DNA from: Methanomassiliicoccaceae archaeon
GTDB lineage: Archaea > Thermoplasmatota > Thermoplasmata > Methanomassiliicoccales > Methanomethylophilaceae
Assembly (NCBI GenBank): GCA_034928305.1
Contig: JAYFOZ010000001.1
Location: 1-64,000 of the forward strand
Direction of reading: 5' to 3'
DNA length: 64,000 nucleotides
This document shows, piece by piece, positions 1 to 64,000 of the stretch; the stretch's first letter is position 1, and the number at the start of each line of letters is the position of its first letter. Below the pieces are notes generated by a model that was not told where the DNA came from, did no database searches, and saw only the letters and a program-made list of their open reading frames with translations. Position numbers and translations under genes: made by a program.

Positions 1-1
1 G

Positions 2-352
2 ACCGTCGAAGGCGACGTGCACGACATAGGCAAATCGATCTGCTCGACGATGCTCCAGTGCGGAGGCTTCGACGTAGTCGACCTCGGCAGGGACGTCCCG
101 TCCAAGGATTTCGTCGCCCAGGTAAGGGACAACGGATGCACCATGCTCGGGATGTCCGCACTCATGACGACAACGATGACGGTCCAGAGGGACGTCATCG
201 GCATGCTCAAGGACGCGGGCATAAGGGACAACGTGAAAGTGATGGTCGGCGGGGCGCCGGTCACGCAGACGTGGGCCGACAAGATCGGGGCCGACTGCTA
301 CAGCGAGTCGGCGTCCGAGCAGGTCGGGAAGGCGAAGGCGCTTCTGGGGTGA
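2..352 (+). CDS. mtbC: Dimethylamine corrinoid protein MtbC (5' partial)
   Basis: C-terminal 116 residues of a cobalamin-binding methyltransferase corrinoid protein; the start lies before the window. The DxHDIG motif that supplies the cobalt-ligating histidine is visible as GDVHDIGKS at the left edge, followed by the Rossmann-like B12 fold and a GGAP segment. Such proteins carry the methyl group between a substrate-specific methyltransferase and the MtbA-type methylcobamide:CoM methyltransferase. The ORF ends 6 nt before mtbB, and the stop region GGGGTGA doubles as the mtbB ribosome binding site, so the two are co-transcribed. The subfamily (MtbC rather than MtmC or MttC) is inferred from the neighbour. 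Confidence 0.9.
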   Translation, partial: TVEGDVHDIGKSICSTMLQCGGFDVVDLGRDVPSKDFVAQVRDNGCTMLGMSALMTTTMTVQRDVIGMLKDAGIRDNVKVMVGGAPVTQTWADKIGADCYSESASEQVGKAKALLG

Positions 353-358
353 ACGGAA

Positions 359-1771
359 ATGGCAGAATATCTTACATACATGGGTGACGGAAAGAGGATA
401 TGGTCCACTCGCGAGAAGGTCATCGACGACCTGCAGGCGGGAATGGCGGAGGCCGCAGAGGTCGGAAACGTCCCGGACCTCTCCTCTGAAGAGCTGGCAA
501 TGCTCTGCGACATCGTATGCGACCGTAACAGGATAGTCAGCGTTGAGCCCGGAAACGAAGTCGTTCTTTCGAACGACGGAGCCCAGAACAAGTTCACCGG
601 TGACAGCGGGAGCAGCGGATGTGGAATCGAGATGTCTGCGCTGGTAGCCGCCCAGGTGCACGAGCGCGCCATGTCGATGGACACCTTCGAATTCGGAAGC
701 CTCGACAACAATTACAGCGTCAAGCCGCTGAAAGCGGTCATAGCGATGCAGATGCAGAAGATGGAAGACATGCAGAACAGCATGATTGTGCCCTTTTTCT
801 ACGGAGCTATGCCCAACATGGGTCTGTACTATGAGCCGGATGGACCTTACGGAAACCCGCCCGACCTGATGAGAGAGGGAAAGATAGAGGAAGCCCAATC
901 CGAGATGGAGAAGGCGATGGACTCGATGACCAGGGACATAGAGTTCATGGGCGTTAGGATGCAGGAGGCCGGGTCCGACGGATTCAACTTCGACACGACC
1001 GCGTCCGCCGGCGACGGAGATTTTCTGTCGGTGCTCAGGGGAGTGGAGCTTCTTAAGAAGGCCCGCCCTGAGGCACAGACCATGGTGGGAATGTCCAGCG
1101 AGAACGTCATCGGAATTCACGGGATGCTCGACTACAAGGGACATGAAGTTGCGGGGATATATCCCCACGATCAGGCCAAGCTTGCCGAGATGGCCGGCGT
1201 CGACGTTTTTGGACCGGTCACCAACACCAAGTCCGGAAAATCCCTCGCCTGGAACATGGCCTACTCCGTAGCTATCATCAAAGAGTGCGAGAAGAAGTCC
1301 AACCTGCCCTGCCATGTGAACCTGGGAATGGGAGTCGGCGGAATACCCATGCTGGAGACACCTCCCGCAGAGGCGGTCACGCGTTGCAGCAAAGCCATGG
1401 TCGAAGTTGCCAAAGTGGACGGTATTTAGATCGGTGTCGGCGACCCCGCCGGTATGTCGATCGCACACATGATGGCTTCCGGGCTCGGAGGGATCAGAAC
1501 TTCCGGAGACCTTGTCGCCAGGATGCAGTTCGGCAAGAAGATGAAGACCCCCGCCGCCAAGGAGTACGTCGCCAAGAAGCTCGGAATTTCCGTGCTCGAT
1601 CTGACCGATGTATATGTGATGAGGGACCTCCGCGAAGCGCTCGGCATCGGAGTGACCGTGGGGCTCCCCGGAGCTCCCAGGGGTATCGCAGCAAAGATGA
1701 ACATCGAGAAGCTTCTCGACATCAAGATCAACTGCTGCGAGAACTTCCGCAAGATGACCTCCAAGAGGTAA
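359..1771 (+). CDS. mtbB: Dimethylamine methyltransferase MtbB with in-frame amber (pyrrolysine) codon
   Basis: Transfers a methyl group from dimethylamine to the corrinoid protein encoded just upstream, the first step of methanogenesis from dimethylamine. The frame is open from ATG 359 to a TAG at 1427-1429 (codon 357) and continues in the same frame to TAA 1769-1771, giving about 470 residues, the normal MtbB length. The residues around the amber (VDGI before, [10 protein letters not shown] after) match the pyrrolysine site of known MtbB proteins, so TAG is read as pyrrolysine and not as a stop. Automated callers would split this gene at 1429. Upstream motifs such as [12 protein letters not shown] and [14 protein letters not shown] also fit MtbB. 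A hairpin terminator follows. Confidence 0.96.
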
Positions 1772-1779
1772 ATAATTTA

Positions 1780-1808
1780 GCGGGCATCGCCCGCATTTTT
1801 ATTTTTTT
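1780..1808 (+). terminator. Hairpin terminator after mtbB
   Basis: GCGGGC (1780-1785), a 3-nt loop and GCCCGC (1789-1794), then a T-rich run to 1808. It lies 8 nt after the mtbB stop, between mtbB and the convergent apt gene. Confidence 0.75.
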
Positions 1809-1857
1809 CAAAGCCGACTATGTGTTTTTCAGGCCCGATATCTGAAAACCGTCCCGG

Positions 1858-2382
1858 TCAGTGGCCCGGGTACACGACAAGCGATTCGACGTCGTATCCT
1901 TCCAGCTTCTTCCTGCCCTCGAGTCCCGCAAGCTCGATGACGAAGCATATCTTGACAACCTCTCCGCCGAGCTTCTCGATCATTTTGATCATGGCCTCGG
2001 TGGTTCCCCCTGTGGCTATCAGGTCGTCAACGATCACTACCTTCTGCCCGGGCCTGATGCAGTCTTTGTGCATCTCCAGCGTGGCGGTGCCGTATTCAAG
2101 GTCGTATTCCTGGCATATGGTCGCTCTGGGGAGTTTTCCTTTCTTTCTTACGATAACGAAGCCCTTTTTCAACGCGTATGCGACGGGGGCGCCGAATATG
2201 AAGCCCCTTGACTCGGATCCCGCCACAAGGTCGAAGTCCACGCCCTCCAACATGTCGACGATGCCGTCGATCGAAAGAGAGAATCCCTCGCTGTCTTGCA
2301 GGACCGTCGTGATGTCCCTGAACATTATTCCTTTGGTTGGAAAATCCGGTATCGTCTGGATGTAGTCTTCGACTGTTTTCAT
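1858..2382 (-). CDS. apt: Adenine phosphoribosyltransferase
   Basis: 174-residue type I phosphoribosyltransferase that salvages adenine to AMP with PRPP. The PRPP-binding motif VVIVDDLIATGGTT (about residues 114-127) and the N-terminal IPDFPTKGIMFRDIT typical of Apt are present, and the length is normal. It is convergent with mtbB. The start at 2382 is supported by a TATA-like box about 30 nt upstream and no clear ribosome binding site, suggesting a short or absent leader. Confidence 0.93.
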   Translation of the reverse strand: MKTVEDYIQTIPDFPTKGIMFRDITTVLQDSEGFSLSIDGIVDMLEGVDFDLVAGSESRGFIFGAPVAYALKKGFVIVRKKGKLPRATICQEYDLEYGTATLEMHKDCIRPGQKVVIVDDLIATGGTTEAMIKMIEKLGGEVVKICFVIELAGLEGRKKLEGYDVESLVVYPGH

Positions 2383-2410
2383 GTGAGTACAGTATGGACT
2401 GGCAGGTCAG

Positions 2411-2420
2411 TATAAAAAGC
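2411..2420 (-). promoter_or_regulatory. TATA box of apt
   Basis: On the minus strand this reads GCTTTTTATA, 29-38 nt upstream of the apt ATG. The spacing would put the transcription start very close to the start codon. Confidence 0.5.
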
Positions 2421-2805
2421 CAATCATGGGACAAAATCCGGAGAAATCCCCGAGTGGGGTAAGGGCCCGGCCCTGCCGGGATTATTGCGGTCATCAGTCG
2501 AGTCTTGCAGACCGTTCTGTAGAGGGTCAATCAGAGTAAAGAGCCATCAGGCCAGTCTTCTGCTCTTTGTTACCGCAGTACCATATTGAACAATCTTCGC
2601 CGCAGATCCTTGTGTTATTTCGTTTGCCGATAGCCACTTACCTCCGGATTATACAATTCATTACTACTATTTATATCAATCGTTTAACGATTTACGTCAA
2701 TAAACGATTAATTAATACGAATTTCGTAGAATAATATTATAAAAACGACGAAATGCGAAATATGATCATGTGCGAGGGATCCGAATAAAAATATTCCACA
2801 TGGCG
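2421..2805. other. Gene-free, partly AT-rich intergenic stretch
   Basis: No convincing ORF. The part from about 2640 to 2800 is strongly AT-rich and holds a 7-bp inverted repeat with a 1-nt spacer, AATCGTT-T-AACGATT (2678-2692), plus related ACGATT and CGAAAT words nearby. No replication initiator gene is adjacent. The function is unknown: it could be a regulatory or structural site, or relic DNA. Confidence 0.4.
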
Positions 2806-2807
2806 GA

Positions 2808-2841
2808 TTAAAAAGAAAGGGTGGCCGGCCGGGGCCGGCTA
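2808..2841 (-). terminator. Putative terminator of the SPFH cluster
   Basis: A GC-rich GGCCGGCC/GGGGCCGGC inverted repeat lies just after the stop of the 2849-3967 gene. On the minus strand it is followed by CCCTTTCTTTTTAAT, a hairpin plus pyrimidine/T run. Confidence 0.5.
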
Positions 2842-2848
2842 ATCGGTT

Positions 2849-3967
2849 TCAGTTCAGCTGTTCGGAGCAGTAAGGACAGAACTTCGGGACCTTGGCAAGT
2901 CCCTTGAGGTCCTCTCCGCAGTACGGACAGACGTTGAACTTCTTCTGCCCTCCCGCCGAGGCCGGAGCGGCGGCGGAACGGGCGGCCTGCTGCTGGACCG
3001 CGGGAGGGCTCCCGATATCGTCCCTGGCCTGCTGTTGTGGAGACGGCTTTCCGCAGTTTCCGCAGAATCTGTACGGATACTCGTTGGGCGTTCCGCAGTA
3101 AGGGCACAGGACCTTGGGGGTCTGCCCGGGCTGCTGCTGGGACATCTGCTGCTGCTGGAGCTGCTGGTACATCTGTGGGAACAGGAGCATTCCCGTACCG
3201 ACGGCGGCACCTCCTTCGGAATTGCCTATGGCGTCGGCCATGCGGTCCATTACAGCATACTTCTTGAAGGCCTCTCCGTTCTTGGAGCTGAACTGCAGGT
3301 ACTGGAAGACCTTCTCCATGTCCTCATCCGTGGTCCTGAGCTCCGAGATCTTCAGCGCCAGCAGCTCTATGCCCCTCTGCGTGAAGTACGGCTCGATCAG
3401 CGCCTTGGTGGAAGTGGACGCCCTCTCGAGGTTCGTGTACACGTCCATATAGTACTGCTCGGTGAGCTGCTGCGTTATCTGCTCGTTGATGAAGCTCTTC
3501 ATGAACGCGTTCACGTCACCGGTGCTGTAGGCGCTCATGCCTCCGATGACCTGGGTGAAGAACACGGCGATGTCCTCCTTCTTGACGCGGAACTGGTAGT
3601 CGCCGTTCGCCATGAGGGTGATCGGCACATTGTATTCCTGCGCCGCTTTTATCATTCCTCTGATGCCCCACTTCCCGTTGAACATCTTCAGCGAGACGTA
3701 TATGATCTGGACCTTGAACGGCGTCTCCTTGAAGCCCAGCGCGAGCTGGTAGAGCTTTGTGAGCCACGGGATGTTCGACGACATCACCGAGTGCCTTCCC
3801 GGTTCCAGGACGCCGGTGAGCTGGCCGTCCCTGATGAACAGCGCGACCGCGTGTTCCGGGACGGTCACGGACGTAAGGGTCCTGAGGTCGTTGTACTCGT
3901 ATGTATAGATGATATCGTCAGGGCCCTGGCTTTCCCAGTTTACCACATTGGTTTTCTTTTCTGCCAT
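2849..3967 (-). CDS. SPFH/Band 7 protein with two C-terminal zinc ribbons (YdjI-like)
   Basis: 372 residues. The N-terminal two thirds resembles the SPFH/virion-core-like family typified by Bacillus YdjI: a short beta-rich start, then the SPFH region up to about residue 230. A glutamine-rich linker (QQLQQQQMSQQQPG) leads to a CPYC...CGNC zinc ribbon and a second CPYC...CPYC ribbon that ends the protein. SPFH proteins form oligomers at membranes and often act with PspA-type coiled-coil proteins. It is the last gene of a leftward five-gene cluster and starts 5 nt after the coiled-coil gene. The family assignment is from sequence pattern; the role in envelope stress is inferred. Confidence 0.8.
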   Translation of the reverse strand: MAEKKTNVVNWESQGPDDIIYTYEYNDLRTLTSVTVPEHAVALFIRDGQLTGVLEPGRHSVMSSNIPWLTKLYQLALGFKETPFKVQIIYVSLKMFNGKWGIRGMIKAAQEYNVPITLMANGDYQFRVKKEDIAVFFTQVIGGMSAYSTGDVNAFMKSFINEQITQQLTEQYYMDVYTNLERASTSTKALIEPYFTQRGIELLALKISELRTTDEDMEKVFQYLQFSSKNGEAFKKYAVMDRMADAIGNSEGGAAVGTGMLLFPQMYQQLQQQQMSQQQPGQTPKVLCPYCGTPNEYPYRFCGNCGKPSPQQQARDDIGSPPAVQQQAARSAAAPASAGGQKKFNVCPYCGEDLKGLAKVPKFCPYCSEQLN

Positions 3968-3972
3968 TCAAA

Positions 3973-4521
3973 TCACTCCTTGACCCCTTCCATGAATCCT
4001 TTCATCACGGTCTCCCTGTGGTTGTAATCCTCGATCATCCTGTCGGCGGTCTTCTCGATCTCGCGCAGGATACCTTTTATGGCGTATTCGCCCTCGTCTA
4101 TCTTCTTCACAAGATCGGCGACCTCTTTTCTCAGGAGCACCGTTCCGTCCACCAGTTTGGCGTCCCAGGAGACCAGATCGTCCAGCTCGCCCTCCAGGAT
4201 TTTGACGGATGCGTGCCATCCGCTGTAACCGTTTACCGCTTTCTGCACGGATATATGATACTTGTCGACCTTCGTGCGGATCCTTTCGGTGTCCCTCATG
4301 AGCTCGAGGTCCTTTATCGCCGCCCTCTGGATGGTTGCGAGGTCGTTCTTCGTGCCTTCGAGCGTGCGGGCAACCTCTTGCCTTATCGCTCTGTCCTCGT
4401 CCCTGCGGAGGTTCTTTTCCTTGTACCCCCTGTATATGGGGATGTAAAGTCCGATACGCTCCACCAGAGATGTGTTGCCCCTCATATGGCTTCCAACTGT
4501 GTCGTCTAAAGGCATTTTCAT
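3973..4521 (-). CDS. Coiled-coil protein of the SPFH cluster
   Basis: 182 residues, very rich in charged residues with long predicted helices (about 35-175), no membrane segment and no cysteine cluster. It sits between the SPFH gene and a small membrane protein with almost no spacing, which suggests a shared complex. Its place next to an SPFH/zinc-ribbon protein resembles that of PspA-like proteins in bacterial ydjFGHI-type operons, but I see no clear PspA signature, so no function is assigned. ATG 4519-4521 is used; a second ATG lies two codons in. Confidence 0.7.
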   Translation of the reverse strand: MKMPLDDTVGSHMRGNTSLVERIGLYIPIYRGYKEKNLRRDEDRAIRQEVARTLEGTKNDLATIQRAAIKDLELMRDTERIRTKVDKYHISVQKAVNGYSGWHASVKILEGELDDLVSWDAKLVDGTVLLRKEVADLVKKIDEGEYAIKGILREIEKTADRMIEDYNHRETVMKGFMEGVKE

Positions 4522-4893
4522 TCACTTCCTGTTCTTAAATGTAATAATAATTCCGATCGCTGCCGCGGCCAGGAGTATCAAAGCCACGGGGGCCAGCCAA
4601 CCGAGGCCGGTGTAGAACCACATGTAGCCTGCGAGGCCGACGACCAGCATGAGCACTCCCAATACCAGGTTATAGTCGCTGTTGCTCGGGCCGAAGTTCG
4701 TCCCTCCGTCCCTCTGCATGGGGGACATTACGGCGAATGTTATTCCCATTACGATGAGCACGACCCAGAGGATGATGCTGATCCCTTCGTTCATTACGCT
4801 GTAGGCTACCAGACCGATGACCACCGCGATCAGGAACATCGAGCCGATCACTGCGGACAGGGTCCTGTTGGCCAACTTGTCCTTGTTTGTCAT
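4522..4893 (-). CDS. Small four-helix membrane protein
   Basis: 123 residues with about four hydrophobic segments: two in the N-terminal half, two in the C-terminal half, and a polar loop in between (PMQRDGGTNFGPSNSD). It ends in a basic tail (FKNRK). ATG at 4891-4893 is preceded by GAGAAAGAGGAA. A longer in-frame upstream extension exists but reads as low-complexity, out-of-frame sequence of the neighbour. Its stop abuts the start of the coiled-coil gene. Family not recognised; probably the membrane anchor of the cluster. Confidence 0.75.
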   Translation of the reverse strand: MTNKDKLANRTLSAVIGSMFLIAVVIGLVAYSVMNEGISIILWVVLIVMGITFAVMSPMQRDGGTNFGPSNSDYNLVLGVLMLVVGLAGYMWFYTGLGWLAPVALILLAAAAIGIIITFKNRK

Positions 4894-4916
4894 TTCCTCT
4901 TTCTCCTTTGTATCTA

Positions 4917-6455
4917 TTATAGTACTATCAGTTGATTGATGTCTGTCCTCTTCATCCTCTCGGGCAGCAGCTTTCCGAACCCGTTGACAACAACGGTGTT
5001 CCCGGATACCTTGCACGGGACGTATATCAGGTTCTTCACGTACGGTTTGCTCAGTCTTAGTTTGCTGTTGCTCTGCATGCGCTGAACCAGATAGTTCTCG
5101 GTTAGATGCTCGGCCTCCTTCTTGGTGCTGAGCGGGACTATTATCTTCCTGGCGCCGGGGCTGCCGGGCCTCGCGGTGTCGGACAGGGACCCTATCCCCT
5201 CGCCGCCGCTGATGCTGACCTCCGATCCGCGGAGGCCCGCAAGTATGCTCGTCTCCGGGCAGAGCGCGAATATGTCGGTGACCCCCGAGGCGGGATTGGT
5301 AAGACATCCCGCGTCGACGGTGAAATCTCCGGGGATCAGGATGTCTTCCGCAACTTCGACGCTCTTCTTGGACCAGAGGGCGCCGGTCACGAAGCTGTAT
5401 CTGAGGTCTACGTCCCAGAACGGGAACAGATAGTCTCCGTCCCCCGATGTTATCATCATCGTTCCGGAACCGCTCCTCGCGCCCAATGCCTGGGAAAGGT
5501 GCTGGAACAGCTCGCTGTTCCTGTCCTTCGTCCTCAATATGGTCCAGTTGCTGACATTAGGATACTGTATTTTAGAGATCTTGGCCAGCGCCGCGAGCGT
5601 TTTCACGGCGTCCCCGCCTGTCGACGACGAGCTTTTGACCAGGTCGGCGACCGCACTTACCTGCGACAGTTCGCGCTCGACGCCCTGATACATTATGGCC
5701 AGCGAGGGCACGGAGAACAGATTGTCCTTCACGTCCTTCAGGCCTTTGGCGCCCTTTTCGAGGTAGCCGATGCTTCCCAGCGAGTCCCCGTTCAGAAGTT
5801 TCTCGCATCCCGTGCACGCCTCGGCAAGTGCCGAGAAGCGCTTGGATACGGGTGCATAATCGTTGGATTTCGACAGCATCTCCGAAGCCTGTGTGAAGTT
5901 GTTGCTCATAAGCAGATATCTTCCCGGTTTGTCCTCCAGCAACAGTTTCACGTTATTGATTATAAGAGCATACGACTTCACGATGCTCTCGGCGTTCGCG
6001 AGCTCCTTGCGGTCGTTACTGTCGACGGCCAGAGGCGAAAGCCCCTTGATCTTTGCGTCGAACTCGAAGGCGGACGCGGAAGTATGCACAGGTTTGGCCG
6101 TGTTGTCGGTGGTGAAAGGCATCACGAACAGCGGATTGGTCATCAAGGTGTTCGCAGCAAACCTGTATTCGGTTATCTCGGCAGATATCCTGGGCCTTAC
6201 GTTGGTGACGTATATGTTGTGCCTGGCTATCGAGTCCACGTTCTCGGCCTGGGACATCGAGAAGCCGCCCGGCATAGCGCTGCTTACCCAGGACCGGACC
6301 TGGTCCATGACCTGGTCCAGATACGCTTTGGCGTCTATGCGCTGCTGTGTGGTGCCGCAGCTGCGGCATGTTATGTACGGTGTGTTGGCCTCGACGTCCT
6401 TCGCTTCGAACGGCGCACCGCAGTATTTGCACCTGAGCATTACCATGTCGTCCAA
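4917..6455 (-). CDS. Zinc-ribbon protein of the SPFH cluster (YdjG-like in layout)
   Basis: 512 residues. The N-terminus has a TFIIB-like zinc ribbon, CKYC (residues 9-12) and CRSC about 20 residues later, followed by a long soluble region with no other motif I recognise. The start is probably TTG at 6453-6455, because AGGTGA lies 4 nt upstream; ATG codons three and five codons further in are alternatives. It lies 4 nt after the upstream gene. Zinc-ribbon proteins next to SPFH proteins are seen in bacterial ydj-type clusters; the comparison is by layout only. Confidence 0.75.
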   Translation of the reverse strand: MDDMVMLRCKYCGAPFEAKDVEANTPYITCRSCGTTQQRIDAKAYLDQVMDQVRSWVSSAMPGGFSMSQAENVDSIARHNIYVTNVRPRISAEITEYRFAANTLMTNPLFVMPFTTDNTAKPVHTSASAFEFDAKIKGLSPLAVDSNDRKELANAESIVKSYALIINNVKLLLEDKPGRYLLMSNNFTQASEMLSKSNDYAPVSKRFSALAEACTGCEKLLNGDSLGSIGYLEKGAKGLKDVKDNLFSVPSLAIMYQGVERELSQVSAVADLVKSSSSTGGDAVKTLAALAKISKIQYPNVSNWTILRTKDRNSELFQHLSQALGARSGSGTMMITSGDGDYLFPFWDVDLRYSFVTGALWSKKSVEVAEDILIPGDFTVDAGCLTNPASGVTDIFALCPETSILAGLRGSEVSISGGEGIGSLSDTARPGSPGARKIIVPLSTKKEAEHLTENYLVQRMQSNSKLRLSKPYVKNLIYVPCKVSGNTVVVNGFGKLLPERMKRTDINQLIVL

Positions 6456-6459
6456 ATAA

Positions 6460-7383
6460 TCACCTTACTGATCTGACGGCGGCCCACAGGGCAACTATCT
6501 CCGCCTGCAGCCTGGCCTCCATGGCCCTCATCTCGCTCATGGCCTGGGCATGGTACGCTTTGGCGATATCGTCCGCCCTTGTGGAGATACCCTTGTAGCA
6601 CGCTCTGCAGGCATATATCGCACCGTAATCGTCGGTCTCGGACCTAAGGGGTTCGCCATCGGCCTTCCTGAGCATCGGCGAGATCTCGCTGGATATCGGG
6701 AAGAAGTGGATTCCCAGGCCGGAAGCGGTCCTTCCGCAGAACCAGCATTTGCATGTCCTGGAATAATCGTTGACCAGTTTGAGGTTGGCCTCTCCGGTGT
6801 CCCCGACCTGCTTCCTGTACCCGTAGGCTATCTGCTGGTACTCCGCGGCCTTCCTCGGGTCGTCCCAGACCGTTCCCAGGGCCAGGAACTCGTATCCCGT
6901 CGCGAACAGGACAAGCCCTTCTCTGATGCCGGTCCTCGTCGTGTCGTTGAGGAAGATCTCGTTCGTCTTAAGGTTCTCGTTGCCCACCTCGGCCTGGTAC
7001 CTCTGCGCCAGCTTCAGGAGTTTATTTCCTTTGTCCAGCAAAACGGCCGAAGGTCCGTTCATGTTGAAGATCTGAATCTCTTCGATCGCCAGTTCGCACT
7101 GCACGATCATCATGGCTATGTTGACGGTGGTCAGGCCGAACGTGAACTCCTTTGCCTTGGTGGCCTTCATGGCATTGAGCAGGGCCCTGTAAGCATTAAC
7201 GTCGCCCAGCCGTCCGCGCAGGTCTATCATCCCTACAAGGACCGCCGATATGTCATCGGGCCCGCCGTCCTTCTCTATCGACTTCATCAGTCTGGCGCGG
7301 GCTTTATCGAATTCTCCCTGTTTTATCAGATCTAGGGCTTGTTCGTACAGGGCATCTGCATCTTTGAAAAGTGAGAGGGCCAT
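6460..7383 (-). CDS. TPR-like protein with a cysteine-rich zinc site; first gene of the SPFH cluster
   Basis: 307 residues from ATG 7381-7383, which has GAAGGA upstream; a GTG 25 codons earlier is less likely. The N-terminus (DADALYEQALDLIKQGEFDKA region) looks like a TPR-type helical repeat. The middle is helical. Two cysteine pairs, CKCWFC and CRAC, lie about 60 residues apart near the C-terminus and could bind zinc. The protein ends in a helix. Function not recognised; its operon position suggests it works with the SPFH protein. Confidence 0.7.
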   Translation of the reverse strand: MALSLFKDADALYEQALDLIKQGEFDKARARLMKSIEKDGGPDDISAVLVGMIDLRGRLGDVNAYRALLNAMKATKAKEFTFGLTTVNIAMMIVQCELAIEEIQIFNMNGPSAVLLDKGNKLLKLAQRYQAEVGNENLKTNEIFLNDTTRTGIREGLVLFATGYEFLALGTVWDDPRKAAEYQQIAYGYRKQVGDTGEANLKLVNDYSRTCKCWFCGRTASGLGIHFFPISSEISPMLRKADGEPLRSETDDYGAIYACRACYKGISTRADDIAKAYHAQAMSEMRAMEARLQAEIVALWAAVRSVR

Positions 7384-7605
7384 ATTTTTCCTTCTGTGGA
7401 GAATTGCATGTTCAGGGTAAAATACTATTTGAACGATCTTGGTATGAGCATCGGGCACGCTGGGCGCCCAACCGCCACCAGAATCGAAACTTTGTCTCGG
7501 TCGTTCTTCGTTGAATAAAGTAAATATCGATTATTTCAAATATTATTAGATGTTTGTCTAATTCAATTTTAATAATAGATACATTTGTCAGAAGTGTTCG
7601 GAAAA

Positions 7606-7614
7606 CTTTATATG
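7606..7614 (+). promoter_or_regulatory. TATA box of the glutamine synthetase gene
   Basis: CTTTATATG lies about 22 nt before the ATG at 7636, in an AT-rich stretch. There is no ribosome binding site between them, which points to a leaderless transcript. Confidence 0.55.
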
Positions 7615-7635
7615 AAATAAATTGCTCGCCCCAGC

Positions 7636-9819
7636 ATGGACAACAGCAGGTTTGCGGCTGTGGAGAGGGCGTTCGGAAGAGAACCTGTAAAAGCGGTGCC
7701 GCCCGGTGCCAACGTTTCCGATTATTACGGGTGCAACGTGTTCAACAGGAAGAACATGAGGAAGTACCTGTCCCAGGAAACAAGGAGGTCCATCTATGAA
7801 TCAATAGAAAGCGGCAAGACCCTTGATATCTCCGTTGCCGAGCACGTCGCCGAGGGTATGAAGCGCTGGGCGATGGACATGGGAGCTACCCACTACACTC
7901 ACTGGTTCCAGCCGCTGACAGGCGGGACGGCCGAGAAGCACGATTCCTTCGCGACACCGTACGGCCGCGACGAATCGCTGGAGACCTTCTCCGGCGCATT
8001 GCTATGCCAGCAGGAGCCGGATGCGTCGTCGTTCCCCAACGGCGGCCTCCGCAACACGTTCGAGGCCCGCGGATACACGGCATGGGACCCCTCCTCGCCG
8101 GCCTTCATCATCGGGGACGTGCTGTGCGTTCCCACAGTTTTCATATCATATACCGGGGAGGCCCTCGACTACAAGACGCCGTTGCTCAGGTCCAAGGCGG
8201 CGGTATCCAAGGCGGCATCCGAGATACTAGAGTACTTCGGGTTCCGCGGAGCGAACGTCGAATCTTACCTCGGATGGGAGCAGGAGTTCTTCCTGGTCGA
8301 TTCGGCCCTGTTCTCGCAGCGCCCCGACCTGATGCTGACCGGACGTACCCTCGTGGGGCACGAGAGCGCCAAGAGCCAGCAGCTCGACGATCATTATTTC
8401 GGTTCGATCCCCCAGAGGGTCCTGGAGTTCTTAAAGGACCTCGAGATCGAATGCTACAAGCTCGGCATACCGATAAAGACCAGGCATAACGAGGTGGCTC
8501 CCAACCAGTTCGAGATGGCCCCCGTGTACGAGGAAGCGAACTTGGCGATCGACCACAACCTAATGCTGATGTCGATAATGAAGCCCACGGCGAAGCGACA
8601 CGGTTTCAGGGTACTGCTCCACGAGAAGCCCTACAAAGGCGTCAACGGTTCGGGCAAACACTGCAACTGGTCCCTGGGCACCGGGGACGGGATACCCTTG
8701 ATGTCCCCCGGGAAGACCGACGGGGAGAACCTGAGGTTCCTGACCCTTACGGTGAACGTCCTCATGGCCGTCTACAAGAACAACCAGCTTCTCAAGGCCG
8801 CGATCATGACCGCCACCAACGCCCACAGGCTTGGAGCGGACGAGGCCCCCCCGGCGATCATGTCGGTGTTCCTGGGCACCCAGATAACATCGGCGTTCGA
8901 GCAGCTGCTCGAGTCCAAGAACATGGTGAAGATAGGCAAGAAGTCGGGGTACAGCCTCGGAATCCCCCATATACCGGAGATACTGGTCGACAACACGGAC
9001 AGGAACAGGACGTCCCCGTTCGCGTTCACCGGCAACAGGTTCGAGTTCAGGGCCGTAGGCTCTTCGGCGAACTGCTCTTCCGCCATCACGATCATAAACT
9101 CGGTCGTCGCGGAACAGCTGAAAGAGTTCAAGATGAGGGTCGACGCCAGGATCGCCGACGGGGCGCAGACCGAAAGGGCCATACTGGACGAGATATGCCT
9201 GACGTACAAGAGCTGTCGCGACATATGCTTCGAGGGCAACGGTTATTCCGACGAATGGAGGGCCGAGGCCGCACGCAGGGGACTGGACTGCGAGACGTCC
9301 GTGCCTTTGGTATACGATGCGCTGCTGTCGCCCAGGGCGAAAGAGCTCTATGCGGACACAGGCGTTCTGACGGAGACCGAGAAGGAGTCGAGGGCGGAAG
9401 TGCTCTGGGAGCAGTACGGCAGGAAGATAGAGATCGAATCCAGAGTCCTAAGCGACATGACGCTCAACCATATACTGCCGGTGGCGACCAGGTATCAGTC
9501 CGTCCTGCTGGACAACGTATCGAAGATCAAAGAATCGTTCCCGGCGGCAGAGTTCAGGACGCTCGCTTCGAACGAGATCGACCTCATAAGGGACATATCC
9601 TCCCATATATCGGAAGCTCGCAGCATGGCCAGGAAGATGGACGTACTGTGCGACGAGCTGGCACGCATCGGGGAGGAGCGCGAGCGCTCGATCAGGTTCC
9701 ACGACGAGGTGGTCCCTCTGATGGAGAGCACCAGGGAGCACGTGGACGCGCTGGAAATGATAATTGACGACCAGATGTGGCCGCTCCCCAAATATCGCGA
9801 GATGCTGTTCATACACTGA
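7636..9819 (+). CDS. glnN: Type III glutamine synthetase (GSIII)
   Basis: 727 residues, the size of GSIII and far larger than the GSI usual in methanogens. It makes glutamine from glutamate, ammonia and ATP. Visible family motifs include TRHNEVAPNQFEMAP with the metal/substrate glutamates, and GVNGSGKHCNWSLGTG, the glutamate/ATP site (about residue 336). The long helical C-terminal tail is typical of GSIII. It is a monocistronic gene with its own TATA box. GSIII is best known from Bacteroidetes, cyanobacteria and some eukaryotes, so transfer from gut bacteria is plausible but unproven here. Confidence 0.93.
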   Translation: MDNSRFAAVERAFGREPVKAVPPGANVSDYYGCNVFNRKNMRKYLSQETRRSIYESIESGKTLDISVAEHVAEGMKRWAMDMGATHYTHWFQPLTGGTAEKHDSFATPYGRDESLETFSGALLCQQEPDASSFPNGGLRNTFEARGYTAWDPSSPAFIIGDVLCVPTVFISYTGEALDYKTPLLRSKAAVSKAASEILEYFGFRGANVESYLGWEQEFFLVDSALFSQRPDLMLTGRTLVGHESAKSQQLDDHYFGSIPQRVLEFLKDLEIECYKLGIPIKTRHNEVAPNQFEMAPVYEEANLAIDHNLMLMSIMKPTAKRHGFRVLLHEKPYKGVNGSGKHCNWSLGTGDGIPLMSPGKTDGENLRFLTLTVNVLMAVYKNNQLLKAAIMTATNAHRLGADEAPPAIMSVFLGTQITSAFEQLLESKNMVKIGKKSGYSLGIPHIPEILVDNTDRNRTSPFAFTGNRFEFRAVGSSANCSSAITIINSVVAEQLKEFKMRVDARIADGAQTERAILDEICLTYKSCRDICFEGNGYSDEWRAEAARRGLDCETSVPLVYDALLSPRAKELYADTGVLTETEKESRAEVLWEQYGRKIEIESRVLSDMTLNHILPVATRYQSVLLDNVSKIKESFPAAEFRTLASNEIDLIRDISSHISEARSMARKMDVLCDELARIGEERERSIRFHDEVVPLMESTREHVDALEMIIDDQMWPLPKYREMLFIH

Positions 9820-9861
9820 ATGGGATTCGCGTTTCGGATCGTGTGAGATTCAGTTGATATG

Positions 9862-9869
9862 TTTATATA
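9862..9869 (+). promoter_or_regulatory. TATA box of the thermosome gene
   Basis: TTTATATA lies about 60 nt upstream of the thermosome ATG. A GGAGG ribosome binding site at 9916-9920 stands 9 nt before the start, so this gene has a genuine 5' leader. Confidence 0.6.
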
Positions 9870-9929
9870 GAAGAACAAACTTTATCCAACCAGAATCCAC
9901 AAAATGGAATAAATTGGAGGCTAAAAAAC

Positions 9930-11567
9930 ATGGGTATGGGTAACGCGCCTATTCTGATTCTCAGAGAAGGAACAAAGAGAAGCAAAGGAAAAGAAGCTCA
10001 GAACAACAACATCACTGCCGCCAGGGCCATCGCGGACTCCGTGAAGAGCAGTCTGGGCCCCAGAGGCATGGACAAGATGCTCGTGGACTCCATCGGGGAC
10101 GTAGTCATCACCAACGACGGTGTGACGATCCTCAAAGAGATGGACGTACAGCACCCTGCCGCTAAGATGCTGGTCGAAGTCGCCAAAGCACAGGACACAG
10201 AGGTAGGGGACGGAACCACAACCTCCGTCATCATCACCGGCGAGCTTTTGAAGAAGGCCGTCGACCTCATCGATGCGAACGTCCACCCGACCATAATCAC
10301 GGCCGGTTACAGGCTTGCCAACGAAAAGGCCCAGGAGATCCTCAGGGAGATCGCGAAGAAGGTCTCTCTGAAAGACGAGAAGACCCTCAGGCAGATCGCC
10401 GAGGTCGCAATGATAAGCAAACAGGTCAGCGGCTCCAAAGAGCACTTCTCCGAGCTCGTCGTAGAGGCGATAAAGACAGTGGCCGAGAAGGAAAAGGACG
10501 GAAGCTACACCGTCGACCTGAAGAACATACAGACGGTCAAGAAGGCCGGAGCGAGGATGGAAGAGTCCAAGCTGTACAAGGGCCTGATCATAGACAAGGA
10601 GCCCGTCCAGCCCAACATGCCTAAAGTGGTAAAGGGCGCCAAGATCGCGCTGATCGATGCGGCCTTCGAGGTCAAGAAGACCGAGGTCGACGCAAAGATC
10701 CAGATCACAGACCCCAGCCAGATCGCCCTCTTCGTCGCAGAAGAGGAGAACATGCTGAAGAAGATGGTCCAGAGCGTAAAGAGCGCAGGAGCGAACGTCG
10801 TGTTCTGCCAGAAGGGCATCGACGACCTCGCCCAGCACCTTTTCGCAAAGGAAGGGATCTACGCCTGCAGGCGTGTCAAGAAGAGCGACATGGACAGGCT
10901 TGCCAGGTCCACCGGCGCATCCATCGTGAACAAGATATCTGACATCGCCGACATAGACCTCGGGTCCGCCGGACTCGTCGAGCTCAGGAAGGTCGAGGAC
11001 GAGGAGATGACGTTCATCACCGATGTCAAAGATCCGAAGACCGTTTCCGTCCTGGTAAGGGGCGGAACCAACCACGTCGCAGACGAGGTCGAAAGGTCCC
11101 TCGTGGACGCCTGGTCGGCAGTAAGGGTCGCGGTCGAGGACGGACTTATCGAGTGCGGAGGCGGCTCCAAAGAGATGGAGATCACCATGAGGCTCAGAGA
11201 GTTCGCGTCGACCATAGGCGGAAGGGAGCAGATAGCCCTCGAGGCGTTCGCATCCGCGATGGAGGTCATTCCGACAACCCTCGCCGAGAACGCAGGACTC
11301 GACCCGATCAACATGATCATCGAGATGAGGAAGCAGCACAAGGCAGGCAACATAACCGCAGGCATCAATCCCTTCAGCGGAAAGGTCGAAGACATGGCGA
11401 AGCTCAATGTCATCGAACCCTACAGAGTGGGAAAGCATGCCATCAACTCCGCAACCGATGCGGCGGTCATGATCCTCAGGATCGACGACGTCATCGCCTC
11501 CTCGGGCTCCTCCAGGGACCTGGGTGTCGGAGAAGGCGGAATGCCTCCCGGAATGGACGACGATTAA
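9930..11567 (+). CDS. thsA: Thermosome subunit (group II chaperonin)
   Basis: 545 residues. The ATPase motif GDGTTTSVI (about residue 92) and the N-terminal [14 protein letters not shown] are those of archaeal thermosomes. The tail is rich in Gly, Met and Asp ([10 protein letters not shown]). It folds proteins in an ATP-driven double-ring cage in the cytoplasm. A good ribosome binding site (GGAGG) and a TATA box precede it, and a strong terminator follows, so it is transcribed alone just upstream of the Hsp70 operon. Confidence 0.96.
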
Positions 11568-11582
11568 AACTGCAAATAAACA

Positions 11583-11603
11583 GGGGGCCACCGGCCCCCT
11601 TTA
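11583..11603 (+). terminator. Hairpin terminator after the thermosome gene
   Basis: GGGGGCC (11583-11589), ACC loop, GGCCCCC (11593-11599), then TTTAA, 15 nt after the thermosome stop. Confidence 0.75.
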
Positions 11604-11632
11604 ACATTATTATCCCCTTGAGATGATCGCAG

Positions 11633-12208
11633 ATGACTGGTAGGTCTAGAGAAAAAATGAAAGCAGAGGAAGAGAAAGGACCTGCGGCAGAGGACGCGCA
11701 ATGCGAGGAATCGCCGGCCAAGGACGAGCTGACAGAAGCAAAGGAGCTTGCAGACCAGTATCTCAACGCAGCCAAGAGGATACAGGCGGACTTCGACAAC
11801 TATCGCAAGAGGTCCCTGAGGGACGTCGAGGAGTTCAAGAAACACGCGGCCGACGGTCTGGCCATCGACCTGCTCGCAACGCTGGACGACCTGGACAGGG
11901 CACTGGACAGCACCGATGAGGACAACGAGTTCATCCGCGGCATAAAGAAAGTCCGCCAGAATCTGATGAAGGTCCTGGCCGGATACGGCATAGAGGAGAT
12001 AAAGACGGACGGGATGTTCGACCCGAAGTTCCACGAGGCCCTGTGCACCGTGGATGCAAAAGATGACGGCAGGGTCGCCGAAGTATTCCAGAAAGGATAC
12101 GTCAGCGGCGACCGTGTCCTGAGATATTCGAAAGTGAAAGTTACCAAGGCCCCGGACCAGTCCGGGTGCCATGAAGCCGTCGATACGGCAGAAGAATACA
12201 AGGAGTGA
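11633..12208 (+). CDS. grpE: GrpE nucleotide exchange factor
   Basis: 191 residues: an acidic, disordered N-terminus (about 1-40), a long dimerising helix, and the C-terminal beta domain with the GrpE-like [20 protein letters not shown]. It releases ADP from DnaK. It starts the grpE-dnaK-dnaJ operon; its end carries the dnaK ribosome binding site (AAGGAG). This Hsp70 set is of bacterial origin in archaea and is present only in some lineages. Confidence 0.93.
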
Positions 12209-12213
12209 GCGAT

Positions 12214-14076
12214 ATGTCAAGAATAATAGGAATAGATCTTGGAACAAGCAACTCGGCAGCATCGGCCATGGAGGGCGGAAGGCCGTCCATGATCCCCAGC
12301 GCTGAGGGTACCAGCGTCGGCGGGAAGTCTTTCCCGTCATACGTCGCATTAACAAAGGAAGGCGAGCTGCTCGTCGGAGAGCCCGCGAGGAGGCAGGCGG
12401 TCACCAACCCCGAGGGGACGGTAAAGAACGTCAAGAGGAAGATGGGGACCAACGAGAAGATCAGGATATACGGGAAGGAATACACCCCGCAGCAGATCTC
12501 CGCATTCATACTTCAGAAGATAAAGAGGGACGCGGAGTCGTTCCTCGGGGAGACCATCGACAAGGCCGTGATAACGGTCCCGGCGTACTTCGATGATAAC
12601 CAGAGGCAGGCGACAAAGGACGCCGGCGCGATCGCCGGGCTCGAAGTCGTCCGTATGATAAACGAACCCACCGCGGCAGCTCTCGCGTTCGGCCTCGACA
12701 AGAGCGGGACCGAGCAGAAGATCATGGTCTTCGACCTCGGGGGCGGAACCCTGGACGTTACGATAATGGACCTCAGCGACGGAGTGTTCGAGGTTCTCTC
12801 CACAAAGGGAGACACGCAGCTCGGCGGGTCCGATATGGACGAGGTCCTCACAAAGTACGTGACAGGCGAGTTCAAGAAGCAGACCGGGATCGACCTGATG
12901 GCCGACAAGATGGCATTCTGGAGGGTCAGGGAAGCATGCGAGAAGGCGAAGATCGAGCTTTCCACCACTATGCAGACCGAAGTCAACCTGCCGTTCATCG
13001 CGTCAGACGCCACAGGTCCGAAGCACCTTACCCAGACGCTCACCCGCGCCAAGCTCGAAGAGCTCGTGGAACCGATCATCTCAAGGTGCAAGCCCTGTAT
13101 CGAGGGAGCAATTGCCGACGCCAAGCTGAACAAGGACAAGATCGACAAGATCATCATGGTCGGAGGTCCGACAAGGATGCCCATAGTACAAAGCTATGTG
13201 GAGAACATTATCGGCCCCAAGATCCAGCGCGGGATAGACCCGATGGAGTGCGTTTCGATGGGAGCGGCGATCCAGGGAGCCGTACTGTCGGGAGACGTGA
13301 AGAACGTCCTCCTGTTGGATGTCACTCCCCTCACGCTCGGTATCGAGACCCTCGGAGGAGTGGCTACGCCGCTCATCGAGAGGAACACCACGATCCCGGC
13401 CAAGAAGTCCCAGGTGTTCTCTACGGCGGCGGACAACCAGCCCTCGGTCGAGATCAACGTCATCCAGGGAGAGAGGAAGATGGCTACGGACAACACGTCC
13501 CTCGGCCGCTTCATACTCGACGGGATACCGCCTGCACGCCGCGGGATACCCCAGATCGAGGTGACGTTCGACATAGACGCCAACGGTATCGTCACCGTGA
13601 CCGCCAAGGACAAGGGCACGGGCAAGGAGCAGAAGATAACGATAGCCTCGTCCAACAAGCTTAACAAGGAAGAGATCGAGCAGATGGTCAAGGAGGCCGA
13701 CACTTACGCGGACGCCGATAAGAAGAAGGTGGAGCTCATCGAGGTCCACAATCAGGCGGAGACGGCAGTCTACACCGTCCGCAAGGCTCTCGAGGAGCTC
13801 GGAGAGAAGGTCAACCAGACCGAGAGGTCTTCCGTCGAGGCCGCGATAACGGACCTCGAGACGGCCAACAAGTCGGACAAGGTCGATGACATAAAGAAGA
13901 AGATGGACAGCCTGATGAAGGCCATGGAGCCGATCTCGCAGAGGATATACCAGGAGGCCTCCCAGGCCGATGCCGCCGGAAAGTCGGGGGCACAGGAATC
14001 CCAAGAATCTAAGACGGACGACAACGTCGTCGACGCCGACTACAAGATAGTCGACGATGACGACAAGAAGAACTGA
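12214..14076 (+). CDS. dnaK: Hsp70 chaperone DnaK
   Basis: 620 residues from ATG 12214, chosen because AAGGAG at 12200-12205 stands 8 nt upstream; a GTG at 12205 is part of that site. ATPase phosphate motifs [10 protein letters not shown] and [15 protein letters not shown] are intact, as are [11 protein letters not shown] and the substrate-binding domain. The C-terminus is acidic with a short DDDKKN tail. It works with the GrpE and DnaJ encoded on either side. Like other short archaeal and Gram-positive types, I see no long insertion in the ATPase N-terminal quadrant. Confidence 0.96.
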
Positions 14077-14090
14077 GCTGGGAATAGGGA

Positions 14091-15227
14091 ATGGGAAAAG
14101 ATTACTATGAGACGCTCGGCGTGAGCAAGACCGCCACGCAGGACGAGATAAAGAGCGCTTACCGCAAGCTCGCCAAGAAATATCATCCGGACGTGTCCGA
14201 GGAGCCCAAAGAGGTCGCCGAAGCCAAGTTCAAGGAGATATCTGAGGCATACGAGGTCCTGTCGGACCCCGAAAAGAGGACGACGTACGATACGTACGGC
14301 AGCGACGCGGTGAACAGCCAGTTCTCCGGCGGCGGTTTCTCATGGGACGATTTCACCCATGCGGAAGACATCAGCGACATCTTCGGGGATTTCTTCGGAA
14401 ACATCTTCGGAGGAGGGAGATCGGGTTCGCAGAGCAGAGGGCCCAAACAGGGCAACTCGCTCAGGATGGACATCGAGATCTCCCTTCTCGATGCCCTCAA
14501 CGGCGTCAAGAAGGAAGTACAGATCCCCCATACGGTGATGTGCGGCCCGTGCAAAGGCACCGGTGGTAAGGACGGCAAAGTAACCAACTGCAACCAGTGC
14601 AACGGTACGGGACAGGTGCGCTCGGTCCGTCAGACCATGTTCGGTAACATGGTATCGGTCTCAGACTGTTCCAAATGCCGCGGGAGCGGTAAGTCGTACG
14701 ACGAACGCTGCCCGGAATGCCGTGGCAGCGGCTACACGCAGAAGACCTCGAAGGTCGAGGTCAGCATCCCCAAGGGAGTAGACGAAGGCTCCACCCTTAC
14801 GCTGAGAGGAATGGGAGACGCAAGCTACAACGGAGGGTCGGCGGGAGACCTCTATGTGATCATTCATGTAAGGCACGACAAGGCGTTCGACCGCGACGGT
14901 GCGAACCTTTGGACCGGCATAACCACAACGTATCCGAAGCTGGTGCTGGGCGGTCAGGAGGAGGTCCGGACGCTCGAAGGAGAGAAGATCATACTTACCG
15001 TCCCCAAGGGGACCCAGGTGGGGTCCGTGCTGAGGATAAACGGAAAGGGTATGCCAAGGTCCACCAATTCGTTGACGCGCGGCGACCTGTTCGTGCGCGT
15101 CAAGATAGACGTCCCCACCAAGGTGACAAAGGAAGAGGCCGAGATGCTCCAGAAACTGGATGACAAGGCCGGGGCGAAGAAATCCAAGCTCCGCAAGAAG
15201 ATCGACGACCTGTCGGACAAGATCTGA
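14091..15227 (+). CDS. dnaJ: DnaJ (Hsp40) co-chaperone
   Basis: 378 residues, type I DnaJ with every domain present: J domain with HPD (KKYHPDVSE, about 25-33), Gly/Phe region (about 75-110), four CxxCxGxG zinc repeats ([32 protein letters not shown]) and C-terminal substrate domains. It stimulates DnaK ATPase and delivers clients. It lies 14 nt after dnaK with a short leader GGGAATAGGGA. Confidence 0.96.
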
Positions 15228-15234
15228 AAGGAAA

Positions 15235-15321
15235 TGGCGCCGAGGGAGAGATTCGAACTCCCGAGGCCTTGCGGCCAGCGGTTTTCGAGACCGCCACCTT
15301 ACCGGACTAGATTACCTCGGC
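15235..15321 (-). tRNA. tRNA-Ser (CGA)
   Basis: Read on the minus strand. Acceptor GCCGAGG pairs with CCTCGGC. The anticodon stem GCGGT/ACCGC encloses loop CTCGAAA, giving anticodon CGA (serine UCG codons). A long variable arm (GGCC/GGCC hairpin) confirms a class II serine tRNA. The 3' CCA is encoded (15235-15237). It is convergent with dnaJ. Confidence 0.95.
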
Positions 15322-15424
15322 TCGGCGTGACAATCCTCTCCGCGTATTTTTAAATTTCCTATGACATGCGGGGCTACAGCCCAATGTAAATATCACTCTT
15401 GGACAATATCGTGTGGGAAGTAAA

Positions 15425-16747
15425 ATGCCGGAAGACATCACCGAACAGATAATCAAGGCAAAATCCGCAGCCGTAAAGCTTTCGGCATTGGACGCGGGGA
15501 TCAAGAACAAGGCCCTTAATGCGATGGCGGACGCTCTGGACAGGAACAGGGCCAAGATCCTCAAAGCCAACGCAGAAGATATGTCCGCGGCCAGGAAGCT
15601 GGTCGAAGAAGGAAAGCTCGCCGGGCCGATGGTGAAAAGGCTGCAGGTCGACGAAGCCAAGATAACAGGCATGATCGAAGGCGTCAGGGACGTGGCATCC
15701 TTCGACGACCCGGTCTGGGAAACGATATCCACGATCGATCTGGACGACGACCTGGCGCTCTATCAGGTCCGTTGCCCGATAGGGATGATCGGAGTTATAT
15801 TCGAATCCCGTCCCGATGTTGTCCCGCAGATAATGTCCCTTTGCCTTAAGAGCGGTAACGCCGTAGCATTCAAAGGCGGTTCCGAGGCGGTCAGGTCCAA
15901 CAAGGCACTGTTCGAGATATTGGTCGAAGCGGCGTATTCGGCCGGAGTGCCGAAGGACGTGTTCGTTCTCATGGAGACCCGTCACGATATCAGCGCGATA
16001 CTGGGGATGGACGAGTATATCGACCTTCTGATTCCGAGAGGATCGAATTCTTTCGTGCAGTACATTCAGGAGAACACAAAGATCCCGGTGCTCGGCCACG
16101 CGGCCGGAATATGCACAATGTACATCGATTCCGACGCGGACCTGGAAAAGGCCCTCCGCGTAACCCTCGACTCCAAGATCCAGTATCCGGCCGCCTGCAA
16201 TGCGACCGAGAACTTACTGGTCCACAGGGCGGTCGCTGAAAAGTTCCTTCCGAAGATGTGCGACCTTTTCGCAGAGAATGGGGTGGAGATCAGAGCCAGC
16301 TCCGATATTTCACGTATCAAAGGGGTAAAAGGAACGGTTCCGGTATCCGAAGATGACTGGAAAACCGAATACGGTGCACCGATCGTTTCAGTAAAAATCG
16401 TGGATTCGATACAGGAAGCAGTCGAATTTATAGAGAAATACGGATCGAATCATACCGATGCAATCATTACCGAGAACAGTGCCAGTATGAAATATTTTGC
16501 AAAAATGGTGGATTCTGCCGATGTGTTCATCAATGCGTCCACAAGGTTTGCCGATGGATACAGGTTCGGCAAAGGTGCCGAAGTCGGGATCAGCACGAGC
16601 AAGATCCATGCAAGAGGGCCGGTGGGAATGGAAGGCCTGATGATCTACAAGTACATCCTGATCGGAAAAGGCCAGGAGGTCCGCGGATATGCCGACGGCT
16701 CCAAAAAGTTCAAGCACACACACGTGAAGAGGGAGTGCCCGCTTTGA
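15425..16747 (+). CDS. proA: Glutamate-5-semialdehyde dehydrogenase (gamma-glutamyl phosphate reductase)
   Basis: 440 residues from ATG 15425; a GTG four codons upstream is an alternative. Second step of proline synthesis: NADPH reduction of gamma-glutamyl phosphate. The aldehyde dehydrogenase fold is clear: IGMIGVIFESRPDVVPQI, the LKSGNAVAFKGGSEA cofactor segment and the catalytic cysteine in YPAACNATENLL (about residue 259). The end overlaps the start region of proB. Most archaea lack bacterial-type ProA/ProB, so acquisition from bacteria, as proposed for Methanosarcina, is likely. Confidence 0.95.
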   Translation: MPEDITEQIIKAKSAAVKLSALDAGIKNKALNAMADALDRNRAKILKANAEDMSAARKLVEEGKLAGPMVKRLQVDEAKITGMIEGVRDVASFDDPVWETISTIDLDDDLALYQVRCPIGMIGVIFESRPDVVPQIMSLCLKSGNAVAFKGGSEAVRSNKALFEILVEAAYSAGVPKDVFVLMETRHDISAILGMDEYIDLLIPRGSNSFVQYIQENTKIPVLGHAAGICTMYIDSDADLEKALRVTLDSKIQYPAACNATENLLVHRAVAEKFLPKMCDLFAENGVEIRASSDISRIKGVKGTVPVSEDDWKTEYGAPIVSVKIVDSIQEAVEFIEKYGSNHTDAIITENSASMKYFAKMVDSADVFINASTRFADGYRFGKGAEVGISTSKIHARGPVGMEGLMIYKYILIGKGQEVRGYADGSKKFKHTHVKRECPL

Positions 16748-17862
16748 GCGAAAGAAAAGATCTTCTGGGCGAAGTCGAGCGCGTAGTGGTGAAGGTCGGA
16801 ACGTCGTCGATAGCAAGGAATTCGCCCGAAGAGTCGATGAAGTTCCTCGAAAGCATTGCGTATCAGGTTAAGGTCCTCAAAGGAATGGGGATAGAAGTCC
16901 TGATAGTATCTTCAGGGGCCATAGGGCTGGGGCTCAGCGTCCTTGGAGTCGCAGCACACCCCAAGGACATACCAATGAGACAGGCCGCCGCATCCGTGGG
17001 ACAATCGACATTGATGCACAGATGGAACACCGCATTCGAGAAGTACGGGCTCATCGGGGCACAGATTCTTCTGACCATGGATGCATATTCGGTCAGGGAG
17101 ACCGCCAACAACATAAGCAACACCATAAAGACTCTCCTCGCCAACGGTGCAGTTCCGGTCTTCAATGAGAACGATGCCGTCTGCACTAAGGAGATAGATG
17201 CCGTCTTCGGCGACAACGATACTCTGTCCGCGGTAATAGCCAGCAATTCGGATTCCGATCTGCTGATAATATTGTCCGACGTCGATGGCCTGTACAACAA
17301 GAACCCCAAACTCTACGAGGACGCCGAGATCATCCGTACGGTAAAGGACATAGATTCCGTCGAGCACATGGCAGGAGACCCCACGACCCGCATGGGCGTC
17401 GGAGGCATGAAGACCAAGCTCGAGGCCGCACGTATATGCGCGGATGCCGGTTGCAAGATGATAATCGCATCCGGTTTCGATGAGAACGTGATACTTGATG
17501 CAGTGTCCGGAAAAGATGCGGGGACCATATTCATATCCAATTCCGTAATTCCGAAGAAGAGGCTGTGGCTCAAGTCGGCCAATCCCCGCGGGTGCATAAG
17601 TGTGGACGAGGGTGCCGCCAAGGCGCTGAGAAAACACAGTTCTCTGTTACCGGTAGGCATAAAAGACGTATCTGGCACATTTGATTCTGGAGATATGGTT
17701 GCAATAGTCAGCGACGGCGAAGAAATCGCACGCGGGATATCAAACTACTGTTCCGACGACGTACGTTCGATGATAGGCCTCAGGAAGTCCCAAGCGGACG
17801 AAGTTCTTGGCAAGGACCGTCCGGCAGATGTAATATACAGTGAAAAAATGGTACTTCTTTGA
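16744..17862 (+). CDS. proB: Glutamate 5-kinase with C-terminal PUA domain
   Basis: About 372 residues. Phosphorylates glutamate for proline synthesis. The amino-acid kinase domain (VVVKVGTSSIA near the start, SSGAIGLG, FNENDAVCTKEI, FGDNDTLSA) is followed by a PUA domain (from about residue 280), the classic feedback-regulated arrangement. I favour TTG at 16744 because GAGGGAG at 16729-16735 sits 8 nt upstream; the GTG at 16735 lies inside that site. The TTG overlaps the proA stop, so the two are translationally coupled. No proC is visible in the window. Confidence 0.93.
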   Translation: MSERKDLLGEVERVVVKVGTSSIARNSPEESMKFLESIAYQVKVLKGMGIEVLIVSSGAIGLGLSVLGVAAHPKDIPMRQAAASVGQSTLMHRWNTAFEKYGLIGAQILLTMDAYSVRETANNISNTIKTLLANGAVPVFNENDAVCTKEIDAVFGDNDTLSAVIASNSDSDLLIILSDVDGLYNKNPKLYEDAEIIRTVKDIDSVEHMAGDPTTRMGVGGMKTKLEAARICADAGCKMIIASGFDENVILDAVSGKDAGTIFISNSVIPKKRLWLKSANPRGCISVDEGAAKALRKHSSLLPVGIKDVSGTFDSGDMVAIVSDGEEIARGISNYCSDDVRSMIGLRKSQADEVLGKDRPADVIYSEKMVLL

Positions 17863-19299
17863 TCAGTTGCCGGACTTTCCGCTCCATAGGGATATTCCGG
17901 ACGTGTCTAGGTCTATCCGGCTCTTATCAAATACCGGGTCGAGCCCCGCATCCTTCTGGCGCCTGTAGTCTTTCAGGGCGGCTACAACGTAACCGCTCAG
18001 GAGCAGCACCGCGATCATGTTACTTATGCCCATCACGGCCATGAATACGTCGCACAGGTCCCATATCAGCTGCACTGGTGCAAGACATGAAAAGAAGACC
18101 ACGATTACGATCAGGATTTTGAGAGCAATAGAAAAAATGCCCTTTTCAGAAACAAATTTCACATTCGATTCGCACATCGAATAATAACTGATTATGCTCG
18201 TGAATGCGAACAGTATCAGAAACACGGATAGTACCGCAGGGGCGGCCGAGCCGAGCGGGCCTCCGCTGAGGGCGGCCGAGACCAGAGGCGCGCCGTCGAC
18301 GATATGTCCGAGAGAAGCAAGGTCCGTATAGGTGAGAACGATGAAGGCAGACCCGCTGCAGATTACCATCGTGTCAAAAACAACGCCTAAAGATTGCATG
18401 AGCCCCTGTTTGACAGGGTGCGAAACTTCTGCTGACGACGCTATGTTTGGCACGGAACCGATTCCCGCTTCGTTCGAGAATACGCCCCTCTTAAGGCCCC
18501 ACATGACGGCAGCGCCCAGAGCCCCGCCCAGCACACTGTCGTATCCGAATGCGCCATTGAAGATCATGGCGAACGCATCATCTATCATTCTCCAGTTGAC
18601 GATAACAGTGATCAGGGCCAGGGCAATCCAGCATATGGCCATTATCGGAACGACTTTTGCAGATGCCCTTGCAACCCTCTTGATGCCCCCGAACACTACA
18701 ATGCCGGCTATCAGGGCAAGCAAAAGGGCAAAGAATAACTGGTTGTTTTCAAAATCGAACGCGTTGACGAACGAATCGGTAGCATTGGCGGACTGCACTC
18801 CGATAAACCCTATGCCGTATGTGGCGACAATGAGCAAAGCGATGAAGATGGCGAATTTAGGGTTCTTAAGGCCGTTCTTGATGTAATATGCGGGGCCGCC
18901 GTGATAATGGCCGTCTGATTTCTTCTCCTTGAAGATCTGCCCCAAAGTACATTCCGCAAAACTGCTTGCAGCGCCGATCAGGGCGAAAACCCACATCCAA
19001 AAAATTGCGCCCGCGCCGCCCATTATTATTGCCAGCGCTACGCCGGCAATGTTGCCCACACCGATTCGGGCACCCATGCTTACCCAGAAGGCTTCTAAAG
19101 AAGTGATCGTCTTCTTGCTTCTTCCTTTTTCGGCCCCGGATACCGCTATTTTTACGGAATCGGTAAAATGCGTGAGCTGGACGCATTTTAGTTTTAAAGT
19201 GAGAATGAGACCTATGCCGATTATCAACAGAAGTCCCAGATACCAGACATACTCATCAACGAAGAGGACAGTGTCATGGAAATCGTTCAACACACTCAT
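17863..19299 (-). CDS. Alanine/glycine:cation symporter (AGCS family)
   Basis: 478 residues from ATG 19297-19299; an in-frame start 17 codons earlier is less likely. Integral membrane protein with about 11 helices. Family features include the sodium/substrate region SMGARIGVGNIAGVALAI near residue 80 and GVFSNEAGIGSVPNIA in the middle. It imports alanine or glycine with sodium. It is convergent with proB (adjacent stops). The initiation region is weak, with only TTGATAG upstream. Confidence 0.92.
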   Translation of the reverse strand: MSVLNDFHDTVLFVDEYVWYLGLLLIIGIGLILTLKLKCVQLTHFTDSVKIAVSGAEKGRSKKTITSLEAFWVSMGARIGVGNIAGVALAIIMGGAGAIFWMWVFALIGAASSFAECTLGQIFKEKKSDGHYHGGPAYYIKNGLKNPKFAIFIALLIVATYGIGFIGVQSANATDSFVNAFDFENNQLFFALLLALIAGIVVFGGIKRVARASAKVVPIMAICWIALALITVIVNWRMIDDAFAMIFNGAFGYDSVLGGALGAAVMWGLKRGVFSNEAGIGSVPNIASSAEVSHPVKQGLMQSLGVVFDTMVICSGSAFIVLTYTDLASLGHIVDGAPLVSAALSGGPLGSAAPAVLSVFLILFAFTSIISYYSMCESNVKFVSEKGIFSIALKILIVIVVFFSCLAPVQLIWDLCDVFMAVMGISNMIAVLLLSGYVVAALKDYRRQKDAGLDPVFDKSRIDLDTSGISLWSGKSGN

Positions 19300-19354
19300 G
19301 ACTATCAAATCAACCGTTCGATATATCGTAGTTATGACAAATAGGGGCAAAAGC

Positions 19355-19430
19355 TGGTGGGCCCGGCCGGATTTGAACCGGCGACCTCCGCCATGTCAAG
19401 GCGACGTCATAACCCCTAGACCACGAGCCC
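19355..19430 (-). tRNA. tRNA-Val (GAC)
   Basis: Minus strand. Acceptor GGGCTCG/CGGGCCC with one G-U pair, anticodon stem TCGCC/GGCGG (one mismatch or wobble end pair) with loop TTGACAT, so anticodon GAC (valine). The T arm GCCGG-TTCAAAT-CCGGC is perfect. CCA is encoded (19355-19357). Confidence 0.95.
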
Positions 19431-19555
19431 AGCATGGCCTTGATACAATCATAGTAATTATATCTTTCCTACAAAGAACATCGGCCAGATATTCGCCTGA
19501 TATGCTGGCACATGGCCTCGACAAGCTTTAATCATGGTATGCATCTGTCCATTCC

Positions 19556-19798
19556 ATGGCGGAGATCATACTCTTCACAAAGAATAACTGCAACAAATGC
19601 GAGTATGTCAAGGAAAGGATTCCCTCAGGCATCGATGTGGACATCCAGAATGTAGATACGGCCGGCGGGCTCGCCGAAGGAGCATTCTATGGTATATTGG
19701 GCAAAGGATTTCCCGTTCTTGTGGTCGATGATGAGTTTGTTGCCGAAGGGTCAATCAACGTCCTTAAAAAATTAAAGGAGATCGCCGGCGGAAGATGA
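19556..19798 (+). CDS. Glutaredoxin-like small redox protein
   Basis: 80 residues with a thioredoxin-fold pattern: beta strand, CNKC redox motif (residues 12-15), cis-proline segment [10 protein letters not shown]. Probably a dithiol glutaredoxin/thioredoxin of the NrdH-like size class found in methanogens. Its last codons overlap the Kae1 start by 4 nt (ATGA), so the two are co-translated; the functional link is not obvious. Confidence 0.85.
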
Positions 19799-20781
19799 AG
19801 ACGATAGGCATAGAGAGCACAGCCCACACTCTCGGAGTGGGAATCATCGATCCCGAAGACGGACGGAAGGTACTGGCCAACGTTATCGACATGTACAGGC
19901 CTCCGCAGGGAGGTCTCCATCCGAGGGAGGCGGCCAACCATCACGCCGAGAACGTCGCCGGGGATATCGGAAAAGCGTTGGAGGAAGCTGGAATTTCGAT
20001 AAGGGACGTCGACCTTATTTCGTTCTCTATGGGGCCCGGGCTCGGGCCGTGCCTGAAAACCTCTGCGACTGCCGCGAGGGCGCTATCCCATCGCCTGGGT
20101 ATTCCGATAATCGGGACAAACCACTGCATCGCGCACATTGAGATCGGGCGTGCGATGGAAGGATGCGACGACCCGGCACTGCTTTATGCGTCCGGTGGTA
20201 ACACCCAAGTGATAGCCTTCTCCGAGGGAAGGTACAGGATATTCGGAGAGACGGAGGACATAGGAATCGGCAATATGTTCGATAAACTGGGGAGAGAACT
20301 GGGCCTCGGTTTCTACGCCGGACCGAAGATTGAGAAAATGGCACTGGAAGGCACTCGGTTTTTGGACATCCCCTATTCCGTAAAGGGGATGGACGTTTCG
20401 TTCTCAGGGATCATGACTGCTGCTCTGGCACTTTACAAAAAGGGGCATAGGATCGAAGATATAGCCATGTCGGTACAGGAGACGGCGTTCGCGATGCTGA
20501 CCGAGGTAACGGAAAGGGCGATGGCCCACACGGGCAAAGAAGAAGTGCTGCTCGGAGGAGGGGTGGCACAGAACATGCGACTGAGAGAGATGGTCGGAGA
20601 GATGGCGGAGGCGCGCGGTGCCGAAATGTTCGTACCGGACAGGAGATATTGTATGGACAACGGCGCTATGATAGCATGGTTGGGTTACCTGATGTACGAT
20701 TCCGGCGTGCGCATGGACATACCTTCCACGGCCGTCAGGCAGAGGTTCCGGACCGATGAGGTCGAAGTCACCTGGCGCTGA
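19795..20781 (+). CDS. kae1: Kae1, tRNA N6-threonylcarbamoyladenosine synthase catalytic subunit
   Basis: 328 residues, ASKHA fold. The metal-binding histidines are in [11 protein letters not shown] (about residues 107-117), and the nucleotide site in [12 protein letters not shown]. It transfers threonylcarbamoyl to A37 of ANN-decoding tRNAs as part of the KEOPS complex. In many euryarchaea Kae1 is fused to Bud32; here it is not, and a separate Bud32 lies at 58491-59108. The 3' end overlaps the convergent DHH gene by 14 nt. Confidence 0.96.
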
Positions 20782-22102
20782 CCTGGGACTTTATTATCCC
20801 ATTCAGCTTCTCTACAAAATCATGCGTTCTATCTGAAGGGAACGAACCTCCGCTGGCTATGCGATGTCCTCCGCCGGTTCCCCCTGCCGACGAGCAGGCT
20901 TCGCGGAGGGCCGACGATAGGTCCGCCCCCCTGGTGAGGAGCTTGCCCGTAGCCCTTCCGGAGACCTTTGCGATGTCTTCCGATGAATTGATCCCGAAGG
21001 TCGGTTTGGACTGGTCCCCGAAGTAGCTCATAGCTATTCCGCACAGCACTCCGGTGTATCCGGACCGGGTACTGTCGAACCATTGGACATTGGACATCTG
21101 GGTAAGTCCACGTTCGTCCAGCGCGGCCGCGCTCTGTACAACTTCGCGTTTGTATTCCTTCTCTATTTCGCCGGCGGTTTCGATGCTTTTCCTGTCGCCG
21201 CATGCAACGGCCACGCCAAGCCCCATCTGGCCGTTGCGGCCGCAACCGTCGAAAAGGGACGCTAGGCCTGCAGAGTCAAGGCCCCAGTCTTTCAGAGTAT
21301 AACGCGTCCCGGATGTGCTTTCCATCGTCTCGGCGGCAACGCCCTGCTCCGCCAATTTGAGTATTATCAGGGAAGAGAGGCGTCTTCTCTCGCCGTCAGA
21401 AAGTCCGGAACCTGTTGCATCACGGGAAATTCCCGCATCCTTGAGGAGCGTGGCAACGCCATCGGCGTTTCCGCTTACACCTCTGATATATGGTTCGGTC
21501 GTAAGGTAAAGTTCGTCGGTCAGTTTTCCGCGGGGTATGATAGATCCGCCTTCAGCTTTTATAAAGCCTCTTTTAACGGCCCCATCCAACAAGAAGCCGT
21601 TAAGTCCCTCCATTTCCTGCCTGTCACCGTACATCCCGGCGAACGCTACCTGAACAAGGTCCCAGTTCCTATGGTCCATCCTGATGGCGAAAAGACAGGC
21701 CATCGTGGATCCGCATCCGAACTTCATACCGTCTATTCCGTGAAGGTGCGGATTGATATAGCATATCCTGGTGGCCTCTGCGCATACGGCGTGATGGTCG
21801 AGAACTACCACGTCGCACGTCATAGCATCCAGTTCTTCGATGTAGGAGGCGCCCAGGTCCGAGATGATCACGCATTCGGCGTCGCAGTCCCTGATTTGAG
21901 CGAAAGTGACATCGTCCAGAGTTGTGAAAAGGGTGGCGGAGAATTCCTTTCCCTCGCGCAGGAGGGCCTTGGTAATGATTCCTGCCGAAGCTATGCCGTC
22001 GGCGTCGTAATGCGAGAAAATATGAATAAAACTATGGCCGCGGATTATTTCCGCGGCTTTTGAAAGATCGTCAAGTAGTTTATTTGGGACGCTTCGGTCC
22101 AT
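20768..22102 (-). CDS. DHH/DHHA1 phosphoesterase, RecJ-like exonuclease (GAN-type)
   Basis: 444 residues. The N-terminal DHH domain has [21 protein letters not shown] and [10 protein letters not shown], the metal ligands of RecJ-family nucleases. The C-terminal DHHA1 motif [13 protein letters not shown] is intact. Archaeal members include GAN, the GINS-associated nuclease, and related single-strand nucleases; which one this is cannot be told from sequence alone. It lies 7 nt after rps15, a neighbourhood common in archaea. Confidence 0.9.
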
Positions 22103-22109
22103 GTGAGTC

Positions 22110-22565
22110 TCACTTGAGCATAAGCTCAGCGTTGCTCAGAGAGTACTTCCACTCCTTGGGGAGAATTCCCCTGCTCTTATAGTAGCGCTCGAGCCTTCTG
22201 ATCTTAGCTTCGATGAGATTAAGTCCCCTCTTGTTCGCAACGTCGCCCCTGTGCTCCTTCACGTGGACGTTGAGGGAGATGGCGCGTGCCATGAGATTAG
22301 ACAGATCTTCGGGCATGGACGGGTAGACATTCTTCTCTTCCATGATCTGGGTGATGGTCTTTCCGGTTGCGAGCTTTACATTGGGGACGCCGTACTGGTC
22401 CCTCAGAATGAGCCCTATCTTCGCGGAAACGACTCCGTTCTTGACGTATTTTACGATGAGGTCTTCGATCTCCGCCGCTCCGATCGGAACCCATGCCGGG
22501 TTCTCGGAAATCATCGGGCGCTGAGAGCTGGATTTTCCCTTTCTTCTAGTGTGCATTCTTGCCAT
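22110..22565 (-). CDS. rps15: 30S ribosomal protein S15
   Basis: 151 residues, the archaeal/eukaryotic S15 (eS13-type length). The N-terminal archaeal extension (MARMHTRRKGKSSS) is followed by the core with GLILRDQYGVPNVK and the C-terminal IRRLERYYKSRGILP. It binds 16S rRNA in the small subunit. It is the first gene of a two-gene leftward unit with the DHH nuclease. Confidence 0.96.
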   Translation of the reverse strand: MARMHTRRKGKSSSQRPMISENPAWVPIGAAEIEDLIVKYVKNGVVSAKIGLILRDQYGVPNVKLATGKTITQIMEEKNVYPSMPEDLSNLMARAISLNVHVKEHRGDVANKRGLNLIEAKIRRLERYYKSRGILPKEWKYSLSNAELMLK

Positions 22566-22669
22566 GATATGATGCTCCGAATATGTTTGGCGGCTAGGCT
22601 ACACTCCATTCTAGAACCACTATTAAAAGGTTCACCACTTTAATGCCCCCGTTATTATACGCGCGAAGG

Positions 22670-23032
22670 TCAGGGGAGGTCCGGCACTCTCTTATTTTCC
22701 AGCTCCCGGATGGCCCAGGGGACCACATCCTCGTATTCGCCGCGGTCGAAGGACAGCTCTTCCGGGATGGAATTGAAAAGCATGCTCTCCATCTCGCATA
22801 CGCATATCCTGTCTCCAAGATTCGCTGCGCAGACGTAGCAGTAACCGAGATCACGGACGGAAACCACGTCTATGTCGTATCCCGCTTCCTCGGCAAACTC
22901 CCTTCTCGCCGCATCCACCAGGCTCTCCCCCTCTTCCACTTTTCCGCCCGGCATCTCCCACCCGTTGCGTTTAGTGTTGAAAACCATAAGGAACATGCCC
23001 TCGGATACCGCCACCGTGTAGACGGTTGTCAA
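22670..23032 (-). CDS. Nudix hydrolase
   Basis: 120 residues with a complete Nudix box, beginning GGKVEEGESLVDAARREFA and ending EEAGYDI (about residues 28-53), which binds the metal for pyrophosphate hydrolysis. Substrate unknown (oxidised nucleotide, ADP-ribose or similar). Its start overlaps the end of the fibrillarin gene by 4 nt, so it is translated from the same mRNA. Confidence 0.9.
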   Translation of the reverse strand: MTTVYTVAVSEGMFLMVFNTKRNGWEMPGGKVEEGESLVDAARREFAEEAGYDIDVVSVRDLGYCYVCAANLGDRICVCEMESMLFNSIPEELSFDRGEYEDVVPWAIRELENKRVPDLP

Positions 23033-23688
23033 CTTCTCGCCCCGAAGATTATCATCGCATGATCTATTTCGTATGGTCCCAGTTCGCGGGAGTCGAATAT
23101 CTCGAATCCCCTGCTTTTCAGCAGATCTTTGGCTTCTCTGAAAATGCGGCCCGGCGGGGCCGTGACGTCTTCCGACCTCGCTTTTATGGCGACCATCCCG
23201 TATTTCGCATTGAATGCTTCGACGTTGTCGGCCGCTATTCCGGCCTGTTGCTTCTGTGCCACGTCTTGATAGACGATATCGATCCTGTCAGCGGCGAATC
23301 TATATTCGTCGGGGCGGGTCGCATCACCAAGTATGGGCATCATGTTCGGGCGCGTCTCACAGGCCGTGACAAGGTCCCTGAACATTCTGGTCGATATTTC
23401 CACACATACCACCGAACCGTGACTGCAGATGTCGGCCACATGGGAGGCGGTGGTACCGCTGGAAGCACCCAGATAGAGGACCTGGCTGTTTTCGGTGAAC
23501 GGAAAGGACCTTCCTCCGTTTGTAAGATACGCGGAGAGTTTGCTCCGCCTCGGCGACCACTCGCGATATTCATTTTCTCCTTCGGTGACAAGGCGTTCAC
23601 CGTAGATGCGTTTGCCCGGAAAGGTCGAAAGAGTGTACAGGCGTCCCCGTTCTGAAAAAACCCCAGGCACACGGTCCAAAAGCTCCAT
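23029..23688 (-). CDS. flpA: Fibrillarin-like rRNA/tRNA 2'-O-methyltransferase
   Basis: 219 residues. Catalytic subunit of box C/D RNPs that 2'-O-methylate rRNA. The SAM site VLYLGASSGTTASHVAD (about residues 70-86), VYQDVAQKQQA and YGMVAIKARS are diagnostic. In many archaea it lies beside nop5; here the partner gene is a Nudix hydrolase and nop5 is not in the window. Confidence 0.95.
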   Translation of the reverse strand: MELLDRVPGVFSERGRLYTLSTFPGKRIYGERLVTEGENEYREWSPRRSKLSAYLTNGGRSFPFTENSQVLYLGASSGTTASHVADICSHGSVVCVEISTRMFRDLVTACETRPNMMPILGDATRPDEYRFAADRIDIVYQDVAQKQQAGIAADNVEAFNAKYGMVAIKARSEDVTAPPGRIFREAKDLLKSRGFEIFDSRELGPYEIDHAMIIFGARS

Positions 23689-23771
23689 GCCCGTGCAGAT
23701 GCCATGGTTTTAGAAATAACCTGTGCCAACCGTTGCAAACCCTAAATACGGGAGAACATCAATGCGGCCCC

Positions 23772-25379
23772 ATGGATATTAAGACCCTTCGCGAGATCGC
23801 CGACGCGGTCCAGACTGCCATTTCGCTCATTCCCGATCCCTGCAGCAGGGGCAACGAGATATGCATGGGCGATGACGGTACGCCAACCTCGGAGATCGAC
23901 AAGGTAGCCGAGAACGCAGTGCTCGGATACATTGAATCTAATCATCTGGCTCTCAACGTCCTCAGCGAGGAGATCGGTTTTGTCGACAACGGCGCCTCCG
24001 AAATTCTGGTCCTAGACCCTATCGACGGAACCAGCAACTCGGTCGCCGAGATACCATTTTACACTATTTCCATGGCTGTCGGAACAGGGTCTCTTTGCGG
24101 TATGCATACGGCCTTCATCCGGAACCTGGCAACAGGGGACGAGTTCTGGGCGTCCAAGGGCGAGGGCGCATACTATAATGGAAGGAGGTTAAGGGTCAGA
24201 AAGCCCGACTTCTCCAATCTGTTCGCGATGATATACATGGGTAATGCCGCCGTGGACGAGGCCTTCGCACTTGCGAAGAACGTCAAGACGTCACGCTCGA
24301 TGGGATGCGCATCCCTGGAAATGACCCTTCTGGCTCTCGGGCATGCGGATGTGTATTACATGAATACCTACCGCTACAACCGCGCCGTCAGGACGGTCGA
24401 CATAGCCGCCAGCGCGCTGATACTGAGGGAGGCGGGAGGCGAGGTATTCGATACGGGCGGCAACAAGCTCGACATGCCCCTGGACAACGCACATCACGCA
24501 AGTTTCGTGGCATGTTCGTGCAAAGAGGTATTCGACCACGTCATGAGGCCGCACATCGGGGAGCATGGCACCACACGTTACGGAATATATGCCAACGAGA
24601 CCGTTCCCAAAGCGGGTGAATACGTGCAGAGGGCGTACAACGCACTGAAGGGAGAGAAGGTAACCTTGGACACATCGGCCGCCAAACTCATCGGGATGGA
24701 AGGTATTCCGCTCACTGAAATGGATGCGGACATCGTGATAGTCGTCGGCGGTGACGGAACCATACTCAGGGCGCTGAAGAAAACCGAAGCGGCCGTGATA
24801 GGAATCAACGCAGGAGGCGTGGGATTCCTTGCGGAGGTCGAGCCATCCGAGATAGAGGAAAGCATCTCGCGTATCAGGCGCGGAGAATATACCGTTGAGA
24901 AGAGGTCCAAGCTCAGAACGTGGTATAACGGAGAATATCTCGCAGAGGCAGTGAACGAGGCGGTGGTCCACACGGATTCCGTGGCCAAGATCAGGCAGTA
25001 CAAGATATATGTCAACGACCACCTGGCCACGGAGGTGCGCGCCGACGGGGTCATAGTGTCGACGCCGACGGGCTCCACGTGCTACGCCATGAGCCTGGGA
25101 GCACCGATAACCGATCCCGGGGTCGGAGCGTTCCTAATAGTGCCGATGGCGGCGTTCAAGTTCGCATCGCGTCCGTTCGTCGTCCCCGATACATCCAAAA
25201 TAACGATAGAGGAGGTCATGGACAAGGGTTGTCTCATCGTCGTGGACGGCCAGCACGAGTATCCGATGAGGGGAGGCACCCGTGTTGAATTCTCGCTTTC
25301 GGACAACCTCGCCAAATTCATAAAGCTGGACAAGGACTTCTATTCCCGTGTCAGAGAGAAGCTGGTGAATGCCATATGA
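23772..25379 (+). CDS. Bifunctional inositol-phosphatase-family phosphatase/NAD kinase
   Basis: 535 residues from ATG 23772; a TATA-like CCTAAATACG lies 22-31 nt upstream and there is no ribosome binding site, so probably leaderless. The N-terminal half is an IMPase/FBPase domain (LSEEIG, LDPIDGTSNSVAEIPFYT, VDIAASALILREAGGEV). The C-terminal half is an NAD kinase (VVGGDGTILRALK, INAGGVGFLAE, VSTPTGSTCYAMS). The fusion resembles the NADP phosphatase/NAD kinase of Methanocaldococcus (MJ0917 type), which can both make and remove NADP. The stop overlaps the JAMM gene (ATGA). Confidence 0.93.
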   Translation: MDIKTLREIADAVQTAISLIPDPCSRGNEICMGDDGTPTSEIDKVAENAVLGYIESNHLALNVLSEEIGFVDNGASEILVLDPIDGTSNSVAEIPFYTISMAVGTGSLCGMHTAFIRNLATGDEFWASKGEGAYYNGRRLRVRKPDFSNLFAMIYMGNAAVDEAFALAKNVKTSRSMGCASLEMTLLALGHADVYYMNTYRYNRAVRTVDIAASALILREAGGEVFDTGGNKLDMPLDNAHHASFVACSCKEVFDHVMRPHIGEHGTTRYGIYANETVPKAGEYVQRAYNALKGEKVTLDTSAAKLIGMEGIPLTEMDADIVIVVGGDGTILRALKKTEAAVIGINAGGVGFLAEVEPSEIEESISRIRRGEYTVEKRSKLRTWYNGEYLAEAVNEAVVHTDSVAKIRQYKIYVNDHLATEVRADGVIVSTPTGSTCYAMSLGAPITDPGVGAFLIVPMAAFKFASRPFVVPDTSKITIEEVMDKGCLIVVDGQHEYPMRGGTRVEFSLSDNLAKFIKLDKDFYSRVREKLVNAI

Positions 25380-25756
25380 AGAAGATCCGGGGAATTTACA
25401 TAGAGCTCGTCGATGCATTCAACGATGCGGCGAGCTCGACGTACCCGGAAGAATTCCTCAGCATGATGAGGGAGGACGACGGGATAATCTCAGAACTGAT
25501 ACTGATACCCGGCACCGTTTATGGCGATTCGCACAGCTTTCTGAACGATTGGATGGCTCCCGTGGATTTCAGCCTCGTAGGTACGGTGCATTCCCATCCC
25601 GGCTATTCGAACGAACCTTCCGACGACGATCTCCAGTATTTCGCAAATTACGGAGGTGTGCACATAATCACGTGCATGCCGTTCGACCGCAACAGCTGGA
25701 AAGCATACAATTCCAGAGGCGAGCAGCTGGACCTTGAGCTGTTCACTGACTCCTGA
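25376..25756 (+). CDS. JAMM/MPN-domain metalloprotease-like protein
   Basis: 126 residues. The JAMM zinc signature is visible: GTVHSHPGYSNEPSDDDL has the HxHP histidines and the downstream Ser-x-x-Asp; an upstream glutamate in ELILIPG would complete it. Archaeal JAMM proteases cleave SAMP (ubiquitin-like) conjugates or act in sulfur transfer. It overlaps the phosphatase/NAD kinase gene by 4 nt, implying co-translation, and its 3' end overlaps the convergent mutase-like gene by 14 nt. Confidence 0.85.
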   Translation: MKKIRGIYIELVDAFNDAASSTYPEEFLSMMREDDGIISELILIPGTVYGDSHSFLNDWMAPVDFSLVGTVHSHPGYSNEPSDDDLQYFANYGGVHIITCMPFDRNSWKAYNSRGEQLDLELFTDS

Positions 25757-27071
25757 GGCTGTTGTTTACTATCTCTTTGGCCATTTCCAGCAGCCCTACG
25801 GCGTAAGCTTTGTCGCTGGCTTCGACCTTGATGTCCATTATCCCTTCCTGGTCGGGATAGTTGAGGAGGAACCATCCTTCCTTCATGTCTACGCGCCATC
25901 CCTTCGTATGCAGGTAGTTCTTGTAATCCAGGTCGTCGATGGCATCGTTTATCTTTCTGCCGAGGGCTTCGTAGCTTCCGGTGCAGTGTATCCTGGCGGA
26001 GTCTGTCACATAATTAGGCATCTCGTCCAAGATGCCGCTGAGGCTGCGGGTTCCCGCGAACTGGGCGATTTTTGCCGCCGCGAATATTCCGTCGGGGCAC
26101 TTTGTCATTCCAGGAAGGATTATCGAGCCGTTGGCCAGAGCTCCGAAGTCGGCCTTCTCTGCCCTCATTGCATCGCTTAGGGAGATAGGGGTCGGTTCGC
26201 ATTTTACAACTCTGCGCCTGTCATTTTCTTCCTCTTCCCCCCAGAACGCGTTGTCGACGTTCGATGAAATATCTACCGGAACGACCATTTTATCCGGCCT
26301 CATGAATTTGACCAAAAGTGCCAGAAGTTTGCTGCCCGTAACATACCTTGCTTCCTCATCGATCAGCGCTACACGGGTTCCGTCGCCGTTCAAGATAATG
26401 CCGATGCTTCCCGGTATGGATTTCACGGTAGCCTGCGCGTCCTTGGCCTCCGAAGCCTCGATACCAGGGAACCTCGGGGCATAGTTGCGGTCCGGGTGGG
26501 AGTTGATGCTTGTCACATCCGCTCCCGCAGCAGCCAATGCCTGCGGGGCTACCGTAGACGCGCTGCCGCATCCGCAATCTATGACCACGGGGCAGTCGAT
26601 CTCCCCGCAAACATCGACCAGTTTCTTGATATAGTCGCTGGCGACCGTGTCGCATCTCCTTATTGTATTTATGGAGTGATATTCCGGCAGAGGGGTCGAA
26701 CTTCCGATGTATTTCTCCAACTGCCTTATCTGCTGATCGTTGAATCTGGACCCGTCAGGATTACGCAGAGTGATGCCGCTGATCATCCCATAGTTGTTCG
26801 GCTCTCCGATCATTGCACAGCAGCCCGAATCGCGGCCGGCGAGCACCCCTGCCGGCGACGGTACATATCCGGCGTTGAAAACACCCGAACCAACAGAAAG
26901 AACTCCTGAAACAAAAGCATCCCGTATCATTCTGCTGCTGCGGCTGAGGTCCATTCCTACCGTTACCTTGCTGTATGTTGTTCCTACGGCCCTTCCGGCA
27001 TGCAGGGCTTTCTCCGGGGTCATGGCCGTGTCGACGGTCGACATGAGCTCCAATTTAGTGGCAGGCATCAT
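25743..27071 (-). CDS. Degenerate phosphohexomutase-family protein
   Basis: 442 residues with the overall layout of phosphoglucosamine/phosphomannomutases: TPEKALHAGRAVGTTYS at the start, then NPDGSRFNDQQIRQLE, and a C-terminal domain. The key loops are changed. The phosphoserine loop (normally TASHNP) reads MIGEPNNYG and has no serine. The metal loop (DGDxDR) reads NGDGTR. The sugar loop GExSGH reads GALANGS. It is probably not a mutase; a regulatory or new role is possible. Convergent with the JAMM gene. ATG 27071 is used; other ATGs follow closely. Confidence 0.8.
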   Translation of the reverse strand: MMPATKLELMSTVDTAMTPEKALHAGRAVGTTYSKVTVGMDLSRSSRMIRDAFVSGVLSVGSGVFNAGYVPSPAGVLAGRDSGCCAMIGEPNNYGMISGITLRNPDGSRFNDQQIRQLEKYIGSSTPLPEYHSINTIRRCDTVASDYIKKLVDVCGEIDCPVVIDCGCGSASTVAPQALAAAGADVTSINSHPDRNYAPRFPGIEASEAKDAQATVKSIPGSIGIILNGDGTRVALIDEEARYVTGSKLLALLVKFMRPDKMVVPVDISSNVDNAFWGEEEENDRRRVVKCEPTPISLSDAMRAEKADFGALANGSIILPGMTKCPDGIFAAAKIAQFAGTRSLSGILDEMPNYVTDSARIHCTGSYEALGRKINDAIDDLDYKNYLHTKGWRVDMKEGWFLLNYPDQEGIMDIKVEASDKAYAVGLLEMAKEIVNNSLRSQ

Positions 27072-27243
27072 GTAGCAATGGTCTTTGGTTGTTCATATTT
27101 CTTGCCATAGTCCTATTGTATGTTTTGAATCTAATGTCCCAGACACTCTTATTTGGTCCTAAATTCAAATAATGTTTAAATACTACAAATGTAGATTTAT
27201 CAAAAGGATGGCCAGAGCTGGCCAGCTCAACGGAAGGGAAAAT

Positions 27244-27462
27244 ATGGTTATGGAAAAAATCGATTTTGGGAAGGCACAGACGATCGCCAAGTCCAAGGGT
27301 CTCCAGCCGGGAAGGGTCAAGGGCACCCAAGGCGTTCAATTCACAAAGGGTTCCAACGACCGTCTGACGGTTATTTCATGGGGCGAGTTCGAGCAGGCCC
27401 TTAAAAAGAGGGGTCTGGCAATATATGAGTCCGGTGGCTGGATGAAGATAATGAAGGCCTAA
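27244..27462 (+). CDS. Small basic hypothetical protein
   Basis: 72 residues from ATG 27244, chosen because GGAAGGG (27232-27238) stands 5 nt upstream; ATGs at 27208 and 27250 are alternatives. Contains KAQTIAKSKGLQPGRVKGT and ends SGGWMKIMK. It is rich in Lys and Gly and could be a nucleic-acid-binding or SpoVT/HTH-like small protein, but I recognise no family. Followed by a good terminator. Confidence 0.7.
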   Translation: MVMEKIDFGKAQTIAKSKGLQPGRVKGTQGVQFTKGSNDRLTVISWGEFEQALKKRGLAIYESGGWMKIMKA

Positions 27463-27470
27463 ACTTCTCT

Positions 27471-27502
27471 GCCGGAAAAACTCCGGCGCATCATTCTTTT
27501 TA
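27471..27502 (+). terminator. Hairpin terminator
   Basis: GCCGG (27471-27475) and CCGGC (27483-27487) with a 7-nt A-rich loop, then CATCATTCTTTTTA. It follows the small basic protein gene and precedes tRNA-Leu. Confidence 0.65.
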
Positions 27503-27530
27503 TAGAACTAAGTAATCACCGTGCTGAAAC

Positions 27531-27618
27531 GCAGGGGTTGCCGAGCTTGGTCAAAGGCGATAGATTCAGGGTCTATTCGTGCAGGCGTTCGTGGGTTCAA
27601 ATCCCATCCCCTGCACCA
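27531..27618 (+). tRNA. tRNA-Leu (CAG)
   Basis: Acceptor GCAGGGG/CCCCTGC, anticodon stem ATAGA/TCTAT with loop TTCAGGG, so anticodon CAG (leucine CUG codons). A long class II variable arm (TCGTGCAGGCGTTC) is present, the T arm is GTGGG-TTCAAAT-CCCAT, and CCA is encoded. Confidence 0.95.
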
Positions 27619-27819
27619 CTGTAATCGATTGCCCGTAATTTCGGTTTTCATTCTGTTTTCGGGTGCGTTACCCGATTCAATCGATATTATTCGCCAAGTT
27701 TTCATCAGTAATTTATTTACTGAGATTAAGCGCGGCATCGGTTTAAATGCGTCTTTACATAAGGGCCATTCGCACCTGTCGTTATATAATTGTAAATAGG
27801 TTTTGAGAAGGGTGAATTT

Positions 27820-28200
27820 TTGTTCTGTCCACAATGCGGTAAAGAAAATCAAGAAGGCACGACATATTGCGGGTCGTGCGGTTACAATATAGGCGTTCCC
27901 GGGGCCAATCCCGGTTACTCTCAAAGTAACACTGTATATATAGCGCCACAGAAAAGCACAGGCCTGGGAATTATCCTTTCAGTGATATGCGTGGGCCTGG
28001 GACACCTCTATGCAGGCCTGATAACCAAAGGTCTGCTGTTGATCGTAGTTTACACTGTTTTGTGGGTTCTCATGTTTTTTACGTTTTTCATTACGGCAAT
28101 AATTGCGATTGTAATTTGGATATGGGCAATCTATGATACCAACAAATCGATCAATCAATACAATGAGCATGTACGCAAGACAGGCAACCCGCCCTGGTGA
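27820..28200 (+). CDS. Zinc-ribbon membrane protein
   Basis: 126 residues. A double CxxC zinc ribbon opens the protein (CPQCGKENQEGTTYCGSCG), followed by a linker and about two to three membrane helices (residues 45-110). The start is TTG at 27820, with GAAGGGTGA upstream and a TATA-like GTTATATAATTG about 30 nt before. Related zinc-ribbon/TM2-like proteins are common in this lineage; function unknown. Confidence 0.75.
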   Translation: MFCPQCGKENQEGTTYCGSCGYNIGVPGANPGYSQSNTVYIAPQKSTGLGIILSVICVGLGHLYAGLITKGLLLIVVYTVLWVLMFFTFFITAIIAIVIWIWAIYDTNKSINQYNEHVRKTGNPPW

Positions 28201-28277
28201 TTTAAAAAATATTTTTCTAAACTTCTTCACCGGCTTTTTCGAAAAAGACTTTGCGGAAAAGTGCCAGTATTATGATA

Positions 28278-28547
28278 TTATATCAATGAAGAAACCAATG
28301 TCGCTACCGCTGTCATGATTATAAGGAGCAAAGCGACACCTGCCCATTTGCTGTCTTTTTCCTTGATCAGGGAGATCATTGATACCGCCACGCCCAGCAT
28401 CGGAGAGATTATCAGAATCAATATCCCTGTCCAAAGGACCCGCTCGCCCATGCCCACAGATTCTAAGGCCAGGCCCAGGGCGATGACTAATATTCCTACA
28501 GCGGCCCCCCACCACAGGGCCTTCGAAGTGGAGCGGTTCAGGCTCAA
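28278..28547 (-). CDS. DUF1634 membrane protein
   Basis: 89 residues with three membrane helices (GAAVGILVIALGLALESVG, ILILIISPMLGVAVSMI and a C-terminal helix). DUF1634 proteins are usually encoded beside TauE/SafE permeases, as here. The likely start is TTG 28545-28547, overlapping the TauE stop (TTGA) with a GGGGGGA site upstream. It may be an accessory subunit of the exporter. Confidence 0.8.
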   Translation of the reverse strand: MSLNRSTSKALWWGAAVGILVIALGLALESVGMGERVLWTGILILIISPMLGVAVSMISLIKEKDSKWAGVALLLIIMTAVATLVSSLI

Positions 28548-29365
28548 AACAATCCCCCCGCATCCATGATCATGATTGCGGCGATGAAGAATATCAGCAC
28601 CGAGAAATATCTTCTCAGGGACCTTCCGTCCACGTAGGAGGCGATCTTCGTTCCGGCAATGGAACCCAGAAACCCTCCGACGGCCACGGCCCCGGCGAAT
28701 ACGAGAGAAATGTCGCCCATCACGAAATACAGCACGGCCCCGGCGAACGCGGTAATTCCGATCATATAGTTGCTTGTGGCAGTGGCGGCCTTCATCGGGA
28801 TATGCATATGCAGATTCATGATCGGAACCTTGATGGCCCCCCCGCCAAGTCCCGTCATAGAGGCCACCAGCCCGGCGACAGTGCACATGGCCGCACCCGT
28901 CTTCACATTCTGGATCTCGTAGCCGAGGTCTTTTTTCTGTACCTCGTCATAATAGGTGAAGCAGTACTTCCCGGAGCACTCTCCCGGTTCCACGACCAGC
29001 TCCGGATTGAATATCATCCTGGCTCCGCTGTATATCAGTACAATCGAGAATATGACGGTAAGCGCGGTGTTGCTGATGTAGGTCGCGGCCACGACTCCGG
29101 CGATGGCACCAATCACAGTAGTGATCTCCAGATAAAGGCCCAGGCGTATGTTGGATATCCGTTTGTCCACATAGACCGCCGAAGCTCCGACGGAAGTGGC
29201 GACTATGCCCACCAAGCTTATCGCGGCCGCATCCTTCGCCGCCAGGCCGTAAAATATCATGAGTATCGGGACGATTATCATTCCACCGCCGATGCCGAAC
29301 AGCGCGCCCATAACTCCCGCTAAAGCACCTACGAGAATGAGTGAGAAAAGGAGTTCCGGGCCCAC
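28544..29365 (-). CDS. TauE/SafE family sulfite/anion exporter-like permease
   Basis: 273 residues, about eight membrane helices. The repeated glycine-rich motifs GALFGIGGGMIIVPILMI (N-terminal half) and SMTGLGGGAIKVPIMNL (C-terminal half) are those of the TauE/SafE fold. It moves sulfite, sulfoacetate or other small anions. A cytoplasmic loop carries GECSGKYCFTYYDEVQKK with two cysteines. Translationally coupled to the DUF1634 gene. Confidence 0.9.
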   Translation of the reverse strand: MGPELLFSLILVGALAGVMGALFGIGGGMIIVPILMIFYGLAAKDAAAISLVGIVATSVGASAVYVDKRISNIRLGLYLEITTVIGAIAGVVAATYISNTALTVIFSIVLIYSGARMIFNPELVVEPGECSGKYCFTYYDEVQKKDLGYEIQNVKTGAAMCTVAGLVASMTGLGGGAIKVPIMNLHMHIPMKAATATSNYMIGITAFAGAVLYFVMGDISLVFAGAVAVGGFLGSIAGTKIASYVDGRSLRRYFSVLIFFIAAIMIMDAGGLF

Positions 29366-29419
29366 GTTACCCGATTGGCCGTTTCGTATTAAGAATGTGG
29401 CAAAAGGATTATTAGCGCT

Positions 29420-30289
29420 GTGCGTGTAGCGTCCATCGTGTCCGTAATAATGGTCAGGTACTCGGAAATCGGCCTCAAGAGCACGCCGGTGAGACTGAGG
29501 TTTGAGAATCAGATGAAGGACGCCATGCTCTCGATGCTGGCATTCGATGGCGTCGAAGCGATCGTCGAAAAGGGCGATGCCCGCTTTTACGTTTATGCTT
29601 CTGATAATGATAAAGCAATAAAATCCCTCAGAAAGGTTTTCGGAATCGGTTCCATGTCGATCGCGGAGGTCACTACGGCATCAATGGAGGACATATGCAG
29701 TATGGCCGCAAATTATTCCAAAGGCCGTATTTCCGAAGGTCAATCGTTCGCCGTCAAGCCGAGAAGGGAAGGCAACCACCAATACAAGAGCACCGACGTC
29801 GGCAGGGAGGCCGGCTCCGCGATATTCCTTGAGAACGAGCACCTTGGAATACGTGTCGACCTGACCTCGCCCGACAAGGTGTTCTATGTGGAGGTCAGGG
29901 AGAACAAGACGTATATTTTCGACGAGTACATACGGTGTCACGCGGGGCTTCCCGTTGGAACTCAGGGGCGTGTTATCGCGTATCTCGGGGACGACCGTTC
30001 GACGCTTTCCGCATGGCTGATGATGAAGCGCGGATGCAGAATTATGGTCAGGGGAACAGACTCCACCGGTATTCTGATACATTACGATCCGGACATGAAG
30101 TTCCTGACCGAGGACCAGGAGGACCCGCGCACCGCCCTCGGATATGTACTTGGAACATCGCTCGAAGGGGTACAGCAAGTCGACGTTTCAAAATATGCGC
30201 TTCCTGTATACTTCCCGACAGTAGGAATGTCGGATGCAAAGGTCGTAGAAAAGATATCTTTTTTGAAAGAAGAGTGTAAAATAAATTAA
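29420..30289 (+). CDS. ThiI-like THUMP protein with degenerate PP-loop
   Basis: Up to 289 residues. The N-terminal ferredoxin-like and THUMP domains are clear (MVRYSEIGLKSTPVR and VFGIGSMSIAEV). In active ThiI a SGGxDS PP-loop follows; here the aligned segment is IAYLGDDRSTLSAWLMMKRG, so the ATP-binding loop is lost, and the protein probably binds tRNA without adenylating it. There is no rhodanese domain. The start is uncertain: GTG 29420, GTG 29438 or ATG 29450. No ribosome binding site. Confidence 0.8.
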   Translation: MRVASIVSVIMVRYSEIGLKSTPVRLRFENQMKDAMLSMLAFDGVEAIVEKGDARFYVYASDNDKAIKSLRKVFGIGSMSIAEVTTASMEDICSMAANYSKGRISEGQSFAVKPRREGNHQYKSTDVGREAGSAIFLENEHLGIRVDLTSPDKVFYVEVRENKTYIFDEYIRCHAGLPVGTQGRVIAYLGDDRSTLSAWLMMKRGCRIMVRGTDSTGILIHYDPDMKFLTEDQEDPRTALGYVLGTSLEGVQQVDVSKYALPVYFPTVGMSDAKVVEKISFLKEECKIN

Positions 30290-30301
30290 AATGTTTAATA
30301 A

Positions 30302-30320
30302 GCGGGGGGACTCCCCCCGC
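30302..30320 (-). terminator. Strong hairpin at the end of rpl15e
   Basis: GCGGGGGG-ACT-CCCCCCGC, a perfect 8-bp stem just after the L15e stop. On the minus strand it is followed by TTATTAAACATTTTAATTTATTTT-like sequence. It may also serve the convergent ThiI-like gene. Confidence 0.7.
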
Positions 30321-30980
30321 TTAGTGGTTGTACTGGCGAGAAAGCTGCTTCTTCTTGCTGTTGCTGCGCTTGTTGACTCTGACAGACGGTCTCGCGTTCT
30401 CGGCGCCCTTTCCGGTGTGCCTCATTCCACGTCCCTTCTGTCCTGCAGAGGTCTTTCCGCGGTAGACGCGGTTGGTGCTGCTCTTCTTGCAGATCCAGTT
30501 GATCTTGTTGTCAGCTTTGATGACCGGGTGTGCAGGGTCTACAAGTATTACCTCGTACCACTCGTGCTGCCCGTCGGCTCCAACCCAATAGGAGTTAAGG
30601 ACCTCCATGTTGGGGTATCTCTTTGCCGTCCTCTCCTCAGCAATGCTTTGGATGCTCTTTCCGACGGTCATTCTGTTGATACCCTTTCTTTTAGCCCTTC
30701 TTCCTGCGGTGATGGCTCTCTTGTTGAAGTTACCCTTCCTAACGCGGGCCCTAACAATCGTGTAGCCCTGCTTGGCCTTGTAACCAAGGGCTCTTGCCCT
30801 GTCGAGGCGGGTAGGTCTCTCGATCCTGAGGAAGTTCTCTTCCCTTCTCCAAAGGATCTTTCTCTCGTAGTTCAACGCTTTAACGTATGATTTTTCCGGT
30901 ACATCCCATGCGTCCCCGATATAGCTGTACATGCTCTTACCGTTGACGGGGCGTACCTCTCCCTGAGATTCGTTGCTCAT
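30321..30980 (-). CDS. rpl15e: 50S ribosomal protein L15e
   Basis: 219 residues from ATG 30978-30980, preceded by GGTGA 5 nt upstream; the upstream GTG three codons earlier is part of that site. The archaeal/eukaryotic L15e core is plain: SYIGDAWDVPEK, RPTRLDRARALGYKAKQG, and a basic C-terminus (GKTSAGQKGRGMRH). Large-subunit protein near the exit tunnel. Monocistronic with a strong terminator. Confidence 0.96.
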   Translation of the reverse strand: MSNESQGEVRPVNGKSMYSYIGDAWDVPEKSYVKALNYERKILWRREENFLRIERPTRLDRARALGYKAKQGYTIVRARVRKGNFNKRAITAGRRAKRKGINRMTVGKSIQSIAEERTAKRYPNMEVLNSYWVGADGQHEWYEVILVDPAHPVIKADNKINWICKKSSTNRVYRGKTSAGQKGRGMRHTGKGAENARPSVRVNKRSNSKKKQLSRQYNH

Positions 30981-31128
30981 TTGTATCACCTTTTCGGATT
31001 CACCTTTTTAGGGGCACATTTCCGCAGAGCGAATAATGCTCTGTGAGGCAGTGATTACCAGGCAGTATTTAATATTTGACGGCAGAAAGAAATAATAACT
31101 ATTTATCGGCCGACGGTTATTTCCATGC

Positions 31129-31449
31129 ATGCCGTACTGTACCGATTGCGGATTCGATGTGCCGTCGGGCACCCGATTCTGTCCGAGCTGCGGTTCCGAT
31201 CAGGTAACCGTTCCGCCACATGAGGTGAAAGGGACCCAGTCCATCGTGCCCCTGATATTGGGGATATCCGGTATCATTTTGGGGATCATGGTTCCGATCA
31301 TAGGGTTGGTCCTGGGCGGCCTGGGGGCCGCATTTGCACATAAGGATAAGAACAAACGCAACAACACATACCTGTCGGTGTGCATCATTGCCATCATCGT
31401 TTCGCTGGCAGTATGGGTGTTGAACTTTATTTTCCTGATAGCGCTGTAA
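31129..31449 (+). CDS. Small zinc-ribbon membrane protein (DUF4190-like layout)
   Basis: 106 residues. N-terminal zinc ribbon (CTDCGFDVPSGTRFCPSCG), then two hydrophobic segments (about 38-68 and 82-105) separated by a basic loop HKDKNKRN. It resembles the product of 27820-28200 in plan, but the sequence is different. Function unknown. Confidence 0.72.
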   Translation: MPYCTDCGFDVPSGTRFCPSCGSDQVTVPPHEVKGTQSIVPLILGISGIILGIMVPIIGLVLGGLGAAFAHKDKNKRNNTYLSVCIIAIIVSLAVWVLNFIFLIAL

Positions 31450-31474
31450 GGTACAAGAGGTCGTAAATACGAAG

Positions 31475-33886
31475 TCAGAAGAAATCGTCCAGACTTGAGG
31501 ATCTCTTTTTGGCGTCAGCCGCGACTGCCTTCGGAGCGGTTTTTGGTTTATCGGCCGATTTGGTCTCGAAGTTCATATCGAACAGTGTAGCCTGCTGGCT
31601 TCCGAGCATGAGGTCGCGTTCGGACCATCCGAATACCTCGGTTATCCTGGACGCCGTCTGTGCCAGGCGTTCTGCGTAGTAGCGGTAGTCGGGAACGTGC
31701 TCGAACACCTTTCCGCTTACGAACGGCTCGACAAGCTGAGGTACGGCCTTGCCGTCGGTTACTATCCACGATACTTTCATGCCGGGAATGAACTCGTAGC
31801 CCATGGCGATGAGCTTGCGTGCCGCCTGCACATTCGTCATGCTGTCCGGATTGGCATAGGCGTTCACGCCCTTGCAGGTCCTGGATATTACAAGCTCCTC
31901 GGCCGGGATCGCCCCTGACAAGGTATCCTGTACGATCTTCCTGACGAAAGCGACAGCACCTTCGTTGTCTTCGTCCAGTATCTTTTCGAACAACTCCTCG
32001 AGAAGTCTGCTTTGGAGGTCGAAGGAGTCCGAGCGGCGGATTTCATAGCCGCGTACGAGGAGCTCGTCCTTTTTCTCCGGCCACAGGACCCTTCCCACAT
32101 ACCTCTTCTTTTTTCCGTGGGTGAAGAGCGGTTCAACCAGCTTTTCAAACTCAAGTGTGCCGCCCTCCCTTGAAAATCTCTCCGACAGCGATTTGCCGAA
32201 CTTCACGGAACCTTCGAGGTCGGCATGCGGCGACTGGACGAACACCGAGTCCGTGTCAGAGTATATCACTCCGATCTTCTCGGATTCGAGCTCGCCGATT
32301 ATGCCCTTGACGTTCCCTCTTGCAAATGACGTGATCGCGGAGCCGATGTTCTTGTTAGTGAATCTATAGAACGAGGATGCGAACACTCCGTAGAACGTGT
32401 TCATAAGGATCTTAACTGCCGACTGCAGGCCGTCCAGGTAATGGTACTCCGTCTGGTCCTTCGTCAGTTTCATGGAGGCCTTGATACTGTCCCTGTACTT
32501 CATCAGATCAAACAGTATTGTGGGAAGAAGCCCCTCCCTGCGTTCCTTGGACATGAACCGGGCGCCGGATGGGCTGACGATCTCCCCGTCTTCCGAAAGG
32601 GTCGTGAAACATATGTTCTTCGCAATGATGAGAGAGGGGTACATAGACTTGAAGTCCAGCACCACTACCCAATGGTAAAGCCCGGGTTTCATAGTGTGGA
32701 CATATCCTCCCTCGATCTGGTCTCCGTCCGCGTTCCTGCCCCCCATCATCGGGACCGCCACCTTATGGCGGTCGGCCGCGCGTATCAGCAACGAATCCGC
32801 AAGCTGTGAGGAGCCCGAAGTAAGGACATCCTCGGCCGGGAGCCTGGACACTGCGGCCAGGTCCATTCCCTTCCTGATCGTGCCAACGTTATTCAGAATA
32901 CGAAGTGCCAGATCCGCATCCTTTGTACAATATTCCAGCACCTTCTCGCGATTGTTCTTCCATTCCGAGTCCATACGGGACGGGTCTACATCCATCTTGC
33001 CCTCACCGAGAAGAAGCATAGAAACGGCGTTCAGCGTCTCCTGCTTAGGCCTAATCTCCCTCTTGGCGGCCCACCAAGCATCGGAGATAAGTCTTCCTTT
33101 GACGCGCCAGAACCTGTCGCTCACGACCCTCGGCTGTCCCCCGTCGCGTCCCCAGGGCATGGCGTCGGACATTTTGTTGACCTCTGCCCGGTCCCTTATC
33201 TTCTTGATATCGTAGTTATCGATGTTGTAACCGGTCAGGATGTCCGGGTCCTCGTTTCTGATAAGCTCGCCGAACTTCTCGATGATCTCCTTCTCGGAGC
33301 CGGTTATCGGCTCGCATTCACGCTTGGAATCGCCCTCCGAGATCACTGCGCATATGCAATAGATAAAATCATGCTCCACGCTGTTTTCCAGGTCGAAGGA
33401 CATGATCTTCAGAGGCGGAGTGAAAGGGGCCAGGTCTTCGTACGACTCCAGATCGACAATAAGGTCCGTCACGTACGGGCCGGCCCTCTCTTTGCCAGCT
33501 ATTCTTACGCAGGCTCCCATGTCCATGTCGTAAATGTACCTGTGATGGAAAGGTATGTCGGCCGCAAGGACTCTGAAACCTTCCTTTTGGGCTTCATTAC
33601 GGTATTCCGGCACCTTCCATGGGTACTTTATCGTCACCCTCAGGACTTCCTGGAACTCTCCGCGGAAAAGGAGGCTGTCGTGCTCGATCTGCAGCACATC
33701 CTTGTCCTTCCTGAGCTTCTCTTCGATGGCCGGGGTCGGCCTGACAATGAAATAATACGGACGGAAACCATGTGCCAGAACGGTGATGGACTTCCCCTCG
33801 CGGGTCTTGCCGAACAGCTCTACGACGATTTCGTCGTCTTGCTGAGAATACGAGGCGGTTAGCAGTCTGACATCCCAGTTTCCCAC
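31475..33886 (-). CDS. polB: Family B DNA polymerase (PolB)
   Basis: 803 residues from GTG 33884-33886, with AGGTGA 4 nt upstream; TTG at 33904 is an alternative. Replicative/repair polymerase with proofreading. Exonuclease motifs: SFDLEN (about residue 163), TGYNIDNYD and YCTKDADL. Polymerase motifs: DFKSMYPSLII (motif A), KILMNTFYGVFASSFYR (B) and YSDTDSVF (C). The C-terminus ends SSSLDDFF, a likely PCNA-interacting tail. It is the last gene of a long leftward informational run. Confidence 0.95.
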   Translation of the reverse strand: MGNWDVRLLTASYSQQDDEIVVELFGKTREGKSITVLAHGFRPYYFIVRPTPAIEEKLRKDKDVLQIEHDSLLFRGEFQEVLRVTIKYPWKVPEYRNEAQKEGFRVLAADIPFHHRYIYDMDMGACVRIAGKERAGPYVTDLIVDLESYEDLAPFTPPLKIMSFDLENSVEHDFIYCICAVISEGDSKRECEPITGSEKEIIEKFGELIRNEDPDILTGYNIDNYDIKKIRDRAEVNKMSDAMPWGRDGGQPRVVSDRFWRVKGRLISDAWWAAKREIRPKQETLNAVSMLLLGEGKMDVDPSRMDSEWKNNREKVLEYCTKDADLALRILNNVGTIRKGMDLAAVSRLPAEDVLTSGSSQLADSLLIRAADRHKVAVPMMGGRNADGDQIEGGYVHTMKPGLYHWVVVLDFKSMYPSLIIAKNICFTTLSEDGEIVSPSGARFMSKERREGLLPTILFDLMKYRDSIKASMKLTKDQTEYHYLDGLQSAVKILMNTFYGVFASSFYRFTNKNIGSAITSFARGNVKGIIGELESEKIGVIYSDTDSVFVQSPHADLEGSVKFGKSLSERFSREGGTLEFEKLVEPLFTHGKKKRYVGRVLWPEKKDELLVRGYEIRRSDSFDLQSRLLEELFEKILDEDNEGAVAFVRKIVQDTLSGAIPAEELVISRTCKGVNAYANPDSMTNVQAARKLIAMGYEFIPGMKVSWIVTDGKAVPQLVEPFVSGKVFEHVPDYRYYAERLAQTASRITEVFGWSERDLMLGSQQATLFDMNFETKSADKPKTAPKAVAADAKKRSSSLDDFF

Positions 33887-33890
33887 GCCA

Positions 33891-35078
33891 TCACCTGTTT
33901 GCAACGATCCTCAGTATGTCCCCGTCCTGGAGTACATAGTCTGCTCCGACGGTGCGTTTCGTCTTCGCATTCACCGCTCTTATGAATTTATCCCCGAGGT
34001 CCGAGTGCACTCTGTATGCCATGTCCTTGGCGGTCGAACCGCGCGGTAACAGGAAGGCATCCGGAAGGACTCTGCCGAAGTGGTCGGTGTACTTGTTTTC
34101 ATCCTCTACGGGATATACGGTTATAAGGTCCAGCATTTTGAAGGTGGCCTCTTCCAGGCATGTCTGAACGCCCGTTCCCCCGAAATGTGCCAGTTTTTCA
34201 TTCATGTATCCAAGTGCTTTCTTCTGCGCGTCGTTGAACTTCGCCCCTTCCTTGATTTTGAAAGAACTGTCTCCTGGGACATATTCTATCATGTTGGCGG
34301 TCGCCGCTTTTCTGAGAGCCAGTTCTGTTTCTGCCATGGTGGGCGTGCTGTTTTCAGCGAATTCACGTACTTTTTTGATGTTGCTATCGGAGGCTATATC
34401 GGCCTTGTTCATGGCGACCATCACCGGGCGGCTGTTCTCGCGTATCCTGGCGCAAAGCGAAAGGAGGATATTGTCGTCCCAGAGAAGAGGGTCATCGGGA
34501 AGCCCAACCGTTCTGACGGCGTCTTTTATGTGCCCCTCGCTCACTTTAAGTCCTGCCAGCCTCTCGGTCAATATCACCTCGGGTTTAGTGCCCTGCATCT
34601 TGGCCTGCCGGGCTATCTTCCCGAAACCGTTCTTTATGATTTCGAGCATCCAGCGGTCGATCTCTTTCTGCAGGAACGTTATGTCTTCTATTGGGTCGTG
34701 GGACCCGGGCTCTAAAACATTCCCTTCTATGTCTGTTGAACCGCTGACATCTATCACGTTTATGAGGGCGTCCGCCTGTCTGAGGTCATCGAGGAACCTG
34801 TTGCCCAGTCCCTTGCCGTCCCATGCGTCTGGCACAAGCCCGGCAACGTCCAGGAGATCTACGGGTATCATCCTGGTACCGTTTATGCAGGCAGAATTAT
34901 GCGGTGTGCACGTGACGCCGAGCTCTTTGCAGGGGCAGGGCGACCTGACGTGGCCGACGCCTTTGTTGGGTTCGATCGTAGTGAATGGGTAGTTGGCTAT
35001 CTCAACGGGTGCCATGGTGGCAGCGCTGAAGAACGTCGATTTGCCCACATTGGGCTTTCCTACTATTCCGATAAGCAT
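33891..35078 (-). CDS. Archaeal YchF/OLA1-related GTPase with TGS domain
   Basis: 395 residues. G motifs: GKPNVGKST (G1), DVAGLVPDAWDGKGLG (G3) and MNKADI (G4). The C-terminal TGS domain ends LQDGDILRIVANR. The archaeal type (MJ1332-like) has cysteine-rich inserts: CPCKELGVTC here. Probably ribosome-associated. Its stop lies 4 nt from the polB start. Confidence 0.9.
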   Translation of the reverse strand: MLIGIVGKPNVGKSTFFSAATMAPVEIANYPFTTIEPNKGVGHVRSPCPCKELGVTCTPHNSACINGTRMIPVDLLDVAGLVPDAWDGKGLGNRFLDDLRQADALINVIDVSGSTDIEGNVLEPGSHDPIEDITFLQKEIDRWMLEIIKNGFGKIARQAKMQGTKPEVILTERLAGLKVSEGHIKDAVRTVGLPDDPLLWDDNILLSLCARIRENSRPVMVAMNKADIASDSNIKKVREFAENSTPTMAETELALRKAATANMIEYVPGDSSFKIKEGAKFNDAQKKALGYMNEKLAHFGGTGVQTCLEEATFKMLDLITVYPVEDENKYTDHFGRVLPDAFLLPRGSTAKDMAYRVHSDLGDKFIRAVNAKTKRTVGADYVLQDGDILRIVANR

Positions 35079-35114
35079 TCAATCGACCCTGTATCGCCAA
35101 GCTAACATTTACAC

Positions 35115-35903
35115 TTATGGCGAAGAGCGGAGCGCACCTATGAGATTGGACAGCTCGGCTATCTCTTCTGGCGACAATACCTCTATGCGGTCGTCCAGGT
35201 GAGGCAGATCGGCATCCCTTTCTATAATGCGGGCGTTTTTCAGAGCGGTTCCGATTTTCTTGCGGCGGTGCGTAAAGCACGTCTCCGTTATTCTGAAGTA
35301 CAGCTTTTCATCGTCCACTCGGAAAGGCGTAGGGCGGGAGGTCAGGCTGACCACGGCAGAGTCGACCTTGGGGCGCGGGTTGAAGCGTGAAGCAGGAACC
35401 GTTTCCAGCATTTTACATGCCGATCTATAGTATACGCCCACAGTCAGTCGTGAATATTGGTCCGTTCCGGGCTTGGCGGTCATCCGTTCGGCGAATTCCT
35501 TCTGTACCATGATGACAGCGTGTCTGAAGTTCTGCTCCAGAAGTTTGAAGATTATAGGTGTCGACACGCTGTACGGCAGGTTGCTCACGAAAACATCGAA
35601 CTCCGGCCATTCGACCTTAAGCGCATCTCCCCTGATCAGGGTGATGTCATTACAGAATTTATCGGAAACATAATCTGCCAGTTTCTCGTCCAGCTCTATG
35701 CATGTGACGCGGTCGCTCTCGCGGATAAGGCGTTCGGTCAGAGCGCCGAAGCCCGGACCCACCTCAAGTACTCTGTCGTCCTTGGATATGCCCGCGTATG
35801 CAATCTGTCTGTCGGCCGTCGCCCTGTCGGTCAAAAAATTCTGGCCCTTGCTCTTTTTAGGAACAAGTCCAGTCTCTTCGATGAGGCGGCCGGTTTCGCT
35901 CAT
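35115..35903 (-). CDS. ksgA: 16S rRNA dimethyladenosine transferase KsgA/Dim1
   Basis: 262 residues. SAM-dependent dimethylation of the two adjacent adenines near the 3' end of 16S rRNA. Diagnostic motifs: KGQNFLTDRATADRQI, VLEVGPGFGALTERL and the catalytic FVSNLPYSVSTPIIF. The start overlaps the end of the DUF655 gene (ATGA). The neighbourhood L21e-RpoF-DUF655-KsgA is conserved across archaea. Confidence 0.95.
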   Translation of the reverse strand: MSETGRLIEETGLVPKKSKGQNFLTDRATADRQIAYAGISKDDRVLEVGPGFGALTERLIRESDRVTCIELDEKLADYVSDKFCNDITLIRGDALKVEWPEFDVFVSNLPYSVSTPIIFKLLEQNFRHAVIMVQKEFAERMTAKPGTDQYSRLTVGVYYRSACKMLETVPASRFNPRPKVDSAVVSLTSRPTPFRVDDEKLYFRITETCFTHRRKKIGTALKNARIIERDADLPHLDDRIEVLSPEEIAELSNLIGALRSSP

Positions 35904-36448
35904 TTGGAGACGAAGATATAGCGCTTCATGTCGCTGTCCGATATCTCTTGGACTATGCGCGAGGCGATCAGCTTGTCAGGGTTCTTTACGAGGGAGACTC
36001 TGGCGGTGAGATCTTGAAAATCCTTGAAGTTGCCCTTCTCACGCTCTTTGATGATCGCTTCCATGCTCTTCTTCCCGAGTCCGGGGAGCTCCTCGAGGAG
36101 GTGCTTGCGCATCGAGATCGGACCTGCCTCGTTGTAGAAGCGTACGAACCTCTGGGGATGTGCGGCCACTATCTCGTTAATGGCATATTCAAGCTCCGAC
36201 TGGGCGGTGCTTGTGAGATCTTTATAGCCGACACGTTTTTTGATGTGGTCTATCTGTGTGCGGAGATTTCTGTTCTCTCCGACGTATACGCGGTCGCCCA
36301 TGGATATCTTCGCACCCGCCTTGGGCGTCAGCTCGAAGACCTTGAACTCTTCTTCGCCGACTGCGTAACATATAGGCTCTTTCCTTGAAAAACTGCCACC
36401 AGGCATGCCCTGTGGCAAATAATCGATAATGCGTACATACTCTTCCAC
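35900..36448 (-). CDS. DUF655 nucleic-acid-binding protein
   Basis: 182 residues. Archaeal DUF655: an N-terminal small beta domain, then a helix-hairpin-helix region (LLEELPGLGKKSMEAIIKER, about 110-130). Almost always found with KsgA and RpoF, suggesting a role in rRNA processing or translation, but no activity is established that I know of. Overlaps ksgA by 4 nt. Confidence 0.9.
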   Translation of the reverse strand: MEEYVRIIDYLPQGMPGGSFSRKEPICYAVGEEEFKVFELTPKAGAKISMGDRVYVGENRNLRTQIDHIKKRVGYKDLTSTAQSELEYAINEIVAAHPQRFVRFYNEAGPISMRKHLLEELPGLGKKSMEAIIKEREKGNFKDFQDLTARVSLVKNPDKLIASRIVQEISDSDMKRYIFVSK

Positions 36449-36472
36449 GGTAGTCCCCTCCTGAGTACCAGC

Positions 36473-36790
36473 TTACAGGTATTTAGCGACTGTCGCTAAA
36501 ATCTTTTCAATGGCCTCGGGTTCCAGATTGACCCTCTCTTTGGAGAAGATCGCACGCAGATCGACCGGGAATAAGGGCAATATGTCTGCTATTTTAACGG
36601 CGGCAAAATCAGTAACAGGCGGAATCGCTTTAAGCTCTGCGATGAGCTTTTTCGCGTCTTCTGCTGAGAGGCGGCTCATGACCTTGGCATGCTCCATTGA
36701 AGCATTCTGAAGTGTTAGGAGTCCTCTGTTCTCTTTTTCAGCAGCCAATAGGCTGTTCACTTCTGCCAGACTAACATACCTTTCAGCCAT
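36473..36790 (-). CDS. rpoF: DNA-directed RNA polymerase subunit F (Rpb4 homologue)
   Basis: 105 residues from ATG 36788-36790, with GGTGGAT upstream. Small helical protein with an HRDC-like C-terminus (ELKAIPPVTDFAAVKIADIL). It pairs with RpoE to form the stalk of archaeal RNA polymerase. Between rpl21e and the DUF655 gene, as in most archaea. Confidence 0.92.
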   Translation of the reverse strand: MAERYVSLAEVNSLLAAEKENRGLLTLQNASMEHAKVMSRLSAEDAKKLIAELKAIPPVTDFAAVKIADILPLFPVDLRAIFSKERVNLEPEAIEKILATVAKYL

Positions 36791-36815
36791 TTTATCCACC
36801 TGTTTTTTTATCCGT

Positions 36816-37109
36816 TCACTGCACGTTCCTTACGAGGTGCTCGGGCCTTGCAACGACCATCTTGGTCTTGTTGCCGGATTTCACGCTTACCTCGTAGGCG
36901 GCTCCCCTGGGGCCAATTATGACTCCGGTGAGGCCGTGGAACCTGGAGAACGGCATTCCCTTGTGTACACTGGAGTCTATCACTATATTGACTCTCTCTC
37001 CGGACTCGAAAATCTGGAGGCCTTTTGTGATAGGCGAAAGACCGCTTGCTCTGGGTTTCTTACTGAGCAATTTGCGCGTCTTTGTCCTTGTTCCTTTGGA
37101 TGCCTGCAT
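36816..37109 (-). CDS. rpl21e: 50S ribosomal protein L21e
   Basis: 97 residues. MQASKGTRTKTRKLLSKK at the start and HGLTGVIIGPRGAAYEV in the middle are typical of archaeal L21e. The ORF can be extended upstream, but that extension is the pus10 3' region read in another frame. Starts immediately after pus10 ends. Confidence 0.95.
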   Translation of the reverse strand: MQASKGTRTKTRKLLSKKPRASGLSPITKGLQIFESGERVNIVIDSSVHKGMPFSRFHGLTGVIIGPRGAAYEVSVKSGNKTKMVVARPEHLVRNVQ

Positions 37110-37110
37110 C

Positions 37111-38346
37111 TCATTCACACTCTGGTTCTTTGTATTTGATCGCCAACACGTCCAACTCCAGGACGACGCAGGGGACACCGAGGTATTCCGAGAAGTTTGG
37201 CCTGCTTCTCCCCCCGTCTCCGGAAACGAACTCTTTTATGTAAGTCCCGGACTCTGTCTCCAGCGTAAGGTCGAAGACATAATCGTCGACCGGTTCAGCC
37301 TCGACCCAGCGGATTCCTCTGTTACGAACGAGGTCGGCACGTCTGTGCTCGACACGGGTTGGAGTCCTCTGGTCGATGCGAACATCCTTGAACGCTAAGG
37401 CTACCCCATTTAGTTTCTCTTTATTAACTTTACCCTCGGATTTGACGCGTGCACGGTAAATTTTATCGGGATCCGCACCCTTGTACCTCTGTACTGCCTC
37501 GCGGTTCACCAAATGCAAGTCCCTGAATTGTGCCAGATCGGACCTGTTCGCCTCCTCTGCCAGGATTTTCAGGTCTATTTCCCTGATCTTGGGGCTGCTT
37601 ATCTCCAATACGAAAGGTCTGCCTTCCCCGAGCATTAGGGCATCTATGTCCTCCCTCCCCATCCCGTGGAAGAAATGTTCGTGCCCGCCGCTCATAACGA
37701 GGGCGATGTCCCCGATTATCTCCTGCACGGAAATCTGGTACATCTTGCCTGTACCGTTGCATCTGGGGCAGCCCTTGCCTTTGCACATCCTGCAAGGCCA
37801 TATGGTCTGAGGGATCTCCCTGCTGAGCTTATTGTAGCGGCCAGCTATGAATATCGGTTTCACGTCGAGTTCCACATCGGCGAATCGGGTGTCCACGCAT
37901 GCGACGACCTGGGGATTGGTGAATTCGACTTCCCTGTCGATAAGCGGGATCGACAGCTTACCGATCTCTCTGTTGAGCTCGGTTTTTATTTGTTCGCTCT
38001 TCTCAAGACCGAAACTCTCTACGATCTCCTTCTCCTTGGCAGTTATGGCGGGGTCGACCTTGCTGCCCACCAGGAAATTATCGGACTCGACGGCCCTTAT
38101 GGCGTCGGAAACGGCTTCAGCGAAGCGCGGAAGGAGATCGAACATGTTTCCGCACAACGGACAGGATTCGAGGGGCGGCGTGTTCCTCCCCTGCGAACAC
38201 AGTGCTCCGCGGAGCATCGTCCCGCGCACGTCGTTGGTCATTCCGGTGCCCTCTTTGCCGAACATGCGTCCGAGGCAGCGGTCGCAAAGACCCAGCTTGG
38301 CGAGTCCCTCGGCCTTGTCCATGTTATCGGATATCCAGTCTTCCAT
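37111..38346 (-). CDS. pus10: tRNA pseudouridine synthase Pus10
   Basis: 411 residues. Makes pseudouridine 54/55 in archaeal tRNA. N-terminal zinc cysteines (CDRCLGRMFG and CPLC), a THUMP-like middle, a CRMCKGKGCPRC cluster, and the catalytic aspartate loop GREDIDALMLGEGRPF. Length is normal. It lies 9 nt downstream of the KH protein gene. Confidence 0.93.
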   Translation of the reverse strand: MEDWISDNMDKAEGLAKLGLCDRCLGRMFGKEGTGMTNDVRGTMLRGALCSQGRNTPPLESCPLCGNMFDLLPRFAEAVSDAIRAVESDNFLVGSKVDPAITAKEKEIVESFGLEKSEQIKTELNREIGKLSIPLIDREVEFTNPQVVACVDTRFADVELDVKPIFIAGRYNKLSREIPQTIWPCRMCKGKGCPRCNGTGKMYQISVQEIIGDIALVMSGGHEHFFHGMGREDIDALMLGEGRPFVLEISSPKIREIDLKILAEEANRSDLAQFRDLHLVNREAVQRYKGADPDKIYRARVKSEGKVNKEKLNGVALAFKDVRIDQRTPTRVEHRRADLVRNRGIRWVEAEPVDDYVFDLTLETESGTYIKEFVSGDGGRSRPNFSEYLGVPCVVLELDVLAIKYKEPECE

Positions 38347-38355
38347 AGCAATACC

Positions 38356-38898
38356 TTAGATGTCGAATCCCATCTCGGCGATCCTCAGACGCGGCCTCTG
38401 ACTTTCCAGATAGTGGTATACGCTTGAGTGCTCGCTTCCGTTGAGTATCATTTCAATGGCCTGTTTGGCTATAGGGAGGCTTACCGAGTTGCCTATCAGC
38501 CCCACCGTGTTGCCGTAGATTATCATGTCGCAGCGGGTCAGGTCTTCTATTATACGACGTGTTTTGCCGTCCTTGCCGATAAGCCTGCCGCGTATCCTGT
38601 TGAGCTGATTGGTCCTGTCGCCGACGAATTCCTTCAGATCGATGATCTCCAGATACTCGTCGTCTTCCATGAGGCGCAACGCTTTTTCCGGGTTGTATCC
38701 CCTTCCGATGGCCTTTATGACGTCGGCCAGTTTGAGCGGCATCAGGGCATCCTCCGTTTTTTCCTCGTGGATGATCACCAGCCCGTCCTCTCTGATGTCT
38801 ATGGGTATCCCCGACGCCTCTTGCAACATTCTCTTTGTCTCACCGGATTTTCCGATGAGCGCCCCGACCCTGTCGGCCGTGACCCTGACGGTCCTCAT
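38356..38898 (-). CDS. KH-domain protein Pno1/Dim2-like
   Basis: 180 residues with two KH domains (IGKSGETKRMLQEASG in the first; GRLIGKDGKTRRIIEDLT in the second). Archaeal Dim2/Pno1 binds the 3' end of 16S rRNA and works with aIF2 and Rio proteins in small-subunit maturation. Overlaps the rio1 end by 4 nt, consistent with coupling. Confidence 0.92.
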   Translation of the reverse strand: MRTVRVTADRVGALIGKSGETKRMLQEASGIPIDIREDGLVIIHEEKTEDALMPLKLADVIKAIGRGYNPEKALRLMEDDEYLEIIDLKEFVGDRTNQLNRIRGRLIGKDGKTRRIIEDLTRCDMIIYGNTVGLIGNSVSLPIAKQAIEMILNGSEHSSVYHYLESQRPRLRIAEMGFDI

Positions 38899-39695
38899 GT
38901 ATCTTCTTCCTCCTCTTCTTCGCTTGATGTGTTAAGCGTTTCTTCCATAATCACGCCGGGTTCGATAATTTCCGCTCCGCGGAATTTGAAAAACCGGTTT
39001 ACGTTTCTTATATCTCTCTCCAGGAGCTCCTTCGCTCCCGGATAGTCGTTCGTCATCGCCTGACCGCAGTCGATCAATACAGGACCGTCAGACGTCATCA
39101 GCACGTTGTACTCGCTGAGGTCGCCGTGCACCAGGTGCGCGTCCTTCCATCCGTCGATTATGAACGAAACGACTTCGTCGTAAGTTTCTGTGGGATCCTC
39201 GAGAATGACGTCCTTGAGTTGCGGCGAAGGCCCGGTCTCATCTCCTATGAACTCCTCTACAAGGCAGTTCTTGTCGTAGGCGATCGGTTCGGGGACAGGT
39301 ATGCCGGCCTCATAGTAACGTTGCAGGTTCTTGAACTCTTTCTGCGCCCACGCATATATCATTTTCACGCGGTTGCCCGAGACCCCTCTGAACCTCGGGT
39401 CCCCTTCGATATATCTGGAAAGTCTTTTGAAAGTCGAAGTGGTAGTTCTGAATATCTTAAGTGCCAAAGGTCCATTTTCAGGGTCCTCGGCGTAGAAGAC
39501 GTTCCCTTCCTTTCCGGTAGATATGGGGTAGCGCACGGCGTCAATTACTCCGGAGGTCATGAAATCATAGAGCGTCATCAACGTCCTTCTGTCGAAGACC
39601 TCGCCCTCTGTCTGCCTCTCGTCGCCGGTCCTATTGGTCTTAAGGTTGTCGACATGCCTCTCCATGTAGGAGTAGATCTCGTCATAGGAGGTCAT
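38895..39695 (-). CDS. rio1: RIO1 atypical protein kinase
   Basis: 266 residues. The flexible ATP loop STGKEGNVFYAE (about residues 59-70), the catalytic loop LVHGDLSEYNVLM and the metal loop LIDCGQAM mark RIO1; the last differs from the usual IDVSQ. C-terminal acidic tail (SSEEEEEEDT). Acts in 30S subunit maturation. Its neighbours Pno1 and aIF1A are conserved partners. Confidence 0.93.
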   Translation of the reverse strand: MTSYDEIYSYMERHVDNLKTNRTGDERQTEGEVFDRRTLMTLYDFMTSGVIDAVRYPISTGKEGNVFYAEDPENGPLALKIFRTTTSTFKRLSRYIEGDPRFRGVSGNRVKMIYAWAQKEFKNLQRYYEAGIPVPEPIAYDKNCLVEEFIGDETGPSPQLKDVILEDPTETYDEVVSFIIDGWKDAHLVHGDLSEYNVLMTSDGPVLIDCGQAMTNDYPGAKELLERDIRNVNRFFKFRGAEIIEPGVIMEETLNTSSEEEEEEDT

Positions 39696-39708
39696 GCCGG
39701 TTCAAGCC

Positions 39709-40041
39709 TCAGTAGATGTCGATGGTCTTGGGGATCTTGTGCCTCTTGCTGAGGTTGACTGCCTGGGTCCTTGTGTACCTGAACCTTATGTCACATTTGT
39801 CAGGTTGAAAGTCCCAGATGGAAACTATCAGGAGGTCGCCTTCTCTGATCCACATGCGCTTCTTGATCCTTCCGGGAATGCGCCCCATCCGGGATACGCC
39901 GTCCTCGCACATGACCTTGATCTTGGAGGCCCCCAGCAGCTGGTCCGCAATTCCGAATATCTCTCCTTCTTTGATGTTGGGTAGGCGTATCCTCGATACA
40001 TCCTCCTCATCACTCTCTAGCGGTCCCTTATCTACTACCAT
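39709..40041 (-). CDS. eif1A: Translation initiation factor aIF1A
   Basis: 110 residues, OB fold. GEIFGIADQLLGASKIKVMC and MGRIPGRIKKRMWI are characteristic. It occupies the ribosomal A site during initiation. First gene of the leftward informational run; upstream lies tRNA-Glu on the other strand. Confidence 0.95.
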   Translation of the reverse strand: MVVDKGPLESDEEDVSRIRLPNIKEGEIFGIADQLLGASKIKVMCEDGVSRMGRIPGRIKKRMWIREGDLLIVSIWDFQPDKCDIRFRYTRTQAVNLSKRHKIPKTIDIY

Positions 40042-40160
40042 AGCCTTGCCATGTCCGCTGTCTTATATTAATAATTTCTTGTCGAACGCTTCAAAAGGCC
40101 GGAATTCGGCCTGTCCTTTACACAAACTATTTTAATCCTATCCAAATATGGACGCCTTAC

Positions 40161-40236
40161 GCTCCGGTAGTGTAGTGGCCAATCATTCGGCCCTTTCGAG
40201 GCCGACACTCGGGTTCGAATCCCGACCGGAGCACCA
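40161..40236 (+). tRNA. tRNA-Glu (TTC)
   Basis: Acceptor GCTCCGG/CCGGAGC, anticodon stem CGGCC/GGCCG with loop CTTTCGA, so anticodon TTC (glutamate GAA/GAG). The T arm is TCGGG-TTCGAAT-CCCGA, and CCA is encoded. Confidence 0.95.
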
Positions 40237-40259
40237 TTTTCACCTTTCGAACTGTGTGT

Positions 40260-41393
40260 TCAATATGTTTTCGTCGGCGTTCTTGTTTTGAACCCCAATA
40301 TCCGTTTGCGGTAGTCGACGCTCTTTTTCGATATCTCGTCGACGTTCTTCCGGTTCACAACATATACATCAGGCAGCTTTTTGGGGTTGGCCGCAAGCAT
40401 GGCGTCCATCAGGTAGCGGTCCGGGAAATCCCAGCTTTTAAGCGATTTCCTGTTCCAGTTGTCCGCCAGGTCCATCACGGCCTCGATCCCCTCGTTGTAG
40501 AATGCCTGAAGCAGCACCGCGGCGACCGTACAGTCGTTGGAAAGCACGGCCACGTTGCTCCCGCGGACAGCGAAGTCCTCGCCGTTGAATGAAAGTGCCA
40601 GCCCCCCGCTCTCGTTCACAAGTTCCATCGCCTGGTAGTCGGAGGTGTCGCTGCCGATATACGCGGTGCCGTCGAGATCCACCGACGTCTTGCGCCTTAT
40701 CTCCAGCAAAGTATAGGCCTTCTCGTTCGAACCGATGGAGTTCATCGAGCGCATTATCGAGCCGGAGGACTGCATCGGAACCATGTCCGCTACGACCTCG
40801 TCCAGCTTTTTCAGTATCTTCACGTCGTCCGCGGCCAGCTCCATCGGGACGTTGAGCTTGTATTCCATCTTCGGTATCTTGAGGGAGGCGATGTCCGACG
40901 CGGCCTCTCTTAGCGACCTGCCTTCCTGCCTCGTTATCTCATGGCCGTCCAGGCTGAGCTCGGTGTAGCTGATGTTCCCCATCGGGATGTCGAGCCCCTC
41001 GCATACGTTCATGACGTCATGCTCGTAAAGGCTGGTGGTGATGAACGTAGGCATCACGTTGAGGGCATAACGCATGACCTGTCCGGCACCGGGCATAAGG
41101 TCCAGGGAGTCCGCGCTGGCGCCGTATATCTGCAAATCCGTGGCTCCGAACGCCTTCAGGAACGGAGCAATCATTTTCATAGTGTTTCCGGAGCGGCTGT
41201 CATCGCGGTTCAGGACATATGCGCATAGGGAATCGTATCTCGAAACGACGTCGTAGAAGTGCCCCCCGTTCCTTATGAACCGTTCGCAGATGTCCCTTGT
41301 GCCGTTGTTCCTCGTAAGGAATCCCCAGCAGCTGCAGACGAACTGCTTGTCGTTTATGAACCCGAGGTCGTCCAGAGTATCGAATTCGCCCAT
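40260..41393 (-). CDS. HAD-like protein related to archaeal EhaR-type proteins, nucleophile lost
   Basis: 377 residues. The segment GGHFYDVVSRYDSLCAYV and IAPFLKAFGATDLQI resembles the HAD-superfamily proteins annotated as EhaR (energy-converting hydrogenase A subunit R) in methanogens. Their first motif is an aspartate-containing loop near the N-terminus; here the matching position reads FVCSCWGFLT and lacks the aspartates. The C-terminal part has YIGSDTSDYQAMEL, like a HAD motif IV. The family link is from memory of the pattern and needs a profile search. 4 nt upstream of the formyltransferase gene's stop. Confidence 0.5.
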   Translation of the reverse strand: MGEFDTLDDLGFINDKQFVCSCWGFLTRNNGTRDICERFIRNGGHFYDVVSRYDSLCAYVLNRDDSRSGNTMKMIAPFLKAFGATDLQIYGASADSLDLMPGAGQVMRYALNVMPTFITTSLYEHDVMNVCEGLDIPMGNISYTELSLDGHEITRQEGRSLREAASDIASLKIPKMEYKLNVPMELAADDVKILKKLDEVVADMVPMQSSGSIMRSMNSIGSNEKAYTLLEIRRKTSVDLDGTAYIGSDTSDYQAMELVNESGGLALSFNGEDFAVRGSNVAVLSNDCTVAAVLLQAFYNEGIEAVMDLADNWNRKSLKSWDFPDRYLMDAMLAANPKKLPDVYVVNRKNVDEISKKSVDYRKRILGFKTRTPTKTY

Positions 41394-41397
41394 TGGA

Positions 41398-42219
41398 TCA
41401 TCTCAGCGAGGCATCTACTTCCTTCGTAAGGTCGTATGGATGCTCTAGTTCCGATGCTCCCGAATACAGGGTCTTGTCCCTGATCGAGACCCTTCCGTCG
41501 GCGAAGGCCTTTATCGTCGACACGATCAACGGCAGCTCGCGCATCGCGCCTTCGTCCCGGATCTTCTTGAAAAGCGGTTCTTCCGTGCCCTCGTCGTCTT
41601 TTATCTGGTCGAAGGTCCTGCCCTTGAGCTTTTTAGTAAATTTATCCCAAAGGTCGTCGTATCCGTGGCCCTTTATCGAGAATCCGCAGTAAGTTACCGC
41701 CGCCCCGCGGTCCCATTCTTCCGTGCACATGTGCATCATGGCGCCCTGTCTTACCGCTTTTTGGGATATGAGCTCCCAGATCACGTCTTCCCAGGTTCCT
41801 TTGGGGCCATCGGGCAGGGCAGGATGGAGGTTAAGCAGATCATATGTTTTGCAGGTCTCGTCGTCCACCCAAAGCATATATCCGGCAAGGACGCCGAGGT
41901 CGAATTTGAAGGTCCGGGTCTTCTCTCTGAGGGATTTCCCGTATTCGGCCCTCCATTTGTCCTCGTTCTCTCGCCTAAGTTCGGGTTTGAATTTTTTCCA
42001 CGAACTCAGAACAAGCGGTATCCCGTATCCGCGGACCATGTCAAAGAACATCTGTCTCTGATCTTTGCGGGGGTTGTTGTCTTCTGTATTGTCCCAGTTG
42101 CAGAAAACGAAGGCTATCTCTATGTCGAGCTTGCCCTTTGCCTTCTCGTCCATCACGGCCTTCAGGAGATTCCTGGAGCCCGGCCCCCTCCCCGTTGAGA
42201 ACCAGCCTATTCTTAGCAT
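41398..42219 (-). CDS. Formyltransferase-family protein (PurN-like)
   Basis: 273 residues from ATG 42217-42219, chosen for TTAGGAAG just upstream; ATG 42237 is an alternative. Starts LRIGWFSTGRGPGSRNLL, like glycinamide ribonucleotide formyltransferases, and carries the catalytic LLNLHPALPDGPKGT (Asn-x-His). C-terminal half longer than in PurN. The substrate may not be GAR; this longer archaeal variant is annotated only as formyltransferase-like. Confidence 0.75.
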   Translation of the reverse strand: MLRIGWFSTGRGPGSRNLLKAVMDEKAKGKLDIEIAFVFCNWDNTEDNNPRKDQRQMFFDMVRGYGIPLVLSSWKKFKPELRRENEDKWRAEYGKSLREKTRTFKFDLGVLAGYMLWVDDETCKTYDLLNLHPALPDGPKGTWEDVIWELISQKAVRQGAMMHMCTEEWDRGAAVTYCGFSIKGHGYDDLWDKFTKKLKGRTFDQIKDDEGTEEPLFKKIRDEGAMRELPLIVSTIKAFADGRVSIRDKTLYSGASELEHPYDLTKEVDASLR

Positions 42220-42249
42220 CGTCTTCCTAACCCTCATCAGTGTATTTTA

Positions 42250-42657
42250 TTATATGTCGAACAGAACGGTGACGCTAGGCGTCTTCGCATCCACATCGAG
42301 CATATGGTACGTCACGGCCTTAACCTCGGTCCTGGCCTTATGCCTGCCAAGGTCGAGGTCCTCTCCCTCTGCATCGCATATGACGCTGTCCCCGCTGAAC
42401 CGCACCGAGAACCTGCATAGGAAGATCCGTTCCGTTTCCTGTATGAAAAGGAGTTCTGAAAGGAAGTTGTAGAGCCGTTCCTCGGAGGTATCTCCCTCGG
42501 TCTCTGTGTGGACGGTCCTCTTGGGGGACACGCCCCTCAGGTCGAGGGTCTGATCGAACATCGCGTACGCCGCGTTGGCAAAACACTCCTCGAGCGTGCT
42601 CCCGGTGCACCTTACGAATGCGTCCGCGGTATGTTCCAGCCTCTCATAGGAATGCAT
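42250..42657 (-). CDS. Archease
   Basis: 135 residues. The archease pattern is clear: YERLEHTADAFVRCTG at the N-terminus and FLSELLFIQETE in the middle, and a C-terminal DVDAKTPSVTVLFDI. It activates the RNA ligase RtcB for tRNA splicing. The RtcB gene is not in the window. Upstream lies a short AT-rich gap shared with nadX. Confidence 0.93.
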   Translation of the reverse strand: MHSYERLEHTADAFVRCTGSTLEECFANAAYAMFDQTLDLRGVSPKRTVHTETEGDTSEERLYNFLSELLFIQETERIFLCRFSVRFSGDSVICDAEGEDLDLGRHKARTEVKAVTYHMLDVDAKTPSVTVLFDI

Positions 42658-42806
42658 GGGGCGTGATATGTCTACACGTTAAAGGAACCATCGGAACGTT
42701 CGCAAAATAGATTTGTTTTCGATATTCGAAAAATAAATACTCAAAACGTAAAAAAAGTGCATATGATATCCGACATACGAAGACAAAAGCGGTTGTCTGC
42801 GTAAGT

Positions 42807-42815
42807 TCTTAATAT
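42807..42815 (+). promoter_or_regulatory. TATA-like box of nadX
   Basis: TTCTTAATA lies about 22 nt before the ATG at 42837, with no ribosome binding site between; consistent with a leaderless mRNA. The region from 42658 to 42836 is AT-rich and otherwise empty. Confidence 0.45.
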
Positions 42816-42836
42816 GTCGGTTTATTTGCTGGAATT

Positions 42837-43643
42837 ATGCGTATTACAATAATAGGCTGCGGTTTCATCGGGTCCTTTCTCGCGAGAACCGCGGACAGCA
42901 TGAGCGAGGTCAAGCGCATCTACCTTTACGATACGAACCGCCAGGCCGCCGAACATGTTGCATCCATGACCAAGAAAGGAATAGTAACGGACTCTGTCGA
43001 AGAAGAGCTATACCATTGCGACCTGGTGATCGAGGCGGCATCGCAGGCCGCCGCCAAAGCCTTCGCACCCATAGTGGTCGAAAGGGGAGTGAGCGTGATG
43101 CTCATGTCCGTAGGGGCGCTCGTGGACGACGATTTCAGGAACATGGTGTTCCAAAAAGCGTCTAAGACGGAGTCCTGCATATACATCCCCTCCGGGGCCG
43201 TATGCGGCGTGGACGGGCTTAGGGCCGCCAGGGAGGCCGACATGGAATACGTGGAACTTATAACCACGAAGGCGCCGAAGAGCCTGGAGGACATCCCGTA
43301 CGTTCTTGAGAAGGGCATAGTCGTGGACGACCTGAAAGAGAAGACGGTGATCTACACCGGTACCGCCAGAGAGGCCGTCAAGCTCTTCCCGAAGAACATC
43401 AACGTCGCGGCGACCGTCAGCCTGTTCGGGATCGGTTTCGACAAGACGAAGGTCACGATCGTCGCAGACCCCAAGATCACAAGCAACTCCCACGAGCTCA
43501 GATATAAGGGGGTTTTCGGCGAGACGGTGTGCCACACATACAACGTGCCGTCCCCGGAGAATCCAAGGACCTCTCATCTGGCCGCACTTTCGGCGGCCCA
43601 CGCACTGAGGAGTTTGGTCAAGAACGTATGGATAGCTCTCTGA
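42837..43643 (+). CDS. nadX: L-aspartate dehydrogenase
   Basis: 268 residues. Oxidises aspartate to iminoaspartate for NAD biosynthesis. Rossmann motif ITIIGCGFIGSFLAR at the start, IPSGAVCGVDGLRAA in the middle, and FPKNINVAATVSLFGIGFDKTKV, the substrate region. Length is normal for NadX. No nadA or nadC is next to it. Confidence 0.92.
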   Translation: MRITIIGCGFIGSFLARTADSMSEVKRIYLYDTNRQAAEHVASMTKKGIVTDSVEEELYHCDLVIEAASQAAAKAFAPIVVERGVSVMLMSVGALVDDDFRNMVFQKASKTESCIYIPSGAVCGVDGLRAAREADMEYVELITTKAPKSLEDIPYVLEKGIVVDDLKEKTVIYTGTAREAVKLFPKNINVAATVSLFGIGFDKTKVTIVADPKITSNSHELRYKGVFGETVCHTYNVPSPENPRTSHLAALSAAHALRSLVKNVWIAL

Positions 43644-43678
43644 AAACATATTCATAAAACCACTTCGATGCGGGTGGT

Positions 43679-44761
43679 ATGTTTTCTTCCAGGGCCGAGA
43701 GGCTTACAGGCAATGCGCCCGATGTTGATGCCATAGTCATTCTCAACGGGCAGGATCCGTTCCTCGACTCTACTTTCTGGTATCTGACAGAACAGCTTTC
43801 CGGCACCTTCGAGGGAGGTATCGCTGTAGTAAGGGACGGCAGACTGGACGTCATCGTAAGCTCCCTGGAGGCCGAGTGCGCCAAGGAAGGAAAGGGAGAG
43901 ATACATGAGTACAGGGACCGGGAAGACCGCAATAACATTCTGAAGGGGCTCCTCGATGGTTGTGGAAACGTAGGTTTCAACGTGCACAGCGCGCCGTACT
44001 CGTCCGTAGAATATGTCAGAAAGCTCACGGAGGCAAAGGTGGTCGATGCTACCAGGAGCATAAACGATACGGTTTCCGTTAAAGATGAAAAGGAGATCGA
44101 GGCCATCCGTAGAGCATGTAAGATATCGTCCAAGGTGGCCGGGGAAATACCCAGCATGCTGAAGGCCGACATCACCGAGAAGGATGTCGCGGCCATGATG
44201 GACAGAAGGATGAGGGAGCTCGGCGGAGAGGGCAATGCCTTCGAGACTATCGCAGCGTTCGGGCGCAACGCATCGATGCCGCATCACTCGCCAACGGAAC
44301 AAAAGCTCAAAAAGGGAGATGTGGCACTGTTCGATTTCGGCACCAAGTTCAACAGGTACTGCTCGGATATGACCCGTACCGTTTTCTTCGGCGAGCCGAA
44401 GGACGTGCTGAAGAGGGCATACACGACCGTCAAGGAGGCCCAGGAGGCAGGATTCCAATGCTACCGCGACGGAGCTAGGGCTGCCGAGGCCGACATCGAG
44501 GCCAGAAAGGTCATCGATGCCGGAGAGTTCAAGGGCAGGATGATCCATACGTTCGGGCACGGCATAGGGATGGACGTCCACGAGGCGATATCCATCTACT
44601 GCAAATCGGAGCAGGTCCTGAAGTCCGGGAACGTGGTATCCGCGGAGCCCGGAATTTATCTTCCGGGGGTCGGAGGCATACGCATAGAGGATACATGTCT
44701 CGTCAAGGCAGGCGGGGCCGAGCGGCTGACGTCGTTCGACCGCGAGCTCACCATAGTGTGA
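43679..44761 (+). CDS. M24 metallopeptidase (Xaa-Pro aminopeptidase type)
   Basis: 360 residues: N-terminal creatinase-like domain, then the pita-bread domain with metal ligands visible in ALFDFGTKFNRYCSDMTRT, HTFGHGIGMDVHEA and VVSAEPGIYLPGVGGIRIED. Cleaves an N-terminal residue before proline. Codirectional with nadX but with a 35-nt gap; convergent with the cyclophilin-like gene. Confidence 0.93.
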   Translation: MFSSRAERLTGNAPDVDAIVILNGQDPFLDSTFWYLTEQLSGTFEGGIAVVRDGRLDVIVSSLEAECAKEGKGEIHEYRDREDRNNILKGLLDGCGNVGFNVHSAPYSSVEYVRKLTEAKVVDATRSINDTVSVKDEKEIEAIRRACKISSKVAGEIPSMLKADITEKDVAAMMDRRMRELGGEGNAFETIAAFGRNASMPHHSPTEQKLKKGDVALFDFGTKFNRYCSDMTRTVFFGEPKDVLKRAYTTVKEAQEAGFQCYRDGARAAEADIEARKVIDAGEFKGRMIHTFGHGIGMDVHEAISIYCKSEQVLKSGNVVSAEPGIYLPGVGGIRIEDTCLVKAGGAERLTSFDRELTIV

Positions 44762-45139
44762 TCAGAACGCGTATTCTAAAAGGACACGCTGCCTGTCGCC
44801 CGAGTCCTCGATCCCATCGCAGTCCTCGATATGACCTATTTTGATCACCGGGAATGGGGAGACAGGTCTGCCGTCCTCGCCGCTCAGCGGCGTCGGACCG
44901 TAGAAAATGCAGAGCGCTCCGGGCGCGGGCCACCAGGCCACATCTCCCTTCTCGAGAACGGTGATCCTTTCCGAGCCGGAGTTCCTGGCATCGATGGGCA
45001 TCTCGAAGTAGATCTCGCCGCCCATCATATTGATGTCGGCCTTAAAAGGTAAAGAAAGCCAGATGGCGTTGGAGACGTCGGAGTCATCCAGTTCGGCATA
45101 GTACTCGCCGCTCCTTGTGACAACCTTCATTCTGCTCAC
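44762..45139 (-). CDS. Cyclophilin-like fold protein (PF04126 type)
   Basis: 125 residues. The C-terminal pattern GDVAWWPAPGALCIFYGPTP is typical of the archaeal cyclophilin-like domain (beta-barrel, about 120 residues). Biochemical role unknown. Start GTG 45137-45139 has GGTGG 4 nt upstream; ATG three codons further in is an alternative. Confidence 0.82.
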   Translation of the reverse strand: MSRMKVVTRSGEYYAELDDSDVSNAIWLSLPFKADINMMGGEIYFEMPIDARNSGSERITVLEKGDVAWWPAPGALCIFYGPTPLSGEDGRPVSPFPVIKIGHIEDCDGIEDSGDRQRVLLEYAF

Positions 45140-45159
45140 AGCGCCACCCGGCCCTTAAT

Positions 45160-46161
45160 TCAGTTTTTCTTTTTCTTTTCGAAGAGCTTTCTGATCTCTC
45201 TGCCGGTGATCTCGATCTGGAGGTTCTTCTCCTTCTCTTCCATCGCCTTGAGGTTCTTCAGGTCGTTCGCCCACTCTGCCGTCCAGTCGTCCTTGAACTT
45301 CCCGGACTCGATGTCGTCCAGGATCTTCTTCATTCCATTCTCGGATTCCTTGGTTATGACGAGGTCCCTCTTTGTGAGGCCTCCGTACTCGGCCGTGTTG
45401 GAAACAACGTGCCACATTTTCTCGAAACCGCCCTCGTTGATCAGGTCGACGATGAGCTTTGACTCATGGCAGACCTCGAAATATGCCATCTCGGGAGGAT
45501 ATCCTGCATCTACCAGGGTCTTGAATCCGGACTTGATCAGACCGGTCGTTCCTCCGCAGAGCACTGCCTGCTCTCCGAACAGGTCGGTAAGGGTCTCGTA
45601 TTCAAAAGTCGTCTCGAAGACGCCTGCGCGGGTAGATCCGAGTCCCTTCGCAAGTGCCAGCGCGATTTTCTTCGCATTGCCCGTGTAGTCCTGGTGGACG
45701 CAGACAAGGGCGGGAACTCCGAATCCTTCTACGAAGACGTCCCTCTCTTTGTCCCCGGGAGCCTTCGGAGCCATCATTATGACGTCGACGTTCTTCGGGG
45801 GAACGATCGTTTTATAGATTATGGCGAAACCGTGGGCGAACTCCAGTGCACATCCTTCTCTGATGTTGGGTTCGACGAACTGCTTGTACACCTTGGGCTG
45901 AACTTCGTCCGGCAAGAGCATCATGACGACGTCCGCGGTCTTGGCGGCCTCGGCGAATTCGACGACCTTGAAGCCGTCCTCTTTCGCTTTGTTCCATGAT
46001 TTTCCGTCCTTCCTGAGTCCGATCACGACATTGAGGCCGGAGTCCCTGAAGCACAGGGCCTGAGCCCTCCCCTGGGATCCGTAGCCCATAACGGCGACCG
46101 TTTTTCCTTTAAGGACATCAATGTCCACATCTGCATCGTGGTAAATCTTCATTTTATCCAC
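45160..46161 (-). CDS. ilvC: Ketol-acid reductoisomerase
   Basis: 333 residues, class I KARI. Isomerises and reduces acetolactate with NADPH in valine/isoleucine synthesis. AVMGYGSQGRAQALCFRD is the cofactor motif; the C-terminal knotted domain carries the metal-binding ECxCE-like region (DLFGEQAVLCGGTTGLI). Highly charged KKKKN end. Second gene after ilvB, 68 nt downstream. Confidence 0.95.
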   Translation of the reverse strand: MDKMKIYHDADVDIDVLKGKTVAVMGYGSQGRAQALCFRDSGLNVVIGLRKDGKSWNKAKEDGFKVVEFAEAAKTADVVMMLLPDEVQPKVYKQFVEPNIREGCALEFAHGFAIIYKTIVPPKNVDVIMMAPKAPGDKERDVFVEGFGVPALVCVHQDYTGNAKKIALALAKGLGSTRAGVFETTFEYETLTDLFGEQAVLCGGTTGLIKSGFKTLVDAGYPPEMAYFEVCHESKLIVDLINEGGFEKMWHVVSNTAEYGGLTKRDLVITKESENGMKKILDDIESGKFKDDWTAEWANDLKNLKAMEEKEKNLQIEITGREIRKLFEKKKKN

Positions 46162-46229
46162 CTATTGAGGGGTTCAACCGCTTTATAGACTAAAAGGTAT
46201 CGTTCCCGCCCGTAAGGCATCTCGGCGAT

Positions 46230-47903
46230 TCAATACTGGCAGCGTCCTTTGATAAGCGACTGCTTCGGATTTGCCGGCAACATGGGGAGTACATCCTCCT
46301 CTGGGTCGATGTGTATGTCGAGCAGACACGTCTCCCCGCTGTCTATGGCTGCCCTAAGGGCATCGGCAATCTCTCCAGGCCTTTCTATCAGCATTCCTCT
46401 GGCACCGTAAGCCTCGGCGATCTTGGAGAAGTCCGGGTCCGCACCCAGCTCCGTCTCGCTGTACCTCTTGTTCCAGAAAAGCTTCTGCCACTGCTTGACC
46501 ATGCCGAGCCATCCGTTGTTCAGAAGGACAATTATGACGGGCAGGTCCTCGGCGACCGAGGTGGCCAGCTCCTGCTGCACCATTTGGAACCCTCCGTCTC
46601 CCGTTATGGTGATGACGGGGCTGTCCGGTTTGGCGGCCTTGGCGCCGATGGCGGAGGGGAGCCCGAAGCCCATGGTGCCGAAGCTTCCCGACGAAAGGAA
46701 TTTCCTCGGTTTGTGGATGTGCAGATAGTGCATCGCCCACATCTGGTTCTGCCCGACGTCCGTCGTTATGATGATGTCGTTGTCCTCGTCGACGAGCTTG
46801 TTTATCTCGAATATGATCTTCTGTGGAACTATCGGCTTAAGGTCGATGTCGATCTTGCACTGGCAGCGTCTCCTGTATTCTGAGTAGGCGGTGTTCCAGT
46901 CGGTGTGTCCGTCCTTGTAGCCGGAGAGCCGGTCAATGAGTGCCGCAGTGCCCTTTTTCGCATCGCAGAGGAGGTTCACGTCCTCGTTCCTGTGCTTGTC
47001 GAACTCCGTCGCGTCGATATCGATCTGGACGACCCTGCAGGAGCTGTCGAACCGGGTATGGGGGCTAAAGGTCCTGTCCGAGAACTTCGTCCCTATCGCT
47101 ATGACAAGGTCGGCGTTCCGGAAGGTGTCCAGGGCGCACATCCTCCCGTGCATGCCCAACGGTCCGAGGTTCAGAGGGTGTTCGGTCGACATTGCGCCGA
47201 TCCCCATGAGAGTGAAGACCGCGGGCGCGCCGAGAATTTCGGCAAGTCTCGTAACCTCTGCCGAGGCGTTAGCGCCGATGGCTCCGCCGCCCACCAGCAG
47301 GACGGGTCTTTTCGCTTCCTTTATCCACTGTATCGCCGTGCCTATGCCGGACATATCTTCCCTGGGCTCTTTTATCCCGTAAGAGACTTTGAGGAGGCCC
47401 TCGTCGATCTCGGAGTTCATCTGGTCTGAGGGAAGGTCGATATGGACCGGTCCCGGTCGCCCTATCTGGCAGATTTTCCACGCCTCGTCGACCGCGTGGG
47501 GAAGCCTGTTGACGTCGAGGACCCTGAAATTGTGTTTCGTTATAGCCATGAGGAGGCTGTATGCGTCGACCTCCTGGAAAGCGCCGAGTCCCAGAGACCC
47601 GGTTCCGACCTGTCCGGTAAGTGCCAGCATAGGCGTGGAATCTGCATAGGCCGTGCCTATTCCCGTAATCATGTTCGTGGCCCCCGGACCGCTCGTAGCC
47701 ATGCAAACCCCCGGCTTCCCGCTGGCGCGGGCATATCCGTCGGCCATGTGCGCGGCGCACTGCTCGTGGCGTACTAGGACATGGTTGATCGATGAGTTCA
47801 TTATCTCGTCGTAGATTGAGATTACGCTTCCTCCGGGGTACCCGAACATAGTCTCAACACCTCTGTCCTCCAGCATTTGGAGCAATGCTCTGTTTCCTTT
47901 CAT
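46230..47903 (-). CDS. ilvB: Acetolactate synthase large subunit
   Basis: 557 residues, thiamine-diphosphate enzyme; condenses pyruvate (or with 2-oxobutyrate) for branched-chain amino acids. N-terminal YPGGSVISIYDEIM with the catalytic glutamate in VRHEQCAAHMADGYAR; ThDP motif GDGGFQMVQQELATS with LLNNGWLG. The regulatory ilvN/ACT subunit is not adjacent: ilvC follows directly. Confidence 0.94.
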   Translation of the reverse strand: MKGNRALLQMLEDRGVETMFGYPGGSVISIYDEIMNSSINHVLVRHEQCAAHMADGYARASGKPGVCMATSGPGATNMITGIGTAYADSTPMLALTGQVGTGSLGLGAFQEVDAYSLLMAITKHNFRVLDVNRLPHAVDEAWKICQIGRPGPVHIDLPSDQMNSEIDEGLLKVSYGIKEPREDMSGIGTAIQWIKEAKRPVLLVGGGAIGANASAEVTRLAEILGAPAVFTLMGIGAMSTEHPLNLGPLGMHGRMCALDTFRNADLVIAIGTKFSDRTFSPHTRFDSSCRVVQIDIDATEFDKHRNEDVNLLCDAKKGTAALIDRLSGYKDGHTDWNTAYSEYRRRCQCKIDIDLKPIVPQKIIFEINKLVDEDNDIIITTDVGQNQMWAMHYLHIHKPRKFLSSGSFGTMGFGLPSAIGAKAAKPDSPVITITGDGGFQMVQQELATSVAEDLPVIIVLLNNGWLGMVKQWQKLFWNKRYSETELGADPDFSKIAEAYGARGMLIERPGEIADALRAAIDSGETCLLDIHIDPEEDVLPMLPANPKQSLIKGRCQY

Positions 47904-47984
47904 GATTTGTCTCCGCCCGACGTATCGCGCTTATTTTTTATAATGCTATTTCGAAAATCCAGGTAAACACAGGTACGGAAGAAG

Positions 47985-47994
47985 TTTATCTATA
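47985..47994 (+). promoter_or_regulatory. TATA-like box of gap-pgk
   Basis: TTTATCTATA lies about 30 nt upstream of the gap ATG. A weak CAGGTG stands 5 nt before the ATG. Confidence 0.45.
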
Positions 47995-48024
47995 CGGGAG
48001 CCATACGCTTGATACAGGTGTTTC

Positions 48025-49044
48025 ATGGCTGTAGTTAAGGTCGGTATCAACGGGTTCGGAACCATAGGGAAAAGGGTCGCGTCCGCAGTGGACGCACAGG
48101 ACGACATGGAGGTCGTCGGCGTAACCAAGACCCGCCCGTCGTTCGAGTCCGAGGTCGCAAGGTACAGGGGATTCGATCTGTACGCCCCTCAGAAGAGCAT
48201 CGAAGTGTTCGACAAAGCGAACGTGCCCGTGGAAGGGACGGTCGAAGACCTTTGCGGAAAGGTAGACATCATGGTCGACTGCACTCCCGGGAATGTAGGT
48301 CCCGAGTACAAGTCCCTCTACGCCAAGGCCGGCATAAAAGCCATTTTCCAGGGAGGGGAGGACCACAGCCTTACAGGCATATCATTCAACTCCACCGCCA
48401 ACTATAAGGAGTCCTGGGGCGCCCAGTTCTCGCGCGTCGTCTCCTGTAACACGACCGGTCTGCTGAGGACATTGTATCCGATCGACCGTGAGTTCGGTAT
48501 CGAAAAGGCATACGTCACGCTGGTCAGAAGGGCGGCGGACCCGGGCGACAGCAAGAGCGGGCCGATCAACGGACTGGAGCCCACGGTAAAGCTGCCGACC
48601 CACCACGGACCCGACGTCCAGAGCATCATGCCCTGGGTCAACATCAACACGATGGCGATAAAAGCCTCCACGACCATAATGCACATGCACACGGTCGCGT
48701 TGGAGCTGAAGAACTCCGCCTCGACGGAGGCGGCCACCGAAGTGATAAGGAATTCATCCCGTGTCAGGATGGTAGACGCCGCATCCGGCATCAAATCGAC
48801 CGCGGAGATAATGGAACTTGCAAGAGACCTGGCAAGAGACAGGTCCGACATGTACGAGATCGTCGTGTGGGAGGACGGGGTCAAGGCCGCGGGCAACACG
48901 CTATACTATTACCAGGCGGTCCACCAGGAGTCGGACGTTGTACCTGAGAACGTGGACTGCATAAGGTCCATGTGCAAGGTTTGCGATGCGGCCGACTCTG
49001 TGAAACTGACCAACCAGGCACTCGGTATTGCGTACAAGTGTTGA
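48025..49044 (+). CDS. gap: Type II glyceraldehyde-3-phosphate dehydrogenase (phosphorylating)
   Basis: 339 residues. Archaeal class II GAPDH: VGINGFGTIGKRVASAV for NAD(P) binding and catalytic cysteine in VSCNTTGLLRTL (about residue 140). Works in gluconeogenesis/glycolysis with the kinase encoded 9 nt downstream. No frameshift. Confidence 0.95.
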   Translation: MAVVKVGINGFGTIGKRVASAVDAQDDMEVVGVTKTRPSFESEVARYRGFDLYAPQKSIEVFDKANVPVEGTVEDLCGKVDIMVDCTPGNVGPEYKSLYAKAGIKAIFQGGEDHSLTGISFNSTANYKESWGAQFSRVVSCNTTGLLRTLYPIDREFGIEKAYVTLVRRAADPGDSKSGPINGLEPTVKLPTHHGPDVQSIMPWVNINTMAIKASTTIMHMHTVALELKNSASTEAATEVIRNSSRVRMVDAASGIKSTAEIMELARDLARDRSDMYEIVVWEDGVKAAGNTLYYYQAVHQESDVVPENVDCIRSMCKVCDAADSVKLTNQALGIAYKC

Positions 49045-49053
49045 GGTGAGAGC

Positions 49054-50286
49054 ACGCGCGATTTCTACACGCTGGGAGATTTCAACTTCAAGGACAAGAC
49101 GGTACTGCTGAGGGTCGATGTCAACTGTCCGCTGGACAAGGACACGCTGAAAATACTCAACGACTCGAGGATACGGAGGATAGTCCCCACGGTCAGGGAG
49201 CTGATGGGGAAGAAGGCCAAATTGGTGATAATGGCCCATCAGGGCAGGAAGGGCAAATGGGATTATACCTCTCTCGAGCAGCACGCAGAGCGTCTGTCGA
49301 AGAACCTCAATGCTCCGGTCAAGTATGTAGACGACATCATGGGCGAGGATGCTAAGAAGGCGATCAGGTGCCTGAAGTCCGGTGAGGCGCTCATGCTCGG
49401 CAACGTCAGGGAGATCGATTCAGAATCTGTAGAGGCGAGCATCCAGGAGCACGCCGATTCCGAGCTCGTCAACGCCCTTGCGCCCCTTTTCGACTACTAT
49501 GTGTGCGACGCATTCGGCGCCGCCCACCGCTCCCAGTGCTCGCTGGTAGGATTCGAGGCCAAAGTCCCGTCCGCATCCGGCAGGCTGATGATGAAGGAGA
49601 TATTCGCCCTGAGGGCGATATTCGACGAGCCGCGCCGTCCCTCCGTGTTCATTCTGGGAGGGGCGAAGTTCGGAGATATCTCGGCGATGATCGAACATGT
49701 GCTGGGAACAGACGTGGCGGACACGGTCATACTCACAGGTCTTGCAGGCAATGCGTTCCTGTACGCCCGCGGAGTGGACATCGGAGAATCCAGCCTCGCG
49801 ATCCTGAAGGACGAGCTTACCCCGGAGAACATCTCGGCGGCAAGGGGGGCCATGAAAAAATACGGCCAGCGTATACTGTTGCCGGTAGACGTCGCGGTCG
49901 AGAGAGGCGGCAGGAGGGTATGCGTCAACATCGGCGACCTGCCAACCCGGGAGCCCGCCCTGGATATCGGCGACGAAAGCGCGGATAAATTCAGAAAGGT
50001 CATACTGTCGTCCAGGACATCGTTCATGTCCGGGCCTGCCGGTATGATAGAGAAGGACGACTTTGCGATCGGCACCCATGTGCTCATGAAGGCGATGGTC
50101 GACAGCAAAGGACAGTCGGTCATCGGCGGCGGACACACCGGAGGTGCGGCGGACAAGTTCGATCTATCTGACAGTTTCTCATACACGAGCACAGGCGGGG
50201 GAGCTCTGGAGTCGTTCCTGATGGGCCAGCCGCTGCCTGTGGTGGAGGCCCTAAAATACTCCAGGGACAAGTTCCCCCAGAAGTGA
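49054..50286 (+). CDS. pgk: Phosphoglycerate kinase, apparently starting at ACG
   Basis: About 410 residues. Interconverts 1,3-bisphosphoglycerate and 3-phosphoglycerate. The N-terminus expected for archaeal PGK (RDFYTLGDF, then KTVLLRVDVNCPLD) is encoded directly after gap, but the frame between the gap stop (49042-49044) and this segment holds no ATG, GTG or TTG. ACG at 49054-49056 is where the start methionine should be, with AGGTGA 4 nt upstream. The first ATG in frame (49204) would remove about 50 residues, including the substrate-binding RVDVN. C-terminal GGGHTGGAADKFDL and TGGGALESFLMG are intact. 3' end abuts the convergent dapL. Confidence 0.93.
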   Translation, partial: TRDFYTLGDFNFKDKTVLLRVDVNCPLDKDTLKILNDSRIRRIVPTVRELMGKKAKLVIMAHQGRKGKWDYTSLEQHAERLSKNLNAPVKYVDDIMGEDAKKAIRCLKSGEALMLGNVREIDSESVEASIQEHADSELVNALAPLFDYYVCDAFGAAHRSQCSLVGFEAKVPSASGRLMMKEIFALRAIFDEPRRPSVFILGGAKFGDISAMIEHVLGTDVADTVILTGLAGNAFLYARGVDIGESSLAILKDELTPENISAARGAMKKYGQRILLPVDVAVERGGRRVCVNIGDLPTREPALDIGDESADKFRKVILSSRTSFMSGPAGMIEKDDFAIGTHVLMKAMVDSKGQSVIGGGHTGGAADKFDLSDSFSYTSTGGGALESFLMGQPLPVVEALKYSRDKFPQK

Positions 50287-51444
50287 TCAGAGGACTTTTT
50301 CGATCCTCTCGAACGCTTCCCTGATGCGGTTCAGAGGCTGGGTGGTGGCTATCCTCGTGTAGCTGTCGACGGACTTTCCGAAGCCGGAGCCCGGGGTCAC
50401 TACGACTCCGCAGTCTATGAGCTTCTCGGTGAACTTCATCGAAGGCATCCCGCAGTCGAACCATACGTAGAAAGTTCCTTTCGGCATCTTTACATCGAAA
50501 CCGAGGTTTCTCAGGCCGTCCACGATAGCTTTACGCCTTTCGGCGTAGATCTTCATGTTGTCGTCGACCGCTTTGGGCGCGGAACCGTCCTCGCCGTACA
50601 TGCTGAGGGCCTTTATCCCTCCCTTCTGGATGAATATGGGCGCTCCCGAATCGATCTGACCTTTGCACTTTTTCAGTCCGGCGATGAGGTCAGGGTGCCC
50701 TACGGCATATCCCAGCCTGTAGCCGGTCATATTGAACGTTTTGGAGAAAGAGCCGAACTCTATCGCATCGTCGGTCGCCTGGAGCACCGACGGCGCCCTG
50801 TATCCGTCGTAGCACATCTCGCAGTAAGCGTTGTCGTAGGAAAATATCGTTCCCCTTTCAGAGCACCATTCCGCGACTCCCTTCAGGTAGTTCAGGTCGC
50901 AGGTCGCCCCGGTCGGATTGTTGGGATAGTTGAGGTACAGCATCCTGGCATCGTCGGGACAGTCGTCGACGTCCAGAAGCCAGTCGTTCTCCGGTTTAAG
51001 GTCCACGTCTGCGCACACGGCCTCGTTGAAAAGGGTCGATGCCCCCGAATAAACGGGATACCCCGGGCTGGGCGCGATTATTTTCTCGCCTGCGTTGACG
51101 AACGCCTGCGAGATGTTGAAGATGGCCTCTTTGGAACCGATGGTGACGCATACCTGGGTCTTCGGGTCCACGTCCACATTGTATCTGCGTTTGTACCATT
51201 CTGCGATCGCGGCGCGAAGGTCTTTTTCGCCCTGCGAGGAGGAATATTTTTGATTCTTGTTGACGGGAACGGCTTCCTGAATCGCCTTCACTATCGGCTC
51301 CGGGGTGGGAAGGTCCGGGTCTCCGATACCGAAATCGATCAGGTCCATCCCTTCTTCTTTCTTCTTGGCGGTCAGCTCTTCCAACCTCACAAAGAGGTAG
51401 GGCGGGAGCTTCTGGAGCCTTTCTGCTTGATCGTACCTGTTCAT
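50287..51444 (-). CDS. dapL: LL-diaminopimelate aminotransferase (DapL-type)
   Basis: 385 residues from ATG 51442-51444, which overlaps the dapF stop (ATGA). PLP class I/II aminotransferase: LNYPNNPTGATCDL, and the PLP lysine in GSFSKTFNMTGYRLG. In this lysine operon it should convert tetrahydrodipicolinate directly to LL-DAP, so no succinylase or dehydrogenase is needed. The DapL assignment rests on context plus family; other aminotransferases of this fold look alike. Last gene of the operon. Confidence 0.88.
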   Translation of the reverse strand: MNRYDQAERLQKLPPYLFVRLEELTAKKKEEGMDLIDFGIGDPDLPTPEPIVKAIQEAVPVNKNQKYSSSQGEKDLRAAIAEWYKRRYNVDVDPKTQVCVTIGSKEAIFNISQAFVNAGEKIIAPSPGYPVYSGASTLFNEAVCADVDLKPENDWLLDVDDCPDDARMLYLNYPNNPTGATCDLNYLKGVAEWCSERGTIFSYDNAYCEMCYDGYRAPSVLQATDDAIEFGSFSKTFNMTGYRLGYAVGHPDLIAGLKKCKGQIDSGAPIFIQKGGIKALSMYGEDGSAPKAVDDNMKIYAERRKAIVDGLRNLGFDVKMPKGTFYVWFDCGMPSMKFTEKLIDCGVVVTPGSGFGKSVDSYTRIATTQPLNRIREAFERIEKVL

Positions 51445-52274
51445 ATCATCATCTCGCCTTTGAAAACAAACTCTGCCGGCCCTTCCATCATTACGCAGTC
51501 CATGTCCCTTGCGACAGTGACCTTGAGCCATCCGCCGGGCAGACGCACTTCCACCGGGGAATCGAACGGCACGAGGCCGATGAGGGCCGCGGCGACCGCC
51601 GAAGCGCAGGCGCCCGTGCCGCAGGCCAATGTCCACGCGGCACCGCGTTCGTAGACGCGAACATGTATCTTGCCCTCCTTCATGCTGCAGAACTCGACGT
51701 TGGTCTTCTTGGGGAAGAATTCGTTCTTTTCCAGCTCGGGGCCGAGCCTGTTGATGGTCTCGTCGGGAAGATCGGTAAATGTCACAAAATGGGGATTGCC
51801 CATAGAAACGGCCGTTCCTCTGATCCTGACGCTTCCGATCATGAATGGCTCGTCTATGAACCTGCCGTCATGGTTGATGGGTATCGATCTGCCGTTGAGT
51901 ATGGGCGCGCCCATATCTATGGCGACCGTGGAGACCTTTCCATCTTCGCCCAGGGTCACATGGGCCTCCTTGTCGCCCGCAAGGGTGTGGATGCAGAACA
52001 TCTGGCTCTTTACGAGGCCGTAGTCATATGCGTATTTGGCAACGCATCTTATCCCGTTTCCGCACATCTCGGCTTCACTACCGTCGGCGTTTATGATACG
52101 CATAGTGATGTCGGTATCTTCTCCCGGAAGCACGTAAAGCACGCCGTCAGCGCCGATGCTGAAATTCCGTCTGCATACCTTCTTGCACCATTCTCTGTCT
52201 ATCTCGATGCTTCCGTCGGTCCCGTCCACGAGCACGAAGTCGTTACCGAGGCCGTGATACTTCCAGAATATCAT
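51441..52274 (-). CDS. dapF: Diaminopimelate epimerase
   Basis: 277 residues from ATG 52272-52274. Two catalytic cysteines are visible in AEMCGNGIRCVAKYA and TLACGTGACAS. Converts LL-DAP to meso-DAP. The start overlaps the lysA stop (ATGA). A longer ORF start upstream would lie inside lysA and is not used. Confidence 0.95.
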   Translation of the reverse strand: MIFWKYHGLGNDFVLVDGTDGSIEIDREWCKKVCRRNFSIGADGVLYVLPGEDTDITMRIINADGSEAEMCGNGIRCVAKYAYDYGLVKSQMFCIHTLAGDKEAHVTLGEDGKVSTVAIDMGAPILNGRSIPINHDGRFIDEPFMIGSVRIRGTAVSMGNPHFVTFTDLPDETINRLGPELEKNEFFPKKTNVEFCSMKEGKIHVRVYERGAAWTLACGTGACASAVAAALIGLVPFDSPVEVRLPGGWLKVTVARDMDCVMMEGPAEFVFKGEMMI

Positions 52275-53527
52275 TTTTTGAGCCTCGCAGGGATTCTTTG
52301 AAGCCTCCAAAGGTCGTCGACTGTCTCCGCTTCACGTATAAGCTCCGCCTTCCCATCGTTCACAAGGACCTCTCTGCAGAGAGGCCTCGAGTTGTAATTG
52401 CTGGACATGGAGAATCCGTAAGCTCCCGCATCGTAGACTGCAAGGATGTCCCCCTCTTGCGGGTCGGGAAGCACGCGTTCATGTGCCAGATAGTCCCCGG
52501 ACTCGCATATGGGGCCGACCACGTCGTACTTTGCGGTGCAGGCCTTGCCGAACTTGTCCGCTACTGCGACATGGTGGTAGGAGTCGTACATGGCGGGGCG
52601 GACCAGCGTGTTCATTCCCGCGTCAACGCCCATGTATTTCTTGAAGCCCAGGTCCTTGATGTCGACGCACTTGGTCAGCAGGAGCGTGGTATCCGCAACT
52701 ATGTACCTTCCAGGCTCCAGTATTATCGTCTTTACATCGGTCTCCATCTTGATCATGTCGGTGACCTCGGCGGCCAGCTCCTCCAGGTTCATAGGTTCCT
52801 CGTTCATCCTGTAGGGCACGCCTATGCCGCCCCCGATGTCTATGAACTCGAGTTCGATGCCGATCTCGCTCAGCGAGTTTGTGATATTGGCCAGTATTTC
52901 GGTCTCGTCCAAGAACGGCGCGATGTCCTGTCCGCCGGAGCCGATATGGGCGTGTATCCCGCGGATGTCGAACCCGAGGTCGTTGGCCCGCGAGTATACG
53001 TTGAGAGCTCTGTCCGCCGGGATGCCGAACTTCGTCCCCTTCTTTCCGGTTATGACCTTGTCGCTGTGGCCGGACCCCACGTTAGGATTGACCCTTACTG
53101 ATATCTTTGCCCCGGGGTGTATGTCCGCCAGTCTTTCGAGCTCCGATTCCGAGTCTATGTTTATCATCACGCCCAGATCGGATATGGTCTTCAGCTCCTC
53201 GTTGCTGACGTTGACCCCGGTGAACATTATGCGATCGGCCGTGAAACCGGCCTTAAGGCATGTCAGGACCTCTCCCGCCGATACCGCGTCTATGCCGGAA
53301 CCTTCCTGTTCCAGTATTCTCAGGATCGCAAGGTTGCTGTTGGCCTTGCAGGCGTAGTGTATGCGGGCGTCCATCTCTTTGGAGAATGCTCCGTGGATGT
53401 TCCTGTAGTTCTTTCTTAGCTTCTGCTCGTCCGTGACGTAAACGGGAGTGCCGAACTCCCTCGCAATATCTGAAACGTACATTCCGGCGAACAGCATTCT
53501 GCCGCCTTTAGATTCATAGTTTTCCAT
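52271..53527 (-). CDS. lysA: Diaminopimelate decarboxylase
   Basis: 418 residues, PLP fold type III. PLP lysine in HYACKANSNLA (about residue 60), ERVLPDPQEGD and CESGDYLAHE at the C-terminal active site. Makes lysine from meso-DAP, the last step. Overlaps lysC by 14 nt. Confidence 0.95.
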   Translation of the reverse strand: MENYESKGGRMLFAGMYVSDIAREFGTPVYVTDEQKLRKNYRNIHGAFSKEMDARIHYACKANSNLAILRILEQEGSGIDAVSAGEVLTCLKAGFTADRIMFTGVNVSNEELKTISDLGVMINIDSESELERLADIHPGAKISVRVNPNVGSGHSDKVITGKKGTKFGIPADRALNVYSRANDLGFDIRGIHAHIGSGGQDIAPFLDETEILANITNSLSEIGIELEFIDIGGGIGVPYRMNEEPMNLEELAAEVTDMIKMETDVKTIILEPGRYIVADTTLLLTKCVDIKDLGFKKYMGVDAGMNTLVRPAMYDSYHHVAVADKFGKACTAKYDVVGPICESGDYLAHERVLPDPQEGDILAVYDAGAYGFSMSSNYNSRPLCREVLVNDGKAELIREAETVDDLWRLQRIPARLKK

Positions 53528-54878
53528 CTTTTCCCCTCACGAACTTGGCGTGGAGCGCCCTGATGGTGCTTACGACCATCTCCATAGGCACTACGAAGTT
53601 CAGGGACGAATCGGACGCCCCCTCGGAGATCATCTCCACATTGGTGCCAACATCCTTCACGGCACCGAAGATGTCGCCGGAGACCCCGCACTTGTCCAAC
53701 AGGTCGTCGCCTACGCAGCACACAAGCGCCACGTCGCTCTTAACATTTATCTTTTCGATATCGGTCTCGACAAGCGTGTTCAGTTGGTTGAGCGTTTGCT
53801 GAACATCGTTGTTGTGCAACAGGAACGCTACAGTCGAAAGGGATGTCGATATAGAGTAGATTATGACGTTCTTTTCTGCGATCTTCTCGATTATCCTCGC
53901 GACCATGGCGGGCCGGTAGGCTATCTCGGCCGAGCTTATCGTGATTATGGAAAGGTCCGTCTTGGCGGCCACGCTCATCAGCAGACCGTTCTTCGGCCCC
54001 CTTAGGTGGTGGATCAAGGTTCCCGGGCTTTCGGGCTTGAAAGTGTTCTTCACCCTGACGGGTATGTGCCTCTGTCTCGCAGGCTCGATCGTCCTGGGGT
54101 GCAACACCTTCGCGCCGAAATATGCCAGCTCCGCGGCCTCGCCGTAATTCATCTCCTCTATGCGCAGGGTGTCCGGCACGATCCTGGGGTCTGCGGACAT
54201 GAATCCGTCCACGTCCGTCCATATCTGAAGTTCGTCGGCCGTGAGCGCGTTGGCTACGACCGCTCCCGAATAATCGGAGCCGCCACGCCCGAAAGTAAGA
54301 GGCTTGCCCATGTCGTTCATCCCGTAGAATCCGGTTATGATCGGGATGATCCCCCGTTCCAACAAGGGCCTGACCTTCATATTGATGTCCGCATCCGTGC
54401 GCTTCAGGTCCGCGTAACCGCTCAGCGGCACCCCTGCGGAATGTATGCCGGCGGCCGCGGACGTGAGCGCCACAGACTTCTGTCCCATGGACTTCAGGAC
54501 ATGCGACAGTATCAGAGAAGAGAACCGTTCTCCCGAGGAAGTGACGGCGTCCATGTAGAACGGGTCCTTCCTATCGTCGCGCAGCGTTTTCTCGAAGGAG
54601 GCGATTTTGACGTTGTACTCCTTCATGAATTCTTTCATGTGCTCGCCCTCGAAAAGCTTCTCGGCGACCAACAGGTGCTTCTCGGAGAATGTACTGACCA
54701 CATCTGCGCAGTCGAAGCGATCGCTTCCCGCCGCGTCCACAAGGAAGTTGGTCACTCCCGACATCGCGGACACCACGACGACTTTCTGCCCCTCGGTGGA
54801 CACTATTATTTCAGCTACCCTCTTCAACGACTCGGGCGATCCAACGCTGGTGCCCCCGAACTTCATTACAGTCAACAT
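53514..54878 (-). CDS. lysC: Aspartate kinase
   Basis: 454 residues. Kinase motif [16 protein letters not shown] at the start, [17 protein letters not shown] in the middle, two ACT domains in the last 140 residues, which usually sense lysine or threonine. First committed step of the aspartate family. The semialdehyde dehydrogenase (asd) that must follow is not in the window. Overlaps dapB by 7 nt. Confidence 0.95.
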
Positions 54879-55651
54879 ATTCCCAGCACCTCATCCATAC
54901 TGTGAACCCTTCCGTCCTTCTTTCCTGCTATCCATCTTATAGACTCGATGCAACCGAGGGCGAACACATCGCGGGAACCTGCCCTGTGCGTAAGCTCGAT
55001 CACCTCCGAGTTCTTCGCGAAGAGGACCGTATGGTCCCCCACTATATCTCCGGCGCGTATAGAATGCACGCCGATCTCCCTTCCGCGGGGGCCGGTCATG
55101 CCCTCTCTCCCGTATACCGTATCGGTGACTCCGGAAGCGGCCCGGAGCCTTCTCACGGCCTCTGCCGCGGTGCCAGACGGGGCGTCCTTCTTTTTGTCGT
55201 GGTGCGCCTCGATGACTTCTATATCATAGTCCGGAAGGTGTCCGGCGAGCATCTCGCAGGCCTTCCAGAACACGTTAACGCCTGTGGCGAAGTTAGCTGT
55301 GACAAGCGATGACGTCCCGAATTTTTCGGTGTTCAAGGCCAAAAGTTCCAACGTGGCCTTGGATACCGCCGTGGTGCCCAATATCAGATTTGTGTTAGTT
55401 TCCGGGATACCGGCGACCACCTTCTCCGCGACCTCGGGAGAGGTAAGGTCCACATACACGTCGGCGTCGCGAAGCAGCTCCGCAAGCCCGTCGGGACCGA
55501 CGGCATCGATGCCGAAGACATCTCTGCCGACATTCTCGCCTCCGGCCGACACGACCGCGCCGACCAGCTTCATGTCGTCGGACTCGGATATAAGTCTGCA
55601 CACGATGCTTCCTATCCTTCCGGTGGCCCCGCCAACGACTACGTCCGTCAT
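54872..55651 (-). CDS. dapB: 4-hydroxy-tetrahydrodipicolinate reductase
   Basis: 259 residues from ATG 55649-55651. GGATGRIGSIVC is the nucleotide motif and EAHHDKKKDAPSGTA the catalytic region. Lies 4 nt after dapA, whose end carries GTGATC as ribosome binding site. Confidence 0.95.
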   Translation of the reverse strand: MTDVVVGGATGRIGSIVCRLISESDDMKLVGAVVSAGGENVGRDVFGIDAVGPDGLAELLRDADVYVDLTSPEVAEKVVAGIPETNTNLILGTTAVSKATLELLALNTEKFGTSSLVTANFATGVNVFWKACEMLAGHLPDYDIEVIEAHHDKKKDAPSGTAAEAVRRLRAASGVTDTVYGREGMTGPRGREIGVHSIRAGDIVGDHTVLFAKNSEVIELTHRAGSRDVFALGCIESIRWIAGKKDGRVHSMDEVLGIC

Positions 55652-55655
55652 AAGA

Positions 55656-56525
55656 TCACAATCCAAGTTCTTCGAGGACGGGGACCAGGACGGCCTGGCC
55701 GTTCCCGCTCAGGGGCGTCAGGGGCAAACGGGGTATCCCGTTCCCGAATCCCAATCTCTTCATAGCGAATTTAATGGGTATGGGGTTGGACTCGACGAAA
55801 AGGGCACCGAACAGCGGCAGAAGCACGTTGTTTATGCCCAGTGCTTCGGCTGTGAGGTGCGATTCCATGTAATGTACCATCTTGCCCATCAGGCCGGGGC
55901 AGCAGTTCGCCGCCACCGAAATGACGCCGTCCGCACCCAAGCTCATGAAAGGCATGGTGAGGCCGTCGTCCCCGCTCAGGACCTCGAATCCCTTAGGTCT
56001 GCCGGCGAGGATCCTCTGGACCTGCGCCATGTTTCCGCTGGCCTCCTTCACGGCATCGATCCCCGGGATCTCAGCCATGCGGAGCATGGTTTCGGAAGTT
56101 ATGTTGGAACCCGTCCTTCCGGGCACGTTGTAGACGACGATAGGTATGTCGACGGACTCCGCTATCGCCCTGTAATGAAGATAAATGCCTTCCTGGGTCG
56201 GCTTGTTGTAATATGGAGAGATGGAAAGAATGCCGTCCGCCCCGATGTCCTCCGCGTGCCGGCTTAATGTTATCGCTTCGGCAGTGGAGTTGCTTCCCGC
56301 CCCGGCCAGGACCTTTGCCTTCTTCGCCTGGTCGACCGCGATCTCGATAACCCTTATGTGCTCGTCGGAGCTCAGCGTCGCCGATTCTCCCGTGGAGCCG
56401 CAAGGGACGATAACATCGATCCCGTTCTCCTCCTGGAAATCGATCAGCCTCCTGAAGGCCTCCTCGTCGATGGTGCCGTCGTTCTTGAACGGGGTGACAA
56501 GGGCTGTCGAAATTCCGGCAAACAT
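55656..56525 (-). CDS. dapA: 4-hydroxy-tetrahydrodipicolinate synthase
   Basis: 289 residues, class I aldolase. GSTGESATLS, the catalytic tyrosine in VVYNVPGRTGSN and the Schiff-base lysine in AVKEASGNM are all present. Condenses pyruvate with aspartate semialdehyde. Its ATG immediately follows the lrp stop. Confidence 0.96.
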   Translation of the reverse strand: MFAGISTALVTPFKNDGTIDEEAFRRLIDFQEENGIDVIVPCGSTGESATLSSDEHIRVIEIAVDQAKKAKVLAGAGSNSTAEAITLSRHAEDIGADGILSISPYYNKPTQEGIYLHYRAIAESVDIPIVVYNVPGRTGSNITSETMLRMAEIPGIDAVKEASGNMAQVQRILAGRPKGFEVLSGDDGLTMPFMSLGADGVISVAANCCPGLMGKMVHYMESHLTAEALGINNVLLPLFGALFVESNPIPIKFAMKRLGFGNGIPRLPLTPLSGNGQAVLVPVLEELGL

Positions 56526-56948
56526 TCAGGTGCCTCCGAAGTGCTCTCTCAGAATGAGCCTGGTCCTCGTGCTGAGGGTGTTGTCATAGCGGCGTACCCT
56601 CTCGATTATATCGTTAAGCTGCGAAGAAGATTCGACGTCCACGATAGCGATGATGTCCTGGTCCCCGGTCACCTCGAAAACTTCGGTGACGCCCTCGTAT
56701 CCCGCAAGCTCCCTCGCGATCTTCTCGGTGTCCGTGTTCACACTTATGCGTATCTCGACAAGTGCCTTCACGTTCCTTGAGCTGGTCTTGATCGTGAATC
56801 CGCGGATCAGCCCCTCCTCGGTCATTCTGTGGACCCTGCTTCTGATGGTCCCCTCTGATACGCCGAGCTGACTGGCGATTTCCACGAAAGGACATCTCGA
56901 GTCCTTCTTGAGCATTTCGATTATGCGCTTGTCAAGATTATCTACCAT
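56526..56948 (-). CDS. Lrp/AsnC-family transcriptional regulator of the lysine operon
   Basis: 140 residues: N-terminal helix-turn-helix (VEIASQLGVSEGTIRSRVH, about residues 22-40) and C-terminal RAM/ACT-like effector domain (VTEVFEVTGDQDIIAIV). It is the first gene of the lysine operon, directly before dapA, so it most likely senses lysine and controls its own operon, as LysM does in Sulfolobus. A perfect 14-bp palindrome lies in its promoter. Confidence 0.9.
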   Translation of the reverse strand: MVDNLDKRIIEMLKKDSRCPFVEIASQLGVSEGTIRSRVHRMTEEGLIRGFTIKTSSRNVKALVEIRISVNTDTEKIARELAGYEGVTEVFEVTGDQDIIAIVDVESSSQLNDIIERVRRYDNTLSTRTRLILREHFGGT

Positions 56949-56998
56949 AAAGCTACACCTTACTGATTTCGTAACGGTATTGCGCTAAGCATAATTTA

Positions 56999-57012
56999 AC
57001 TATTTAAATAGT
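56999..57012 (-). promoter_or_regulatory. Palindromic TATA/operator of the lrp-dap operon
   Basis: ACTATTTAAATAGT, a perfect 14-bp palindrome about 50 nt upstream of the lrp start. It contains a TATA-like TATTTAAATA and could serve both as promoter and as regulator site. Confidence 0.5.
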
Positions 57013-57050
57013 CGGAATCCGCCGATAATATAACGAAAATCATAAGAATC

Positions 57051-57710
57051 TCAGATGTCGGTGATGCCGTTCTCGCCGATGCGGTACGTAGCGCAACGGC
57101 CCTCGGGAAGACTGCGGTGTTTAACGATGACCGCGGACCTGACCCCGCTCCCCCGGGGCTCCAATCTGATTATGGTTTTCGCGTTGTGCCGCAGCGTGTG
57201 GCCTCCCAGGAACTCGATCCCCCCGTTCATCATGTTGGAATACACCTGGGACGTCACGATCACAGGCACATCCGATTTCCGTGCCGTCTCCGTGAGAAGC
57301 TCGGTCTGTCTGATGAAGTCGTTCCTAACCAGAGGGTCGTCGTGGTTCAGACGGTAGAAGCCGGTGAGCGAGTCGACTATGATAAGTCCCAGCGCCCCGC
57401 GGGCCTCGGCCATGCGCGATATCTTGGTCACTCTGTCGCTCTGCTCATCGAAGCTGTGGACCTGGAAGACCAGCAGGCCCTTCAGGAGCTCCTCGCCGCC
57501 GAATATCTGGGATACGCGGTCGTAAGATATCCCTTCGGTATCGATCAGCGCTACTTTCTTGCCTTCCTTGAGGACGTTGTAGGCCATCTGCAGGCAGATA
57601 TTGGTCTTACCCGTGCCTGCCACGCCGTAGACGAGCGTCAGGCTGCCGGATTCTATTCCGCCTCCCAGAAGATCGTCTACAGATTGGCTTCCCAAGGGTA
57701 CGCGCTTCAC
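57051..57710 (-). CDS. radB: RadB, RecA-family recombination paralogue
   Basis: 219 residues. Walker A GVAGTGKT (about residues 29-36) and Walker B LGLIIVDSLTGFYRL; lacks the N-terminal domain of RadA, as RadB does. Mediator of RadA in homologous recombination. Separate from the lrp operon by about 100 nt. Confidence 0.94.
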   Translation of the reverse strand: MKRVPLGSQSVDDLLGGGIESGSLTLVYGVAGTGKTNICLQMAYNVLKEGKKVALIDTEGISYDRVSQIFGGEELLKGLLVFQVHSFDEQSDRVTKISRMAEARGALGLIIVDSLTGFYRLNHDDPLVRNDFIRQTELLTETARKSDVPVIVTSQVYSNMMNGGIEFLGGHTLRHNAKTIIRLEPRGSGVRSAVIVKHRSLPEGRCATYRIGENGITDI

Positions 57711-57749
57711 GGATTCTCAAATGCCCGACCGTTATTAAGTGTTTCTGAA

Positions 57750-58427
57750 TCACCGTGTCTCGGGCTCGGGCAGCAGAGGCAGGAACGCTTCGACCATCCG
57801 CAGCAGAGACATCGATTGGACCACTATCCTGCCCGGGCCGGTGAGAGTGGTTATGTAAGGCCCATCCTTGCCGCGGAAAGTGCTCTTGAGGTCCTTGTCC
57901 ACATCGATCCTGTACTTCACGGACATCTCCCAGGCGACCGCCTTATCGGTGGCCACGGTGAACTCCTCCCCCTTCTGCAATGCGAAAACATTATAGTCGC
58001 CCAGCGAGAAAAGGAACAGCATGCCCTTGCCGCTGAACTTGGCAAGTACCAGGCCATCATCGCCGAACGCGCTGCCCAGTTTCTTCTGGTACTCCTGTTC
58101 GATCCTGACTGTGGGCTGGCAAGCAACGAACGCGTCCTTCTGGGCCACCCAGCCCATGCCTTCGATGTTTATGTCCATCATCTTCCCAGGCAGACGGCCG
58201 CCGAGCCCCAGGGTTCCCATGCCCTTCCTGGGGCCGTAGCTCACAGTGTCGATGGACGACCCGCCTATGGCCTTCCTGATGCCGCCGATAACTCCGCCGC
58301 CGTTCTTGCCGACCTCGAAGTCGCCGCGTGAGTATGCTACGGAACCCGCGACGACCTCGAGCGATTCCCCCTCGCTCATGATCACGTTCGCAAACTGCAG
58401 ATTGTCGCCGCTGAATTCGTATCTCAT
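57750..58427 (-). CDS. AIM24-family (TIGR00266-like) protein
   Basis: 225 residues with repeated glycine-rich beta segments (SGDNLQFANVIMSEGESL at the start; TTLTGPGRIVVQSMSLL at the end). The family has a beta-prism-like fold and is found in bacteria, archaea and mitochondria; exact role unclear. A paralogue lies at 60027-60707. Such genes often sit near SPFH/zinc-ribbon proteins like those at 2.8-7.4 kb. Confidence 0.85.
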   Translation of the reverse strand: MRYEFSGDNLQFANVIMSEGESLEVVAGSVAYSRGDFEVGKNGGGVIGGIRKAIGGSSIDTVSYGPRKGMGTLGLGGRLPGKMMDINIEGMGWVAQKDAFVACQPTVRIEQEYQKKLGSAFGDDGLVLAKFSGKGMLFLFSLGDYNVFALQKGEEFTVATDKAVAWEMSVKYRIDVDKDLKSTFRGKDGPYITTLTGPGRIVVQSMSLLRMVEAFLPLLPEPETR

Positions 58428-58460
58428 TTTTCCCCGGTTGAAATCGGGATTCGATATTAA

Positions 58461-58468
58461 TTATATAC
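58461..58468 (+). promoter_or_regulatory. TATA box of bud32-rdgB
   Basis: TTATATAC lies 22 nt before the bud32 ATG, with no ribosome binding site in between: leaderless initiation likely. Confidence 0.55.
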
Positions 58469-58490
58469 GCAATGGCGGACATCAGCCGAC

Positions 58491-59108
58491 ATGGACGTCC
58501 AGATCGCAGTGGGAGCAGAGGCCGTGGTCACGGCATCAGAATTTCTCGGCAGGAAGGCGGTTGTAAAGACCAGGGTCCCCAAGGGATACAGGCACGGCGA
58601 CCTCGACCTCCGCATCCGTTCTTCAAGGACCAGGAACGAGGTCCGGGTCATGCGCAGTGCCAGATCTGAAAATGTAAGGACACCTGTGATATACGATGTG
58701 GACATGTCCGAATGCAGCATCACGATGGAGTTCATAGAAGGTTCGAGGGTCAAGGAGCTGCTCGACGGCGCCCCGTCGTCCTCCGAAGGCGTATGCCGCA
58801 TGATAGGAGAGGTTCTGGCAGAAATGCATAACCGCGGTATCTCCCACGGCGATTTCACCACATCCAACATGATACTCATGAAGGACGGAAAGCTCTGCAT
58901 TATAGATTTTTCACTGGGCGGCATCAACGTCGGAATCGAGGAGATGGGCGTGGACATACGTCTGCTTCAGAGGGCATTTTCCTCCGCGCATTCCGCCGTA
59001 GAAGGCGGCTTCGAAGCGGTAATGGACGCATACGTAAATAAAAAAACAGATGCCGGCACCGTGATGAGCAAAGTCGAGGAGATCAGGAACAGGGCGCGTT
59101 ATACATGA
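58491..59108 (+). CDS. bud32: Bud32 (PRPK) KEOPS kinase
   Basis: 205 residues, small atypical kinase. Ile/Lys motif KAVVKTRVPKGYRH, catalytic loop ISHGDFTTSNMILM and metal loop CIIDFSLGG. KEOPS ATPase subunit that regulates Kae1. Encoded as a stand-alone protein about 38 kb from kae1. Overlaps rdgB by 4 nt. Confidence 0.94.
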   Translation: MDVQIAVGAEAVVTASEFLGRKAVVKTRVPKGYRHGDLDLRIRSSRTRNEVRVMRSARSENVRTPVIYDVDMSECSITMEFIEGSRVKELLDGAPSSSEGVCRMIGEVLAEMHNRGISHGDFTTSNMILMKDGKLCIIDFSLGGINVGIEEMGVDIRLLQRAFSSAHSAVEGGFEAVMDAYVNKKTDAGTVMSKVEEIRNRARYT

Positions 59109-59662
59109 AACTTAAAGTCATAACTTCGAATCCGGGCAAGGTTGCCGAATATCAGAGCGAATTCGCGCATCTGGGTATAGAGATGGAGCACTATCCGTTC
59201 CCATACGACGAGGTTCAGACGGCAGACCTCGAAGAGGTGGTCAGGAAGGGCATGCTGGCTATACGCTCCGGGGGCATAACGGATTTCATAATAGACGATA
59301 CGGGGCTGTTCATAGATGCGCTCAAAGGGTTCCCGGGAGTGTGGTCGGCATACGTCCAGAAGACGATAGGAAATCCGGGCATACTCAGGCTGATGGAAGG
59401 TGCAAGCGACCGCGGGGCCGAGTTCAGGACATGCATCGGATGCGATATCGGGGGAGAGACGATAGTCGTTACCGGCGTATGCAGGGGAAAAATAACGGAA
59501 GAAGAGCGTGGCGCGGAGGGATTCGGCTATGATCCGATATTCACGCACGACGGGGTCCGCACATTCTCGGAATTGCCGCTGGACGAGAAAAATTCGATAT
59601 CCCATCGCGGGAACGCGGCGCGGATGCTTGCGGAGGAAATGATAAAGCGCCGCCCCGCCTGA
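59105..59662 (+). CDS. XTP/dITP pyrophosphatase (RdgB/HAM1)
   Basis: 185 residues. TSNPGKVAEYQSEF at the N-terminus, DDTGLFIDALKGFPGVWSAY and EEERGAEGFGYDPIF are family hallmarks. Removes non-canonical purine nucleotides. Pairing with Bud32 is common in archaea. Confidence 0.94.
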   Translation: MKLKVITSNPGKVAEYQSEFAHLGIEMEHYPFPYDEVQTADLEEVVRKGMLAIRSGGITDFIIDDTGLFIDALKGFPGVWSAYVQKTIGNPGILRLMEGASDRGAEFRTCIGCDIGGETIVVTGVCRGKITEEERGAEGFGYDPIFTHDGVRTFSELPLDEKNSISHRGNAARMLAEEMIKRRPA

Positions 59663-59684
59663 GCGGGACGGCTTGGTTCAGCGT

Positions 59685-60017
59685 TTATTTGTTCTCTTCT
59701 TCCTCATCGTCCTCTGACGATTTCTCCTTGACGGATTTGACTCCCTTAAGGTCGTAGGAAACGTCCTTCTGGTAGGACTCGCCCTTGTAGGCGTACATCG
59801 GAACCGCGATTATGATCATCACGACATAGATTATCACTATGACGGCCACCGCCGCACCGAGGATCATAAGCCCGACCTTGAGCAGGGATTCCAGTACGCC
59901 CGGGAAAGTCAGCGCGTAGGCCGCCAGGGCTATGAGGACGACCACGGCCGCCACCAGTGCCAATAAAAGCAGCGCCGAGGGCCCCGTTTTCTTTTTCTGT
60001 AAGTTGGATGCATCCAT
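59685..60017 (-). CDS. Small two-helix membrane protein
   Basis: 110 residues; two hydrophobic segments (about 17-42 and 50-76), then an acidic and lysine-rich soluble tail (VKEKSSEDDEEEENK). Lies 9 nt after the AIM24-like gene, so probably co-transcribed and perhaps anchoring it. No family recognised. Confidence 0.7.
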   Translation of the reverse strand: MDASNLQKKKTGPSALLLLALVAAVVVLIALAAYALTFPGVLESLLKVGLMILGAAVAVIVIIYVVMIIIAVPMYAYKGESYQKDVSYDLKGVKSVKEKSSEDDEEEENK

Positions 60018-60026
60018 TTAAATCAC

Positions 60027-60707
60027 TCATCCCTTGTTCGGAAGATACGGTGCGATCGACATGGCCAGTTCTCCGACGGTCATGGACTGTATGATTATTT
60101 TTCCGGGTCCGGTCAGGGTGGTGACGAACAGGCCCTCTCCGCCGAAAAGAACGTTCTTCACTCCGCCGACCGAAGTGATGTCATAATTGACGGACTCCTC
60201 CCATCCGACGGCGTTGGCCGTCGATACCTTGTACATCTCTCCAGGTTTCAGATCCACGACGTTGAAGTCTCCGCAGGCCGAAGCCCATGCGACGCCGCTG
60301 CCGCTTATCCTCTGCAATATGAGCCCCTCTCCGCCGAAGAACACGCTGCCCAGCTTCTTCTGGAACGCTATGTCGATATCGACGGACGGCTGGGATGCGA
60401 TGTACGCGGACCTCTGGAGTATCCAGTTCTTGCCCGGTACGACCTTCAGGTCGATGATCTTTCCCGGAACGTTGCCACCGAGTCCGACCACACCTGTCCC
60501 GCCCTCGGTCGTGAAGGTAACCAGGAAGAGCGATGCGCCGGAAACAGATCTCTTAAGTCCCTTCCACAGCCCGCCGTCCATGTTGGTGTCCATACGGGTG
60601 TTGCCGCTCATGTATTTCATATTGCCAGGCGTGGCCCGTATGGCCTCGCCCGGTTGCAGTTCTATGTTGGCGAACTGCAGGTTGTCTCCTGTGATCGTAT
60701 ATTTCAG
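60027..60707 (-). CDS. AIM24-family protein, apparently starting at CTG
   Basis: About 226 residues. Paralogue of the 57750-58427 product: both start with a hydrophobic residue then (K/R)Y...GDNLQFAN. The part before the first ATG (60620) encodes this conserved N-terminus in frame, and the codon aligned with the paralogue's ATG is CTG at 60705-60707. GGAGG stands 7 nt upstream. Using the ATG would delete the first 29 residues. The C-terminus has TTLTGPGKIIIQSMTV, as in the paralogue. Confidence 0.85.
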   Translation of the reverse strand: MKYTITGDNLQFANIELQPGEAIRATPGNMKYMSGNTRMDTNMDGGLWKGLKRSVSGASLFLVTFTTEGGTGVVGLGGNVPGKIIDLKVVPGKNWILQRSAYIASQPSVDIDIAFQKKLGSVFFGGEGLILQRISGSGVAWASACGDFNVVDLKPGEMYKVSTANAVGWEESVNYDITSVGGVKNVLFGGEGLFVTTLTGPGKIIIQSMTVGELAMSIAPYLPNKG

Positions 60708-60823
60708 AGTATGGCCTCCGCACCAACATCAGCACGTGCGGATAAAAAGACGACGCAAGGGCCAAAAAATCAATACCCAGAAATCAGCGATATAATTATT
60801 AACGAAACGACAATCACAGCCCA

Positions 60824-60896
60824 GGGACTGTGGGCTAGCCTGGTATACTTGTGGCTTTGGGAGCCATTGACCCCGGTTCAAATCCGGGCAGTCCCA
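60824..60896 (+). tRNA. tRNA-Pro (TGG)
   Basis: Acceptor GGGACTG/CAGTCCC, anticodon stem GTGGC/GCCAT with loop TTTGGGA, so anticodon TGG (proline). The T arm is CCCGG-TTCAAAT-CCGGG. Unlike the other four tRNAs here, the 3' CCA is not encoded: the genome reads ACCT. Confidence 0.93.
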
Positions 60897-61001
60897 CCTA
60901 TCGCATCCGGCAGGTCCGACCTTCATTCCTGTAGACCATATGGTTCCTCTGCGATGCCCCTCGACGATAATTTTATACGCGAATAAACAGTGTGAAGGGG
61001 C

Positions 61002-61319
61002 ATGAGCGAGTGCAATATAGACGTGCAGCCCGGAGTGTGCAGACTCAGGACGAAGATAAAAGCGGTAACCAACGACGAGTGGAAGGTCGTATTCGAAGTG
61101 GAGAGCGAGTGCCCCAACGTACGCAAGATGGCATCGTCCCTGGGGCCGTTGGACCCGATGCAGAACGTGGGGGTCAAGCTATCGGAATCGGACATCTACA
61201 GGAAAGCCGACGAAACGATAGTCCACACAGCATGCCCGGTCCCCTGTGCGTTCCTGAAGGCGATCGAGGTCGCTTCGGACATGGGGCTCAAGCGGGATGT
61301 GACGATCGAGATCAAGTGA
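61002..61319 (+). CDS. Small cysteine-containing protein, DUF6951-like
   Basis: 105 residues. Pattern VQPGVCRLRTKI at the N-terminus, a middle SECPNVRKMA, and TACPVPCAFLKAIEVASDMG near the end; this layout of cysteines recalls a small anaerobe/methanogen family (DUF6951). It may bind a metal or cluster. Next gene starts 1 nt after the stop. Confidence 0.6.
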   Translation: MSECNIDVQPGVCRLRTKIKAVTNDEWKVVFEVESECPNVRKMASSLGPLDPMQNVGVKLSESDIYRKADETIVHTACPVPCAFLKAIEVASDMGLKRDVTIEIK

Positions 61320-61320
61320 C

Positions 61321-61692
61321 ATGCCCGGATGTTACAGCTGTTCTCCGACGTCGGAAAAGATGTCTGCATTCGTGCGGGGCCCAGATGGCGGGGCGATCAC
61401 CGGAAAGAGGCGCATGGGGCGCAACTCGTTGGTGGACGACGTCGCCGACCTCGCGGAACGCGCATATCCCGGATCGAAGGTAATAAGGGTAAAAGGAGTT
61501 CCGCCAGAAGGACTCCCCGTGTTTCTGGAGCGGGAGATGGTCGGCGGCGACTGCGTGATCATCTATTCCGTAATGGACCATCCGGACTGGGAGGAGGCCG
61601 TGCGTTCCGCCGCGAAGGGGCCGACGCGCGTGTACTGCGGGCAGGACCTGTGCCATCAGGTGCCGGCATGTTTTAAGAAGATATTCCGGTGA
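61321..61692 (+). CDS. Small cysteine-containing hypothetical protein
   Basis: 123 residues. Cysteines cluster at both ends (GCYSC at residues 3-7; CGQDLCHQVPAC near the C-terminus), with a mixed alpha/beta middle. It directly follows the DUF6951-like gene, so both may act together. No family recognised. Confidence 0.6.
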   Translation: MPGCYSCSPTSEKMSAFVRGPDGGAITGKRRMGRNSLVDDVADLAERAYPGSKVIRVKGVPPEGLPVFLEREMVGGDCVIIYSVMDHPDWEEAVRSAAKGPTRVYCGQDLCHQVPACFKKIFR

Positions 61693-62118
61693 TCGGGCCG
61701 AGCCTATGAAGAGGGCCCCCGTATCCTTATGCGAACGCCCCCGCCCCCGCAGAAGTCTAAGCAATCTACGGATTGTAGGGCGCGGACATATATCTTGAAA
61801 ACAAACCAAAGATCATCGAGGGCCCTCTGTTTCATAAAAATATCTATTTAACTCCTTAGAGGACGCGTAATGGACGGTCCGGAAGGCTGCGGACCAGGAT
61901 GCCGACAAGGTCTTTTTTGGCGAGAGGACCTCGTTTTGTTAGCATTTACGTTACTGGTAATTTCATTTCAAACCATAACAGCTATAACACATATAACGTT
62001 ATATCTTTAATATCAAGGAAATGGCATATCATAAATGCAAGAGAACTTGAGACGATGCAGGACCGGGCGTAGGCCGGCGGCATACGAAAAGAGGTCGAGT
62101 CTTGTAGGAAGGGGAATG
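61693..62118 (+). other. Gene-free stretch with a possible small structured RNA
   Basis: No convincing ORF. Hairpin GGTCCG...CGGACC (61876-61881 with 61890-61895), then TCTTTTTTGG, then CGAG...CTCG (61921-61924 with 61930-61933) followed by TTTTGTT. A TATTTAACT box lies about 30 nt before the first hairpin. This could be a short non-coding RNA with its terminator. The right part (61940-62035) is AT-rich. Confidence 0.3.
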
Positions 62119-62436
62119 ATGCTGGATACTGCAAGAATGGCATTTGAAAAAGTAGTTAAAAACATCAGGCGCGAATTCGATTTTATGAATGAACTCATAA
62201 ATGAAACCCAAGGAAAGTGTAACGACATCATGAGAGGAGGTTTCGATGACGACATGTACGAGCTCCTGTACTCGATGATGGCGGCATCCAACCTCGCGAG
62301 AAAATGGATGATGAAGATGAACAGATTAGATATTCCCGAGCTCCTAATAGATGAATATGATAAACTGATTCCTGCTATAGATGAGATACTGGAGTTTGGA
62401 AAAACACGTCTCGGGAGGACCGAATTTGTTCTTTAA
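62119..62436 (+). CDS. Helical hypothetical protein upstream of cas9
   Basis: 105 residues from ATG 62119 (AGGAAGG 6 nt upstream); the ORF can be extended to ATG 62035, but the added part is low-quality. Mostly alpha-helical, with MNELINETQGKCNDIM and a long C-terminal helix (IDEILEFGKTRLG). Neither a Cas protein nor a family that I recognise. Lower GC than the core genes. Confidence 0.6.
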   Translation: MLDTARMAFEKVVKNIRREFDFMNELINETQGKCNDIMRGGFDDDMYELLYSMMAASNLARKWMMKMNRLDIPELLIDEYDKLIPAIDEILEFGKTRLGRTEFVL

Positions 62437-62743
62437 CTCCGCAACCAGCACGCAACGGAGTAGATGTTCGGCCATCTTTCCTGCCATCTTTCTCATCGGG
62501 ACCGCATATGATCGGCGGCCAATGCGCGGGCGAATGGGAAGGTCGCATAGAATGCAGGCGATATATGCAGATATGTTTCGAAAGCCATCGATGTCTGATG
62601 AAAAATATGCTTTGAAGGAAGGAGGTCGATCAGCGTGGTCCATTCACAGTTCAGTGCACGATTTTTTCAATAGAACAAGAGGGGAGCAATTTCCACTCTT
62701 CACTGAAAATCACAAATATCTTTAGCCAGCGTATAAGATTCAC
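62437..62743. other. Gene-free stretch before the putative tracrRNA
   Basis: About 300 nt. ORFs of 99 and 114 codons on the two strands overlap each other and the 3' end of the previous gene, and neither looks like a protein. No CRISPR repeat copy is visible. May be relic sequence at the edge of the CRISPR locus. Confidence 0.4.
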
Positions 62744-62890
62744 GCAAAAACATTTAAGGCAAAACAAGTGCTGTTGATTACGTCAGCGGTTGCACGACAT
62801 GATATCCCGCCAAGTGCGGAGTCCCGAGGGACGGATTCGGCTATGCCTTATTTGAACTCGTGTTGACACCAGACCATGGCGATCATCGGT
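62744..62890 (-). ncRNA. Putative tracrRNA of the type II CRISPR system
   Basis: On the minus strand, a likely anti-repeat (about 62849-62886) runs into GAGTTCAAATAAGGC, closely like the AGTTaAAATAAGGC core of known tracrRNAs. Then come small hairpins: GGC-ATA-GCC (62839-62847), GTCC...GGAC (62821-62832), CCGC...GCGG (62807-62819) and GCTG...CAGC (62770-62787). A TGTTTTTGCG run near 62744 could end the transcript. It is divergent from cas9. Ends are approximate; identified by pattern alone. Confidence 0.65.
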
Positions 62891-62913
62891 TAAAAAGTTA
62901 TGGGAGATTCAAT

Positions 62914-64000
62914 ATGAAGAAGATTTTTGGCGATTATTATCTTGGGCTGGACATAGGAACAGACTCTGTCGGTTGGGCAGTGACCGATCCGGATTATAAT
63001 ATACTCGAATTCAACAGAAAAGCGATGTGGGGGATCCACCTCTTCAAGAGCGGAGAGACTGCCGAAAAAAGGCGCTCACTAAGGACCGCTCGTCGCAGGC
63101 TTCAGAGACGGAAACAGAGGATATCATTGCTCAGGGACCTCTTCAGGGATGAGATCAATGCTGTAGATCCGGGCTTTTATGATAGATTGGACAGCAGCCG
63201 TCTGCAGTCGGAAGATCGGAACGATATAGACAAAGGTACTTTTTTGAGCGAAATCGGCCTTCAGGACCCATATCTGAACAAAAAATATCCTACAATCTAT
63301 CATCTTCGCCACGACCTTATGACATCTGATGCCAAGCCCGACATTAGATTAGTTTACATGGCTGCACATCACATCATCAAAAACCGGGGCCACTTCTTAT
63401 TCGACGGCCTTTCGGATAATGCCGAAATACCGGATTTCAATACGATTTTCGATGAATTCCAGGCATACCTGACAGATGAATTCGGGATAGAGATGTCGGT
63501 GAAAGAGAACATAGGCGAGATAAAAAGTGCTCTTCTGGACAGGTCTGCAGGAATAACCGATAAAGGCCGCATGCTGCAGAGGCTATTTTCTGTCGAATCT
63601 GCAGAGCAAAAAGCGGTAGCTACACTTCTGGCGGGAGGGACAGTATCCATGGATAAGCTGTTCCAGGACGAAGAGCTTAAAGAAATCAAGGTTACGTTCA
63701 AGGGCACATCGTTCGAGGACAGTCGTTCGGAGCTCGAAGACTTCCTCGGCCCGGAGAAGATGCAACTATTGAATCTAATGAAGCAGATTTTTGATTGGTC
63801 GATTTTATCGGGGTTGCTTTCCGAAAGCAATACAATATCCGAGGCCAAGATTAAACAGTACAATCAGCACAGGATCGACCTCAAACAGCTTAAATCGGTC
63901 GTCCGCGAACATTCCATGAACAAATATGGAGATATGCGACTTTATAACGAGATTTTCAAGTCGGATATCGAGAATAATTATTGTTTTTATTCAGGGGTCA
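62914..64000 (+). CDS. cas9: Cas9 (3' truncated by the window)
   Basis: First 362 residues; the frame is open to the window end. RuvC-I motif YYLGLDIGTDSVGWAVTD, with the catalytic aspartate at residue 13, is followed by the arginine-rich bridge helix (KRRSLRTARRRLQRRKQR, about 52-69) and the REC-lobe signature IYHLRHDLM...AHHIIKNRGHFLF. No early stop or missing residue in this part. ATG 62914 has GGGAG 7 nt upstream. GC is lower than in core genes (25 of 60 bases in 63421-63480), suggesting recent transfer. The HNH domain, the subtype (II-A, II-B or II-C) and the array lie beyond the window. Confidence 0.96.
   Translation, partial: MKKIFGDYYLGLDIGTDSVGWAVTDPDYNILEFNRKAMWGIHLFKSGETAEKRRSLRTARRRLQRRKQRISLLRDLFRDEINAVDPGFYDRLDSSRLQSEDRNDIDKGTFLSEIGLQDPYLNKKYPTIYHLRHDLMTSDAKPDIRLVYMAAHHIIKNRGHFLFDGLSDNAEIPDFNTIFDEFQAYLTDEFGIEMSVKENIGEIKSALLDRSAGITDKGRMLQRLFSVESAEQKAVATLLAGGTVSMDKLFQDEELKEIKVTFKGTSFEDSRSELEDFLGPEKMQLLNLMKQIFDWSILSGLLSESNTISEAKIKQYNQHRIDLKQLKSVVREHSMNKYGDMRLYNEIFKSDIENNYCFYSGV

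Follow-up and report, generated by a model that had tools for sequence, protein, structure and literature searches.

The window, that is the whole stretch of 64,000 nucleotides analyzed here, carries on its minus strand (25743..27071) a GlmM-derived pseudo-phosphohexomutase gene of 442 aa, delineated by its open reading frame, domain profiles, alignment and an AlphaFold model. The frame opens with ATG at 27071, its stop ends at 25743 and its 442 codons are unbroken; with the TIGR03990 Arch_GlmM profile covering residues 13–435, this bears out the claim of an earlier sequence-only reading that the frame is intact and full length. The profile match (E 1.7e-62, 211.7 bits) falls below the cut-off of 439 bits, which is exceeded by the intact ortholog L055 (475 bits). 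Pfam profiles detected domains I and II, while domain III was marginal and domain IV gave no match. The nearest solved structures are 9du5 and 1wqa. Structure prediction, asked for in the same reading, gave a single confident four-domain fold (pLDDT 91.2, pTM 0.89), and Foldseek with the predicted model returned 9du5 as top match (E 1.2e-37, TM 0.84) with archaeal phosphohexomutases ranking first, so that the four-domain phosphohexomutase fold is present in the predicted structure. The host is an archaeon of the order Methanomassiliicoccales, family Methanomethylophilaceae; proteins 88–92% identical to the window mutase occur in Methanomassiliicoccaceae UBA72/UBA370 and Methanomethylophilaceae WOFA05. 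Judged by synteny and phylogeny, the gene is orthologous to archaeal GlmM, the phosphoglucosamine mutase.

Convergent to the mutase, and sharing 14 nt with it where the 3′ ends overlap, lies a JAMM/JAB-like metalloprotease gene (25376..25756, plus strand; Pfam PF14464, E 2.2e-9) that is kept in lineages with dead and intact mutases alike. It is preceded by a gene identified from domain profiles as a fused NADP phosphatase (IMPase)/NAD kinase (23733..25379, plus strand). The fusion is found only in the clade with the dead mutase: all 17 of the dead-clade loci looked at carry it, even where the mutase was afterwards lost, and the two parts are encoded separately at all 9 loci of intact lineages. 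Upstream and divergent stands a conserved 72-aa protein, c5 (27244..27462, plus strand), which is present in all 74 high-quality Methanomassiliicoccales genomes, mostly at 60–80% identity, and whose ORF gave no match in a Pfam search. Nearly all loci examined share this order, namely divergent c5, the mutase, GlmU where present, and then the convergent JAMM and NADP phosphatase/NAD kinase genes. The sequence-only reading had pointed to the JAMM and NADP phosphatase/NAD kinase neighbors, and both are indeed there; as evidence for function they are weak, since they were present before the inactivation and run convergent to the mutase. A functional link to either is not supported, on the same grounds and because both remain after mutase deletion, and neither is an obligate pairing with c5, as c5 persists in genomes without the mutase.

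The window protein was aligned with 1wqa and with orthologs drawn from across the order. It can be seen from this alignment that the three loops named in the sequence-only reading (MIGEPNNYG, NGDGTR and GALANGS) are all replaced. In the former phosphoserine loop (residues 86–98, AMIGEPNNYGMIS; 26778..26816, minus strand) TASHNPPEYNG has become GEPNNYGMISG, the catalytic Ser is changed to Pro91 and no TASHNP-type motif is left. The former metal loop, NGDGTR (residues 228–233; 26373..26390, minus strand), has lost the first and third Asp of DGDADR, leaving one of three and no DGDxDR motif, and the former sugar loop, GALANGS (residues 310–316; 26124..26144, minus strand), stands in place of GGEENGG/GGEPSGT with neither GGExSG nor GGEENG preserved. 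The earlier list was incomplete, as the former phosphate-binding loop region (residues 402–414; 25830..25868, minus strand) has also lost its SGTEPKxR motif (SGTEPIIR in 1wqa), reading PDQEGIMD with no SGTEPxxR, and the N-terminal FGSSGIRG motif is absent as well.

The dead form was sought within the order Methanomassiliicoccales, in a set of 147 genomes, most of them probably MAGs. A mutase match was obtained in 142 of the 147, and the matches split into two main paralogous groups. One is the canonical mutase (GGEENGG), represented in the window's own genome at G000:C2:132492-133751; the other is the window gene's syntenic ortholog. This ortholog retains every catalytic loop in five other families and in the early-branching genera g4, g11 and g14 of Methanomethylophilaceae. 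The earlier reading proposed to look for homologues with the same loops; orthologs with lost catalytic loops exist in 11 genera (g1, g2, g3, g5–g10, g12 and g13), in all of which the catalytic Ser is gone, and the gene without catalytic loops is kept in 78 genomes. Recurrence of the same loss in orthologs of 11 genera excludes sequencing error or chance as its cause. TASHN occurs in none of the dead-clade orthologs of the alignment, and the catalytic-Ser column of the dead-clade profile alignment holds mostly Pro, Tyr or a gap. Restoration of the catalytic Ser at another position, named in the sequence-only reading as a refutation, was considered and rejected, since the profile alignment gives no universal substitute; this includes Ser98, seven residues past the catalytic position, which is invariant in g1 and g10 and frequent in several further genera. 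Genus g8 is intermediate: its Ser is gone, with the sugar loop mostly still readable as GGEPSGTF and the phosphate loop partly so. Genus g10 deviates in loop 2, where mostly none of the three Asp is left, and no single new motif is common to every genus. Tyr423 hardly varies across the dead clade and also occurs in the intact genus g4, and it is variable in most intact orthologs. With the loop columns excluded, tree building brought the sampled dead orthologs together in a single, deeply diverged clade (SH-aLRT 98) that arises from within the family's intact ones, although this was a quick search with no bootstrap and some long branches. By this tree, catalysis was lost once, as a single change of state, and the NADP phosphatase/NAD kinase fusion serves as an independent marker at the locus.

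An intact mutase gene has directly after it, and mostly overlapping it, a gene for GlmU (TIGR03992, 531 bits). All 32 genomes whose mutase is intact carry both GlmU and GlmS, and none of the 78 with a dead one carries either; for WecB the counts are 23 of 32 against 0 of 78. The threshold for GlmU (E ≤ 1e-57) was chosen after the results were seen, but the gap is wide, as the best hits in dead lineages, at about 1e-46, are shorter NTP transferases of about 345 aa; a few of the counted GlmS genes are split across fragments in poor assemblies (e.g. G126). PF00953 (GPT-type UDP-GlcNAc transferase) was found in none of the 147 Methanomassiliicoccales genomes, intact lineages included, and is of no use as a marker. 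In one g9 MAG of 69% completeness, assigned to neither mutase state, a full-length GlmS sits on a 5.5-kb contig (G064:C123, locus L200) while its relatives carry none; it is possibly contamination, or a transfer. On the genomic distribution, GlmS and GlmU vanished on the same branch as mutase catalysis, and the NADP phosphatase/NAD kinase fusion maps to the branch on which GlmU and mutase catalysis were lost. The assignment of the ancestor as GlmM leans on the GlmU operon and the co-loss. Most Methanomethylophilaceae are probably without UDP-GlcNAc synthesis by the known archaeal route. Methanomethylophilus alvi displays neither a cell wall nor an S-layer (PMC10673518).

A catalytically intact paralog persists in most genomes, and one could therefore suppose that the dead protein joins the canonical phosphohexomutase that is left in mixed oligomers, as its regulatory subunit. 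Active and inactive paralogs do pair in other enzyme families. However, the two genes part company in both directions: G027, an 84% complete MAG, has the dead protein with the canonical mutase undetected (the latter is missing from the other g5 genomes too), whereas G121, G048, G049 and G053 have the canonical mutase without the dead one, and we hold the subunit role to be unlikely. A separate point about genus g5 (G027–G030) is that the undetected canonical phosphohexomutase suggests a further reduction of sugar-phosphate metabolism there. Bacterial GlmM also acts as a regulator of the c-di-AMP cyclase CdaA; a corresponding role was rejected, as the DAC domain occurs in 0 of 147 genomes of the order against 11 of 14 control genomes.

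Pairwise counting within the window's genus gave a dN/dS of 0.056–0.12 for the mutase, against 0.061 for the neighboring NAD kinase. With the codon model, the dead mutase scored 0.054 in g1 (the window's genus), 0.10 in g9, 0.08 in g10 and 0.09 in g7, which is 2–4 times the 0.02–0.035 of intact orthologs; purifying selection thus continues on the dead gene, relaxed yet strong. The conservation is unevenly spread. Loops 2 and 3 (metal and sugar) are more conserved than the whole protein in g9 and g7, where the former phosphoserine and phosphate loops (1 and 4) show no extra conservation; in g10 the conservation of loop 2 is average and that of loop 1 slightly higher, and in most genera loops 1 and 4 lie at or below average, that is, they are drifting. 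The gene has also been lost repeatedly: a clean gap between c5 and JAMM marks its deletion in G121 (the window's genus), G049, G053 and G028, across at least three genera, the mutase is undetected in G048, and it is frameshifted in G036, of a further genus. Because it has been deleted in some lineages, the dead mutase is dispensable. Selection for another function, as suggested in the sequence-only reading, is supported by the dN/dS values, the 78 genomes and the confident fold, but it does not extend evenly over the former active site, where loops 1 and 4 drift in most genera and loops 2 and 3 alone are extra-conserved, clearly so in two of the genera.

The deletions, the frameshifts, the raised dN/dS and the drift of loops 1 and 4 are also what would be seen in a relict in slow decay, functionless since the loss of its pathway and on its way out. 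Yet a dN/dS of only 0.05–0.10 in four genera, the survival of a loop-less gene across 11 genera (78 genomes) whose members have diverged deeply, and the full predicted fold speak against decay, which we regard as improbable. Most doubtful is a new enzyme with a remodeled cleft and another reaction, in which Glu90, Ser98 or Asp230 replaces the phosphoserine and metal site: the extra conservation of loops 2 and 3 in g9 and g7 and the spread of Ser98 would fit, but the clade shares no candidate catalytic set, loops 1 and 4 are conserved no more than average in most genera, and in g10 loop 2 is mostly devoid of the three Asp.

The dead mutase does combine lost catalytic residues with purifying selection, as estimated from the codon data, which is the general mark of a pseudoenzyme. 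We consider it fairly probable that the protein is a pseudoenzyme whose role is neither catalytic nor essential, kept after the UDP-GlcNAc route was deleted. In this reading, the genes of the ancestral GlmM and of GlmU overlapped as a pair. A single branch within Methanomethylophilaceae then saw GlmS and GlmU deleted, and the UDP-GlcNAc route with them; on the same branch all four loops of the mutase (phosphoserine, metal, sugar and phosphate) disappeared, the protein itself being retained. The retained protein may serve in a non-catalytic way, binding a partner or a small ligand or acting as a scaffold, with partner binding or ligand sensing as its most likely role. The constrained part would be mainly the domain 2/3 region (the NGDGTR and DGTF motifs) and the E-x-x-D-x-x-Y motif of domain 4. 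Such a role would be useful and not essential, the latter judged from the deletion of the gene in some lineages.

With archaeal GlmM (TIGR03990; 1wqa, 9du5) the window protein shares the four-domain fold, the length, and syntenic and phylogenetic descent, and it differs from it in lacking the four active-site loops and the N-terminal motif, in its score of 212 bits against the cut-off of 439, and in the disappearance of its GlmU partner. Inactive phosphohexomutases are already known, and the dead archaeal GlmM is a variant of such proteins. PGM5 (aciculin; herring PGM5) is an inactive vertebrate phosphoglucomutase in which the active-site architecture is kept and substrate is still bound (PMC7761743). 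The likeness lies in a phosphohexomutase-fold protein retained without mutase activity, a loss that is here deduced from sequence. Unlike PGM5, the dead archaeal mutase belongs to a separate lineage and has lost both its catalytic and its substrate-binding loops, so that, as far as the alignment indicates, with substrate and phosphate loops gone, no substrate site of the PGM5 type is retained. The gut methanogen Methanimicrococcus blatticola has lost glmS, glmU, wecB and wecC and carries one glmM instead of two (PMC9723798); glmS and glmU are lost in both cases, but there a single glmM is left, whereas the present lineage retains the second one in its dead form. No description of a phosphohexomutase pseudoenzyme in archaea was found in the literature searched.

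Overall, the family offers a natural experiment, in which a pathway was lost on one branch and a motif-less enzyme was kept under selection and spread over eleven genera. With the g8 intermediate and living active sister lineages at hand, it becomes directly testable why a metabolic enzyme should be retained once it is dead. An annotation of the dead gene as phosphoglucosamine mutase would be wrong in dead-clade genomes. We give about even chances to the proposal that this is a new pseudoenzyme family, in which gut methanogens, when their UDP-GlcNAc pathway was deleted, recruited a phosphohexomutase fold for non-catalytic work as a sensor or scaffold. Recruitment at that point would imply that, besides its catalysis, the ancestral GlmM probably performed a further role of a non-catalytic kind, which survived when the chemistry was lost.
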